This document shows positions 1-64,000 of a stretch of 64,000 nt of DNA, piece by piece. This DNA comes from Calvatia gigantea (lineage: Eukaryota; Basidiomycota; Agaricomycetes; Agaricales; Lycoperdaceae): contig JACAAK010000012.1 of assembly GCA_025093985.1 (NCBI GenBank), positions 1 to 64,000 of the forward strand, given 5' to 3'. Numbering within the stretch: the first letter of the stretch is position 1; every line of letters starts with the position of its first letter. The notes below the pieces were generated by a model. The model was not told the DNA's origin. It did no database searches and saw only the letters and a program-made list of their open reading frames with translations. The translations under genes were made by a program, and so were the position numbers.

Positions 1-22
1 AACCCTAACCCCCTAACCCCCG
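1..22. repeat. Terminal telomeric repeat tract
   Basis: The window opens with degenerate CCCTAA units (aaccctaacc followed by ccctaacccc), the C-rich strand of a TTAGGG-type telomere. The tract is short, so it may be the trimmed end of a contig. The following sequence is joined directly to it. Two similar tracts recur further in (about 2553-2580 and 3121-3132). Confidence 0.8.
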
Positions 23-320
23 GGGAGGGCGATTGCATTGGGGTGGTGAAGATCCGCTTTGGCGGGTTGACGCTCACTCTAGTGTAGTTGCTAAATCTCT
101 GGTGGGCAGAGGTGAGTATCTACGCTTGGATAAACTTGGACTTCTTGATCGGCGGTTGATCGTCAGTAAGCGACGAACGAAACAACTTATAGATCTCGCT
201 GCTTCTTGGCGGCGGGCTGTCTTAGAAAGACGTGATCTAGGTAGTTTTCCAGATCTCAACAGAGATCAACGTACTGACTTGCGTCAGACTACCTTGGATG
301 GTTGGTTAGCTGAAGCTTGA
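22..320 (+). pseudogene. 5'-truncated ORF joined to telomere repeat
   Basis: An open frame runs inward from the telomere junction to a TGA at 318-320, giving about 95 residues rich in Arg, Leu and Asp. It has no ATG near its start: the first possible initiation codon is TTG at 33, and the frame is already open through the telomeric tract. This suggests the C-terminal remnant of a longer protein whose 5' part was lost at the chromosome end. The orientation, 5' side to the telomere and 3' side inward, is what a telomere-primed retroelement copy would leave. I see no diagnostic motif, so reverse-transcriptase origin is inference only. Confidence 0.4.
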
Positions 321-695
321 GCTTCACTAGTACCTCTTGTCCGCGGGCGTTCTTTTAGACGCCTGGCGAAAACTTCTTCTGAATTCTCGGTCGAAACGAA
401 ATCCCAGTTACGATTCTGGGTGACCTCGGTCTAACCAAAAATCTCCCGACCCGACGGGGCCTTCTGGCTCCAACTCCTTTGATACCTGGCATGCCTTCGA
501 GTATGCGATGCGAGTAGTGATCCACTACGCAGTGTGCGTTACGCCAAGCATGTCAGGTTGGACTCATCTTAGGTAAAGTGCGCTTTCTATGGGCGCGTGA
601 GCGGGATAGATACGTTGGGCAACCTATATTGACGTTCACACAACCAATATGAAGGGAGTCTAGACCTAATGCTTAACCTGGTGTGGCAGGTAATA
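321..695 (+). other. Non-coding tail of outermost telomeric block
   Basis: This stretch continues the block that starts at the telomere and resumes at 2303 after the Tc1-like insertion. It contains no convincing ORF. A small hairpin (GTAGTG-atc-CACTAC near 504-518) and short GC-rich palindromes are visible. It is best read as untranslated sequence of the truncated subtelomeric element. Confidence 0.4.
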
Positions 696-2300
696 CAGTA
701 AGGGACAAAACCGTTCCAATGTTTTGAACTTCTCAGAAGATCAGCTCATATCTCAAGGACTACTGTGGCTGTGCACTTCCTAATTTAATTGTAGATAGTC
801 CAGTATCTTATCTAATCATATGCAAAGTATGATTATGTAATCCTTTGTTTTAGGGGAGTTATTAATTAATTAATATTTTAAGTGCATTGGAACAGTTTTG
901 TCCCTCTTGAAATTTATATACAAAATGGGTATTCTAGTACCTGGTATAAGCTCCCTTGGCCTGTAAAACTGCCTGGACCCTCCTAGGCATACTCTCTATC
1001 AGATTCTGACACACTTCTGGTTCTATGTCATCCCACTCCTTTTGTATCCTCTCCCATAGGGTATTCATGCTATCAGGAGGAGTATCATACTCTCCCAGCT
1101 TATTCTTGAGGTGAGTCCAGAGATGTTCAATGGGATTAAGGTCTGGAGACTGTGGGGGCCATACCATAACCTCCAATTCAGACTCATCTAGCCAGTTTGT
1201 AGCCTTTTTGCTCTTGTGTTTGGGGTCATTGTCCTGTTGGAAGACCATATCCTCCTCATTCTTCCCATACCACCTGATGCTCCTCTTTAGTTCATCCCCC
1301 AAAATTTGAACATAAAGGTCAGCATCCATCTTCCCTTCAATTTTAGTGGCAAACCCCACTCCATCCCACAGCATACAACCCCAGATCATCACATTTCCTC
1401 CACCAAACTTGACTGTTCCCTCAACCAATCTATCATTCAGCCCCTCTCCTGCCTTTTTCCATACCCAAACCCTTCCATCTGATCCAAACCGATTGATTTT
1501 GGACTCATCTGTCCAAATAACCCTCTTCCAGTCCTCCAGGGTCCAGTTAACATGTGCTTCTGCCCACTCCAACCTTTTCCTCCTATGGACAGCAGTAAGT
1601 TTAGGTCGTTTCTGCTTGACTACAGCCTTCATTCCAGCTCCTCTGAGTGCCCTGCACACTGTTTTGGTGGATACAGGCTGGGCAATAACATTTTGAAGTG
1701 ATTTGGTGACTTGGGAGGCATTGTCAGCCTTGCGAGAGGTGATGAGGCGAACAGAATAGTGGATATCAGAGGGAGAAAGTTTAGATGGGCAGCCACCAAC
1801 AGATTTGGAAAGTGTTGATCTATGTTTGGAGCGAATCCTAGAAATAGTACTGACTCCCAGACCAGTAATAGAAGCAATATGATGAGCAGATTTCCCTTGG
1901 TCCAGGTAAGAGAGGACTCTATTGGTCTGAGTAGAGGAAAGAGAGCGCATATAGTTGTAAAGGTATAGTGGGGGAGTTAATTTGCACCTGAGAATAAGCA
2001 CATCCATTTATACATCACCCTACATGGTCACATGATTTTATTTGTATTTATTTGATTGCAATAAACGAAGTCATGTGCTCAGAATTTGAGAGGGACAAAA
2101 CTGTTCCAATGTACTTAAAATATTAATTAATTAATAACTCCCCCAAAACAAAGGATTACATAATCATACTTTGCATATGATTAGATAAGATACTGGACTA
2201 TCTACAATTAAATTAGGAAGTGCACAGCCACAGTAGTCCTTGAGTTATGAGCTGATCTTCTGAAAAGTTCAAAACATTGGAACGGTTTTGTCCCTTACTG
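696..2300 (-). mobile_element. Intact Tc1/mariner-family DNA transposon
   Basis: The 1605-bp element begins CAGTAAGGGACAAAAC and ends with the inverse complement. It is flanked on both sides by the dinucleotide TA (694-695 and 2301-2302), the Tc1/mariner target duplication. The terminal inverted repeats are about 211 bp each (696-906 and 2089-2300) with only a few mismatches. Within each repeat the outer 21-bp motif recurs inverted at the inner edge (886-905 and 2091-2111), so each arm is itself bounded by inverted repeats. A single uninterrupted transposase lies between the arms. Near-identical arms and an open transposase point to recent insertion. The insertion splits the outermost subtelomeric block. 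Confidence 0.93.
934..2007 (-). CDS. Tc1-like DDE transposase
   Basis: This protein of up to 357 residues would cut and paste the surrounding element at TA dinucleotides. The N-terminal part has a helix-turn-helix region (about residues 35-60, GKSAHHIASITGLGVSTISR) and a second DNA-binding stretch to about residue 130. The catalytic triad is visible: the first Asp in WTDES (about 166), the second in QQDND (about 256), and Glu in NPIEHLW with 34 residues between, giving a DD34E signature. The start is either the first Met or MRSLSSTQ at residue 20, which fits the family's usual N-terminus better. There is no intron, stop or frameshift, so the protein may be active. Confidence 0.93.
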   Translation of the reverse strand: MDVLILRCKLTPPLYLYNYMRSLSSTQTNRVLSYLDQGKSAHHIASITGLGVSTISRIRSKHRSTLSKSVGGCPSKLSPSDIHYSVRLITSRKADNASQVTKSLQNVIAQPVSTKTVCRALRGAGMKAVVKQKRPKLTAVHRRKRLEWAEAHVNWTLEDWKRVIWTDESKINRFGSDGRVWVWKKAGEGLNDRLVEGTVKFGGGNVMIWGCMLWDGVGFATKIEGKMDADLYVQILGDELKRSIRWYGKNEEDMVFQQDNDPKHKSKKATNWLDESELEVMVWPPQSPDLNPIEHLWTHLKNKLGEYDTPPDSMNTLWERIQKEWDDIEPEVCQNLIESMPRRVQAVLQAKGAYTRY

Positions 2301-2302
2301 TA

Positions 2303-2552
2303 GGCAGGATGAAGGAATGAAGCCAGTAGTCAGTGTCGTTTGAGAGTTCGTACTGTGGCTTGACGAACGTGTTCTTGAGTGAACGCTTTTACCAGTAGTT
2401 ATACGCCGGGGAGGTGATGGCCCCGGTTGGGATAGCGAACGACCAACAACATCGCATTGGATCACCAACGTTTTCCTTGCAGGTGTGCCAAATGGAACAC
2501 TTTGCGGTAAGTACATCCGTGTACGCAATCTTGGACTACTACTAATACGTAG
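2303..2552. other. Inner remainder of outermost telomeric block
   Basis: This is the continuation of the block interrupted by the Tc1 element. It ends directly at the interstitial telomeric tract near 2553. No coding capacity is recognised, and it shares no visible 3' end with the hammerhead-bearing repeats further in. Confidence 0.4.
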
Positions 2553-2580
2553 GAACCCCCTAACCCCTAACCTCCCCTAA
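2553..2580. repeat. Interstitial telomeric tract
   Basis: Degenerate CCCTAA units (ccccctaacccctaacctcccctaac) sit between two unrelated subtelomeric blocks, in the same orientation as the terminal tract. Such a tract marks a former chromosome end to which further sequence was later added. Confidence 0.8.
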
Positions 2581-2838
2581 CAATGGTGAGTGGAACCGGC
2601 CTTGTCTCGTGATGCGCAGGCTGATAGATGGATTAAGGGACTGTCCGAGCTGGACTGTTGCGTAAATAACCTGCCACGGTATGTACCCCGCCCTCAGTTG
2701 TCAAGCTGATGACATCGTTAGGTACTTGGTACGTTCATTGTATTATTTCAAGAATGTTCGTATTTAAGTGCGTGGGCGCTTAATGGGCGCCCCGCATTTG
2801 GGCGCTACGCGGGCGCTTAAGTACAAGTTTTCCTTACT
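2581..2838. other. Unique 5' part of second telomeric block
   Basis: This lies between the interstitial telomeric tract and the first hammerhead repeat. It contains no ORF of note. A run of GGGCGC-type motifs and their complements (about 2775-2895) can form several short hairpins, as in a structured RNA leader. Confidence 0.35.
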
Positions 2839-3120
2839 TTTACATTTCCTGACGATAACTTAAGCGCCCACAAGCGCTAAGGTTTTGGGCGCTATATTAG
2901 CGCTCGTTGACATTTGTCAACTGTTCCATGGATCGAGTTAATTATACTCATCCCCAAGTATAGCGCGATCGTACGCGTTCTATTGGTTTGGTAGGTGCTG
3001 ATGGATAATCAGAGCGCCTGATGAGTCTGTCATAAGACGAAACAGGTGGTTGGGGTAGCTCCCCAACCTGTTGCGCTGTCTCCTCCATCGGACAACTCAA
3101 CGGTTTTTAGGATCTCCTCC
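2839..3120 (+). repeat. Subtelomeric direct repeat, copy 1 (pLTR-like)
   Basis: A roughly 280-bp unit is repeated at 3133-3413 with about 97 percent identity by eye and a 294-bp offset. Copy 1 ends in ctcctcc and abuts a telomeric tract. Both copies contain the hammerhead motif at the same position. Direct repeats with an internal hammerhead, attached to telomere repeats, resemble the pseudo-LTRs of Penelope-like elements. That assignment is inference, because no reverse transcriptase is seen in the window. Confidence 0.75.
3013..3077 (+). ncRNA. Type I hammerhead ribozyme, copy 1
   Basis: The conserved core is complete. Stem I is AGCGC (3013-3017) paired with GCGCT (3073-3077). The CUGAUGA box is 3018-3024. 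Stem II is GUCU/AGAC with a GUCAUA loop (3025-3038). The GAAA box is 3039-3042. Stem III is ACAGG/CCUGU plus UUGGGG/CCCCAA (3042-3071) with a UGG bulge and UAGCU loop. The predicted cleavage site follows U3072, in the order G-U-U. Open ends in stem I make it type I. Hammerheads of this type are known in Penelope-like retroelements, where they are thought to process the RNA. Confidence 0.85.
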
Positions 3121-3132
3121 AACCCTAACCCC
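3121..3132. repeat. Interstitial telomeric tract between hammerhead repeats
   Basis: The sequence aaccctaacccc lies exactly at the junction of the two 280-bp repeats, in the same orientation as the chromosome end. It suggests that copy 1 was added onto a telomere that had capped copy 2. Confidence 0.8.
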
Positions 3133-3413
3133 TTTACATTTCCTGACGATAACTTAAGCGCCCACAAGCGCTAAGGTTTTGGGCGCTATTTTAGCGCTTG
3201 TTGACATTTGTCAACTGTTCCATGGATCGAGTTAATTATACTCATCCCCAAGTATAGCGCGATCGTACGCGTTCTATTGGTTTGGTAGGTACTGATGGAT
3301 AATCAGAGCGCCTGATGAGTCTGTCATAAGACGAAACAGGTGGCTGGGGTAGCTCCCCAGCCTGTTGCGCTGTCTCCTCCATCGACAACTCAACGGTTTT
3401 TAGGATTTCCTCC
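3133..3413 (+). repeat. Subtelomeric direct repeat, copy 2 (pLTR-like)
   Basis: This is the second copy of the hammerhead-bearing unit. It starts at tttacatttcc directly after the telomeric tract, with no longer 5' extension, so it is more severely 5'-truncated than copy 1. Its 3' edge (tcctcc) runs into unrelated AT-rich sequence at about 3414. It differs from copy 1 by scattered substitutions and a one-base deletion. Confidence 0.75.
3307..3371 (+). ncRNA. Type I hammerhead ribozyme, copy 2
   Basis: The architecture is the same as in copy 1, shifted by 294 bp: CTGATGA at 3312-3318, GAAA at 3333-3336, and stem I closing at 3367-3371. In stem III the U-A pair of copy 1 (3050 with 3066) is replaced by C-G (ggctgggg/ccccagcc). 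This compensatory double change keeps the helix, while the core boxes are unchanged. Confidence 0.85.
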
Positions 3414-4013
3414 TCCCCTGCAATCCAATCACCATATATTATACCTCGTTAGAACCGCCTCAGAGAGCTCTTTCCAACGGTATTGAGACCGTAGAAATTC
3501 GCCTACTCTCTGCCATAATATTTTAGCATTTCTTTAATAACAAGGTGGCTCCACAGCACTCCAGGTAGTTATTGAAGCAACATCCCCAGTATCTCATCAG
3601 GGGATTCCTGTAAATGTGAGTAATCTACAAAAGGGACCGAGTAATTATCTGCAGCCGTTGTATTGTTATAGAATTATGTGTCTATTTTGGGGTAAATACT
3701 ATGAATACAGTAGAAATACAGAGCCTGAATGAAATATAATGTATTTGGGCTTGTTGGAATTAGCTCAATGAGTACTATTCAACGGAATTTAGACCGAAAT
3801 GATCGCTTTAGTATCCAGTGAGTTATACCAATAACACCATAAATGCGAGTTTTTGAAATAGTGCTGCAATGAATGAACATATTGGCCTGTATCTGGAGTC
3901 GCTGAAAAGCCACTGTCAATCCGAACAAAATAAAAAAAAAGTATGAGTAGATCTGCTCATTTTTGGTGGAGTTATTCCAGTATCATTCTATATTTAATGT
4001 TCTGAGGACTCAT
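3414..4013. other. AT-rich sequence without genes
   Basis: About 600 bp of AT-rich sequence with no ORF of note, no telomeric motif and no recognised element. It forms the boundary between the telomeric cap and the internal repeat island. Confidence 0.5.
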
Positions 4014-4046
4014 GCACACCAATTCATCTTGGATGAATTGGTGTGC
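4014..4046. repeat. Perfect 15-bp hairpin
   Basis: GCACACCAATTCATC (4014-4028) and its exact complement (4032-4046) flank a three-base TTG spacer. A second hairpin of the same design follows at 4090-4110. Both are followed by a G-T-G-T-G-C-A-C sequence, which suggests related origin, perhaps the end structure of a small mobile element. Confidence 0.8.
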
Positions 4047-4089
4047 ACCACTCTGATTTTCCCACAGTTGGCTGAGGTGTGATGGACAT

Positions 4090-4110
4090 CCATTTGTCTT
4101 GGACAAATGG
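4090..4110. repeat. Perfect 9-bp hairpin
   Basis: CCATTTGTC and its complement flank the same TTG spacer seen in the hairpin at 4014-4046, followed by gtgtgcac. The stem sequences differ while the layout matches. Confidence 0.75.
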
Positions 4111-4124
4111 GTGTGCACAACTCC

Positions 4125-4520
4125 AATATCACCCCCAGTCCATTCCCCCATCCCCAGTCTGTTCTCTACCCATTCCTCCTCATCCCCCTCCTCATCCCCT
4201 CCTTATTCTTACTCATCCCCTATGAGCCTGCCCACCTCCAGCCTGTCCCCAGCTGTCCCCTGCCCATTCTCTATCCATTCCCTGTCCATTTCCTGCCCAT
4301 TCCCTGCCCACCCCCAGCCTGTCCCCAGCTGTCTCCTGCCCATTCCCTGTCCATTCCATGCCCATTCCCTGCCCACCCCCAGCCTGTCCCCAGCCCATTC
4401 CCTGCCCATTTCCTGCCCACCCCTACTCATTCCCTGCCCATCCCCTGCCCACCCCTACTCATCTCCAGCCCATCCCCTGCCCACCCCTACTCATCCCCTG
4501 CCTATCCCCTTCCAATAATT
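4125..4520. repeat. Pyrimidine-rich minisatellite
   Basis: Low-complexity sequence is built from variants of ccctgcccatt and cccagcctgtccccagctgt. The latter recurs about 78 bp apart (near 4237 and 4315). Long frames on either strand here are compositional artefacts (Pro/Ser/Leu/His on one strand, Gly/Gln/Glu/Trp on the other). Confidence 0.8.
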
Positions 4521-4565
4521 TTTGACCTCTATGACCCCTAATGTCCAACTCACCTAGATAACCCT

Positions 4566-5376
4566 ATGAAAGCATTGGATGCCCAGAAAGCCAAAAATCC
4601 TATACCAGAAACCCATCATAATACAACTCCTGGCCCTTCAACTCTATCTACCAATCTCTCTAGTTCAACTCCCTCTACTTCTACTTCTCTTCCAACCAAC
4701 CTGTCTGGTGTCCGTCGCTCTACAAGACTTAAGCCTTTTTCAACAAGCCTAGCAGATATGTATAATGAAAAGGCTGACCAAGGTATATATCTTATAATCT
4801 CAGAACATAGTTTAATATAACTAACAGTTTTTATTTATAATAATAGACTAACAAATGTTGGATGCTCATTCTAGTACCAAAAAGAGCTTTTCAAAGAGGA
4901 CAAACACTCCACTAGTCTTTTGGCCAGTTGAAGATGCTGAAGATCCAATCAAGAACCTAGAAACAGCATATAAAAAACTTGAGGATATGGACTCCAAGGA
5001 GTTTGGCAAGGAGTTTCTCAACTTGTACACTCTCAAGGAAACTTTTGGTCTTCTTGACACTGACAGATTAGTGGAAGCTTTTCACCAAGTGGCCAAATTG
5101 GACAGGCATACTATAAAAGCACTGGCCAATCCAGAAAATACAGACAAGATTAACAGAATGGTCAGGTTTATGCCTGACAAGGAAAGAGCATTTGGGCTTG
5201 GGTTTTCCAAAACCACTCAAGCCTCTGGGTCCACAAATAGGAAGAGAAAGGCTATTGAGAGAACAGGAAGTAGTCCTCAACAGAAGAAGACCAGAGAGAA
5301 GAGCAAAAGGAAGGTTATTGTCTCTGATAATGAAAATGATATTGATGATGGAACTGGGGAGGAGACACAGGAATGA
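4566..5376 (+). CDS. Hypothetical protein, two-part, lysine-rich C-terminus
   Basis: A first frame (4566-4820) encodes a Ser/Thr/Pro-rich stretch ending near RRSTRLKPF. A plausible intron follows (4783-4846, GT to AG with a CTAAC branch-like motif), then a frame from ATG 4855 to the TGA at 5374-5376 (173 residues). A TAA at 4849-4851, in frame with the second part and just after the acceptor, prevents simple joining, so either the second ORF starts at 4855 or the gene is broken. The second part is charged, with coiled-coil-like segments (NLETAYKKLEDMD) and a basic nuclear-signal-like C-terminus (NRKRK, KKTREKSKRK). I do not recognise the family. Its setting among repeats suggests a mobile-element passenger. 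Confidence 0.4.
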
Positions 5377-6769
5377 CAGGTGGTGGGTCAAGGTACTGGG
5401 TGGTATCCAGCTGGGAATCAGATGATGGTGAGATTCTCTAGTTAGATACATAATGGCTAGACTAGGTACCAAGTTTCTGGACTTTCAAGGATTGAGCTTG
5501 AAGTTTGTGATATTTCTCTTTGTAAATTGTCCATGTACTTGATATATCTTTCATATCTGTCTTTCTTGTTGACTGTTAATCTCTATATCTCTATAACCAT
5601 TTTGTTACATTCTTATTCTTCCCATTGTCTCCCTTATATAGCTGATGTTTCTGCCTCCAATTGAGTTGCTCTGTAACTATTACCATGAATACCATTAAAA
5701 TAGAGAATGGGTAAATAAACTTCTAAATAAGGAAGGCCTTTTCATGTGGAATGTATAGTGGAAGTAAAGTAACAATAAGAACAGTTTCTAATAATTGGCT
5801 AAAGATAAATGAATATTCTAAATAGATCATGGAGTTATTTGGAGATATAGACTTTCTCCAACTCTTAACAGGTGGAGCTCCTTTCTACTTATCTAGTATT
5901 ATTGTTCTTTGTTCCAGACAATTCCTTATGTTTCAATAGTTATTTCTTTAGTTAGTTCTACCTTAGTTTCTATATATATTATAAGGAAAACTCCTGTTCT
6001 GGCCCTTTAGACCTTCCAGACCCTGAGTTGCTTGCCTACCACTTGCCTGCTTCAGCTCACAGTGGACTCTGATATACACTGGCAATTTTAGAGGACACTG
6101 GACTCTTGTACATAATATAGACAATGTATGCATAGACAATGGACACAGACTTGTTATGACCTGTATAAGTTGTTAACTCAGGTTGCAGCTTAAGCAAGAT
6201 TGAGAAAGGGCAGGGTAAATACAAGTAGTTAAGCATATGGAATATAGTAGTATGTACTACACTTAAATAGACAAGGACTATCTGGTTGAGTGAATGGAGT
6301 TATATATGAAATATCTATATGACAGGGAATATTAATGTACAAGTTAGATATGGAGAATGCTGGAACAGATATAATATAGAGTAGATAATAATGGCATGAG
6401 GTAGAATAGGGTAATGACCCAAGGAGATGTATATATGATGTTGGATGAAATTGTAACAAGACTCATATATATGTGGTCTATGCCTGTAGGAAATCTTTAC
6501 CCTATTCTCTAAGAATTTCTCTACAGTTCTCAGCTATTTAATCTGACTACAGCCACTCTATGAAATCTGCTGTATTACATCTCAGCCAACCTCAGACCTC
6601 TGCCAATTGCCCTTATATATATAAATATTTGTACCATATTCAATTTCCATACTAGATACCAAGTCTTATTGAAGAAAGTTATTTAAGGGTGATATACATG
6701 ACATTAGAGGGGTTAATGAGTGATGTACAATTAATGTAAACTACAATGTTAATCAGAATAGCACAGGAT
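5377..6769. other. AT-rich intergenic sequence
   Basis: About 1.4 kb of AT-rich sequence. The short frames lack coding character. I see no inverted-repeat element, RNA gene or promoter that I can support. It probably consists of decayed mobile sequence. Confidence 0.5.
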
Positions 6770-7015
6770 TGGTCAGAGCTGACTAAGATTTGTCAGCAAT
6801 GCCTAAGCATTTATAAGCCTTCCTCCCACTCTATGATGCTGAGCTGGCCAGTTGTGAGAACTAACTAAGCAGAAAACTTCCCACTGCCTATTCTTCCACT
6901 CTCTAATGCCTAAGGGCTAGCCCAATTATTATATAGTATTTATCAGAACTGACTAGGCAAAAAACTTCCCACTGTCCATTCTTCCACTCTCTAATGCTTG
7001 AAGGCTGGCCAGATT
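6770..7015. repeat. Degenerate tandem repeat, about 88-bp unit, about three copies
   Basis: The phrase aaaacttcccactg..cattcttccactctctaatgc recurs with an 88-bp offset (about 6873 and 6961). A more diverged version lies upstream (aagccttcctcccactctatgatgc near 6815). Each is followed by a ggctggcc or ggctagcc motif. The copies are substantially diverged, so the array is old. Confidence 0.65.
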
Positions 7016-7538
7016 ATCAGTTTGGCCAAACATTGTTGATAACATAATTATGCATTAAAATAGATGTAATACTAAGAGAAAAATTAATAAACTTAAAGTG
7101 TAACTTGAATAACTGCTAGGATTAAAATAACTAGAAGGGCTAAAGTACTGCCCATGCTGAAGGCATGGAATCCGGCCTAGTCATATAGAAGGGAGGGAGA
7201 AGGGCATGTGATTAGTAAGGTACAATTACTAATCTAGTGTGATGTCACAGATTTCAACAAGTTTCTGACTCTTTACCTCAGTTGCTGGTCTTTTGTTGAT
7301 TTATCTCTGTTTCTCTCTCATCTAGCTCACCAACCACTACTTCAATCTCTTGGCTACTTTACTCAACAGGCTACTTATATTAGGGCTATACACTTGCCAA
7401 ATTTCAGGGAAATCTGAATACCTTTTGGTTATCCTCCTTAACTGGCTTTCTTGGCCTTGAAGACTACTGGCAGTGTGGAGCAAGCAAATCAAGGTACCCA
7501 GTGGTACCCAGCTTGGGTACTTTCTAAAATGATGTCCT
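7016..7538. other. Intergenic sequence with short palindromes
   Basis: No gene is seen. Near 7493-7520 the hexamer GGTACC occurs twice, in a duplicated ggtacccag phrase followed by cttgggtac. This borders the truncated end of the adjacent OrsD-like pseudogene and may mark the edge of an inserted element. Confidence 0.4.
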
Positions 7539-8796
7539 CTACCTACTCACCAAGTTTGAAGCAATTCCATTACTATCAGGTGCAGTGCTAGCGCTGTACC
7601 CAACTAATGTAGTTAGGCTAGGTGGAGAGAGATGGCCAACTAAGGTCCGACAGGCAGAATCGATTTCAGATAGAATGGAAAAATGATAAGGATTGTCTTC
7701 ATGTGACATAAGACAGTGGACAAAGGCAACAAGACTTGTAATAATACGTGCGTAATTGTCATGGGTATTAGGGCTTACATCTCGGTGGCGACGAACATTG
7801 GTTTCATTGTGTTCTTCAGCTGGTCTAGTGCTCACAAGTCGGTGTATGTAGTAACCATCAAGGGAAGATTGGGAGTTTGCAAGGAAAGCGTGTATGTGCT
7901 TATGAAGATTACCATAGGTTTCATCACGAGCGGAGTACGATACAAGTGGGATAAGATCTTCATGTTGCTATCACAGATTTGCTCAAACCAGCGATGCTTG
8001 TGGAGAAATTGGTGAAGAACCCGGTAGTCATCAGAAATGGCGGTCGTTGTATTTGTCGGCACCTGTTCTCGACGTTGAGCTTTGTAGAGGGTCCATGCGT
8101 CTCGAGATTTGGGAAGCGGAGCAGGATCGCGAACTGGAAACCAAGGACTGGACGTGTTGTTAACGAAGCGTTGGGCACGGGTTAATGTCCAGGATGGCGA
8201 GGTCGAGGTACACCGGTGTTTCTCAAAAGTATTTCTGGAGGAATAACAGTGGTTATGCGTCGAACAGTGCCAATAATTGGAGACTGGTGGTGCGAGACTG
8301 TAAATGGGGTTGACACAATCGTTTGGGTGTGGTGGAGTATAGGTGAGATTGGGATAGTGTCGGAGATTTCATTGTTGAATTGCTCCTGAAGGTCGGGCGA
8401 GGGCCGGAGTTCCTTGTGGTGGGTAGTGAAATGGCAGCGAAGCTCCGAAGGATCAATGATGCCTCGGCACTCGAGGCAGATGAGGACGTTAAAGTTGGAG
8501 TTGATAACCAATCCATGCTGAATGAGAAGCGGCAGTTGGATAGTATCAAGAGCGGGATGGTGGTGTAGGGAATTTGGAGAGGATGTGCGGAGTGAGGAAG
8601 GTGGAGTTACATCCAGCTGTAAGTCAATGGTTTCCGCAATCGAAGTCGGACGAGTGGGGATTGGCATGTTCGTAAGGTGTCGGAGTGGTGATGATACAGG
8701 AGGCATGGTATCAACGTGAGGAGATTGACGTTGTACCAGCATGGAGGGGTGTACAACAGAGGTAGTCAGGGTGGTTGGTTGAAAGCTCGTTGCCAT
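7539..8796 (-). pseudogene. Truncated OrsD/C2H2-type zinc-finger protein
   Basis: The reading starts at ATG 8796 with a Pro/Ser/Thr-rich N-terminus. It then has a zinc-finger-like segment, ICLECRGIIDPSELRCHFTTHH (about residues 105-126), matching the C-x2-C...H-x3-4-H layout of the OrsD/DUF3505 family. After a stop at 8182 another frame (8062-7832) has DDYRVLHQFLHKHRWFEQI, and a third (7835-7539) has NYARIITSLVAFVHCLMSHE, both typical of the later part of these proteins. Some breaks may be introns, since GTGAGTAG forms a donor near 7555. The expected C-terminal exons are absent, and the coding signal stops at a repeat. The family's biochemical role is poorly known. I judge it a truncated relic. 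Confidence 0.5.
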
Positions 8797-9775
8797 GAAC
8801 TACTACACAAGCTGAGCCCGACTGTTGTGCTTTTGTGTTGGATGAACCCCGGAGTGGACAAGTTTGGCAGTGAAGCTACGACGCGTCATGAATAAGTGAA
8901 CTGGAGGAGGAGAAACATCACATACTATAATATCTGTCGTACCAAAAAAAACCCAGTCTTGCACCTGGGGCATATCAACTTCCCTCCATTCCCTTCCCTC
9001 TTGACCTTTGTTTTCATTGTACCGCTGGTGAACGAGCACCAAGCATGAGGATCAGTGCACGCTTTGTGTGCTGTCCCCATAGCTGTGTTCAAAGGCCGCT
9101 CACAAACAGAGCATCTGACAAGTGTTCAAGTCAGCGGACAATTTCTTGAGGAGGTAAAACAGGAGACTTACGCGACGTTGCCATTCACCTGATCCCATGA
9201 TTTTTTTTTCCTTCACGAAATTTTTAGTAAAAAGACCAAGCGAGTGAGGGACTGGACATACGGCCGTTTTTCTGTCATGGCAGTGCCTTGCGATCCTAAG
9301 GAGAGATTGCGTTTCGAGCTGAAGTCATCATTAATAAACAGAGTATTCGTGAAATTTAGAGAATACATACATCGTATTTGGTGGCATTGAAAGAAGAGTT
9401 GTGGAGGGTCTGTTGCAACGCTGGTTGCGAATACATGTTGATATTAGTCCTCCAACCCTTTGATTGGCCACTGAGCAGGCGGATCAGTCGAAGCAGTGGG
9501 TCTCACTCAGAACGTCTAAGGATCTCACTGCATCGTGTGTGATGAGGTGATACAATCAACGCCTGGCAGTTTGATGTATGGTAAATATCAATGTTCAGAT
9601 GAGGTATATTTGAGCAGCACAAGGAAATGTTGGTGTATTGAATAGCATGAAGGTGTGGCTAAGACAGGCGGGAGGGGGTGGAACATAGGGTGAATCGGGG
9701 GATCAGAATTAATCTACACAAAATCATGCCATCTGAAGCACTTTCAGTGACTATATGCACAGATTGCGTGGTGGA
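8797..9775. other. Intergenic region upstream of OrsD-like relic
   Basis: One kilobase with no gene I can support. An open frame on the minus strand (9042-8803) has no recognisable similarity. Poly-A/T tracts and mixed composition fit a promoter-side spacer. Confidence 0.4.
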
Positions 9776-10205
9776 TTACTCACATAGACAGTGAAGGAAC
9801 GAGTACAAGCCCTGAAACCATCCAACAGGTGGCCCTTTGCCGTGAGGGACGCTCATTGTCATGGCCGTTTTGAGGGGAGAGCGGCAAATGTTCCGTGAGT
9901 GGCGTTGTTGCATGCCACGGTGGCAGAGAGGATAGGAACGGCGTTGGCGATGGGAGTATTCCTGGTCGTTTGGATGGCGGCGATAACTTTGCAGGAGGTA
10001 GCTGTGGCGTGAAGGTTGTGATTGATGGCCGTTTTGAGGGCCAGTGGTGAGTGTTGTATGAGCTATGTGATTGGATGGCATAGCAGTGGTGGCAGATGGA
10101 TAGCAGGAGGCCGACGATGCCATAGGAGGAGCTAGTTGTAAGGGCGGGGTGGTATGGATGGACAGGGGGGCATACCATCATGGACCATCAACGCGGGACA
10201 TTGTT
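9776..10205. other. Unassigned G-rich sequence with short direct repeats
   Basis: The phrase atggccgttttgagg occurs twice (about 9860 and 10026). Overlapping frames on the minus strand are His/Pro/Ser-rich and look compositional. No gene is called. Confidence 0.35.
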
Positions 10206-10265
10206 GCCATGGCTTGGATGGCATGGGATGGCATGGGATGGCACAGGATGGCACGGGATGGCGGT
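10206..10265. repeat. 10-bp minisatellite (GGGATGGCAT-like)
   Basis: Five to six variants of gggatggcat or gggatggcac run in tandem. Looser ggatggca and cgatggca units continue to about 10435. The translated frames here are repeat artefacts. Confidence 0.8.
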
Positions 10266-10677
10266 GAGCAGTGGTGTTACGGTGAGGAGAGGACGGCAGA
10301 GAGGAGGGGAGACAATGGCACAGTGGGTGGGAACGATGGCACGATGGCTCAGCATGCCGTCAAATGAGCCACCGGAACGTGCCGGATGCACTCAATGGCA
10401 CGCTGAGCCATCGATGGCACAGTGGATGGCACGGGGAGCGGGGTGAGGGCTTTCCAGCTGTATATAAATAGTTGAGCACCCCACCACCTGGGCTGTCACC
10501 CAGGCCAACAGCCACCAGACCCCTGGTAACAGTTGGACTACCTTTAGTCCAAGCAGGTGAGAGCATAGGATTGTGGGACAGTCCGGGGGGACTGTCGGGG
10601 GTTGCCCTGACAAAATGGGTGGCAGGGTAATTCCCACATGTTGTACTGTTTCCACTGACACACTCGATGGTTTTAAA

Positions 10678-10821
10678 CTGCACCAACAAGTTGATGTGAC
10701 ACTCATCATATCAATATCATGTTAAATCTAAAGAGTGTAGTCTTCAATATGACATGATTTACAGTTTTTGCAATTGATATGATTTCAATATGACCTGTGC
10801 TACATTGACTTGTTGGTGCAG
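10678..10821. mobile_element. Small inverted-repeat (MITE-like) element
   Basis: CTGCACCAACAAGT (10678-10691) is exactly complementary to 10808-10821, and weaker pairing continues inward, for example ttgatgtgacac against gtgctacattg. The interior is AT-rich, with repeated tcaatatgac motifs in both orientations. At 144 bp with no ORF it resembles a miniature inverted-repeat element. I cannot identify a clean target duplication. Confidence 0.5.
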
Positions 10822-10931
10822 TGTTTTATTTTTTGTTCTCCCAGAGAAATGGCAAGGGGGTGTGCCACTGGGGTGCCAGTGGCAGTGGTTCACCATTTTG
10901 GGAGGTGCCATCAGATCCCGTCAATTTCCGG

Positions 10932-11230
10932 AATGGCAATGGCTCCTGGGGACAACGAAAGAATGGGTCATAGACAACCAGGATCTCGTCCGTTCGACGA
11001 GATTTTGGTACCGTTGGAATTGCCTCGACGAGTAGATTCCAGCGGTATACAAATCATATATTTTATCGAAAAGTATGTAAATACAGAACGTATTTAGCAA
11101 TGGCACGGCTTTTTGGTGGCAACAAAAGAATAGGCCGTAGAAAATCAGGATCTCATCCGTTCGGCGATATTTTTTACGGCTGGAATCGCCTCAACGAGTA
11201 GATTCCGGTGGTATATAAATCATACCTATA
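10932..11230. repeat. Diverged tandem duplication, about 168-bp unit
   Basis: Two consecutive segments (from about 10932 and 11100) share tggca..ggct..caac(g/a)aaagaat, caggatctc(g/a)tccgttcg and cgagtagattcc.g.ggtata(c/t)aaatcata in the same order. Roughly three quarters of positions match, so the duplication is old. No coding role is seen. Confidence 0.65.
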
Positions 11231-12361
11231 GGTTTGCAAATATGTCGCTGGAAGACTTAATAACTCCAGGGGTAAAACCGTCAACGACGGACTGCTGTGG
11301 CTGGTGGTGTGACGGATGACGTGACATGGGCTGGCTCGCGCATCAAAATAAACCTCGGACTCCCCGTGTGCCCTAGGTATGTCTAGAGGGAAGACCTGAG
11401 GGGTGAGGCCTTGAGGTTTGAGATATGAACTTTGAAGTAAGATAACTGATTCCAGTTGGATCAAGAGGACGATACAGCGGGCTTTGGTGAGGACGGTAGA
11501 AAGGTTGGATTGACGAATGACGCCACAACCACAGGAGCAGGAAACAACCAGGAAATTCCGTAAGTCCAACAATGTTTGTGCGAGTATTGCGGACTCGAAT
11601 CTGCGGTGTTTCAACCTCAACCTCCATCCCTGGCACCTGCAGTGTGTTTTGTTGAAGGTGGCAGTGCGAGATACTTGGTCATAGTTAATTTGTATTTGGA
11701 GTGTTGGGGTATTCCAAGTAGACTCCGAAGCACGTCTGAACTTCCGAGACCACCTTTCTCTTCATACGACTGCTACAATAGACCACAGTCTCTTGGTACA
11801 GCGCGACAGATTCTAAGAGAATTTGATATGGTAAGTACTGTGTATCCGAATTCACCAGGACGTCTCGCATGGCAGATGGGGAGCCTGCGTGCTTTCCACG
11901 GTCAGAAGGTCATTTTGGAATGGTGAAGAATGCCGGGATATCCGGGTAGCTCTTCTTGTTGATCTCTACCTTCGAAGCGTTGCATCCGGCTCATCTATTT
12001 GCCTGGCATCCCGAGCACAGACCAGTTATCGCCTTCTTTTTCCATTGTATGCTCGACCCACCAACGTATTTCGTAGCTTATGGAAAATCCTCCTCACTAA
12101 CAGGCATCAAGATGAATTAAATTGTTGGGGTACTTATCAAATCAACGAAGGCCGATGAAACCGTCAAACGGATATGCGGAAACCATGGAGCCGAGTTTGC
12201 AAGCCGTGGGAAAGATGGCCTTGTCATTTCGTCTTGTCATGTGGGCGTCAAAGAAGCTGTGACTAGTCTGCGAACACAACATCCTCAATCTCCATATATT
12301 CCTGGCTATATAATGGTATTCGGAGTATCCCACTCGCTCCTCACTCCCTTTCTCCCTTTGC
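11231..12361. other. Intergenic sequence upstream of first DUF3533 gene
   Basis: Open frames on both strands (for example 11620-11174 minus and 11576-11926 plus) show no recognisable domains and inconsistent codon character. The final 100 bp before the gene contain a TATATA-like stretch (12294-12312) and pyrimidine-rich runs just before the ATG, as in fungal promoters. Confidence 0.4.
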
Positions 12362-14365
12362 ATGGCATACACCGACGATAGATATTACGAGGACGCGCTT
12401 CAAAGTCGAGCCACGCTTGATGGACCGAAAATGGGCGTCACGGTTGAGCACATTGGCGCGTCCCCGCGACGGATTTCAAATGGCTCTCTGCCTGGCCCAC
12501 CGTTATACGAGAATAACTTTTTCTCTCGTAGTGCTGTTCTGACTACAGCACGCAAACAGTATTTCAAGATGCTCGCCGGTGGAATAGTTATGACTACCCT
12601 TCTCATATTCGGCATATTTTCCATACTTTGGGGGGCGTTTTACCGAACGCCGACTCAAAATCTTCCCGGATGGATCGTCGTACGCACCTCGATTATCGAC
12701 CCTTGGCTTACCTCACCCAGAAGTATCAGGACTTCGATGGTGGCCTCATCGGCCAAAGCGTCCTGGCAGGGCTAACCATCCAAAATCCAGCTTCAAAGGT
12801 GACCTGGACCATTATTCCAGCCGATAGCTTTTCCGGAGGCAAGGAGGAAGTTGCCGATGCTGTAGCGGAGCACAGGACTTGGATAGCTGTGACAGGTGCG
12901 CTTCCCCGATTTCCTGGTGGGGCTTTAATCGGATCGTTACCCCAGTCAACCCCGGAGCCTCAAATAGGCTTGCGTCTGCACTCGTGACACCAAATGCAAC
13001 TTACGACGGCGCACAAGCAATCTCTATCTTCGCCACTGAAGCCCGGAACGAAAATGCATTGTAGGGTCAATTTCGACAACAGATTCGTCATGTGCTGATT
13101 GTGTCTCTAGCCGTTCCATTCTGAAACCCTCGGTAAGCCTGCTGGATCAATATCTTTAAGGAGATTACTTGATATACATCTCCTTTAGGCTGAAACTGCG
13201 CTGACAGAGATCAGTAGAAGGTTCGCATCGCAATTGGCGCGGACCCTCGGCAATTCGTCGACGTTGCCGCAAGTACTGGCTGCTTCTCCACAAACTATTA
13301 CTGCGCCCATCTGGTTCCAGCCGACGACCAATTTGCGCCCGTTTGATCAACCTATGTACGTCGCATCTTTGATGATCGTGGTGTCATTCTTGGTAATTTA
13401 CAACCCCCGTCAGTGCTACGGTGGTTACATTTACCGGCCTGATTTTCCTCTTGATATTGTCGTTCTTCATTGTGGTATACCTCAAATTCCTCTTCTAACC
13501 CACGCTCCTATTCACTCTACTTTAGATGATTGCAAACGGAGCACGTGAAGCCACCAACCTGAGGCGCCTGTTGACCTTGCGTTCGTTGATCACACTTCGC
13601 CTCTTCTCCGCTATGACAGCGTACTTCATCCTTTCGGTTTGTTGATACACACTTATCTTTAGAATCGCCCGCTTACACCCGATCTATAGCTGTTTTACTC
13701 CCTGCTTAGTATAGCTTTCCACCTCAACGTCAACAAGAGGTATGCGCTAGTAACCTTTTGCCAAGCTTCCTGCTTATTTGATAGGTTTGGCCATGCTGGC
13801 TTTCTTGTGTTCTGGATGCTGAATTTCATCGGCATGAGTTCCGTGTATGTCTCTAAGCCACTGTGTCTAGATTCACTACTGATGTACCGTCCTTTCAGGG
13901 GTTTGGCGTTGGAGGCGATGCTAAGTTTGCTTACACCTACCTTCCTTCCTTTCTTTTTGTTGCCCTTGATCATGTGTACGTCTCCCAGCTCGCTCATCCT
14001 GCGACCTCCTAAAACTCATGACCTACGCCGATTACTAGCAAACGTTGCTGTCGTGGCCTTCCCAATCGAGGTCCTGCCTCGTGTATACCACTACGGTTAC
14101 GCTGCGCAATTTTATAACGTATCAAAGGCAGCTCGTTCAGTTGTCTTCGGTACAAGAAACAGAGGTAAATCTCCTCGTGCCCTTTGGGTAATCTTGCTTA
14201 CCTGGACTGCGCTATTACTCTACAGTTGGCTTCCATTTCGGCATTTTGATCGCCTGGATAGTCGTTTCGTGCATTACACTCACACTCTTCCAATATCGGG
14301 CGAGGAGGCAAGATATGGCTGCAACGAGACGGGAGCGAGGTGATGAGAAGGAAAGAGCAAGTTGA
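12362..14365 (+). CDS. DUF3533 / SNG1-like membrane protein, paralogue A
   Basis: The exons resolve to 12362-12679, 12730-12895, 12946-13060, 13111-13132, 13189-13355, 13414-13474, 13526-13636, 13690-13739, 13785-13844, 13899-13975, 14039-14164 and 14226-14365, giving 470 residues with every phase matching. The layout fits the yeast SNG1 (nitrosoguanidine resistance) family. There is a cytosolic N-terminus, one membrane helix (about residues 70-92, followed by WGAFYRTP) and a long extracytoplasmic domain (DFDGGLIGQ, NPGASNRL, ARNENA). A C-terminal bundle of helices follows, including FPIEVLPRVYHYGYAAQFYNV. The family is implicated in membrane-linked drug tolerance; the substrate is unknown. 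A tandem paralogue lies 680 bp downstream. Confidence 0.85.
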
Positions 14366-15048
14366 ATCGTGAGATGGAATTGTTGGGTGTCTAGGATCAA
14401 CTCATCGTCTCACAACCCTTTAATCAGCACGCCATGCCTCATTTTCGCCGCAACCATCACGTCTCTGCATTCGCAACATTAGACTTCACCTAGTGTACCC
14501 ATCGTCTAATGTGTCATATTTTTATCAGCATATCCAAACCACGATATTGGACGGGAGAAAGCGGGTGAGATACAACCCCCCAAAAAAATCCCACCCCTGC
14601 GTGTTTACTCGTCATAAACAGTCATCCCACAAGACCTAGTGACATGTGTAGGGGGTTGCTTCGCGAATCTATTGCATGATAAACCTTTCATACCACATTC
14701 CTATGGATAGTCACAACCCACGGTCATTCACACTGTCTACGAGAGGCGTCGCAGCTCTACTTCCTTAGGACAAATACCACCGATGAGTTGAAAGTCAATG
14801 CGATCGTTTAATGTCAAACGACGTCATTGTTCAAGAGGACCAACCGATACTTAGCCCACAATGAGGTAAATGTCTCGAAACGTGACTTCCCTAAAGTCGC
14901 ATGTCTGGGGGAAAGTATATCCGGTTCCACGCTGTCCTTGAAGCTCTTCTCCGACCTCTTTGACCACCTGTCGCTCAGTGCTTCGCTATGGGAACAGTTC
15001 GTTTTCTCACTCAAAAAGCATTCATCTCCCGGCGTCATACCTCTTACG
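14366..15048. other. Spacer between DUF3533 paralogues
   Basis: This holds the terminator of paralogue A and the promoter of B. An open frame runs in phase with paralogue B from about 14827 without an obvious splice or domain, so I treat it as 5' leader. No element or RNA gene is seen. Confidence 0.45.
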
Positions 15049-16985
15049 ATGAGCGTCAATCAACAACCACCAAGTTCAATGGCCCAACTACACGAGGATG
15101 TGACGAACTCCAGTAGTGCAACCATGCAACGATCCACAAACTATTCTACTGCTGAAGCAAGGTCGGAGAAGGTAGCGAGAAATTCACAGTGGGGAGGCCA
15201 CTCCGTGGGGTTCTTTTCCAAAACAGCAGAAATGGCGGAGGCAAGAAAGGTCTATTTTGTGACATTTATCAGTGGTACATTCTTGGTTGTGTTGACAATC
15301 TTCGCGATGTTTTCGATCTTCTGGGGGTCGCTTTTGAGAGTTCCCGCGCACCCTTTGAATGGGTGGATCGTAGTATGTGAAGTATTCTTCTGGAGCAGAC
15401 GAACGCCCTTGTTAACCAATCTCCAGGATTTTGACAGGGGGGAAGTTGGCGAATTTTTTTCACAAAATATCCTCAGTTTGTCGAATAACGCAATAGTGTG
15501 GTCGATGTACCGAGAAGATGAAGTGGGTACTTTGGAGAATTTGCAGCGTGATATCACGGAGGAAAGAACATGGGTTGCTGTTGTCAGTGGGTTCCTTTCC
15601 TTCACCTCAGTATGAGGAGTTCCACCTGAGAATGGTTGCGGAGTCAATGCTGGTACATCGAACAGGCTCAGCCAGGAGCTTCAAAGCCCAAGTTCTTCAT
15701 ATAATGGGAGCCTTGCAATAGCCGTGTATGTCAACGAAGCCCGAAACGAAAATGCATAGTGAGTGTTCACACATTCGCGAATGGATTGCGGATCTTGCTA
15801 ATAAACTTTTCTAAGCCGGGCGCTAATACATCCGACTGTCAGTCAGTGACCCCCGTCTACCGTCCCCGCTGCTCACATCTCACAGGTGACACGAACGCTG
15901 GATCAATTATCCCAGCAATTCGCAATCCAATTTTGCCGAGACGTTGCCTCGTCCGTTTCTCCTTCCAATTTAGCCAACGTTCTCTCTACTGCACCCCAGT
16001 TAGTCGCCGCTCCAGTATCGCACACTGTCATAAACCTTCGCCCATTCGACGCCCCAGCGTACGTCGCACTTGACTTTGATCTGAAATTTTTCTCAAAGGG
16101 GTACAGGGCTTCTGCTGCAACATTTGTCGGCCTCATCTATTCGTTGATCCTGTCGTTTTATATCGTCGTATGTACTATTGGTTGTTCAGTCCAATCACAT
16201 CTCAACCACCTCATTCCTAGATGATTGGAGATGGCGCAAGGAACGCCGCCGGATTGCCCAAGCTTCTGTCCCATAGCGGAATTGCACGGCTACGCCTCAC
16301 CTCGTCCATCGTCGCATACTTTATCCTAGCAGTAGGTTGCAACAACCTAATTTCCGCTTCGCGCGTTATTCAACGTTTGACTAGCTATTCTATTCTCTAC
16401 TTAATCTTGCCTTCCAAATTGGTTTCACCCGAAGATTCGGGAAAGCTGGCTTCGTTGTTTATTGGATGGTCAATTGGGCTGGCATGACGGCCGTGTAAGT
16501 CAATGATTCTTCCACCAAACAGAATATATCGACTGAAAAAGGCGCGAAAAACAGAGGGTTAGCTCTTGAGTCTTTGGTGACAGTTTTAACGGTTCGTTTC
16601 ATCCCCTTCTTCATGATATTTTGGATCATTAGTAGGGACTTTGCCCTCTTCTCGACATTGTCATGATACTCAGTTACTCTGCCATAGCGAACGTATCAAT
16701 TTGCATATTCCCAATCGAAACTTTGCCAAAGATATATCGTTATGGGTATGCGGCACCGTTCTATAACGTGTCTCGCGCCTTCAGGACAATTGCTTTCAAC
16801 ACCAGAAACCAGCGTAAGGCGACAACCATTTCCTGTTCACCATGATACTATGTTGACCTCTGGTGTTTACAGTTGGGTTAAATTTTGGCGTCCTTATCGC
16901 ATGGATTTTGATCTCTTGTATCACCCTGCCACTTTTCCAATGGGTGGCTTGGAGGCGGACCACGAAAACCGCAGGAAGCCCCTAG
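15049..16985 (+). CDS. DUF3533 / SNG1-like membrane protein, paralogue B
   Basis: The exons are 15049-15372, 15427-15586, 15644-15758, 15816-15837, 15886-16058, 16107-16167, 16221-16331, 16385-16494, 16555-16631, 16688-16813 and 16873-16985, giving 463 residues in frame. Nine of the eleven exon boundaries match paralogue A in phase, and six exons match A in length. The A intron at 13740-13784 is absent, so two A exons correspond to one B exon (50+60=110 nt). Domain order is as in A: an N-terminal helix (about residues 80-103), extracytoplasmic NAGTSNRL and NEARNENA motifs, and C-terminal helices with FPIETLPKIYRYGYAAPFYNV. The start is MSVNQQPP; an upstream in-frame extension lacks family resemblance. 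It is probably a tandem duplicate of A. Confidence 0.85.
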
Positions 16986-17583
16986 TTTTATATATGTAAT
17001 AGTTAATGGATGAGCACATTCCGTGGATCGATTGATCGAATCCCCAGCGGTTCGACAGAAAATCCGCCTAAGACATCCATAACAACTTGGGAACCTATGC
17101 TGTACCGGAATGTATGATGGAAACACGTGAGACAGCGTTATGCGTGTGAACGGTTGCATTCTGGCAACGATTTTGGTATGATGCGTTACGTGGAATTTGC
17201 AACAACCTTCCTTAACACCTGAGCCAGAAAGCCTGGCTCTAGAAAGGGTGGAAATACATATAAATTTATATTTTTTTATTGCGGCAACACCTTGAGCGTT
17301 ACGCGTTACAAAGGGGGAAATAGGCAACAATTTGGGTCGAGCGTTATGCGTTACGTTGCCACCATAAAGTCCGGTACAGTACCCCAGTTAAAACATTAAT
17401 GGAGCTTTCAATCGGTTTTTTCGCCTTTAGCGCTTCAGCATTCGGCGTGACGTGATGTTGTCACATTCCCTGATTTGGCAACTGGATGATGTAGTTTGTC
17501 GTCGGTGTACACGACAACAAACCCAACGACCAGGTTCCTCAGATCTCCGCCCACGCCGTCTACCACATCCCATCATCTAAAAT
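16986..17583. other. Intergenic region and ribosomal-protein promoter
   Basis: Short repeats of gagcgttacgcgttac type (about 17291-17357) occur here, with no ORF of note. The last 150 bp precede the P1 gene and contain pyrimidine-rich stretches (cttcag, cgtctaccacatccc) usual for highly expressed fungal genes. Confidence 0.4.
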
Positions 17584-18149
17584 ATGGTGAGCTATATGCT
17601 TTCTCTGACATTCTGGCTGCCACTACCTAGAAAATCTCGAGAATCCACAGAATTCTGGGCTGGATGGCTGTGGTGACTTCTGGATAACAATCTTGAAGGC
17701 TAATTGTTGTCCGCTTCTTAGGCCTCTTCAGAACTCGCCGCTACCTATGCCGCCCTCATCCTCGCTGATGACAACCTCGAAATTACCGTACGTTGGTTCC
17801 CATCCTTGAGTACCCTGGTCTTAAAAATTCGAGTAGTCGGATAAGATCCTTGCAATCACGAACGCTGCTGGCTATGACCTAGAACCAATCTGGGCAAACC
17901 TCCTCGCGAAGGCACTTGAAGGCAAGAACGTGAAGGAGCTCCTATCAAATGTCGGTTCAGGTGGCGGGGCTCCCGCTGCCGCTGCCTCCGGAGGTGCTCC
18001 CGCTGCTGGCGGCGCTGCTGCAGAAGCGCCGAAAGAGGAGAAGGAGGAGGAGAAGGAAGAATCGGACGACGACATGGTGTGCTTTTATATACCCTATCTG
18101 TAAGGAGTCACTAACAATCATCAATTAGGGCTTCGGTCTTTTCGATTAA
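17584..18149 (+). CDS. RPP1: 60S acidic ribosomal protein P1
   Basis: The exons are 17584-17586, 17722-17787, 17837-18076 and 18129-18149, giving 109 residues, the usual P1 length. P1 forms the ribosomal stalk with P0 and P2 and recruits elongation factors. The N-terminal helical dimerisation domain ([20 protein letters not shown]...) is followed by an Ala/Gly/Pro hinge (about residues 70-90). The acidic tail EESDDDMGFGLFD is the conserved factor-binding terminus. Exon 1 is only the ATG codon, directly followed by a GTGAGC donor and a 135-bp intron. The last intron splits the tail after DDDM. Confidence 0.93.
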
Positions 18150-18264
18150 AATGCCTCTTATTACCCGAGTATCACCACCCTCCGCCATCCTGTACTCGTT
18201 ACATAGCGTTTTTATCAAAAAAAAACTTTGAAAAGCCGGTACCATCCACAGCCTTCTTAGCTTG

Positions 18265-18447
18265 TTAATCGAAGAAAGCTCCCGTCGATTGATCATTGGT
18301 CGAGCCAAAGAGCATCCCGGGTCCTGTGATATCAATGATGACCAAGGTCATACCTCCGACGGTGAGCAATATAAGGTGGACTAATGGCATATGTTTGGGG
18401 CTTTGCGAGGCAGTGGCATGTTTTTCTGACCGTTCCAGTTCAGTCAC
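18265..18447 (-). CDS. Possible small single-pass membrane protein
   Basis: A 60-codon frame contains one hydrophobic segment, MPLVHLILLTVGGMTLVIIDI, followed by a short polar tail ending STGAFFD. Its first in-frame ATG is at MPLV; the upstream part starts at GTG, so the 5' end may lie in another exon. It converges with the P1 gene. I do not recognise a family. It may be spurious. Confidence 0.25.
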   Translation of the reverse strand: MTELERSEKHATASQSPKHMPLVHLILLTVGGMTLVIIDITGPGMLFGSTNDQSTGAFFD

Positions 18448-18626
18448 ACGACGCAGTAATACTCAATGATTAGAATGTCAGTGTCAATTATATAGAATGC
18501 GTCCCATTTCTTATCTCTGGATCAATAAAGCAATATCCTCTTGCTGGTTTCAAGTCGGAGGGTCATCACATCTTCTGGCGCAAACTGAGCGTCACACGTC
18601 CAATTGAAACTCACACTAAGTATTCC

Positions 18627-19944
18627 ATGCCCGGCCATCGTCGAACGCAAGGGAGGGGTGAAGAGAGGAGTAACCGGAATCTGCTAGAACTCCGCAGGGC
18701 ATTCGGTGTGCATCACCACTATTGGAACTTTCACTCGCTGCCCCCCTTACAAAACCGATTGGCTAATGAAGTGGCGGCTGTAGGGTATCAAGCTCCCAGT
18801 CTAGGTCGGTCAGGCGAGCGAAACCCCCTCTACCAGCCCGTTTTCGTGCATGATCGAGACCATCGCATAGCTGCCCCTTCGGTAATACATATAAATGCCT
18901 ACTGTACGGCACCGGATTCAAACTCACTCGCCTCGTTAGCGGTAATCTCGCGTGAATTCCATAATACTGTCTCTTCCACACCACGGGTATGGCGAAGGCC
19001 CAAATTTTCCCTATCAACCAATTTCGAACGTGCGGGCATATGGAAGACTCAACTTTGGTTCTCGCGAGCCGCGGCGTGTACACTTCATCTCGAACTTGAC
19101 CTTAAACAGCTAACGACAACTTTTAGATCCGGTCTCCCCTCAATTGTATGACGCTTTGTCTACTAATGCAGTCCTCCGCAACTCTGCCCCCCCCCCCGCA
19201 TCCAGTCAACCAAAGTGAACGCCACGTGCGGATATTACGCACATCTTTCGTCTCATCAATGTATCTTTCAGAGCAGCTAAGAGGTCGCCTAGCTTTGGCG
19301 ACTTTTTCTATTGCGATTAATCCAGATGCGCTACTCCCAAACACGTCGACTACTAGACCTTCTTCACATTCCCTCCTCACATGACCAAGACATTCGCGTC
19401 GACGACCGGTGAACCACACACTTCCCGATCCATCCGTTATCAACCTCAGCACATTACATTCTCTGGCCACCACACGTCCCATTCTAGCGGCCCCTCTCCA
19501 TCTCCAGGTCATCCTTGGCATGTTACGCGTTTCACCTTCCTTTACACATCTCAATTTAGAGGCCCGCAAAACCGGCGCGGCTATCCCACTGGGTATTCGA
19601 GATGGCGACGACGACTAGGTAGAAGAGAATCCGTGCGCTCACCTAATGCTCGCTACCCTTGCCTTATCCACCTATCCCTACGGTCAAACCATACTCCTAA
19701 AATTCTCTCGGCACTGAGCTTGCCTGAATTGCATATCCTTCAGCTCGATGACCCGGATGGTCGACCAGAAGAACAGAAATCGTATCCTGGCGGTTGCTTA
19801 TCAACAAGGAAAACCAGGGAAGAGGGGGTTACCCCATCGCATCGGATTCTGATATTCCACCGCCTCAGAGAGTCTGTCGAACTCAAAAACGACATAGGTG
19901 ATGATCCACTCCACCATCCGCCGTATCGGAGGTGTGGCTCATAG
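18627..19944 (+). pseudogene. Decayed F-box/LRR protein gene
   Basis: The first frame (18627-19151) has a degenerate F-box-like segment (PSVIHINAYCTAPDSNSLASLAVISREF), then SSTPRVWRR and NFERAGIWKTQLWFSRAAACTLHLEL. This is the usual continuation in basidiomycete F-box proteins, including the 'acting helices then leucine-rich' transition. Later frames carry leucine-rich-type pieces (TLHSLATTRPILAAPLHLQVILGMLRVSPSFTHLNL near 19430-19560) and LSLPELHILQLDD. The pieces lie in at least three frames with no clean splice sites joining them, and the F-box itself is weak, so the gene is probably inactive. Active members link substrates to SCF ubiquitin ligases. Confidence 0.5.
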
Positions 19945-20464
19945 TTTGTTTGGAGAAAAATATTGATAAACACATTTCCCTTTGGTCCTCCTCTGTGTTC
20001 TATCGTTGCACACGTCGACTAGTTATAGTGATTTCGCACCTCCTCCTCACTGTACAGTGTCACTCAACCCCATTTGCCCATAAGTTTATTGGAACCGTAG
20101 CATATATATATATGTATATAAAATGAGCAATAAGGATAGGTTCTACGTTTGTCTTGTCTCTTGCCTATGTAGTTGCCAGTGGTATCCCTTGGAGAAGGCT
20201 TGTCATCTCTTTGACTTCGTGGCCTATTACAAGTACTTCAGTCACTGCCCAGGACGTCTAGAGGAACCAAAGCAAACGTACTAATGAAGGCACAACTATG
20301 AGAATATATCGCAAAAGAAGAAACCCCTTTTCGTAGTTGTCTGCGAAAAGGGTCCTCTGCTGACACTGGATGTCGCGTCGACCAAGAAGGTTGCATCGCA
20401 CTCCGGGCGTTGAGTTCGTTAAACAGGACTTCAAAAGCCTCTCTCCAGGCGAACTACACAATCA
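19945..20464. other. Intergenic, left flank of the triplicated locus
   Basis: No gene is seen. A (TA)n-like run lies near 20101-20122. The sequence aaggggttt..gcgaaaaggg near 20322-20350 forms a short imperfect hairpin (cccttttcg/gcgaaaaggg), which may be part of the terminator of the minus-strand regulator. Confidence 0.4.
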
Positions 20465-22185
20465 TCAATCATTGCTAAGCATGGCGAGTCGTTTTAAAGC
20501 GCTTACACCAATAATAGGGTTAAGGAATCCGAAGTTCCACGAACCAACAGCCAAGTTAATGCTGTTGTTGAAGATTTCCTGAGCACTGATCACTCGCAGC
20601 TGCAGTGACTTTTCGTCGCCTTGTGCTGCAGCGGCCCCATGGAATCGGATGAGCGCCGCATCAAGAAGGGTGTTTCCGACGTAGGCCGTTCGCACAATAT
20701 CCATGTTAGGGTTCCGTAGCCACGTCTCGAACGGGGGTAGAGAGCTTTTCAGGGTCACAGCGAGGTTCATCAGCTGGTAGAAAGAGTCCCCACACTCTTT
20801 CCGGTACTTGTGTGGCATATCTAGATAAATTGTGAGCCCACTGATGTTGCCCAGGAAGAAACAAAAGACTTCACCCGTTCCTAGTGTCCGTGAAAACATG
20901 CGGGCTCGTTCAAAGAGGAACGCCGCCTTGACGTGTAGGGCTCTACTACTGAGTACTTCTTGTGCTTCGGTTCCCGTGAGGAAGTCATCAAACATAAGAC
21001 CATTCCGTTGTTCGCACCGATAAAGTCCCTAGATATAGATTAAACTTGATCAAAGGTTACCGCAACTAACACGAAACTGGCTAAACACGTACCGTTTCGT
21101 ATTCCTCAGTCTCCCGTGGGAGCGGGGTGACCATGACTGTTCCCCCCACATTTGGACGCTGGGAATTAGGAGTACAATTCAGAACTCCCGCCCAACCTTT
21201 ATCCAAAGCAAAGATCGCCCACATCGCATTAACTCGTTCGCCTTCTTCTACATCATCATTCGCAGGGGACAACGTCGACTCGGGTGGGTTACGAGTCCTC
21301 ATCCGGTGGATTCCCGAGGCGATACCAAGGGAAAACGCGCAGCTCATATGGTATTTACCTTCCATGGTCCTTGTGTTGGCGAAAAAGTAATAGGAGAGAA
21401 GCACTTCAGTTTGGATGACGTGTAACCGGTACTGGGGGTGCCTTTCTGTGGACAGGGTATCTCGAGCAAGGAGGCGGAGAGTTGAATCAAAATACGTCTT
21501 TTCATGCTTTTTCATTTCTGGATCTTGACTGAGATGTATCCCAAGAAGGTACATTACAGACAAGAGAGAAGGAGATGGACGAGACCCTTGCCCCTGCGGA
21601 CCCGACAACAGTACCGAGCTCCTAAATCTTCCGGGATGAAGAAAAAAGCCGTATTGTGAAGCATGTGTTAAAAAGACATCCACCCTGTGCATGCGAGTGA
21701 AGGTTGAGCAAAAGACGCTAGATACGCGTAGTAATCGAAGACATACAATCTCTGGATGATATGGCTTGGAGGTTCCTGAAAATCAAACCCGAGAAGGTCG
21801 TGAGAGTGCTCAGATGCATAAGGCTGCTGTAAAGCCACGGGCGGAGAAGGTTGTGCTGATGTTTGGAGACGATGTAGCCTCGATTGGAGTCTCTCGATTT
21901 CTTGTTCAAGTTTTTGAGACGTCGATTGTTCGGACCCATTTGTATATTCACAGTCTTCGGCCTTGCTGGTACGATAGCACGATCCGCAAATCGGTTGCAC
22001 GCCATCACATCGCTGAGCAAACACCGTCAATCGGGATTGATGTTCGGAAACAGAAAAAATCGCACCATCTTTCGCCTACGGCAATTCACACATGCTTGAC
22101 CCTTCTTGAGGATAGGTTGACCAAGCGGGTGTGAACCGGGATTTCCGTCCGCGGGCGACATCGGTGGTGCATAAAGATGAGCCAT
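20465..22185 (-). CDS. Zn2Cys6 transcription factor, complete copy 1
   Basis: Exon 1 (22185-22066) encodes [14 protein letters not shown]...ACVNCRRRKM. A 53-bp intron follows, and exon 2 from 22012 continues RCDGVQPICGSCYRTSKAEDCEY, completing the C-x2-C-x6-C-x5-C-x2-C-x8-C cluster. A coiled-coil-like linker follows (QKLEQEIERLQSRLHRLQ). The remaining exons (about 21692-21081 and 20995-20465) have the fungal-specific regulator middle region (LLSVMYLLGIHLS, LLARDTLS, MSCAFSLGIASGIHR, VNAMWAIFALDKGWAGVL). It is divergently arranged with thymidylate synthase, sharing the region 22186-22939. It is the only copy in the array with a full C-terminus. Its target genes are unknown. Confidence 0.8.
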
Positions 22186-22939
22186 TTGCAAATATCGGGT
22201 GGTTTATGAATGAGGTATATGACGATGTGTGGTCGAAAATGAGTCCCTTAAGTACTCTAGCTGCATTATGAGCGTCCAAGCGGTTGGAGTCAGCGTTGAG
22301 TGAAGATCAGCACTGCCTAGATGAGACATCCATTGAACCCCGAGTCTCCAGTGAGAGTACCCTGACTCATAAAAGTATCGGTGCTGTTGACGCTGCGGTG
22401 ATCATCACAACTGTCATCGTGTCGAGTTGGAGATAGAATCGTCTAGTGATTCATCGTCCACTAATGCCTGTTTTACGGGGGTATTACGCCGTTTGGCAGG
22501 ACGTAATAGCATGTCGGGCAGTGCAAACTAATAACGGGGGAAATAGTTTCATATGATCTGAACCTGCTTAGGAAAAGGGGGGATGAGTGCTGTATTCCGA
22601 GAGAAATGGTATGACTCATCCGGATCACGATTTGGGTTTTGGACCGTCATGTGATCACATATTGATGACTGACTCAAGATTCGACCAAGAATAAAACCCA
22701 AAAGTTGTGCAGTATTCCTCAAACAAGGGGTCTTGTAACGTCTGACTCGGATTACTGCGGCGACCTTGTTAGCGTCATGGTGACGCGACCTGGTCGACGA
22801 AAATTGCAACCCAGGGTTTGCTACTTGTCACGAGCGCGTCGGGTCACGCATTATCACTTGATGTGACAATCGCGCTCTCTTTGATAGCGAGTCAACGTGT
22901 CTGATATGATATATCTGTTATTCCTTGTTGATACCCACC
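22186..22939. promoter_or_regulatory. Divergent promoter region between regulator and thymidylate synthase
   Basis: This 750-bp region lies between two divergent starts and is repeated at 26723-27476 and 29600-30353. It contains GTGATCACAT, palindromic gcgcgtcgggtcacgc-type motifs close to the thymidylate synthase start, and pyrimidine-rich runs. Short frames inside it (for example 22809-22549 minus) are conserved in the copies only because the copies are recent. No specific operator can be proven. Confidence 0.4.
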
Positions 22940-23947
<1,008 letters not shown>

Positions 23948-24033
23948 TAAAGCATACACGTTCAGTCAATTACTGCCTGTTTGTTACTCGGGAATTGATA
24001 CCTCATTCACCGGAATTCTGACAATAGGTGCAG

Positions 24034-24345
24034 TCACTGATCACGCCTCGCCTGATGGTACATTGTACACCCAAAGCAAGATTCGAACGGAATCTTGTAG
24101 AGCTTGAGCAGATCCATGACGAAACCACAATGACAAGAGTTGTTTTTCTGAATCTTCTCAGCTTCTCGCTTTCGGGCTTTCTGAGTCAGCAGAGCCAGGA
24201 CCAATTCTCGAACATTCTGATAAGTACAGTAAGTGAGTGTAAAGGAGCATTGGTAAGTCCCCAGTCGATCACGTGAGCTGTGACGTGATCGATAAGATAC
24301 TGGAATATGAAGTGAGACTGGGGTGACTTCCCACCTCCAGTTCAC
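24034..24345 (-). other. Possible antisense small ORF between TS and SOD
   Basis: A minus-strand frame encodes VRELVLALLTQKARKREAEKIQ and then FVMDLLKLYKIPFE, with protein-like character in its second half. It lacks an ATG at its 5' end; a splice acceptor (ttatcag) lies just upstream of NVREL. The same frame is intact in all three units (28881-28570 and 31757-31446), but the units are too recent for that to count as evidence. I do not recognise the family. Confidence 0.25.
24265..24292. promoter_or_regulatory. Palindromic CACGTG/TGACGTGA site upstream of SOD
   Basis: TCGATCACGT (24265-24274) and ACGTGATCGA (24283-24292) are perfect inverted 10-mers separated by gagctgtg, about 75 bp upstream of the SOD start codon. 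The left arm contains an E-box core CACGTG and the right arm a CRE-like TGACGTGA, the type bound by bHLH and ATF/CREB-like bZIP factors. It is repeated unchanged at 28801-28828 and 31677-31704. Function is inferred from position and symmetry. Confidence 0.5.
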
Positions 24346-24367
24346 ACATCCACCACACTACAAAAAA

Positions 24368-25159
24368 ATGGCCCACGTTCTCCCTGACCTTCCTTACGCT
24401 TATGATGCCCTCGAGCCCTTCATTTCTCGCCAGATCATGGAGCTTCACCACAAGAAGCACCACCAGACCTACGTAAATGCTCTTAACGCTGCTGAGGCTG
24501 CCTATGCCAAGGCTAGCACTCCCAAGGAGCGCATTGCCCTTCAAGCTGCGCTGAAATTCAATGGCGGTGGTATGTCTAGCGCATCGAGGATTGGATAGTC
24601 CCTTCCTCACGTAATCTCTCACTAACAGGCCATATCAATCACTCCCTTTTCTGGCGGAACCTGGCACCCGCTGCAAGTGAGAGAAAGGGCAATGGTGGCA
24701 CTTTGCGCAGTGGACCTCTCAAGGACGCCATCGACCAAACCTTCGGCAACGTCGACAATCTCAAGAAGGAATTCAATACTATGACTGCTGCAATTCAGGG
24801 TTCGGGCTGGGGCTGGCTCGTGCGTCTTATTCGCATCGAATAAATAATTATAGATAATTGAAACGTGAGATTCCCAGGGCGTCAACCCAAACACCAAGCG
24901 CCTCGAGCTCTCCACCACTCCCAACCAGGATCCCCTCCTTAACCTTGTCCCCGTTATAGGTGTTGATATCTGGGAGCATGCCTTCTACCTCCAATATCTC
25001 AACGTCAAAGCTGACGTAGGTGCCTCTTTGGATCGTGCTTTTTTTGTCCGACTCATCATCACGGGATTCATTTAGTATCTCAACGCCATCTGGTCTGTTA
25101 TCAACTTTGAAGAGGCCGAGAAACGCTATCTCGAGGCTATCGGTGGCAATAAACTCTAA
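24368..25159 (+). CDS. Mn/Fe superoxide dismutase, copy 1 (complete)
   Basis: The exons are 24368-24569, 24629-24819, 24878-25015 and 25076-25159, giving 204 residues, normal for the family. The enzyme converts superoxide to hydrogen peroxide and oxygen. Metal ligands are visible: His in MELHHKKHH (about 25-30), His in NHSLFW (about 73) and Asp/His in the [11 protein letters not shown] signature. GSGWGWL and the Gly-rich FNGGGHINH active-site stretch are also present. The protein starts [15 protein letters not shown], at the mature-enzyme start, with no mitochondrial presequence, so it is probably cytosolic. It follows thymidylate synthase on the same strand by 420 bp. Confidence 0.92.
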
Positions 25160-25503
25160 ACGACTCGTTTTCAAACGTGTCTCGGACCGATGTCACATAT
25201 GTTGAATCCAAAGTTGTATTAGTACAGTTTTCTGACCTGCTGTGAAAAAAGCGAAGCTCGAAAAGTGTTGTTTCCGCTTAACCGATACTGAGAAACACAC
25301 GCTTCAACTCTGCAAACCCTGATGTGATAGGAAGTCAGGGTTATCAACTGCGTGTTCATTGCAAAAAAAATTAGAATATCACCATAGTGCATCTCAGCGG
25401 TCCGCAACGTGCGACTGCAACTGCTGGTGCGAGGATTCCGTGTCGTCCTCAATTAACCTACATACATGACATCACTGATTTAGATTCCGTTGAATCTGAT
25501 GGT

Positions 25504-26722
25504 TCGGTTCCCGTGAGGAAGTCATCAAACATAAGACCATTCCGTTGTTCGCACCGATAAAGTCCCTAGATATAGATTAAACTTGATCAAAGGTTACCGC
25601 AACTAACACGAAACTGGCTAAACACGTACCGTTTCGTATTCCTCAGTCTCCCGTGGGAGCGGGGTGACCATGACTGTTCCCCCCACATTTGGACGCTGGG
25701 AATTAGGAGTACAATTCAGAACTCCCGCCCAACCTTTATCCAAAGCAAAGATCGCCCACATCGCATTAACTCGTTCGCCTTCTTCTATATCATCATTCGC
25801 AGGGGACAACGTCGACTCGGGTGGGTTACGAGTCCTCATCCGGTGGATTCCCGAGGCGATACCAAGGGAAAACGCGCAGCTCATATGGTATTTACCTTCC
25901 ATGGTCCTTGTGTTGGCGAAGAAGTAATAGGAGAGAAGCACTTCAGTTTGGATGACGTGTAACCGGTACTGGGGGTGCCTTTCTGTGGACAGGGTATCTC
26001 GAGCAAGGAGGCGGAGAGTTGAATCAAAATACGTCTTTTCATGCTTTTTCATTTCTGGATCTTGACTGAGATGTATCCCAAGAAGGTACATTACAGACAA
26101 GAGAGAAGGAGATGGACGAGACCCTTGCCCCTGCGGACCCGACAACAGTACCGAGCTCCTAAATCTTCCGGGATGAAGAAAAAAGCCGTATTGTGAAGCA
26201 TGTGTTAAAAAGACATCCACCCTGTGCATGCGAGTGAAGGTTGAGCAAAAGACGCTAGATACGCGTAGTAATCGAAGACATACAATCTCTGGATGATATG
26301 GCTTGGAGGTTCCTGAAAATCAAACCCGAGAAGGTCGTGAGAGTGCTCAGATGCATAAGGCTGCTGTAAAGCCACGGGCGGAGAAGGTTGTGCTGATGTT
26401 TGGAGACGATGTAGCCTCGATTGGAGTCTCTCGATTTCTTGTTCAAGTTTTTGAGACGTCGACTGTTCGGACCCATTTGTATATTCACAGTCTTCGGCCT
26501 TGCTGGTACGATAGCACGATCCGCAAATCGGTTGCACGCCATCACATCGCTGAGCAAACACCGTCAATCGGGATTGATGTTCGGAAACAGAAAAAATCGC
26601 ACCATCTTTCGCCTACGGCAATTCACACATGCTTGACCCTTCTTGAGGATAGGTTGACCAAGCGGGTGTGAACCGGGATTTCCGTCCGCGGGCGACATCG
26701 GTGGTGCATAAAGATGAGCCAT
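25504..26722 (-). pseudogene. Zn2Cys6 transcription factor copy 2, C-terminus missing
   Basis: The start, zinc cluster, linker and first regulator-domain exons are as in copy 1 (ATG at 26722, exon 1 to 26603). The last exon, encoding about 176 residues, is cut off at the unit junction near 25503, so the transcript would run into the sequence behind SOD copy 1. The few substitutions include one Val-to-Ile near 25786. A truncated product could still bind DNA and interfere with the full-length factor; this is speculation. Confidence 0.7.
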
Positions 26723-27476
26723 TTGCAAATATCGGGTGGTTTATGAATGAGGTATATGACGATGTGTGGTCGAAAATGAGTCCTTTAAGTACTCTAGCTG
26801 CATTATGAGCGTCCAAGCGGTTGGAGTCAGCGTTGAGTGAAGATCAGCACTGCCTAGATGAGACATCCATTGAACCCCGAGTCTCCAGTGAGAGTACCCT
26901 GACTCATAAAAGTATCGGTGCTGTTGACGCTGCGGTGATCATCACAACTGTCATCGTGTCGAGTTGGAGATAGAATCGTCTAGTGATTCATCGTCCACTA
27001 ATGCCTGTTTTACGGGGGTATTACGCCGTTTGGCAGGACGTAATAGCATGTCGGGCAGTGCAAACTAATAACGGGGGAAATAGTTTCATATGATCTGAAC
27101 CTGCTTAGGAAGAGGGGGGATGAGTGCTGTATTCCGAGAGAAATGGTATGACTCATCCGGATCACGATTTGGGTTTTGGACCGTCATGTGATCACATATT
27201 GATGACTGACTCAAGATTCGACCAAGAATAAAACCCAAAAGTTGTGCAGTATTCCTCAAACAAGGGGTCTTGTAACGTCTGACTCGGATTACTGCGGCGA
27301 CCTTGTTAGCGTCATGGTGACGCGACCTGGTCGACGAAAATTGCAACCCAGGGTTTGATACTTGTCACGAGCGCGTCGGGTCACGCATTATCACTTGATG
27401 TGACAATCGCGCTCTCTTTGATAGCGAGTCAACGTGTCTGATATGATATATCTGTTATTCCTTGTTGATACCCACC

Positions 27477-28483
27477 ATGTCTCTCGCTGGAAAATCATTG
27501 CAAAAAAACGGATTTACGCTTGCCAATACCGAACAACACGATGAATCCCAGTACCTTCATCTCATCCGCCACGTTCTGGATTCAGGCGATGTCCGTCCAG
27601 ACCGGACAGGGACAGGAACACTTTCCACCTTCGCACCACCAAATCTACGTTTCTCCCTCAGAGATTCGACTCTGCCCCTATTAACTACCAAACGCACCTT
27701 TTTGCGAGGCATAGTTGAAGAACTCTTGTGGTTCATCCACGGATTGACGGACTCAAAGCTCCTCTCGGATAAAGGGGTCAAAATCTGGGATGGCAACGGA
27801 TCCAAGGCCTTTCTTGAGAGTAGAGGTCTTGGATACCGCAGAGAAGGAGACCTCGGTCCAATCTATGGCTTTCAGTGGCGGCATTTTGGTGCCGATTACC
27901 AAGACTGCGATACCGATTATTCGGGAAAGGGTGTTGACCAGTTGCGCGAGTGCATCAAAAAAATCAGGGAAAATCCCACAGATCGACGCATCATTTTGAG
28001 CGCCTGGAATCCAAAAGGTGCGTCTCTAGCAGAGACTAACAGTGCGATATTGACGACATGTCCCTAGACATCCCTTCGATGGCACTTCCCCCTTGCCACA
28101 TGCTTTGCCAATTCTATGTGCACCTGCCGCCCGAATCAGATGCGACCCGAAAACCCGAACTCTCTTGTTTGATGTTCCAGCGATCTGCTGATCTGGGATT
28201 GGGGATCCCTTTCAACATCGCCTCCTACGCCCTTCTCACTCATATGGTTGCCCATGTCACTGGCACGACTGCACGTGAGCTCGTCATCCAGCTTGGAGAT
28301 GCCCACGTTTACAGGGATCACGTCGAGGCCCTCGAGGTACAACTCAAGCGCGAACCAAAGCCCTTCCCAAAGCTGCGTTGGGCGAGGGACGATATCAGAG
28401 ATATAGAGGACTTCAAATATTCTGATTTCGTTGTTGAGGGCTATGACCCATATCCGTCCATCCCGATGAAAATGAGTGTATGA
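27477..28483 (+). CDS. Thymidylate synthase copy 2 (only uninterrupted copy)
   Basis: Exon 1 is 27477-28017 and exon 2 is 28068-28483, giving 318 residues with an intron of about 50 bp. The order of conserved segments is normal: [44 protein letters not shown], the catalytic [30 protein letters not shown] and [12 protein letters not shown]. It differs from its sisters by Gly at residue 5 (Lys in copy 1) and by Arg in GTTARELV, where copy 3 has His. It makes dTMP for DNA synthesis. It is the only one of three copies with a continuous frame from ATG to stop. Confidence 0.88.
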
Positions 28484-28800
28484 TAAAGCATACACGTTTA
28501 GTCAATTACTGCCTGTTTGTTACTCGGGAATTGATACCTCATTCACCGGAATTCTGACAATAGGTGCAGTCACTGATCACGCCTCGCCTGATGGTACATT
28601 GTACACCCAAAGCAAGATTCGAACGGAATCTTGTAGAGCTTGAGCAGATCCATGACGAAACCACAATGACAAGAGTTGTTTTTCTGAATCTTCTCAGCTT
28701 CTCGCTTTCGGGCTTTCTGAGTCAGCAGAGCCAGGACCAATTCTCGAACATTCTGATAAGTACAGTAAGTGAGTGTAAAGGAGCATTGGTAAGTCCCCAG

Positions 28801-28828
28801 TCGATCACGTGAGCTGTGACGTGATCGA
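28801..28828. promoter_or_regulatory. SOD upstream palindrome, unit 2
   Basis: Identical to the inverted 10-mer site at 24265-24292, here upstream of the truncated SOD copy 2. Confidence 0.5.
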
Positions 28829-28903
28829 TAAGATACTGGAATATGAAGTGAGACTGGGGTGACTTCCCACCTCCAGTTCACACATCCACCACACTACAAA
28901 AAA

Positions 28904-29504
28904 ATGGCCCACGTTCTCCCTGACCTTCCTTACGCTTATGATGCCCTCGAGCCCTTCATTTCTCGCCAGATCATGGAGCTTCACCACAAGAAGCACCACC
29001 AGACCTACGTAAATGCTCTTAACGCTGCTGAGGCTGCCTATGCCAAGGCTAGCACTCCCAAGGAGCGCATTGCCCTTCAAGCTGCGCTGAAATTCAATGG
29101 CGGTGGTATGTCTAGCGCATCGAGATTGGATAGTCCCTTCCTCACGTAATCTCTCACTAACAGGCCATATCAATCACTCCCTTTTCTGGCGGAACCTGGC
29201 ACCCGCTGCAAGTGAGAGAAAGGGCAATGGTGGCACTTTGCGCAGTGGACCTCTCAAGGACGCCATCGACCAAACCTTCGGCAACGTCGACAATCTCAAG
29301 AAGGAATTCAATACTATGACTGCTGCAATTCAGGGTTCGGGCTGGGGCTGGCTCGTGCGTCTTATTCGCATCGAATAAATAATTATAGATAATTGAAACG
29401 TGAGATTCCCAGGGCGTCAACCCAAACACCAAGCGCCTCGAGCTCTCCACCACTCCCAACCAGGATCCCCTCCTTAACCTTGTCCCCGTTATAGGTGTTG
29501 ATAT
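28904..29504 (+). pseudogene. Superoxide dismutase copy 2, 3' half missing
   Basis: Exons 1 and 2 are as in copy 1. The third exon breaks off at GTTGATAT (29504), inside the DIWEHAF metal-binding motif, where unit 3 begins. The Asp codon remains, but the last His ligand and the C-terminal helices are lost, so the product cannot be a normal enzyme. Confidence 0.88.
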
Positions 29505-29599
29505 GCTTGGACCCCTTCTTGAGGATAGGTTGACCAAGCGGGTTGTGAACCGGGATTTCCGTCCGCGGGCGACATCGGTGGTGCATAAAGATGAGCCAT
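29505..29599 (-). pseudogene. Zn2Cys6 transcription factor copy 3, N-terminal scrap
   Basis: Only the 5' part of exon 1 remains, from ATG at 29599 down to the unit 2/unit 3 joint. Compared with copies 1 and 2 it has several single-base insertions (for example gcttggacccc for gcttgaccc, and gggttgtgaa for gggtgtgaa) and shifts frame. The zinc cluster is absent. Confidence 0.75.
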
Positions 29600-30353
29600 T
29601 GCAAATATCGGGTGGTTTATGAATGAGGTATATGACGATGTGTGGTCGAAAATGAGTCCCTTAAGTACTCTAGCTGCATTATGAGCGTCCAAGCGGTTGG
29701 AGTCAGCGTTGAGTGAAGATCAGCACTGCCTAGATGAGACATCCATTGAACCCCGAGTCTCCAGTGAGAGTACCCTGACTCATAAAAGTATCGGTGCTGT
29801 TGACCGCTGCGGTGATCATCACAACTGTCATCGTGTCGAGTTGGAGATAGAATCGTCTAGTGATTCATCGTCCACTAATGCCTGTTTTACGGGGGTATTA
29901 CGCCGTTTGGCAGGACGTAATAGCATGTCGGGCAGTGCAAACTAATAACGGGGGAAATAGTTTCATATGATCTGAACCTGCTTAGGAAAAGGGGGGATGA
30001 GTGCTGTATTCCGAGAGAAATGGTATGACTCATCCGGATCACGATTTGGGTTTTGGACCGTCATGTGATCACATATTGATGACTGACTCAAGATTCGACC
30101 AAGAATAAAACCCAAAAGTTGTGCAGTATTCCTCAAACAAGGGGTCTTGTAACGTCTGACTCGGATTACTGCGGCGACCTTGTTAGCGTCATGGTGACGC
30201 GACCTGGTCGACGAAAATTGCAACCCAGGGTTTGCTACTTGTCACGAGCGCGTCGGGTCACGCATTATCACTTGATGTGACAATCGCGCTCTCTTTGATA
30301 GCGAGTCAACGTGTCTGATATGATATATCTGTTATTCCTTGTTGATACCCACC

Positions 30354-31359
30354 ATGTCTCTCGCTAAAAATCATTGCAAAAAAACGGATTTACGCTTGCC
30401 AATACCGAACAACACGATGAATCCCAGTACCTTCATCTCATCCGCCACGTTCTGGATTCAGGCGATGTCCGTCCAGACCGGACAGGGACAGGAACACTTT
30501 CCACCTTCGCACCACCAAATCTACGTTTCTCCCTCAGAGATTCGACTCTGCCCCTATTAACTACCAAACGCACCTTTTTGCGAGGCATAGTTGAAGAACT
30601 CTTGTGGTTCATCCACGGATTGACGGACTCAAAGCTCCTCTCGGATAAAGGGGTCAAAATCTGGGATGGCAACGGATCCAAGGCCTTTCTTGAGAGTAGA
30701 GGTCTTGGATACCGCAGAGAAGGAGACCTCGGTCCAATCTATGGCTTTCAGTGGCGGCATTTTGGTGCCGATTACCAAGACTGCGATACCGATTATTCGG
30801 GAAAGGGTGTTGACCAGTTGCGCGAGTGCATCAAAAAAATCAGGGAAAATCCCACAGATCGACGCATCATTTTGAGCGCCTGGAATCCAAAAGGTGCGTC
30901 TCTAGCAGAGACTGACAGTGCGATATTGACGACATGTCCCCAGACATCCCTTCGATGGCACTTCCCCCTTGCCACATGCTTTGCCAATTCTATGTGCACC
31001 TGCCGCCCGAATCAGATGCGACCCGAAAACCCGAACTCTCTTGTTTGATGTTCCAGCGATCTGCTGATCTGGGATTGGGGATCCCTTTCAACATCGCCTC
31101 CTACGCCCTTCTCACTCATATGGTTGCCCATGTCACTGGCACGACTGCACATGAGCTCGTCATCCAGCTTGGAGATGCCCACGTTTACAGGGATCACGTC
31201 GAGGCCCTCGAGGTACAACTCAAGCGCGAACCAAAGCCCTTCCCAAAGCTGCGTTGGGCGAGGGACGATATCAGAGATATAGAGGACTTCAAATATTCTG
31301 ATTTCGTTGTTGAGGGCTATGACCCATATCCGTCCATCCCGATGAAAATGAGTGTATGA
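30354..31359 (+). pseudogene. Thymidylate synthase copy 3, early frameshift
   Basis: The run after MSLA has five A residues where copy 1 has six, so the frame is lost at codon 6. There is no in-frame ATG before the catalytic domain. From about 30374 onward the correct frame is open, through the intron (gt at 30894 to cccag) and the second exon to 31359. That exon has His in GTTAHELV and is intact where copy 1 is broken. A homopolymer error in the assembly could explain the single-base loss. Confidence 0.75.
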
Positions 31360-31676
31360 TAAAGCATACACGTTCAGTCAATTACTGCCTGTTTGTTACT
31401 CGGGAATTGATACCTCATTCACCGGAATTCTGACAATAGGTGCAGTCACTGATCACGCCTCGCCTGATGGTACATTGTGCACCCAAAGCAAGATTCGAAC
31501 GGAATCTTGTAGAGCTTGAGCAGATCCATGACGAAACCACAATGACAAGAGTTGTTTTTCTGAATCTTCTCAGCTTCTCGCTTTCGGGCTTTCTGAGTCA
31601 GCAGAGCCAGGACCAATTCTCGAACATTCTGATAAGTACAGTAAGTGAGTGTAAAGGAGCATTGGTAAGTCCCCAG

Positions 31677-31704
31677 TCGATCACGTGAGCTGTGACGTGA
31701 TCGA
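31677..31704. promoter_or_regulatory. SOD upstream palindrome, unit 3
   Basis: Identical to the site at 24265-24292, about 75 bp before the start of SOD copy 3. Confidence 0.5.
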
Positions 31705-31779
31705 TAAGATACTGGAATATGAAGTGAGACTGGGGCGACTTCCCACCTCCAGTTCACACATCCACCACACTACAAAAAA

Positions 31780-32570
31780 ATGGCCCACGTTCTCCCTGAC
31801 CTTCCTTACGCTTATGATGCCCTCGAGCCCTTCATTTCTCGCCAGATCATGGAGCTTCACCACAAGAAGCACCACCAGACCTACGTAAATGCTCTTAACG
31901 CTGCTGAGGCTGCCTATGCCAAGGCTAGCACTCCCAAGGAGCGCATTGCCCTTCAAGCTGCGCTGAAATTCAATGGCGGTGGTATGTCTAGCGCATCAGG
32001 ATTGGATAGTCCCTTCCTCACGTAATCTCTCACTAACAGGCCATATCAATCACTCCCTTTTCTGGCGGAACCTGGCACCCGCTGCAAGTGAGAGAAAGGG
32101 CAATGGTGGCACTTTGCGCAGTGGACCTCTCAAGGACGCCATCGACCAAACCTTCGGCAACGTCGACAATCTCAAGAAGGAATTCAATACTATGACTGCT
32201 GCAATTCAGGGTTCGGGCTGGGGCTGGCTCGTGCGTCTTATTCGCATCGAATAAATAATTATAGATAATTGAAACGTGAGATTCCCAGGGCGTCAACCCA
32301 AACACCAAGCGCCTCGAGCTCTCCACCACTCCCAACCAGGATCCCCTCCTTAACCTTGTCCCCGTTATAGGTGTTGATATCTGGGAGCATGCCTTCTACC
32401 TCCAATATCTCAACGTCAAAGCTGACGTAGGTGCCTCTTTGGATCGTGCTTTTTTTGTCCGACTCATCATCACGGGATTCATTTAGTATCTCAACGCCAT
32501 CTGGTCTGTTATCAACTTTGAAGAGGCCGAGAAACGCTATCTCGAGGCTATCGGTGGCAATAAACTCTAA
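31780..32570 (+). CDS. Mn/Fe superoxide dismutase, copy 3 (complete)
   Basis: The exon layout and protein (204 residues) are as in copy 1, including [17 protein letters not shown] and the absence of a mitochondrial presequence. The only visible change is inside the first intron (gcatcaggattgg against gcatcgaggattgg). With copy 1 it gives the locus two apparently functional SOD genes. Confidence 0.92.
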
Positions 32571-33139
32571 ACGACTCGTTTTCAAACGTGTCTCGGACCG
32601 ATGTCACATATGTTGAATCCAAAGTTGTATTAGTACAGTTTTCTGACCTGCTGTGAAAAAAGCGAAGCTCGAAAAGTGTTGTTTCCGCTTAACCGATACT
32701 GAGAAACACACGCTTCAACTCTGCAAACCCTGATGTGATAGGAAGTCAGGGTTATCAACTGCGTGTTCATTGCAAAAAAAATTAGAATATCACCATAGTG
32801 CATCTCAGCGGTCCGCAACGTGCGACTGCAACTGCTGGTGCGAGGATTCCGTGTCGTCCTCAATTAACCTACATACATGACATCACTGATTTAGATTCCG
32901 TTGAATCTGATGGTTGGTCAGGGTTGACCATGCCTCGAACACGAGGCGATAAGTCAAAACACTTGTGCTGCATAAGATTCTTCGTCTTCCTGGGCCATCC
33001 TCGTGACATTCTCCTCAGGTCCAGCTAAAACTCTACAGTAAACCGTAATGAACGACACTTCCTCAGAGACATTCAGTGGCGACCACAAAGTTATTCTGTA
33101 AGCTGACAAATGATAACAGTTTCTTGGAGTGACCATATC

Positions 33140-33850
33140 GCATCATATAGGGTACTGGGTCCCACGGGTGCGGGGAAGACTTCGGCAAGTCCTGCTGCTT
33201 TTTTTGATAAGCACGACGGTGGTTATTACACTCCCATTCCCTAGTTTATTGACCACTTAGTCGTTGAAGACTTGATTGGAGACAATGTATCCCTGTCTGC
33301 TCAGACAACTTCCCTCGTTGAATATTTCGTCGAGGTCGAGGGGGAGAGCATAATGCTCGTTGATACCCCAGGCATCGATTCGGTAAAGGATGTATTCGAT
33401 GAAGTAATGCAATGGATGTCGAGAAAGAGACCCCCGTAAGCCGTCAAATACACGCACATCTTTCGTCAAGGTCTCAATCAGCATCCTATAGTATTCGGTC
33501 AATCGACGGGATCATTCTCCTTTACCCTATCGATATAAATCGCTTGGGTACATCCATGGAATGGTACCCCCTGATGTGCGGATTCAATAAAGTTCTGGAC
33601 GTTGACCGCGAATCAAGTTTTCCGTTTCACCGCGTCGTCTTGGCGACTACAATGTGGCCAGAATCATCGGAGGAATGTGCGGCTTTCGTCCCGACAGAAG
33701 TTCTCTTGCTGCAGGCTTGGACACTCTTGGAAAGGCAAGGTATGAAGATACGGCGGGGCAAAAACACTCGAGAATTTGCTATGGAAACTTTGTCCACTAT
33801 CTTAACAGTGCGTTGTCGCCCATCTGCTATTTGGTTGGTGCCTAAGGATT
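33140..33850 (+). pseudogene. AIG1-like P-loop GTPase gene, first of cluster (probably broken)
   Basis: Pieces of a G domain appear in order: P-loop GPTGAGKTS (33157-33185), a switch region VEDLIGDNVSLSAQTTSLVEYF, and G3 IMLVDTPGID (33350-33376). Then come IDGIILLYPIDINRLGTS (about 33505-33555) and VVLATTMWPES (33630-33665). This order is typical of the 'G domain-containing' AIG1/IAN-like proteins expanded in mushrooms and relatives. A stop shortly after the P-loop and frame changes between pieces may be introns, but no clear start is visible. The family's molecular role in fungi is not established. Confidence 0.55.
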
Positions 33851-33888
33851 CCTTAGGAAAACGCTCCGGAAACGAAAGTAATCAGTGC

Positions 33889-34739
33889 ATGGGACCGTCT
33901 GATTGTCGCGTACGTGATCGGGCCCAGAGTATTCAGCTTCCTCACAAAGGTCCCAGAGTTATTGGACTAACACACTCGGGGAAAAGCTCCGTGAGTAGCT
34001 TGATTTGGTTAGGAACAAAACATACATTTACCTTTGTCCTTCGAGTTCATCGCTGCTCTGACAAATGACTTCTCGAGTGTCAACGACTTGCTCTCTCTGG
34101 AAACGGTCTTAGCCCATGAAATTCAAATTAACGGCGAGAACGTTATCTTATTGGACACACCAGGTTTGGGTTACCGGGACGACAGGGAAGCGGTGTTCAA
34201 GGAAATTTCCAGGTGGCTGAAGCATCAAGCCAAGTGAGTCTCGCTGCCGTTTATCCAGTGTGGAAAATTGATTCGATTCAAGGCAAATTGGGAAACCACG
34301 GCTTTTCCTGGACGGCATTGTCCTTACGCACCCGATTGTATTTCCGCGTGCATCTATAGCTCCCACAAAAGAGATGATGTCTCAGACGTTTCTAATTGAT
34401 CAGATAAATGTCTTATTGGGGGGGTTGAAGAACATGCGCGATAAGAAGGACGTCAACGCGTATCAACGCGTTATCCTTGCCACGACTATGTGGGATAGTC
34501 CCGAGGCGGAGATTGAGACTGCGAAGAAAAAAGAGGAAGAAATTCGACGCCAGGATTGGAACATCATGCGTGCCCTGGGGGCATCAATGATGCGTTTCGA
34601 CAACACGGCCAAGTCTGCTCGCCAGGTCGTGCAGTTAATTGTCGAAGTGAAGAAATCGGGTGACACCGTCTACCAGTATCGTAAGATCATGAGAGAACTT
34701 GGGGACCTCGTGAGCACGACGTTCACGCTAGCTTTCTGA
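33889..34739 (+). CDS. AIG1-like P-loop GTPase, second of cluster
   Basis: A likely start at ATG 33889 leads to RVIGLTHSGKSS (P-loop). An intron of about 60 bp follows, then FIAALTNDFSSVNDLL, INGENVILLDTPGLGYRDD (G3) and, after another intron, IDQINVLLGGLKNMRDKKDV. The segment RVILATTMWDSPEAEIETAKKKEEEIR and a C-terminal helix region run to a TGA at 34737-34739. The N-terminus and first intron are uncertain, and the segment before IAPTKE needs splicing. It binds GTP or ATP by inference only. It sits tail to tail with a third family member on the other strand. Confidence 0.6.
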
Positions 34740-34996
34740 AAGCTAATATTCACACAGAAGTCGGATATGAGCCTCCTTCGTGAGGAGGTTCGTAATTTAC
34801 GCAGGGAGTAGGATCCCCTTCGCTGATCCTGGAGGTCGGAGAGTACATTTTAAAGCTGGAAAAGCGTGCTGACGGCACCAGTAGCATCAAAACAAATACG
34901 AGTCAGACTCCATTATCAAACACAAGTATACTCGACGGATGAATCGTTGTCTAGTTGTGCATTACAGAGCTTCCAGAGCCGCCAAAGCGGAACCTA

Positions 34997-36165
34997 TCAC
35001 AGAGTCAGGAAACCGCCGGACCGTGAATTCAAAAAACATACCAGCGGTGATTTTGCCGCTTGAGTCGGCTTAGCAAGGAGCCCAACTTGTTGGAAACCTT
35101 CTTTTCCGCTGTAAGCACTTCCTTCAAGGCTTCCATCCTGCTTCGCGCCGGGGTCTTGAACTATCCCTTGTAATTTCTCTAACAGGCGTTGCTGCTCGAG
35201 GAAGATCTGTTCCATGGTATCAAGCGCTTGCTCGGCGTCGATGTCTACTTCTTCTTCGCCTTCAGGCTCCTCGTGGAATACGCTATCAATAATAGACGGC
35301 AACGGAACGTCTTCGACAGCGCCACCGACGAGCGGGTTCAGAATCTCCCAAGCCGATGAGCCACTCCGTTTATACCGAGCCACAGTCGATCCTCCATCAA
35401 TAAACCGCTTCCAGAAGTCCATCTTCAGTTGTTCCTCACGCATAGCTGCGATATGGTGATCGACTTCGTCCCACATGGTCGTGACGAGAAGAATCCTCTT
35501 TGGTGCATCCTTTTTCCCGACAAGTTTCTCGAAACGGTTGATGTGTGACTGGGTGGCGATGGGCATCCGGTTATCGGTAATGCGATGAAAGAACAGGATG
35601 GCATTGACATTGACTTTAGGCCCACTGTCAAGAAAACGAAAAGCAAACGACCGGTCAATTCCTGCTGGACAGAAAAAAGCTGAGGTCTATTTCACCCGGC
35701 ACTTTGCGCTTTCAACCATTGGGTGAGGAGGTTCAAGACTCTATTCGGGTTCTTGTCTGCAAGATCATATCCGGGAGTGTCAACGAAGATTACAACTTTG
35801 CCATTTGGTAGTCGTTTCTCGTATGTATCAATAGAATCCGTGCAAGCCGTGAGGAGATGTCCGATCTTGACGTTTTGTCCGGTAGCATGAGCAATAAACT
35901 GGGTCAGTCAGCATGAGCCACCATCAATTTAGTCCGGTATATGTACCGAACTTTTCCCGACACCGGATGGCCCTAGTAGCCTTTCGACCTGTAAGTATTC
36001 AGAACGTTACGACAGCTGGAGAGGTGCTTACGCTATGACAAATTTGTCGGCGGATGGGTCAGACTGGACATCAGAGGGTACTTCTTTCGCATGGTTTTGG
36101 TTATTGGTCTCGTCTTGGTGACTTGATAGGCCTCTGAACGACTTCAAGTCCGTGTGAGATCTCAT
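34997..36165 (-). CDS. AIG1-like P-loop GTPase, third of cluster
   Basis: The start at ATG 36165 gives MRSHTDLKSFRGLSS, then DKFVIAVERLLGPSGVGKSS (P-loop), with an intron between FVIA and VERLL and another after GKSS. Next come FIAHATGQNVKIGHLLTACTDSIDTYE, VVIFVDTPGYDLADKNP (G3), AILFFHRITDNRMP and RILLVTTMWDEVDHH. The C-terminal half has an acidic coiled-coil-like region (EPEGEEEVDIDAEQALDTMEQ). It is the most complete of the three related genes. Opposite orientation to its neighbours suggests duplication with inversion, but the paralogues are clearly diverged. Confidence 0.7.
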
Positions 36166-36968
36166 TATCGAGCGAAGAAAATAGCCAATCTAATACCGAG
36201 AAGAGAAAAGTGCTGGCTCGCGTTCGCATCATCAACATGGGACTATGGGGAATTGGAGGTAGGTAAGCTAGCGAGGACGCCGGGATATGACCGACACTGA
36301 CCTTCGGTATATTCTCTTGGTCGTCCGAGTCGTCAGTTGTTCCTTCCGGACGGTGGCATCAGCTGGAAAATCCATCCGATTTGAACCTCACAAACCTTGG
36401 GTATCGATAGTAGCTATGAGGGCGTGAGCTTCTGCGAAATGCGTAAACGAAATTTTACATACGGGGTGTTAGTATTTCTTGCTTTCTCTGAGAAGTTCCC
36501 TTCGCGCTGGTGAAGAACATAAATTTTGAGGCAAGAGCCGCTTGACAACGAAAGAGTCGTTGGCCGGAGGTGCGACAACAGAAGCAAGAGAGGTCTACGG
36601 AACGATTGCTTCGTGAAGCCTCTTAAGTATCCTCATGCCATCCTCACGAAGGTCGCAAGTTGCCCTCAATTTCCGGTTTGGGTCACATTCGGAGTCCAAT
36701 CGGCCTCATGTGGAGACACGTTGGCAGGCCTACGACACGGACGTGACCAGGCTGAGGCATTATGGATTTGGTGGGATATCTGGCATCTGTTGAGCGCTAC
36801 TTATTAGCGTTGAGGTTCAGGCCTAGTGAGAAACCCGTGGAATCTAGCCGGGCTCAACCGAGGCGGACTCTGGAAAACGAGGTCAGACGAGCCGAGTGGA
36901 AGTCGACGCGAACGACACGCCTGAATAAATGAACTTCATGGAGCTCAGTGGATTTCGCACGAGCCATG
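36166..36968. other. Intergenic sequence
   Basis: It has no gene I can support. One frame (36526-36807) begins at TTG and shows no domain. This is upstream sequence of the minus-strand GTPase. Confidence 0.4.
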
Positions 36969-37774
36969 CAGTCATTAACCGGTCAGTGAGACGTGACCAC
37001 TCAGTGAGACACCCGACTTCTATGGGTTTTCCTGGGTTGCGTTTCCGTCCTTCCTCCCCGGACTTTTTGTAAATACGATCTCAGGTGTCTCTAGTTTATG
37101 TTCAACTCATTATAAGGACATTATTTACATTGTTTCCTCTGCAATGTTCGAGATCTTGCAAGAGACTCCTAGATAAGGCGCTGTCCAGTGGTATTGGATG
37201 TTTTTATCCTGAAAAATCTTGCACACAATTATTTTAAAACATTGTTTTATTTAGTTCCCCATATATTTGTGCACAGAAATGCACCCAAACCATGAAGAGA
37301 GTGTCGAAACTTCCTGCTCCTCGAGAGTGATTGATCTGTCCTGTCACATCACAGCGTTCCAAATTTGGAACACCTGTAATAGTTTGTTTACCAGAGAACG
37401 CAGGCCATAGGGACCAAAGCCTAAGTAGGGAGTACTCAAGCGGCAAATTAACCAGTCAAAAATAGCCGGAAACGACCTGGAAGTGGACGGCGAAGAGCAG
37501 GATGTCAAGGATGATTAACATCAGTTGGCCGTGATAGGCTCTTTGGGATGCGTGACGTGACGCGTCTCACTGAGTGGTTTGTGGTGTGATAAGAAATTCT
37601 GCAAGTGATTAGTCGATTTTACCTCTTCCTCTTGATATTTCACTACCAAATTTGTGCAACACATAGTCTACATGGCACTCAAATAGAATATCCAATCATT
37701 TTGGATGAATCCCCTCAATAAATTATTCCGAAGGGGATCACTAATTTACTGCCTCACTGACCGGTTAATGACTG
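36969..37774. mobile_element. 806-bp element with 22-bp perfect terminal inverted repeats
   Basis: 36969-36990 (starting CAGTCATTAACCGG) is exactly complementary to 37753-37774. A second inverted pair lies inside: accactcagtgagac near 36996-37010 and gtctcactgagtggt near 37566-37580. Repeated TCAGTGAG motifs look like transposase-binding sites. There is no long ORF, so it would be non-autonomous. Flanking bases (ccatg and taaaac) show no clear duplication, which leaves the superfamily open. Confidence 0.6.
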
Positions 37775-38440
37775 TAAAACTTTGTAAGCGACTGCTGTTG
37801 TGCATCATGCCGTTTGTGGTAGTCAAAGTAATCCTATGGATGCACCAACACAAGTCCCACCCACTACTCGAAGTCTTCCATCCGATTCCGGCTCGTATAT
37901 ATACCCCGCTGATTCCAAGCGTGGGACGGAGGATCTCTCCTACTCAAACTCTCACATCCTCGTCTGCCATTGCTATATACAATCCATCCAAGCTCATCAA
38001 CATCGTTTGGTAAATGGTCGAAATTGGTGCCCATCCAAACTTGTGAAAGGCGAGAAATCCCTAAACCACACCACGGTGTACTTCAAGCACGAAAAGTGAG
38101 AGTGGCAGCAGCAGCAGAATAACACTCTTACAGCTCATTCTAAGTCTATACGTGAACCTTGCGAGGGGCCAGCCTCAACGTACTTAGCAAGTTTCCACTG
38201 AGTAAATTATAGTACCGTCCCCCGCTAGAGGCTATCTCTGACATTCCTTGCACGCTTGGGTCCCTGTATGCGGTGACACTCCTTGCCACGGAACCCTACA
38301 ACAAATCCTACTGCCCACCCCACTGCGAGGACCGTTAGCTTGAGTGTGTTATATTTTTTTTCCCCTTTCAATCATCGACAATTGTCAATTCAATACCAGC
38401 CATTCTGGCCCTTGGTTAACGACACTCGGGCCTTGCTTTC
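37775..38440. other. Intergenic sequence
   Basis: No gene is called. A TATATATA motif lies near 37894-37905, followed by overlapping short frames without domains. Polypyrimidine stretches near 38350-38370 precede the possible Pmp3-like relic. Confidence 0.35.
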
Positions 38441-38442
38441 AC

Positions 38443-38880
38443 AATGATTCTTGCTAGTAAGTTTAAGGCCTCTCGTTTCTTCTTATAATTGATGAATCTC
38501 GTGCAGCATATAGTCATGCGGTGGGACCACTGTTGAGTTTCTCGCTTGTCCGTTTTACTATGGCTCTATAATCCTGTAGCTAACTGACAATTTTCCACTC
38601 AGAATGATCTTATTCTCACTGCTTCCCTTACGCTGCTGTATCCCATTCTTCCCGGTGAGTCGCATCACTTGGCTTGGTATTCAGAATGTGGATCAGTATG
38701 TCATTTCCCTGTAACCCCCCTAAATGGTTACATTATAGCTGAAAACGCGCCTTTCGTCTGGTACGTGGTTTACTACTGTCAATATGAAGATGTTCTTACA
38801 CCACACACTGTCCAGCATTGTGGTTAGGGCCTCAATGATCTCAATGATGAACGGAGGCTGGAGCGACAAGAGGACCTAGA
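38443..38880 (+). pseudogene. Possible Pmp3-like small membrane protein relic
   Basis: An exon-like piece (about 38603-38657), NDLILTASLTLLYPILPG, followed by a GTGAGT donor, resembles the second helix of Pmp3/UPF0057 proteolipids (…DLLINILLTILGYIPG…). The upstream piece (ATG at 38443) is followed almost at once by a GTAAGT donor. I cannot find the Pro-Pro and Cys-containing first half, and downstream exons (from about 38743) do not look like the family's end. I treat it as a weak, probably decayed match. Confidence 0.25.
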
Positions 38881-39846
38881 CTGCCCAAAGTAGTAGTAGC
38901 TGTTTCTGCTCCAATACATATGGTTCCTTTTGCATTACAAGAGGTCGAGTTCAGACGAGTCAGTATTGCACTACTATTGTAACTTCCAGAGGCTTCGTTT
39001 GAGTTCCAATAAGTGTACACTTTTTGGAATTAAGCCGAACTAGGTGGATGCCCAAAATGGGACCGTCTGAGTTCCGTCAGATTCCGTGCATTTCTCACTG
39101 GGGTTCAGGACGAATTTCTGGAGGTTTGTGGGAAAAATCACGGGGGTTGAAGGGGAATTGACAGTGGGGTTAGGGTCACTCTCTTGAGCTTGTGGCTATG
39201 CCAACTTGTCCCAATTGACAACCGCCAAACCACTTCCGCGGTGGCTGTGTCTGACTTTAATCGAAAAAGGTGCACAACCGTCATCGACTCATCCGTCTGG
39301 AACTCGCCAAAACGATCCCCGGGGCTCCAAAGACATTGAAAAGTAAAACCTCATTCACGCAACGGACAGAGCTGGTCATTTATTCCGTGTACATTTTGGT
39401 TTATTCATCTACCAATATTGCAACATCGGATTTGGTACGTGGTAAATCACACTTGAACACCCTCGCTTATGTTTCTGCATACACTTCTGCATTGTCCACA
39501 GTCCACTAATTTCTCATGTTTGTCAACGTCTCATGTGCTCCTAACTTTTTGATTCCTATCTTCGTCACAAGGCCTTTACACCGCGCTGCCTCCATTGATT
39601 GATATCCCCGCAAAGCTGCTTGTGGGGTATCGGGGGTCGCTTAACCCAGAGGACTGACTGCACGTCAAACCAATGGGCGTGTATTATTGCGCTTTTCGTT
39701 CCACGGGAACTTTAACCCTTTCTCGGGTACGGTGAGGCAGGAGTTCGCTTCTACATACTAGTTGACGTTACGCAGTGTGGTTCAAACCTATATATAATGC
39801 TTTCCTTGGAGTCCTAGATGGGCGAGCCCACCATTCCACACCCAGG
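38881..39846. other. Intergenic sequence and MFS promoter
   Basis: No gene is called. An 80-codon frame (39270-39509) has no domain. Poly-pyrimidine runs and a TATATATAA motif (39788-39797) occur before the permease start. Confidence 0.4.
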
Positions 39847-42404
39847 ATGTCTGTCAGCGAGGTAGCTTCCCCAGTGGACGAGAAACGGCGATCCGACTCT
39901 TCTCATGTCGAGACCGCGAGCTCTGGATTGAAGTCGGATGCCAATGACTTCGGTGGGGATTCGTCTCTCCCTCCGCCACCCAATTTATCGCCTGAAGAAG
40001 AGAAACGATTGTGGAGGAAAATTGACATGAGGTTAATGCCCATCCTCTCAGTCATGTATCTCATGTCTTTCCTGGATCGAGGTAAGGGAGCAGTTGGTCA
40101 CCACAACATCACCACTTACGGCGCGCTTTTTAGGGAACATCGGTATTGCCGCACCTCCTCCGTTGAAGCTTATTATCTAACCTTGCGGTTCAGGTAACGC
40201 TCGGCTACAAGGATTACAAACCCAACTGCATTTAACAGGTACACAATACAACATCGCATTGGTACGTCTATAATCCCAAGTGAAAATTTATGGTGATCTC
40301 AAACACGACCTTATTAGACGATGTACTTTATTGTGGGTATGCCATTTTTGGTGCCTCAACTTGGTCTTAGACTTTTCGTAGCCCTACTGCATTTTTGAAT
40401 GTCCCGCAAAGTACACCCATTCTCACCCTCCCACAACCTAGGCACTGATCTTAGGTTATAGTTTAGTATTGAAACGGTTCAAACCATCGCGGTAAGCTTA
40501 TCCCTTATCTATTCGTTACAATAACCAATCGAGGTCCAATGGTCAGATGGCTTCCGGGGATCACGGTAAGGCAAAGGCTTGCATTTTTGTACCGAGGCCC
40601 CAACTTATGGCTGGGTTCTAATCAGCTTCTGTGGGGTGTCATAATGTACGTGTGCATAGGGAAAGTTCCGCGGGCGGCGGGTTCACTGACACAAAAATAA
40701 CTAGGACTCTCATGGGCTTGGTAAAAAAGTGAGTAGCCGACGCTTTTGTCGTTGCCTCCTCAACCCTGACCGGTTAATGCAGCTACCCTCAACTCGTTGG
40801 CACTCGTGTCTGCCTTGGAGTTGCAGAAGCTGGTTTGTTCCCAGGTGTCGTCTACTAGTATGTGTGCTGCCAAGGCCCTTGTCTTGATTATCGATTGACG
40901 TGTACGTCGCATCTGAAGCTTGTCGATATGGTACCCACGTCACATGCTTCAATTCCGTATTGGTCTCTTCTTCGGCGCTGCATCCCTAGCAGGTGCTTTC
41001 TCAGGCCTACTGGCATATGGCATCAGCTTCATGAGCGGGACGCGGGGTCTGTTGGGATGGTCATGGATCTTTGTATGTACTGATTCTCAGCGCAAAAGTC
41101 AGATTCTAAGATATCCTTAGATTCTTGAGGGCATCGCGACTGTTGTTGTTGGTCTAGTCGCTTTCCTTGGTAAGTTACGTGGGCTTCTTTAGATCAGATA
41201 TCGCATATGTCATTCATCCTTGATGCTCCAGTCTTAGTCGACTTCCCCGCTACTGCAAAATTTCTAACCCTGGAAGAACGTGCATTCGTAATCTGGCGTA
41301 AAAGTGAGTGTTCTCCAGATTCAACATGTCGGGGAGTTAATCGCTTCCCCAAGAATACGACAATTCGTCTGTTGGAGAAGAGGAACACTTTGAAAAGCGA
41401 CATTTCTGGGCCGCCGTACTTGACTGGCAAGTTTGGTTGCACATTCTGATTTATATGTCCCTCATCGCTCCCCGTAAGTCTCCTTAAAGAACTGAGTTCC
41501 ACTGATTTGGGACTGAGCCTCTTTTCCCAGTATATGGAATCACCCTGTTCCTTCCGTAAGTCTCCCTAGCTTCGTACCCCGACACTGATGAGAATTTCTC
41601 CCAAGGACGATTATCAATGCGTGAGTGTTCACGAAGTTCGCCGTTCGTCACCACTAATGTGGTGCAAAGATTTGGTTACCCTCCAGCTATCAGTCAACTA
41701 CTTACCGTTCCTCCATACGTCGCTGCAAGTAAGTTACCCACCGCACAAACCGCTTTAAAGCCATACTGACGATCCATAAGCAATTATCCTCTACACATTC
41801 GCCTTCTATTCCGATAAGATGAAAATGCGCTCTCCCTTTATCCTCGCGGGCCTTACTCTTTGTCTTATCGGCTTCTCTATCAACATTTCTAATGCTTCTC
41901 ACGGGGTGAAGTACTTTGGAACTTTCTTCGTGGTTGCGGGTAGTTATGCGGGCTTCCCTGGTGTAGTAGCATGGTAAGCAGGCTCGTTTTGCCTTTGAAA
42001 CCGTCTTCACCATTCTCTTCAAGGCTCGGAAACAACCTTGCAGGACAGTATAAACGCGGAATTGGTATGGCAATGCACATCGGCATCGGAAATTTCAGCG
42101 GAGCAATCGCAGCGAATATCTATCGCTCACGAGACAGTCCTAGGTTCCTGGTTGGGCGTACGTACTCCGTTCCTCTATCCCCACAATTATTCAAAACGAA
42201 CGTGTGATAGATGGAGTCGAACTTATGTTTGTGGGGATTGGTTTCATTTGTGTCCCCGTGGCAGTAATATCCTATCTGCGGATCAACAAAAAGCGAGACG
42301 AGTTGCAACGGCAAGCGATTGAAAAGGGGGAAAAGAGCAAATATACACCACAGCAGCTACGCCAACTGGGTGATCGGGCCCCGGATTTCAGATATACGAT
42401 CTAA
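39847..42404 (+). CDS. MFS permease, anion:cation symporter (Dal5/allantoate-like)
   Basis: A multi-exon gene starts at MSVSEVASPVDEKRR, after a GTG-started upstream frame that I exclude. The cytosolic N-terminus is followed by EKRLWRKIDMRLMPILSVMYLMSFLDRG|NIGNARLQGL, the typical first helix of this family. Then come QYNIAL, PYCIFECPANLVLKRFKPS|RWLP, GLVKNYPQLVGTRVCLGVAEAGLFPGVVYYLSIWYPR (motif around helices 4-5), YGISFMSGTRGLLGWSWIFILEG, the central loop with HFWAAVLDWQVWLHILIYMS, and later helices to KSKYTPQQLRQLGDRAPDFRYTI. All introns are 45-70 bp and the splices keep frame. Substrates in the family include allantoate, nicotinate, biotin and other carboxylates; the actual one is unknown. 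Confidence 0.85.
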
Positions 42405-42954
42405 ATGTAAAACGAATCATAACCATGTCAGCCGTTCCATCCCCAAAAATACTTGCGATCAGCAAGAAACGGGCACATGATACAGTCAGTTGAAGGTGCC
42501 CTATTTCCTCCCCTTGCCGATTGTTTCGCGTGACTCCAACCCTTGTTCTCACGGAAATCTCCCTCGGAGTCGTGCACGTTGTTGTTGGGGAATCGGCCGT
42601 GGAATTGCGGTCGATGTCGTTCACTTGGTTTGCTGGGGGTATCACTTGCCAAGTTTGAAGTTCCAGGCGGTCAATCGATATGTGCATCACCGACACGGTG
42701 ACGGACTTGGCCTTGCGGTCATAAGCATATCTGACAGACCTTATGCCGGCCTCAACTGACATTAGCCGCATGGGGAAGTTCTGCCGCTGTCTAACCCAGG
42801 ATCGTCGATTTGTGGGAGATATCCTTGAATGCGTGGACACCAGCCATTGAATTAGGGGACCCACAACGATACATTAACTGCTTAGTTTTTACACGCCACA
42901 TTCAAGAACGAACTCACAGACCCAAATCCTTTCAGACCACTTGCAGCACCCATA
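42405..42954. other. Spacer between permease and oxygenase
   Basis: It contains a minus-strand open frame (42864-42388, 158 codons) without recognisable domain or fungal-protein character, which I do not call a gene. The final 60 bp are the short leader of the oxygenase gene. Confidence 0.4.
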
Positions 42955-44370
42955 ATGGATTCACACCCCCTTCGTCAACTTCGTGAGGCTCTCGCTGCTC
43001 AGGAGAGATGGCATGAACCCTGGACGTCCGGTACCGTCGACCTCTTAGGACCTGCTTCGACTTTGTTCTTCAAATGCAAAGACGGATCTTCGCGGTAATT
43101 ACGTGTGAACATCCTTCTTATTGTCAACTTTCGTTAACGTTGCGTATCCTAGGCATATCGAGTTGGCATCGACAAAGGAGGCAGACGTTGAAGCGCTGAT
43201 CGATGCATGCTTGCCAGCTACGTTTGGTCGGGGCCCAGAGAATATTCTTGACGAAAGGTACCGCAAGGCTTGGAAACTTGATGCAGACAGCTTCTCGTGG
43301 CTGTTCAATCCCGATTCCGCACGATTTGTTGCAGAACTCGCACGAGGGCTATGCCCCTGGGACAGTCTGGATAGGGGTATTCGAATTGAGCCTTATAAGC
43401 TCAATGTTTACGGTGAGACTGCTGCTTTCTCTGATTGAAGGTTTCTGACAGTTCCACAGGTAAGGGAGGTTTCTTCAAAGCTCATAGAGACACTCCTCAC
43501 GCGGAAGATATGTTTGGGTCTCTTGTCTTCATTCCCCCCATTCAACACCAGGGCGGAAATCTCATCCTTCGTCATCGTGGACGTGAACTCAAATTTGACG
43601 CATCGCCTTCCTCCAAAGACACTCCTGGGACAGCTTCTGCACCCTATGTGGCTTTTTACGGTGACGTGGAGCACGAGGTGCTGGAGGTAACTTCTGGATA
43701 TCGTGTTACGATTACGTTCAACCTCTTCTACGATTCCACAAGGACTTCCCCCATCGTACCAACCTCTCGATCCAGGATTCCGGAAAACCCCCTCATCGTG
43801 ACCTTACGAGAGCACCTCCGCGATCCAGCCTTCATCCGTGCGCATAAGTTCTTGGGCTTTGGTCTTGAGTACACCTATCCAAAACGTGCGGATGAATATG
43901 ACTCCGGCCTCACCCGCTGCCTCAAGGGACCAGATGCTTTCTTGCATCGGGTTCTTTCCGATCTTGGCCTTAAACCCAAACTTAGATTTCTATACCGGTC
44001 GGAATATGGCTCTTGTGACTTCTGGGTTATGCGGGAGAATATCGTTGACGGACGACAGCAGAACGAGGCTTCTGACGAAACCGAACTCGATTATCTCTTG
44101 GAAGATGCCGAGAGCAGCATCGTATGGGCAAACAGAAAGTCTGAGGAAGATATCAAGAATTCTCCGGTTTCCTACCGTCACCCTTGGATCTGTTCTTATT
44201 TTGGCGACGTCAAGCGTTATCGGTCTCGCACAATTCTCGTTGACTGGGTAACTAACCCCAGTGATAATCTTGTTGGAAGGACTATGTGGGTTGAGTTGGG
44301 TAACGAGCCTGCACATGAAATTTATTACTACGCAGTTTGTATCATTGTCGATGTTAGCGCAGTCGCTTAA
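42955..44370 (+). CDS. 2-oxoglutarate/Fe(II)-dependent oxygenase-like protein
   Basis: The exons are 42955-43094, 43153-43412 and 43460-44370, giving 436 residues. After an N-terminal domain (MDSHPLRQLREALAAQ; DACLPATFGRGPENILDERYRKAWKLD) the catalytic core shows YKLNVYGKGGFFKAHRDTPH (HxD iron ligands). It then has MFGSLVFIPP, GGNLILRHRG, the distal His in FYGDVEHEV and the 2-oxoglutarate-binding Arg in SGYRVTITFNL. This is the arrangement of prolyl-4-hydroxylase-type fungal enzymes. The C-terminal 150 residues are variable and may bind a substrate. The substrate is unknown. All splice sites are canonical. Confidence 0.8.
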
Positions 44371-44744
44371 CCTCGGTCGGTGTGCCGAAGTCATCGATGC
44401 GTAAGCGGTGGGCCGCAACAGTCCCTCCATTACAATCAACATTACCCCTCATGTTATGACGCATACTTATGTACTTTAGCGGGTAACATTCCCTCATGGA
44501 AAGGATAGCCGAGAACCGAGCCGAGAACTATGCATGTTTGTCATGAAACATTCTTGGAGGTTACGTTTAAGTTACGCCCTTCTCGTTCCGATGGGTGATG
44601 GACTCAAGATGGGCCGTTAATGACCCGTCCATTGTCTTATGTCCAAGGAAGTTTGCGGCCTTTCAGTATTGCCGATCGTACCCTTAAAGAAGAACGAGGT
44701 AGACAAGAAGCGAGACATACTCATGGTCCAGTCCATGCTCACTT
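44371..44744. other. Intergenic sequence between convergent genes
   Basis: This is the space between the ends of the oxygenase (plus) and GDSL esterase (minus) genes. No ORF or element is seen. Confidence 0.4.
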
Positions 44745-46135
44745 TCATACCTGACATTGATTCCAGACCTTCATCACATAGTCAGCCATTATTCGGTTCG
44801 TCTACTTCGATGGGTGGCTTTGATGGGTAAAACCATGAATACTTGTATCGCGCAGCAATGAGGAAATTTTACCCGGGGAACCAATAGAAATAGTGGTCGG
44901 GGTCATTGCACATCCCAATGGTCGTGCACCCCAGTTCCGCGGTACACCGAATGCAGGCGTCCGTGCTTGTATATCCAAATGCCCTGAAGCCCGGGGAATT
45001 TCCAAGGACTCCGTTCCAGATGTTCGCGAAGTTGACGAAGGATACATTGAGCTTGACGGGTTCTGGCGTGCTCGTAGTTGGCACGCCATCTTTGTGAAAT
45101 TCACTCAGGGCGGTGAAGATCATTTGCTTGAAGACTTCCCCAGAAGGCGCTGTTGTTCCACGACCATAAACGTCTAAGATCACGAAGTTTCGCGCATTGG
45201 TCGGGGGCGAGGCCAGTATTTTAATCTGTTCTTGGAGAGCCTGAGCTGCTTGTGGCATATGATCGCCATCGACTGTGGGAACGATTGGTCATGTGGTTTC
45301 CCCACGGAAATTCAGCTGACTGAGAGAAGCGAGATAATCGCTGAATATTCGTTTAAAGTTAAGAGGGCAAGTAGTGGGGAAGGTGGATCAGACGCACTTG
45401 ATGCCAAAGAACATACTGTAGAGCGTTGTGTTCGCGTTGAGATCGTGGCGTTGACCGAGGTATGTTTGCACTAAATCTGGTCAATACGAGGGCGGTAAAG
45501 AATTCTACACCTCTTATCCTGGTCGAGGAAATCAGCCTTTCGGGGATTGCTTGGCCAAAGTGCAAGGTAGATGCATGCTCCAGCTTGCTACCGCCCATGA
45601 GCTAGTTAGCATGCATGGGCCACACCTTGCAGAAATAGAAATAGGGAACCCAACCTACGGCGTAGTCCATGATGCTTGCTTCAATATCGTCCGCAACATA
45701 TTCGACCCACGTTAGGCCATTTGTAGACCTACCGCCAGCTAGCGGGTTCGGAGGTACCAAAATAGGTGGGTCTAATGGAGATCCATCAGACCTCTCACCA
45801 TCCGTATAACTATCCTGTGAAAGATATAAGGCAACTCCAGGAATCATGAATCAACTGTTATTCGCTTACACCGAATGATACAATTGTTTTGAACTCGTTA
45901 TAATCGATTCCTGCATTGATATCCGCTGTTGCTCCAAAGAGTTGTCCCGCACTGAGGGGTCACCTCGAGGTGAATACCATCGTTGTCGGAAGGCAAAGGA
46001 AACGGATTCTGGTCATCGCCTCCGCGAGCCACAACGCCTAGCAATCTCGGAGCCCAGAATAGGAGGATCATGGGCGGTGATCGAGAACAGGCGAGAGATA
46101 ACTGCGATAACGGTGGTGGTGTTCGGAAACATGGT
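44745..46135 (-). pseudogene. GDSL esterase/acetylesterase (CE16-like) with late stop codon
   Basis: On the minus strand the pieces read in order: IDYNEFKTIVSFG|DSYTDGERSDGSP (GDS motif, Ser nucleophile, near 45870-45790), GGRSTNGLTWVEYVADDIEASIMDYAVG, DLVQTYLGQRHDLNANTTLYSMFFGI and VDGDHMPQAAQALQEQIKILASPP. ARNFVILDVYGRGTTAPSGEVFKQM, GYTSTDACIRC and DPDHYFYWFPG|HPSK follow. The final Asp-x-x-His pair sits in the DPDHYF and HPSK region. After HPSK a TAG (44804-44802) interrupts, while the frame continues TNRIMADYVMKVWNQ to 44745. A CAG-to-TAG change is the simplest reading. Loss of about 18 residues may or may not inactivate it. It would be secreted and deacetylate plant wall xylan if intact; the signal peptide is not resolved. 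Confidence 0.65.
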
Positions 46136-47858
46136 ACACAGAACGCCAACTGAGCACTAAACGAACCCTGGAAGGTTGGCATACCCACAAGGAAAAGCAA
46201 TGGAGGGCAGCATTGTCCACCTGGACCCCACCTGGACCTGAGGTTCCCGTAATTGTGTTCAGTGTGTGAATGTCACGTGCTATACCAGTCTTAGCTGCGA
46301 ATTCAACCTGCCATCGCATAATCCAGCCGTTCTTCAGCTTCAGTGCCGAGGCGCTCTCTGCCGAGATGTAGATGGAAAAAGAAGTTCTTAATCAACAAGT
46401 AATCCCGTGGTTCGCACCAGGAAAGAATAGGTCGTTTCCAGAAAACGATCAGAGGAGGAGCCTCAAGGCAAGTTTCCCCTGTAGTCCTCCGAATCCTCTG
46501 TTGGGCTAGATCCTGGAACTTATTGCTCCACAGTGAAGTTGAGTTCGTATCACTCAACCCCTCTAAGCTTCCCTGGCCACTCCTTGGGTCACCTTGGGTC
46601 GTCAATAACTTGCACCACAGACACGAGGTTGTGATCGTGGAGACGCGACAGCCGCCAAAGGATGGACCATGGCAAGGCAAGAACAATTGGAAACCTTTTA
46701 GAAAGCCTTCACCAGCGCCCTGTCACACACTGAAATAAGCTAAATGGGGACAGCCTACCTGAACAGTTATTCTGATTCGACGTTGCGATTAGTTGCGCCA
46801 GGGGTACTGGCTACCCCCGTGTTACACCCCGAGTATCACGGGTACTGATCACTACCCCCCAACTCTCTACACTACAGCAATAGGTTGCGTCCGGATATAA
46901 GGTTGCCTACCATCGGAAAGCACCGATGCACGAATAGACCGCACTTTCGGCACTCGATCACGGCTTAAATTTCCAAATGGACCCCGATTTCAGCCATGTC
47001 TCCTTCTCCTCGTGATCGCCTCCTTCGTTTATCTTTCGCAAGAATAAATAGGCATAGACGTTCGGCGTTGTCAGGTGCTTTTGTGTCCGGATTGCTTCTG
47101 GGGTGGGAGCTGTCATCGACATGAGCATTTTCCTCTGGGCGGCCTGCGATAAATTAAACTATAAGCGGCTGTTGACGCGGTGGACTACCCAAGCATTTAG
47201 TTAGTGAAGTACGTTTAGTTCAACGCATCACCGCCCCAGGCCCAATCCTTACATAGAAGCGTCGCTTCCAGCCAACTACCTTTTGTGAATCGGTGAGCAC
47301 CCTTTCATTTCGCTGTGGATCATCTTTTGATCGCATATACCGTTACCTGAGGGGGATCAACCTATTCATGCTAAAACCCATGGTTTATTTGTCACGTTGT
47401 CCGCATCGAAAAGAGCAATGACATCGAACATCAATCCTGCTCTCGCCAAGACGTCCTGGCAGTCACGATATTTTTAGCACTGGGGGCAACCTTTATTCTT
47501 ATCTTTATTCCTCCCAGGTCAGGTCAAATGGTACGTGGGCGGTAGTCATATATCAGATGGCTTGCAATACTGATCCCACGAAGACAGTCGTTGCTACCAT
47601 TTATCACTAGCGCCTGCCGTCGGAACGACAAACGTCAGTTTGAGGATGAAGGGCAGAAACTACGCTGTCATGATATCTTGGCTGATACCACGCACCAATA
47701 CGGATATTAGAAACTTTTGCGCTATTTAACGGTGAAGAGAGACACGCATATACTTCAACATTTCTGCAAGCGGAAGTGCCCCAAGGTAAGGCCAGCCATC
47801 CCTTTATTGAGACGCTTTCGGGCTAACCAAACGTTAACAGGTTTTCTCAAAAAAAAAA
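46136..47858. other. Intergenic sequence
   Basis: A minus-strand frame (46686-46303) with moderately protein-like composition could be an upstream exon or a separate gene, but has no domain I recognise. The rest has no ORF of note. The last 100 bp before the HET-like gene end in a poly-A run directly before the ATG. Confidence 0.4.
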
Positions 47859-50348
47859 ATGCAATCACTTCAACCTGACCCTCTGCTTCCCTTCGCCGGG
47901 ATCCGAACACCCAATCTTCGGAGAGCATGGGCAATTGTTATGTCCCAAGTTCGACCGGGACGTCTGATTCGAGAGGACGAAGGCGTCAGAGGACCCCTCT
48001 GGTTTGGGTCTGACCCAAACAGTTCTCTCCACGTCCTGGCCAACGTTCTCCGCCTCTTAGCCGCTATTTTATTCGCTCCTGCGTGGATGTGGCTTCCTTC
48101 CTTTCCTAACCCTTGGCTCAAGGACTTCTTCAAGATATTTGTGTGGAGCCCGGAGTTGCCACAAGCACCTGAAGCCCTGCTCCTTGAGTCACCAGGCTCG
48201 ATGGAGAAGAAGACGACTGGAGACTACGCTGCAACGAGCTTCGAACCACGATGGCTGTTGGAAGTCCAGTTTCGCGGGGCAGAAATTGTTTCGCAGCGGC
48301 AGGTACGCTGCGAACGAGATGGAGCAGATCGCACAACACTTCAACGGATTGGGGACGTAGGATACACAGCGATCGGCTATCCGATGACGAGTGCAGAGCA
48401 ACTGTTCAGCGAATCTGGGGGGCGCCTTGACCCACAGACGGATCCTCAGCCCGACGGAAATAAGTACAGTCTCCGGAATCGCAAGAAGATTTCGCAGGCA
48501 CTGCTGGGTGAATACGCCAGAGCTCGTGTACAGAATAGGGGCAAGACAGATGGGGTGGAGTTTCTTTGGTTGGACGAGCTTTGCCTCTCGGATGATGGAG
48601 TGACGGAAGGCGAGGCATTGAGACAAAGAGATATAGAAGTCGGGAAGCTCGCGGATATATTTCGCGGTGCGAAGAGAGTTGCCGTCTTTTGTCACATCGT
48701 TGGCTGCGATCATACTGGAACTAATTGTCCGTGGGGCAATCGCTTGTTTACCCTTGGCGAGATCATGCATACTCCCCGAGTCCTCCGTCTGACGCGGACC
48801 CACGACACCGAACGAGACGAAAAAACACCAGCGACAGCTGTGGCGTTTATTTCTGGCCAAGAATTTCGCGCGGCAATGCAGGCACGGGCCGCAGAGGCCA
48901 AGAGGTGGCATCTCCACAATGTTTTACAGCAAGTAACAAACGTCAGCGGCGCCAGTTGGCAACTCACCATACATTCTTTCATTGTCGAGGCGGTGCGGCG
49001 AGTGGAAACCGACAACTTCACCTCTCTTAAGTTGTTGGGGAAAGCGTTGAATGGGTTATTACCGCGAAGATCTCAGTTGGCAGACCTGCAAGGGGTCGAC
49101 GGCTGGGCCGATTTGGCTTGGTTGTTGGAGCTAAACCAGGGCTATTACAATTCAGCGGCTCTTGCGGCAATATGCAAGCTCTCCGACCCGCACGTCAACA
49201 GCTACAGGTGGTGGGGAAAGCCTATCATGCCGAAGGAAGGATGCGAACGACTTGATCCGCTGGTCACCACCATCCCTACCAAGTTCCGGGACGAGAAAAC
49301 CGGCTCCGTTGTTCCAGTACTAACCTTTGTTGGTCCCAAGACCATTCCACTTGACGATATGCTTCAGAGAGATTCTGGAGCTTTGGAGCGTCAGGCGGAG
49401 ATGGCAAGTCTGAGATTTTGGGCCCGGCTTTCATGGGCGTTCATTACTTTCCTTGGTTTCGTCCTGGCAGGGGCCATTGGAGGAGTGGGCACGCTGCTCT
49501 ATTATATCGGAAGCATCTTATATGTCACCCTTCAGCTGATGGTTGGAACGATTTACGTGCGAAAGGACAAGTGGGTTGTCGTTGAAGACTATAGGGCTCC
49601 GGGCCGAGATGCCTATCGGTTCCTTCAATCTAGGGATCCGAGTTATAGGAGGGGAGTAGAATGGGGTTCGCAACAACTCGCTCCCGCGTGGGATGTTCCC
49701 TACGTGATGGAACCCCGGACGTTTCAAGGAACGGCGCATCCTTACCCTGTGACACTCATCGACCTCAGCACAGGCATGATTGTCAGGACCATAGTGACTA
49801 GCCGCCCGAATAACATGGCCGTCCTTGCCATCCACGGTAACGGGATTACCTGTATGCTTTTGGATCGTGATATTAAAGCCCAGGTGGAGACTATTTCTGT
49901 GAAGGTCGGCATGACGAATCTTCCTTCCTACACCCTATCGCAAGCTATTCGATCAGGAAGCATCCACGTAGGAGGCCATGCTTCCAGGCAGACACGCCCC
50001 CCCGTTCCATTCCTCACTTGGGTCCGGGGAACAATCTCAGCAGAAAGTCCCGAGGAGACGCGGCGATACATGTTAAACACCCTTAATGCGAAACGCTTAT
50101 CCTCGGGCCTCGGACCGCAGCTCGCTCCTACGGCCAGTATCTCGTCCACGTCTCCTATCTTTCGGCCTTCAGAAGCCCACCTACCATATCGGAAGGATAC
50201 GGATTCCTTGGTAACAACTGTTACTGAGGACTCCCCCGACTGGAAAAGTCAGATAGATCACGATGAAGCTCCACCTGTAACTTCTAGATATCGCGGGAGG
50301 GCAGGGGTGCAATGGTTCCCGGAGAGGAGGGGAGTAGAAAATGTTTAA
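47859..50348 (+). CDS. HET-domain-like membrane protein
   Basis: A single intronless frame encodes 829 residues, unusual beside its intron-rich neighbours. Residues about 225-310 contain FLWLDELCLSDDG...RQRDIEVGKLADIFRGAKRVAVFCH. These match the 'W-x-D-x-x-C ... Q/I-x-x-M-x-x-I-Y-x-x-A' order of HET (heterokaryon incompatibility) domains, though with substitutions (LDELCL for IDxLCI). A hydrophobic hairpin lies at about residues 518-560 (FITFLGFVLAGAIGGVGTLLYYIGSILYVTLQLMVG), so it is probably anchored in a membrane. The C-terminal half is unrelated to anything I know. Such proteins can trigger cell death on non-self fusion, but this role is only inferred. Confidence 0.6.
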   Translation: MQSLQPDPLLPFAGIRTPNLRRAWAIVMSQVRPGRLIREDEGVRGPLWFGSDPNSSLHVLANVLRLLAAILFAPAWMWLPSFPNPWLKDFFKIFVWSPELPQAPEALLLESPGSMEKKTTGDYAATSFEPRWLLEVQFRGAEIVSQRQVRCERDGADRTTLQRIGDVGYTAIGYPMTSAEQLFSESGGRLDPQTDPQPDGNKYSLRNRKKISQALLGEYARARVQNRGKTDGVEFLWLDELCLSDDGVTEGEALRQRDIEVGKLADIFRGAKRVAVFCHIVGCDHTGTNCPWGNRLFTLGEIMHTPRVLRLTRTHDTERDEKTPATAVAFISGQEFRAAMQARAAEAKRWHLHNVLQQVTNVSGASWQLTIHSFIVEAVRRVETDNFTSLKLLGKALNGLLPRRSQLADLQGVDGWADLAWLLELNQGYYNSAALAAICKLSDPHVNSYRWWGKPIMPKEGCERLDPLVTTIPTKFRDEKTGSVVPVLTFVGPKTIPLDDMLQRDSGALERQAEMASLRFWARLSWAFITFLGFVLAGAIGGVGTLLYYIGSILYVTLQLMVGTIYVRKDKWVVVEDYRAPGRDAYRFLQSRDPSYRRGVEWGSQQLAPAWDVPYVMEPRTFQGTAHPYPVTLIDLSTGMIVRTIVTSRPNNMAVLAIHGNGITCMLLDRDIKAQVETISVKVGMTNLPSYTLSQAIRSGSIHVGGHASRQTRPPVPFLTWVRGTISAESPEETRRYMLNTLNAKRLSSGLGPQLAPTASISSTSPIFRPSEAHLPYRKDTDSLVTTVTEDSPDWKSQIDHDEAPPVTSRYRGRAGVQWFPERRGVENV

Positions 50349-52055
50349 CTATTTTAACTTTCGATAATACTTGTCGCTCCTTCTGGACTTGAAACTCCCG
50401 GTCGATTTTCTGATTATTGTACTGTACTGGGGAAATGTAATAATAATATCAAAAATGAAACTAACAGCGCCCCTCCGGTGGGCGTCTCCCCGTGGGTTTC
50501 GCAGCCTCGTGGTTTCCATTGCCCGTTGGAAAGTCGAGACGCGAGTGGAGATGCGGCGAAAGCGAGCTAAGTCATTGACGACCGTGGTGCATGTCCCCAA
50601 CCTGGATGGTCCCACCTTATGTGCGATGATCGGCCAAATTCTTGCGTGGTTGAACGTAAAGATGAGATGATCCTGTCAGAGGCTCGTTAACGCTTTTTGT
50701 GTATCCACTTCAAGAGATGCGAATCTCATAAGCCTCCAAGTCAGAGTTTACAGCTGGCCACAGCTCCAACCCAATGCCTTATACTGTCCTCAATGAAACG
50801 CGCCTGACCTCGAACTTCAGCTTCTTCGGGAATCCAGGTTTGAGGTTTCTTTCATCAAGGCTGACCACATGGCCCCAAAATGATTATGGTTTTCGTGCGG
50901 TATTACCGCTTGCTACCTGTGTTCTGTGCTGGGCGCAACGGCGTTACGAACCTCTCATGGACGGTCTTGCCTCCCCGTAACTTTGGGTCACGGGAACTAT
51001 CAAATTGGTTGACCACAACTCAATGTTCCATTGCCGATCAAAACATCATAGATACGACGCTTACAACCCTGGTCTCCACTAACATTCAAAATGTTCCTCC
51101 CAAGCCGTCAAGAAATCAAGGTACTAAGAGACATATGTTGTCTCTCACCTTAATACCTGAACCAAAGAGGCGATCGAAGTCTATAAGTTGTTAGTTGGTA
51201 GCGTCATCTATAAGTATATCCTTGTAACAATTGGGCTGCGAACCTAATCTTAGTTTCTTTGTCGACCAGGGACAATTACGGTATTTTCGTGTATCCTATC
51301 GGCATTGGTTTCAGATGTTGTTAATGAACCAGGAGAACAATTTCTTGAAGGGATTCCGTGAGAGCGTGGCAGTCTGTCGATCTTCTATTTGGAGGGGGGA
51401 GCGCCCCAGCTTAGGAGAAACTTGTAAAGGTGACTTAAGTTGTTGACTTCCACGTCCAACCATATTATGTGCTCCTTCCTTCGAATATCATCAAGTATGA
51501 ACAACTCGATGGGTGGCAAAAGTCACTAGCAAGCTTTGGTTGGGGCAGGAGGTCACCCTTTTTAGTAAGTAGATGGGAAGGCAACCCCAAAAAACCGCAA
51601 TTTTTTTTTCTTCACACTTGCACTGCTCACGGGATTCGAACTATCCAGAAAATGTACAGAAAGTATTCTGATGCAAAGTGTGTATTGTAATGGTGGACAG
51701 GGAGCAAGATACACTCTCAATTTGCAGAAGCGAGCTGGAAAATCTTTGGTTTGGCAAGAACTGAGCGCACTTTAACCCCCCCCCCATTTGTGCAAGTGTT
51801 GGGATCTGGGCTTTCACACGCCCAGCCAACCTCAGGCCTCGGTTTCCCCTTTTGACTTGCCCGCAGCAAATCAACACAAGCTGGCGCTGAAGCGCTGATC
51901 ACCATCAGAATTCAGATTCAGGTTTCCCAGTGGTTTCCCTCGTTGAATGGCTGTTACTGGCCCGTGCCTTCATGGAAGTGAGTCATGGTTCCTAAAAAAA
52001 ACTTCCACCATATATATGTCCTGATGACTCCAGCCCTACGTTTTGAACACGTCCC
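50349..52055. other. Intergenic sequence
   Basis: About 1.7 kb. Short frames (for example 50371-50670, 50880-51194) lack domains. Homopolymer runs (nine A/T-type at 51600, a run of C near 51775) and a CACACTTGCACTGC stretch occur. No gene, RNA or mobile end is supported. Confidence 0.4.
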
Positions 52056-55000
52056 ATGAAGTGGAGAAACAACGACCGCCGGAAGAAGGAAGAACAAGCG
52101 GTGGTTGGTCGTAAGGACACGGAGAAGTCTGCAGATGATGCCCTCATTCCCGCTGTTTCTTTCTTTCAGCTGTTTAGGTGACTTCTTTGTGTTGGTCTGA
52201 CGGCTTTTCGTTAATCACCTGGGCAGATATTCTACTCCGTTCGACATTTTCCTTGACGTCGCTGGAGTCGCCACGGCCGCAGCTGCAGGCGCGGCTCAGG
52301 TACGTCGCACCGCAATTTTTGCCAGCCAGCCAACTAGGTAGTTGATGTAACGGTAGCCCATACTAGCCCTTCTGTTTGGTGCCCTTGCCAAGAACTTCGT
52401 TGCGTTCGCGACAACGCTCAAGCTTTTCCAGGATGGAACTGCAACAGCGAATGATCTGAAGGCCGCAACACACGAGTTTCGCCGATCGGCCAGTTTAAAC
52501 GCCCTTTACTTCGTGATTGCAGGTATGATTCCTATCGCATATGCTCTCGCATCCCTCAAATAACAAATCCCAGGAATCATTGTCTTGGTCTGCACGTTTG
52601 TTTATATGTATGCATGGACGTATACATCGGAGGTAAACGCAAAACGCATTCGGGAACACTATTTGCGAGCAGTTCTTCGGCAGGATGTCGAGTATTTTGA
52701 CGAGGTTGGAGCAGGAGAGGTTGCTACGAGGATACAATCAGACACTCGTATGTATTCGCTCTTCCTCAAATCATCAAAATCACTTAACATTATCCTTCAT
52801 AGACCTCGTTCAGCGAGGGATATCCGAAAAAGTCCCGATGATCTTCCAACTTATGAGCTCATTCATCGCTGGCTTTGTGCTTGCGTTCACCCAATCTTGG
52901 CGTCTCGCACTCGCTATGTGTTCAATCGTTCCTGTCATCGTCATAACCGGCGCAGTGATGAGCAAGTTCATGACCCGTTACACTCAGTGAGCACTGCCTC
53001 CCCTCCCAAGCTCGCCATCCACTTATGAATTTTTAGAATGTCCACTGATGGTATAGGCAGCGCTGGTAGCATAGCGGAAGAATCCATATCAACCATAAGA
53101 ACAGCCAAGGCCTTCGGCATTCAAACCAGCCTCGGCAGTTTGTTCGATGATAAGGTTGTCCACTGCCGGTCGCTGTGATATGAAACTGGCTTTTGCGCAA
53201 GGTTTCGCTTTTGCGGCTTTCTTTTTTGTCAGTTATGCCTCAGTATGGACTTGGTAAGGCTGGCGTTTTTCCTGGCGGTCAGAACATGTCACTAAAGCGA
53301 GACAGCCTTTTCCCTCGGGACGACACTTATTAATAGAGGTCTCGGTACGCATCTCGCTGATATCCCAGCCTAGCTTCTCACTGACCTGGTTATCTATCCA
53401 GCCGATGTCGGTCAAGTTATAACAACGTTCATGTCGATTTTCATCGGGGCTTTTTCAATGACCGCTGCAGGCCCCGAAATAGTCGGTATGCCATTTCTGT
53501 TAATCCTTGTCACTTTTCTCACATTCGATTACAGCAATCACATCCGCACAGGGTGCCTGCTGCTAAACTTTTTGCAACGATTGAGCGAACGCCCAAGATC
53601 GATTCCTCCAGCCCATCCGGCGACAAACCCTCAACTGTTCAGGGCGAAATAACACTTACAGACGTGACTTTTGCGTATCCCTCTCGTCCCGACCTAACAG
53701 TACTCCATGGCATTTCCATGGCGTTCACAGCCGGAAAATCCTACGCTCTAGTCGGGCCTTCTGGTTCCGGAAAATCAACCGTCATCGCACTTTTGGAGCG
53801 CTTCTACGACCCGAAATCGGGGACTGTTGTAGCTGGACGGCGTTGATCCTTAACGGTGCTCAACATCAAGTGGCTCCGCAGCCAAATCGGATTAGTTTCG
53901 CAAGAACCTATATTGTTCAGCACATCCGTCAGAAATAACGTAGAGTTTGGGCTTGCTGGGTCCGCGCACGAGTTCGCTTCAGAGGAGGAAAAGTTCGAGT
54001 TGATCAAGAAGGCAGTGTATAAAGGCCAACGCGTACGAGTTTATTGCAAGGTTACCCAAGGGATATGATACATTGGTTGGGGAACGCGGATTTATGTTAT
54101 CTGGCGGGCAAAAACAGCGTGTAGCAATTGCTCGTGCGATCGTCGCCGACCCTCGAATTCTCTTACTCGACGAAGCTACCAGTGCCCTGGACACACAATC
54201 TGAAGAACTTGTGCAAGATGCATTGTCGAAGGCATCCGAAGGTATCGTGTTCTATATCTGTGGCCTGTAATAACTCATTTGCTGACCAATACCACAAGGT
54301 CGCACCACTGTTACAATCGCTCATCGTCTCTCCACCATCAAGAATGCGGACAAGATATACGTAATGAGCGAAGGAAAGGTTGTTGAAGAAGGCTCGCATG
54401 AAGACTTAATGGCCCTCGATAGCGTCTACTCTCGACTTGTTGAAGCCCAAGGCCTGAAGAAGCAAACTGGAGAGACATCAACACCTGCCAGAGCCAACAC
54501 ACCGACTCCTCAAACCGTGGAATCCCTGGTCAAGGAGCATCATCACAAAGACCATCTGAGCGAGAAGGAAGTGTTGCATGAAGTAGCTCCGACATCCCCA
54601 GAGAAGAAAGCGAATGTCGTATAGTACCTTGTACCTGGCCAAGCGGATGGGTGACTTGGTCAAAGACCAATGGTTGAAATTCGCGGTTGGATGGCTACTG
54701 TCCATTGGTTCGTGAAAATCTTACCTATATTCTGCTTTCTCATCCTCCACCAGTGACTGGCCTTATCTACCCCGCTTTCGGTATCATCTACTCCTTCAGT
54801 ATCGAAGGATTCGCCTGAACCAGACTGCGCACGTTCGGCGAGTACGAGGTGATCGGAACGCTCTGTGGTACGGGAAAACCAAGCACCTCGCTGTCTACAG
54901 TCAGTCTCACCTCGGATTATAGGTTTTTCATTATATCAATCATTTCCGGAATCACGATGGGTGGCCAGAACTATTTCCTTTCAAGTGCAGCCGCTGCACT

Positions 55001-57153
55001 GACGGCGAGATTGAGGAAGCTCAGCTTTCGAGCAGTAATAAACCAAGATAGTAAGTGCTCGAACCCGATCAACAACGAAAGCTAATCAGCGAGTTAGTTG
55101 AATTCTTTGATGACGAGAAGAATACTGTTAGTTCTCCAGGTCTGGGTATCAATCAGTCCCCGCTGACAGTGAATCGTTATTAGTCTGGCGTATTAACAGC
55201 CCGTATCAACGCAGATCCAGGAAAAGTAAACGGCCTGGCTGGGATTACCTTGGGAACGTAGGTCCCATTCCCGCTCCGTTTAACATATGCATTTAGTTAC
55301 ACATTGGAAAAGGATTATTCAGAGTTTGTCCACGATAGTAGCCGCCGTTGTTCTTGGTCTAGCCATCGTTTGGAAGGTTGGCCTGGTCGGCATGGGTGAG
55401 TGGTGGAATTCATTTGCCGTTCGTCACACCATTAAGAACCCTTGAAGCTTGTATGCCTTTTCTCCTCTCAACAGGATACACAAGTCTGGTAAATATAATC
55501 CTCGCTCCGATGCTCATCCTTGTTCATTCATTGTTGTGAACCCAGCGTGTTGTCATGCTCAAAGACGCACAGAACAAAGAAGCACACGCTCAGTCCGCAC
55601 AAATAGCCTGTGAATCAACTGCTGCGATCCGGACTGTCGCTGCTTTGACCCGTGAGGAGGGATGTCTCCAAGAATACCGGTCGAACCTCGAGATACCCCT
55701 CAAAAGGGCCATAAAATCGGGTGCACTGAGTACTTTTATCTACGCTTTTCTCTCAAGCCGCAGTGTTTTTCGTAATCGCCCTGATCTTTTGGTACGGCTC
55801 GTTGCTCTTTTCGCGTTTGGAGATTACCCTCTTCGAATTGTTTGTCGCACTAATGGTAAGTTATTGCGAGCTGGGTGCTACATAATTCTCTTAAATACGC
55901 CAACAGGCGACGACTTTCGGTGCTTTACAAGCAGGGGCCATGTTTCAATTCGCGCCCGACATGTCAGCCGCTAGAACTGCTGCTTCCGATATAATTACAC
56001 TCCTGGATTCACCCACAACGATCGAACGACGTATGGATGGTTCCGCGGATGAAAAGATCCCTAGATCCACGGAACGACTCGAAGGCAGGATAGAGGCGAA
56101 AGATATACACTTTGACTATCCCACAAGACCGAACCTTCCGGTCTTGAAAGGTGTTGATTTTACAGTCGAACCCGGTCAATACATAGCGTTCGTTGGCGCG
56201 AGTGGATCCGGAAAGAGCACCATGTAAGCGAATTTCATTTGTCGCTGGTTCTGAACTGAATTATTGTTGTTACTAGAGTCCAACTGCTTCAACGCTTCTA
56301 CGATGTTACCTCCGGCGCTATCTATGTGAGCGAAACCCAGTCTGGCATCCGAAAATCACACTACATACGATCCATCCTAGATCGACAACCACCCACTAAG
56401 AGACTTGGACCTCATACTTTACAGAGAAGATGTCGCCCTGGTTTCGCAAGAGCCAACACTTTACTCTGGATCCATTAGATTCAATATTCTCCTTGGGGCG
56501 ACAAAACCCCACTCAGAGGTTACTCAAGAGGAAATTGAAGAAGCGTGCAGGCAAGCCAATATCTTGGAGTTCATACAGGGGCTCCCTGAGTAGATCCCTT
56601 CCTATCTTGTGAGCAAGTGCGTGCCTGACCCCATCCACAGCGGATTCGATACTGCAGTAGGCAACAAGGGGTCTCAGCTCTCCGGCGGACAAAAACGTTC
56701 GTACCTTCTTTCTGTTTAGCTTGGAACAAAATCACTCAAAAACCTACCAGAACGTATCGCCATTGCTCGGGCACTCATTCGAGACCCGAAGATATTACTC
56801 CTTGACGAGGTATGACAACACATTTGCTAACTCTGCTGGTAGTTGATTTCAAACGGACACAGGCTACATCTGCGCTGGATTCTGCCTCTGAGCAAGTAGT
56901 CCAGGCTGCACTCGACAGAGCAGCGAAGGGAAGAACAACAATTGCAATTGCCCATCGATTGTCAACTATTCAAGATGCGGACAAGATGTGAGCCGCTGAT
57001 ACCCTTACCTTCCGATATGCTTTTAACTTATCAAACGTCAGCTTTTTTATTAAGAATGGACACATCAGTGAATCCGGAACACATAATGAATTACTGTCAC
57101 TACGAGGAGATTATCACAGTTACGTCCAGCTGCAGACCCTCCAGCAAAATTAA
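52056..57153 (+). pseudogene. Full-size ABCB/MDR-type transporter with several frameshifts
   Basis: The start MKWRNNDRRKKEEQ leads through transmembrane domain 1 (YSTPFDIFLDVAGVATAAAAG; ...GAGEVATRIQSDT) to nucleotide-binding domain 1. There GPSGSGKST (Walker A, 53757-53783), [14 protein letters not shown] (signature) and [12 protein letters not shown] (Walker B) are present. Transmembrane domain 2 and domain 2 follow (GASGSGKST at 56196-56222, [30 protein letters not shown]), ending LQTLQQN. Breaks are visible: frame changes near 53828-53850, an extra A near 54018, a one-base shift near 54612 and several in 54800-54880. The two-domain layout matches P-glycoprotein/Ste6-type exporters. Multiple breaks argue for a pseudogene, or for errors in the assembly. 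Confidence 0.75.
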
Positions 57154-58499
57154 AAATGGCCTCTATGCATTGCCTTTATCCCTCCTCAAATTCTCACCAC
57201 TCATTTACTAGATACCGTACTATAACCCCACTCTTCGACTACCAGACACTCGATTTCTCGAGTGATAATAGATTTATTTCCCCCCCCTCTCATTATCTTG
57301 GCCCAAACTCTGAATCAAAATGTGCGACCAAAGATACGAATGATCTTCAGATGATTTTATCCTTCGACACATTATTAGCCCCGAGTCAACTGATGTGGAA
57401 GCCGCACCCGGAACCACGCCCAGTTCATCCCCAAGGAGGAGCATACTTGAACGAGACACTGCGGTAGTGAGCGTTTAATAATAGACTTACCGAACGGCGA
57501 CTGGTCGACCAAGAGCTAAAAGATCAACACATTGATTTTCGTCCCCCCAACTCCACAAACCATTACCCACTCCCTCTATCATGACCAAATGCTGTGCGAC
57601 CCGAAATATTAATTGAGAGCTGTTTGAATGTAGAAAGGTTACCTATCCTGTTGCACGCTAGGCTGGGCACGGCACTTTAGATTTGGCAGCCAAAGCCGAT
57701 CCAGCCAAGAACTAACAGGGGGAACGAGCCTCGTGAACCACCCACCAGAAGCCATTAGCACGACGTTAGCACCCTTCCCGGCCTCAGAAGAACACCCAGA
57801 GCTGGGGCGCCATAGATACTTTCGTCGTTACCCCTTCCCTATCCAAGTTGACCCGGAGAGCCTCAAAATGGGTCACCGAATATCGGTTCAACCTGGAGCT
57901 TTCGGGGGTGGCCCCAGTCCCCGCACAATTAACCACAAACCAGACTTGCATGTGAAGCGATTCCGCCAGGGCTTGGACATCTTATTAGTGTGCCTGCTTC
58001 CGCCTCAGCTGCTCAGAGCCGGCCGCAGGCACATTAGTGTGAGTGCCCTGTGATCTATTCTTATCCATATTCCGTACGTTCGTCTAACATGGTCTAATGA
58101 TTCTTTAGCGTTCTTAATCATGGTCAACCAAGGCTTGGACCTCCGAGTTTGCCTCGGTGCAGAACCAAACGACCTTTGTCTCTACCCTCGGTGGCTTTTG
58201 AGGCTTTAGGCGGTCTGGACAGGAATTGAGTCGCTTGATCGCGGCAGGTTAAGTATAACTTCGGATCTATTCCCAAGTTCAAACCTGAAAGGCATATGGT
58301 GGGCCACAAGAGCTCAACGGGTGTATATATGCTGCTCCTACAAAAGCTTGGAAAAGTATACCAGCATCGTTCTGCTGATAATGCTACACCACTCAAACGC
58401 TTAGAGGTACACAAGTACATTTAAAGCGTTGTGGAAAAAATGGTGGCTTCGGTGAGGGGAGACCGACAGTGACGTGAAGTAGTATAACTTCCTATTACT
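57154..58499. other. Intergenic sequence
   Basis: Open frames at 57156-57467 and 57733-58053 (the latter starting at GTG) and at 58420-58124 (minus) have no domain. I see nothing that I can support as a gene. Confidence 0.4.
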
Positions 58500-58508
58500 G
58501 GTGGTGGC

Positions 58509-58820
58509 CTAGCACCTTCCTACCATATTAAACTCTTTGCAAGCCTCATTACACTCTGCAGTCATAACTGCGGAACAGGGCCCTCGACGTGTAGGTGGGG
58601 CCGCGATGGAGGTAGAAAAGAGGGCGAGGAGAACGAAGAGTGCAACAAAAGCAAGTTCATAACGAATTGCTGTGCACTTGCTTGGAATTGAACTCAGACG
58701 GTGAGATGCACCTGGGTCTGAAACTTGACAGCCAAAAACAGGGGGGATGATCCGCGTGAGCCATGTGCTAGAAGACATTTGAATGATGTCATGAATGTAG
58801 TCCCGCAGTTTGTCAGTCAC
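58509..58820 (-). CDS. Possible small secreted cysteine-rich protein
   Basis: The second half of this frame has a signal-like hydrophobic stretch, AFVALFVLLALFSTSIAA, followed by APPTRRGPC and then CSAVMTAECNEACKEF..GRC with four cysteines. The likely signal start has no ATG directly before it; the first ATG is at 58820, about 50 residues upstream. An upstream exon is possible, since pyrimidine-AG sites precede it. The cysteine tail ends early and may continue past a GTAGGA donor. If real it is a small secreted protein such as fungi use at host or competitor surfaces. No family is recognised. Confidence 0.35.
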   Translation of the reverse strand: MTDKLRDYIHDIIQMSSSTWLTRIIPPVFGCQVSDPGASHRLSSIPSKCTAIRYELAFVALFVLLALFSTSIAAPPTRRGPCSAVMTAECNEACKEFNMVGRC

Positions 58821-59367
58821 GCATAGTTATCTCCCATGCTCGGAAACGAAGACACGCCACTCCGTACCAGCGGCTTGAGGGCGGGGGGTAGGTGATAGAA
58901 AGTAAATTGATAATTGATTGGTCTAGTGCTTTTGGGTACGATCTACAAGAAACCTGTGGATATCCTTTACTCTTAGCGCCGCTCGCCATACAAGTACTCA
59001 CGATGATCCGTCTATCGGTCTGGTGCGGTCTGGCTTGTGTATCTCACCGATGTGGTTGCATCGGCCAGGCCGACAGAATGCGACCGGATATGTAACAGTC
59101 ACAATATTTTGATATTCTGGACGAACGTGACTTGCTGAGCTTCCGGGCCGGGCGGGGGCCGGGTGGGGGCCGGGTTGTGATCGAGAAATGCTCCACGACT
59201 CCGGTTGGCTACGTTGACAGTGAATTACTAGCCTCAATGACCCCACGCAGCGCTCAACTCCTCATTAATGCACTAGGACGCACTAAGCACAGCAGGAGCA
59301 GGTAAATCCACCGTTTAGGACGGCTTGCAAGTTCTCTGGGTGGCTGCGCCATCATGTGACCATCACC
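58821..59367. other. Intergenic sequence before phospholipase C
   Basis: GC-rich direct repeats gggccgggcgggggccgggtgggggccggg lie near 59143-59175. No ORF is supported. Confidence 0.45.
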
Positions 59368-62300
59368 ATGAGGTGCGTCCAGAGGCGCCGTCGGACAGTC
59401 GACGTTGGACCCTTGACTTCGTTAATGTCATTCATGCCTTCCATCCAGAAAGCAAAAGACAAGGTTTCCGCAAAAGCCAAGCGTCTTTCAGCCAGACTCA
59501 CAGCGCCAATGGGTCTTGCCTCGTCTCCCACTCCTCCACCGGATGGTCCTCCGGGGACCCCGCCGCCTTGTATTGCTGCAGACGGCACCGATCTATCAAT
59601 ACCTGATTCCCTGCGACGAGGGACGGAGATGACAAAAGTATCTGAAAAGAAACAGAAGCGGGTTGTCTTCTGGCTCGATGCTGACGAGGGCCATATCCTA
59701 TACAAATCGCGAAAGAGTGGCGTAGGTATGCTATGCTATACCTTTGGCCATTATTTGGATATTATACCGACATATTCCCAGTCCCAATTGAAGCTATCAA
59801 AGAGATTCGAACGGGTGCAAACACATCATACTATCGCTCCCAATTCTCTGTTCCAGAAGAATGGGAATCCCGCTGGATAACGATCATCTACATCGTTGAC
59901 GGAACGTACAAAACACTTCATATGGTCGCTAATACCCGGGATGTTTTCAAGCTTTGGGAGGTCTCCTTACGGAAGTTGCACTCCATCAGACAGGGCCTAA
60001 TGACTGGGCTCGGGAACGTAGATCTGAGGCAGACAGTGTGGGAAAGGCAATATTGGAGAGGTGCGGATGAGGAAGGTGACCACAAGTTGGACTTCGATGA
60101 CGTAGAGAGGCTCTGCAAGAGACTGAATGTCAATCTGACCCGTCCTAAATTACAAAGGATGTTCCAGGTGAGTAGTCCAGGTAGATGTCTGGTTGGGGAC
60201 GCTTGAGCTTATACGAGGTTTCCAAGGATGCAGATTCCCCAAAGCGAGGATATCTAGATTTTCCCGGTTTCCAAAAATTCGTCAAGGCTCTCAAGTACCG
60301 TCCCGAACTTAACGCAATATACGCAAAGGTCGGAACCGGAGCCAAAGGCGGGAAGTTTAACTTTGTGGCGTTCAAGAAATTCATGACTGTGTCCCAGAAG
60401 GTTCGTCTCTCTCCGGTGAAATGTCACAGGTATCTAAATTCGCATCTCCAGACATCATTGCCGGACGATGAACTCAAGTCTATCTTCGTCAAATACACTC
60501 ATGCTACAAACTTCTCCGACGATCTTGTCATGTCGCTCGACCATTTCTCTTCTTTTTTGTTGTCCCCTGACAATAGTGTTTTCTCCGAACGCGGCACGAA
60601 GATTTGGCAAGATATGAACTTGCCCCTATCTGACTATTACGTCTCTTCGTCTCACAACACGTATCTCGTTGGACACCAATTGGTTGGTGTAAGTACCATC
60701 GAGGGTTACATCAGAGCCCTACTGCACAGCTGCCGTAGTGTCGAACGCAAGTTATCCTCTTCTTTCTCTATCCTAGTTTATCCTCATTCTGACGCCGCCA
60801 ACAGTGGACATTTATGATGGTGACGAGGAGCCGATGATCTACCACGGAAAGACAGTTCACTTCTAAGGTCTCTCTCCGCGACATCTGCCACGCTATCGCG
60901 AAGTATGCCTTCGTCGCATCTCCCTATCCTCTCCTAATTTCCGCAGAAATCCATTGCGGGATCAAACAACAAGAGAAGGTTGGTTGATATAATGTCCCAG
61001 GCTTTCGGCGAGAAGCTCGTTCAGGCACCCGTGGAGAATAGACCAAAACTAGAAAAACTGCCGAGCCCAGAAGAACTCAAATTCAAGATTCTCTTGAAGG
61101 CAAGTCTCATCCTTCGCCTCTTCACAACCCACCTGATAAAAAAAACAACCAGGCCAAAAACCAATACATTACTGCGAGATTGGCGGAGATCAAAGCGCAA
61201 CGAGAGCTTCGAAGCAAGCACAAAAAGAGGGCAAACGCCCTGCTCTCACCTCCATACTTACATTTACCTCCTCTTCCGAATCATCCAGCTCCGACAGGGA
61301 AGGTGAAGAGGGCGGTAATAATGGTGGCGGTCTTCGCAGAGAGCTCAAATCCAAATGGCGTAAACTCCGTGGGAAATCTCCTTCCTCCGTTACTACTAGC
61401 AGCCAACCTTCCCTCGCAACCGGTGCCACCAATCCAAGTTCTTCCAATGAAGATCATAAACAGAAGATGTCCCTCCGCCTTGTCTCCCTCCTCGTCTACT
61501 ACTGTCGGTGTCAAATGCCATGGAGTTGGTCGCCAGGCTGGCGTGGAATACGAACCTGAGCACATCTTCTCCTTATCCGAGAACGCCATCAATCGGTTGA
61601 TGAAGGCTCCGGGGGTATTAAAAGAGTTGATTAAGCACACGCAGAAGAACCTTGTGAGGATTTATCCCAAGGGAACAAGGGTCAGTTCGACGAATTATGA
61701 GCCTCATCGGTATTGGGCTGCCGGAGCACAGGTTGTCGCGATCAATTGGCAAACATTTGGTATGTGGGGAAATTTCGCATTTGTGCCGCTAAAGAAGATG
61801 GGGGCTAATGTTGAGCAGATCTTGGATATACGATTAACCAGGCGATGTTTCAACGTAATGGAAGGTGCGGATATGTCCTGAAGCCGCTTGCTTTAAGGGC
61901 GGAGGGAGAGGAACTTGTTGAATAAGAGCACTCGCCACTTTTTTGACGTCACTGTACGTACACTCCTTCTTTCATTGAATTGTATTCACTTCTCTTGCGA
62001 CCCTTTAGATTATTTCCGCTCAGCAGATCCCTCGTCCCCGGGATAGCTCCGGTCAGGAGATCATTGAAGATTCCATTATCGATCCCTTCGTTGAAGTCAC
62101 TTTACATATCCCGGACTGGACGACCTCCCCCTTCCTCCCCGTTTCCCAAACCTACAAATACAAACCAGAAACGGACGCTGCGAACCTAACATCCTCAACC
62201 TCCACAGCCCGACGCGTTTCGTTGCGAACCCATGTTATCAAGAATAATGGATTCAATCCAGGTATGGCAAGAGTCTCTTGTCAATCCCATTTGACCTGTG

Positions 62301-62577
62301 TTGGTGGACCAGAGGGCGGGATGCAGAACTTGATCTTTGTCGAGTTCGCCGTTAGGCAGGAGAAAGGTGGTGACGATGACGATCCAATCGCCGTTTATTG
62401 TGCCCCGTTGGGGACTGTGGAGCTTGGTGCGTTCTTTCTCCTGTGCGTTTCTACAGCTGACGGATTGCTGGTTGGTAAAATATAGGTTACCGACATCTCC
62501 CGTTGTACGACATGCAGCTCACGCAGCATATGTTCTCCACGTTATTCATCCAGACTGCGATACGCGATGCAAATTGA
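59368..62577 (+). CDS. Phosphoinositide phospholipase C (delta-type)
   Basis: The first in-frame ATG is 59368. In order come an N-terminal PH-like region (RVVFWLDADEGHILYKSRKSG|VPIEAIKEIRTG...SRWITIIYIVDGTYKTLHMVA) and EF-hand-like helices (EEGDHKLDFDDVERLCKRLN). Next is the X domain (LPLSDYYVSSSHNTYLVGHQL with the catalytic His, VDIYDGDEEPMIYHGKTVTSK, ISAEIHC). The Y domain follows (VEYEPEHIFSLSEN, RIYPKGTRVSSTNYEPHRYWAAGAQVVAINWQTF|DLGYTINQAMFQRNG), then a C2 domain (DSIIDPFVEVTLHI...IKNNGFNP) ending HMFSTLFIQTAIRDAN. It cleaves PIP2 to diacylglycerol and IP3 in calcium signalling. In the X-Y linker (61200-61510) the S/E-rich frame and the flanking frames differ by single bases, so a frameshift or an unrecognised intron is present. 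Confidence 0.8.
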
Positions 62578-64000
62578 CATTTTGATACCACCATTGTTCG
62601 GTATTTCTGTCTGGATTGAAATTTGAATACTTCATGTCATTTCATTTTAGCTATTGTGGGCTATTAAATTTTACGGAACATTATTTTACTCAACTTGGGT
62701 CCTGGGCTTACATCCTTTGCCTCGATAATTTTTCATTATCCCAAGCGTCACCGCAGTGGTGCGCCTTCAACACTTTAGCTCTTTCCCTCCTTTGTTCCAA
62801 ATTCTACAAAGCTCTGCGTATAGGCCCCCAAGGACCATAAGGAGAACCAACCCGACCCGTACGTACTATCGTGTCAAATAGGTTTCAAAATTCAAATGGA
62901 GTTTCAAACTGGACTCTCATGCAAGCACTTCGTCACCGTTGCACTTAATCTTCAGCATACTCATAGAAAAATGACCTTTGTACATGTTAAAAAATTCTTT
63001 TGGCAAGATCTTGTTTCTGCAGCTCGGAATAAATTTCAGAATAAATGCAACTCAGTCAATTTTAGGGTATTTCCGATCGCACTTCGTACCACCTGCACAC
63101 AAAATTTTGAAAAATTCACTGTGGACAGACATGTTACTTCAGAACACTCATGCCAAATCCGAGGAGAATTGAATTGCTCATGAAGGCAACAGACAGAGGA
63201 ATGTCAAAGACGTGACTTTCGTCTGTCACACCCTTAGGATCACCCACTAACAAGGCTAGTGTCCCATCGATGATGCATTTGCCATCAATGACTAAAACTG
63301 TGCGGCGGTGCAGTGACCGACTGTGACCCGGTTTAAAACTCACTGTTAGATTCAAGTATTTTTGCTCCAGTAAATGCAGCTTCAGCGTTCGTTCTCCTTG
63401 TGAAAAATTTTCCGGCCTGATAAAAGTAGGTCTAATAAGAGATCAAAAATTGAACGGGGTGGGCTGAGTATGTGAATTTCTAGAGGGCAGTCAAAAAAAC
63501 CGTTTGAAACTCTCCTGACGTGAGTATCAATAGCGTGTGAAGTGATCTGTGAAAACTCCACCCCTGTCAGACTAAGTACCCTACGATAGAAAAGTTGAAA
63601 CACGGTGAAGACTGAAATCGCGGATCCAGGAATTTTTTTAGGGTCCTCCACAAGCAGTCTGATGGAATGTTGAGATTGAGAAATGTTAACTCATTGCACC
63701 AGAAGTACCGAAGGGATCCTATACGCCTCACGTTTGGCGACGGTCTCATGTAATGTTCATAACCTAGGGGTGTTCCACTCACAGGCTAAGAAACCTGGCA
63801 CACCTCAGTGTGGGTGGACACCTGCAATGTGATAAGTCAGTATTGAAACGCGCGATGCGAAAAGCCTGTCATTAAACGGACTGATAGGGTCTCTGCTAGC
63901 TGATACCTGGTGATAAGTAACTGTTTCCAGGAGGAAAATTTACATCGACATATGCTGTATTACTCCACGCTTCTGTTCCCTGCAATTATGATCCCCGCAC
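62578..64000. other. Intergenic sequence at right edge
   Basis: AT-rich at first, then mixed. Minus-strand frames 63355-63134 (VLVIDGKCIIDGTLALLVGD...) and 63651-63382 have some protein-like character but no domain I recognise; they could be exons of a gene that starts beyond the window. Nothing firm can be called. Confidence 0.4.

Follow-up and report, generated by a model that had tools for sequence, protein, structure and literature searches.

Predicted type I hammerhead motifs in the pseudo-LTRs of a probable Penelope-like element at chromosome ends of Calvatia gigantea

Coprina elements are reportedly the telomere-associated Penelope-like elements (PLEs) of basidiomycetes, and the hammerheads of fungal PLEs are said to have been called stable monomers already. 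In bdelloid rotifers, endonuclease-deficient PLEs known as Terminons and Athena occupy telomeres. According to a review of giant transposons, Terminons leave 5'-truncated copies in head-to-tail arrays and carry a hammerhead directly before telomeric sequence in reverse complement, with which the G-rich overhang pairs (PMC6431247). Two reviews describe PLE hammerheads as mostly minimal motifs lacking helix III or loop contacts (PMC7761336, PMC6155905). PAc, a Poseidon-clade PLE of Anolis, has a GIY-YIG endonuclease and AT-rich targets; its reverse transcription starts internally, and cleavage is unneeded for insertion in vitro (PMC11167929).

The window analysed here, meaning the whole 64,000-nt stretch from Calvatia gigantea, starts at a chromosome end. 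The favoured reading, with a probability of roughly 0.8, is that it carries type I hammerheads in the pseudo-LTR of an endonuclease-deficient, chromosome-end PLE that inserts via uncut RNA. The core idea of the initial annotation, a hammerhead in the pseudo-LTR of a telomere-attached Coprina-type PLE, is well supported by the orientation of the copies, the adjoining reverse transcriptase (RT) frame and the C-rich end. Positions in the element are placed on one natural reference copy, C56:8849-13950, whose predicted cut lies between 5042 and 5043. The features of the window are as follows.

1-20, forward strand: terminal telomere repeats, C-rich strand (from sequence); the element piece starts at 21
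18-317, forward: C-terminal ~100 aa of the RT ORF, in a copy 5'-truncated at the telomere (98% identity to P0002 residues 663-762)
318-2555, forward: 3' untranslated region (UTR) of the element, broken by an insertion at ~694-2302 (collinearity with one natural copy)
694-2302, reverse: DNA transposon with a 357-aa ORF, foreign to the element, presumably Tc1/mariner-like on our own reading of the sequence (near-identical copies at three other contig ends)
2556-2580, forward: internal telomere-like tract CCCCCTAACCCCTAACCTCCCCTAA, directly before the pseudo-LTR (sequence; comparison of copies)
2578-3120, forward: pseudo-LTR copy 1 (~545 bp), a repeat used as leader and as element 3' end (comparison of copies)
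2586-2637, forward: GTGAGT...AAG segment of 52 nt, a putative intron retained here (exactly missing in three leader pseudo-LTRs)
3000-3089, forward: hammerhead motif copy 1, predicted cut between 3072 and 3073 (sequence, fold, alignment, descriptor)
3000-3005/3084-3089, 3013-3017/3073-3077 and 3018-3024: distal stem I, proximal stem I and core of copy 1
3025-3028/3035-3038, 3039-3041 and 3042-3071: stem II, GAA and stem III of copy 1
3106-3120, forward: C-rich 3' terminal region of copy 1, the likely start of reverse transcription (63 of 75 piece 3' ends lie in the matching 28 nt of the reference)
3121-3131, forward: telomeric tract AACCCTAACCC, 11 nt, separating the two copies (from sequence)
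3132-3413, forward: pseudo-LTR copy 2, 5'-truncated (aligns to reference copy 4807-5097)
3294-3383, forward: hammerhead motif copy 2, predicted cut between 3366 and 3367 (sequence, alignment, descriptor)

From 21 on, the window holds a 5'-truncated retrotransposon whose 3' end is pseudo-LTR copy 1, and copy 2 is a second, shorter 5' truncation of the same pseudo-LTR. One natural copy matches the pieces at 21-695 and 2301-3125 collinearly, at 98-99% identity. This layout changes the picture given by the initial annotation, in which two 280-bp repeats formed the unit and each abutted telomeric sequence. No break separates the repeat from the 3' end of an RT-bearing element, and position 2839 is no element boundary: copy 1 extends upstream of it, while copy 2 begins by truncation at ~3132. 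Telomeric sequence lies only between the copies, at 3121-3131, and the right end of copy 2 joins other DNA.

Several neighbouring features were also recorded. The transposon at 694-2302 has inverted ends CAGTAAGGGACAAAACCGTTCCAATG and sits in the element 3' UTR; it was probably active recently, since 99.6-99.9% identical copies are present close to the right end of C77 and the left ends of C1 and C12. The telomere-like tract (reference 4527-4548) also precedes the pseudo-LTR in most of the other listed long copies and, lying beside the likely RNA start, may be a fossil junction or part of a promoter. Directly after copy 2, ~86 bp (3415-3500) recur in other subtelomeres at 80-99% identity, apparently as another subtelomeric repeat. 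A ~140-bp hairpin at 10680-10820 resembles microRNA precursor models (best E 0.0066, 31 bits; gathering 110) and is perhaps an inverted-repeat transposon.

As an observation, the hammerhead pair reported in the initial annotation was largely right and could be partly confirmed. Every type I part named there is present in both copies: CUGAUGA (3018-3024 in copy 1, 3312-3318 in copy 2), stem II GUCU/AGAC, GAAA, a closed stem III and a 5-bp stem I. U3072 and U3366 were checked on the sequence as the residues 5' of the predicted cuts, and both copies fit the consensus CUGANGA ... GAA ... with an A-U pair closing stem III and a non-G at the cut. The short stem I is correct for the 5-bp proximal stem, but a second helix of 6 bp (3000-3005/3084-3089) follows past an internal loop, and stem I as a whole is not merely short. 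The pairs of all three helices, open at stem I, were verified on the sequence.

Chance was assessed on both strands with a descriptor comprising the core and minimum numbers of stem pairs (5/4/5 strict; 4/3/3 loose). The strict form matched twice, at the two motifs in the window, and 0 times in 600 dinucleotide-shuffled windows; the loose form found the same two in the window and 12 in 600 shuffled windows (2 in an earlier 60). Supporting this, the 92-nt folds have z-scores of -4.53 and -4.80, each better than all 200 shuffles. The minimum-energy fold from ViennaRNA (-39.7 kcal/mol) nevertheless differs from the hammerhead (about -33.8 kcal/mol): part of the core pairs with the base of stem III, and base-pair probabilities for proximal stem I and lower stem III are at most 0.08. 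Hammerhead cores are poorly modelled by nearest-neighbour energies, so the preference for another fold is a caution rather than a refutation.

Rfam gave no hammerhead above gathering in the window, a short stretch, the genome itself or stretches beside relatives, and none in the window at E values up to 5; the initial annotation had named a lack of significant model score as counting against the motif. On a 421-base stretch, the type III model RF00008 matched each copy partially (21 bits, E 0.054; gathering 48.5). The search of the genome, which gave no hammerhead, is uninformative because the control also matched in 0 of 14 genomes. Overall, both motifs are real as sequence and as fold, and cleavage is a prediction from them.

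Comparison of copies adds to this picture. A core search of the retrieved pieces gave 62 matches, of which 55 near-full ones were aligned and 7 partial ones left out. The alignment collapses to 30 distinct rows, in which 96.6% of cells pair. As the initial annotation had stated, one stem III pair changes between the copies, from U-A in the first to C-G in the second, but the weight placed on it as evidence of a maintained helix was too great: it is 1 of 26 pairs, and over the 30 rows it reads C-G in 23, U-A in 6 and, as a halfway state, C-A in one. Doubly changed pairs number 1 against a shuffle mean of 1.5, with 452 of 500 shuffles at least as high, whereas the cell count, the percentage and the covariation score were each reached by 1 of 500 shuffles. 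Sliding the alignment by -2 and +3 columns gave covariation scores of 0.066 and 0.045, compared with 0.040 in register. As these controls disagree, covariation is weak evidence. Stem changes without compensation, named beforehand as a sign against the motif, do occur in other copies, with broken pairs at 18-76 (9 of the 30 rows), 29-38 (6), 17-77 (3) and 7-86 (7), the last beside a one-base gap.

Conservation is the stronger evidence. Non-CpG diversity, taken over 46 full copies of the repeat, is 0.0144 for the 65-nt core and 0.060 outside the 92-nt motif, and 0 of 104 other 65-nt stretches are as low; CpG sites decay more in the core than outside the motif (0.101 vs 0.045; 6 and 26 sites). 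Judged by this diversity, no part of the repeat is better conserved than the predicted ribozyme motif. A search for diverged relatives that might show covariation yielded one on C5 and two on C3; the stretches downstream of them (L057-L061) gave no match to the hammerhead model. In L058 661-1500 (C3:2228061-2228900), the tract and, by eye, a decayed 5' edge of the hammerhead region ('actgatggtaagtcagagc...') can be seen before homology is lost.

The element recurs across the genome, although match counts are lower bounds and several matches may be pieces of one copy. For the repeat, at least 50 matches are spread over 18 contig ends, and each points the same way relative to the nearer end. The core pattern has at least 40, compared with 1 for a reversed control pattern; one on C77 was unrelated and was dropped, leaving 39. 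The RT protein has at least 54 matches in its own genome. All 50 repeat and all 39 core-pattern matches lie within 100 kb of a contig end with the 3' end facing inward, a rule obeyed by 47 of the 54 RT matches. The seven exceptions are six diverged pieces on C3 (48-65% identical) and one fragment at C3:3-83.

Longer copies adjoining an RT ORF, which the initial annotation had suggested searching for, were found. The five longest each carry one frame of 1,290-1,321 codons with an RT domain, including GDVVAFYPNI, HGLAMGVACSP and YIDD, which we take to be RT motifs A-C. For the 463-aa RT part, PADLOC gave 13 matches (best 1.8e-6) and NCBIfam 4 (best 2.9e-4), all to RT families; with P0001, the whole frame, as query, NCBIfam returned three RT families plus an unrelated match (glutamate-cysteine ligase, E 0.03). 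The best PDB match is a group II intron-like RT, weak (E 0.56) but with the motifs in order. Pfam matched nothing over its cut-offs, neither an RT nor an endonuclease, the GvpG match to P0001 (E 0.26) being below its own cut-off, and no endonuclease, including a C-terminal GIY-YIG, was matched in P0001 or P0002 (E up to 1) or in P0003 (E up to 10). The RT identity rests on PADLOC and NCBIfam, because Pfam was empty and PDB reached only E 0.56. From the observed anatomy and the motifs, we infer that the element belongs in the Penelope clade.

Ten RT matches are near-full. Three were left out, namely C34:4277244 (partly retrieved), C74 (two stops) and C5 (many). The seven open stretches of 758 codons have 65 synonymous and 28 non-synonymous variable codons, at most 3 of the 28 being foreign codons that start the C3 stretch, compared with a neutral expectation of 2.6 non-synonymous per synonymous change. 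By this measure, the RT frame is under purifying selection. One copy, C56:2816-8384, is about 5.6 kb long. Two copies on C56 have a hammerhead repeat both before and after the frame, which is the tandem pseudo-LTR arrangement. The 3' pseudo-LTR of the C77 copy and that of the C74 copy break off before reaching the hammerhead.

The ends of the element pieces bear directly on how they were inserted. On the reference, 63 of 75 piece 3' ends lie at 5075-5102, a span of 28 nt that is 33-60 nt past the hammerhead cut; the other 12 lie elsewhere, and the Tc1/mariner break in the window accounts for one of them. Among the 5' ends, 71 in number, positions are scattered. No end of either kind (0 of 71 and 0 of 75) falls within 5 nt of the cut, the nearest 5' ends being at 5033, 5028 (two) and 5024; this is no significant depletion, as about one would be expected by chance, estimated from local density. 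Some ends are not true ones, since 4-5 pseudo-LTRs run on into the ORF leader, where the reference copy begins, and some 5' ends are breaks caused by other repeats.

A small non-autonomous retrozyme of the animal type, in which the hammerhead would process circular RNA units of ~280 nt that then reinsert in tandem, would account for the unit size, the tandem dimer and the type I hammerhead, given that animal retrozymes measure ~170-400 nt (PMC7229834). Yet the repeat forms one continuous stretch with the 3' end of an RT-bearing element, the pieces mostly stop 33-60 nt past the cut and none at it, and copy 2, which begins by truncation, is separated from copy 1 by telomeric sequence. The units are not bounded by hammerhead cuts. 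This reading is very unlikely and largely refuted.

It is also quite unlikely that the insertion template is made by hammerhead cleavage of a multimeric transcript. The core as the most conserved part of the repeat and the two C56 copies with hammerheads on both sides of the frame would fit such processing, but pieces end at neither cut, three leaders keep about 400 nt upstream of the cut, and core-mutated copies occur at several different junctions.

The sequence after the 63 clustered 3' ends is CnTAAC in 17, another element piece in 16, the ORF leader region in 5 and other DNA in 25. A C-rich end joined to telomere repeats or older copies is what priming by a G-rich or eroded end would be expected to give, whereas the 25 of 63 that join DNA neither telomeric nor of the element count against a telomere-priming model. 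At L033 (C34 right end) and L040-L041 (C56 left end), 3' ends abut older, 5'-truncated copies directly and telomere repeat is scant or absent, as though the element had capped eroded ends. The same flank, GCACCCAACTAATGTAGTT, lies beside element pieces at L048 ~3838, L049 ~4722, L051 and the C77 right end, and is probably the end of another transposon that breaks them.

Further evidence comes from the 52-nt segment. In the leader pseudo-LTRs of C56, C77 and C74, which run gap-free into the ORF leader, the head reads AACAATG joined to GGACTG, exactly without the GTGAGT...AAG (GT-AG) segment. A fourth gap-free leader, C56:8378, is truncated after the intron position. Unspliced heads (24 listed, 22 of the full-length form) occur alone as well as at element 3' ends. 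This distribution points to an RNA that probably starts near the pseudo-LTR head and is spliced in its leader, although the three spliced leaders are not counted as independent because one splicing event could be ancestral. As an arguable counter-case, the C45 right end has a complete RT frame immediately preceded by an unspliced pseudo-LTR, the join lacking ~20 nt of the ORF leader; this would be either a leader left unspliced or, on our reading, a separate attachment.

These observations also bear on whether the stacks could have arisen by recombination between telomeric ends only, without reverse transcription. Subtelomeres do exchange sequence and the copies are tandem, but such exchange sits poorly with the precise absence of the segment from leaders, a narrow 3' end set against scattered 5' ends, the single orientation, the apparent purifying selection on the RT frame and the mostly differing 3' flanks of copies. 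Recombination as the sole source is extremely unlikely.

Copies with altered cores are informative in another way. Across 59 hammerhead copies (55 near-full and 4 partial, three shorter pieces being dropped), columns 15-79 are unchanged apart from the U-A/C-G swap in 34 and changed in 25; L043:4275, with a C-A mismatch, is counted among the 34, and 2 of the 25 are without their 5' part, so some changes are not mutations. Five copies on five contigs (L044:4956, L050:8689, L051, L055 and L056) share G38C in stem II and G41A, and three of them also have G22C (G5). G41 presumably corresponds to G12, required for catalysis in the standard hammerhead. The five copies have five different 3' flanks; their 5' ends are less telling, as two reach the telomere-like tract, one is repeat-broken and one was incompletely retrieved. 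At the C34 right end, two copies with two broken stem I pairs, and a third, partial copy with one of these changes, likewise have separate junctions.

The simplest reading is that RNA with a presumably dead core was inserted several times; alternatively, subtelomeric gene conversion inside the element, without transposition, could account for these copies. By contrast, all four hammerheads that immediately precede a gap-free ORF leader (L036:4293, L040:3192, L040:8736 and L046:3323) are intact. In a C56 copy, the predicted cut lies, by our count, 108 nt before the likely start codon. The pattern across copies suggests that new copies are made from uncut RNA. For the anole PLE, hammerhead mutants leave insertion in vitro unaffected (PMC11167929). 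The genome anatomy of this endonuclease-less telomere element points the same way.

The motif might instead be a ribozyme no longer, persisting as a conserved RNA structure with a hammerhead fold, for instance an RT-binding or translation element. A predicted minimum-energy fold other than the hammerhead, the failure of Rfam to detect the motif and the existence of core-mutated copies would all agree with this; however, a binding element would hardly need the exact core, and 34 of the 59 listed copies, including all four before a gap-free ORF leader, keep columns 15-79 unchanged, swap aside. This makes loss of ribozyme function unlikely.

From the observed anatomy, orientation and RT frame, we infer a mechanism for an element that inserts via uncut RNA. 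The RNA would start at the pseudo-LTR head, just past the telomere-like tract, lose the 52-nt intron from its leader, and continue through the hammerhead and the RT frame into another pseudo-LTR, which has a hammerhead of its own. A G-rich telomere 3' overhang or an eroded end would serve as primer on the C-rich stretch 33-60 nt past the second hammerhead, so that the chromosome would be extended and 5'-truncated copies left in head-to-tail stacks. The inserted RNA would be one that the hammerheads had left uncut, and cleavage, if any, would act at a different step, for instance in splitting up multimeric or read-through transcripts or in freeing an uncapped message.

A more tentative idea, possible but somewhat doubtful, is that the hammerhead is dispensable for insertion, with templates uncut and core-dead RNAs repeatedly inserted in trans, and is kept in the coding lineage as its cut would act on the message 108 nt before the start codon. 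The alternative fold would then be a switch keeping the template whole until the element protein acts, and the closed 11-bp stem III would define a self-sufficient subtype.

What is new here are the ends lying away from the cut, the 52-nt gap in leaders and the core-mutated copies at different junctions. The genome offers dozens of insertions with readable ends, in which intact and core-mutated ribozyme motifs stand side by side, and this allows what the hammerhead does in insertion to be told apart from what it does in expression. The copies have the look of a retrotransposon that landed on eroded chromosome ends, a matter relevant to how telomerase-like elements extend chromosomes. A search of open-licence literature returned no title on this element.

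The traits of a telomere-attached PLE are seen in the single orientation of 50 of 50 matches and in the CnTAAC that follows 17 of 63 3' ends. The element would resemble Coprina in its fungal host, endonuclease-less RT and telomere attachment; the telomere repeat, together with intron and genome size, suggests a basidiomycete-like fungus. With Terminons and Athena it shares the plan of an endonuclease-less RT element that is telomere-attached, 5'-truncated and arranged head-to-tail, and in Terminons too the hammerhead lies shortly before a C-rich stretch potentially able to pair with the G-rich overhang, (ACACCC)n or (TCACCC)n there and ATCACCTCCTCC here. It differs in length (about 5.6 kb, against up to 40 kb), in having one long frame where that review gives two, and in its closed, long stem III (PMC6431247).

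Like other PLE hammerheads, those described here are type I and lie in pseudo-LTRs, but the closed stem III of 11 pairs with a 3-base bulge contrasts with the mostly minimal motifs that reviews describe (PMC7761336, PMC6155905). As in PAc, the hammerhead lies at the junction of pseudo-LTR and ORF, reverse transcription would start internally and insertion would do without cleavage, although the cut is 26 bp inside the ORF in PAc and 108 nt before the likely start codon here (PMC11167929). The type I hammerhead and short tandem units recall animal non-LTR retrozymes, from which the units differ in being the ends of a coding element and in not being bounded at the cut (PMC7229834). By description, the element stands apart from Terminons in its closed stem III, in a stem I that extends past an internal loop, in the GUU triplet, in its one long frame and in the leader intron. 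A distinct subtype, as the initial annotation suggested, may be represented, although the hammerheads of fungal PLEs reportedly already counted as stable monomers. The plan of the element nonetheless matches that of the known endonuclease-deficient, telomere-attached PLEs (Terminon/Athena and Coprina), while the element itself is new.
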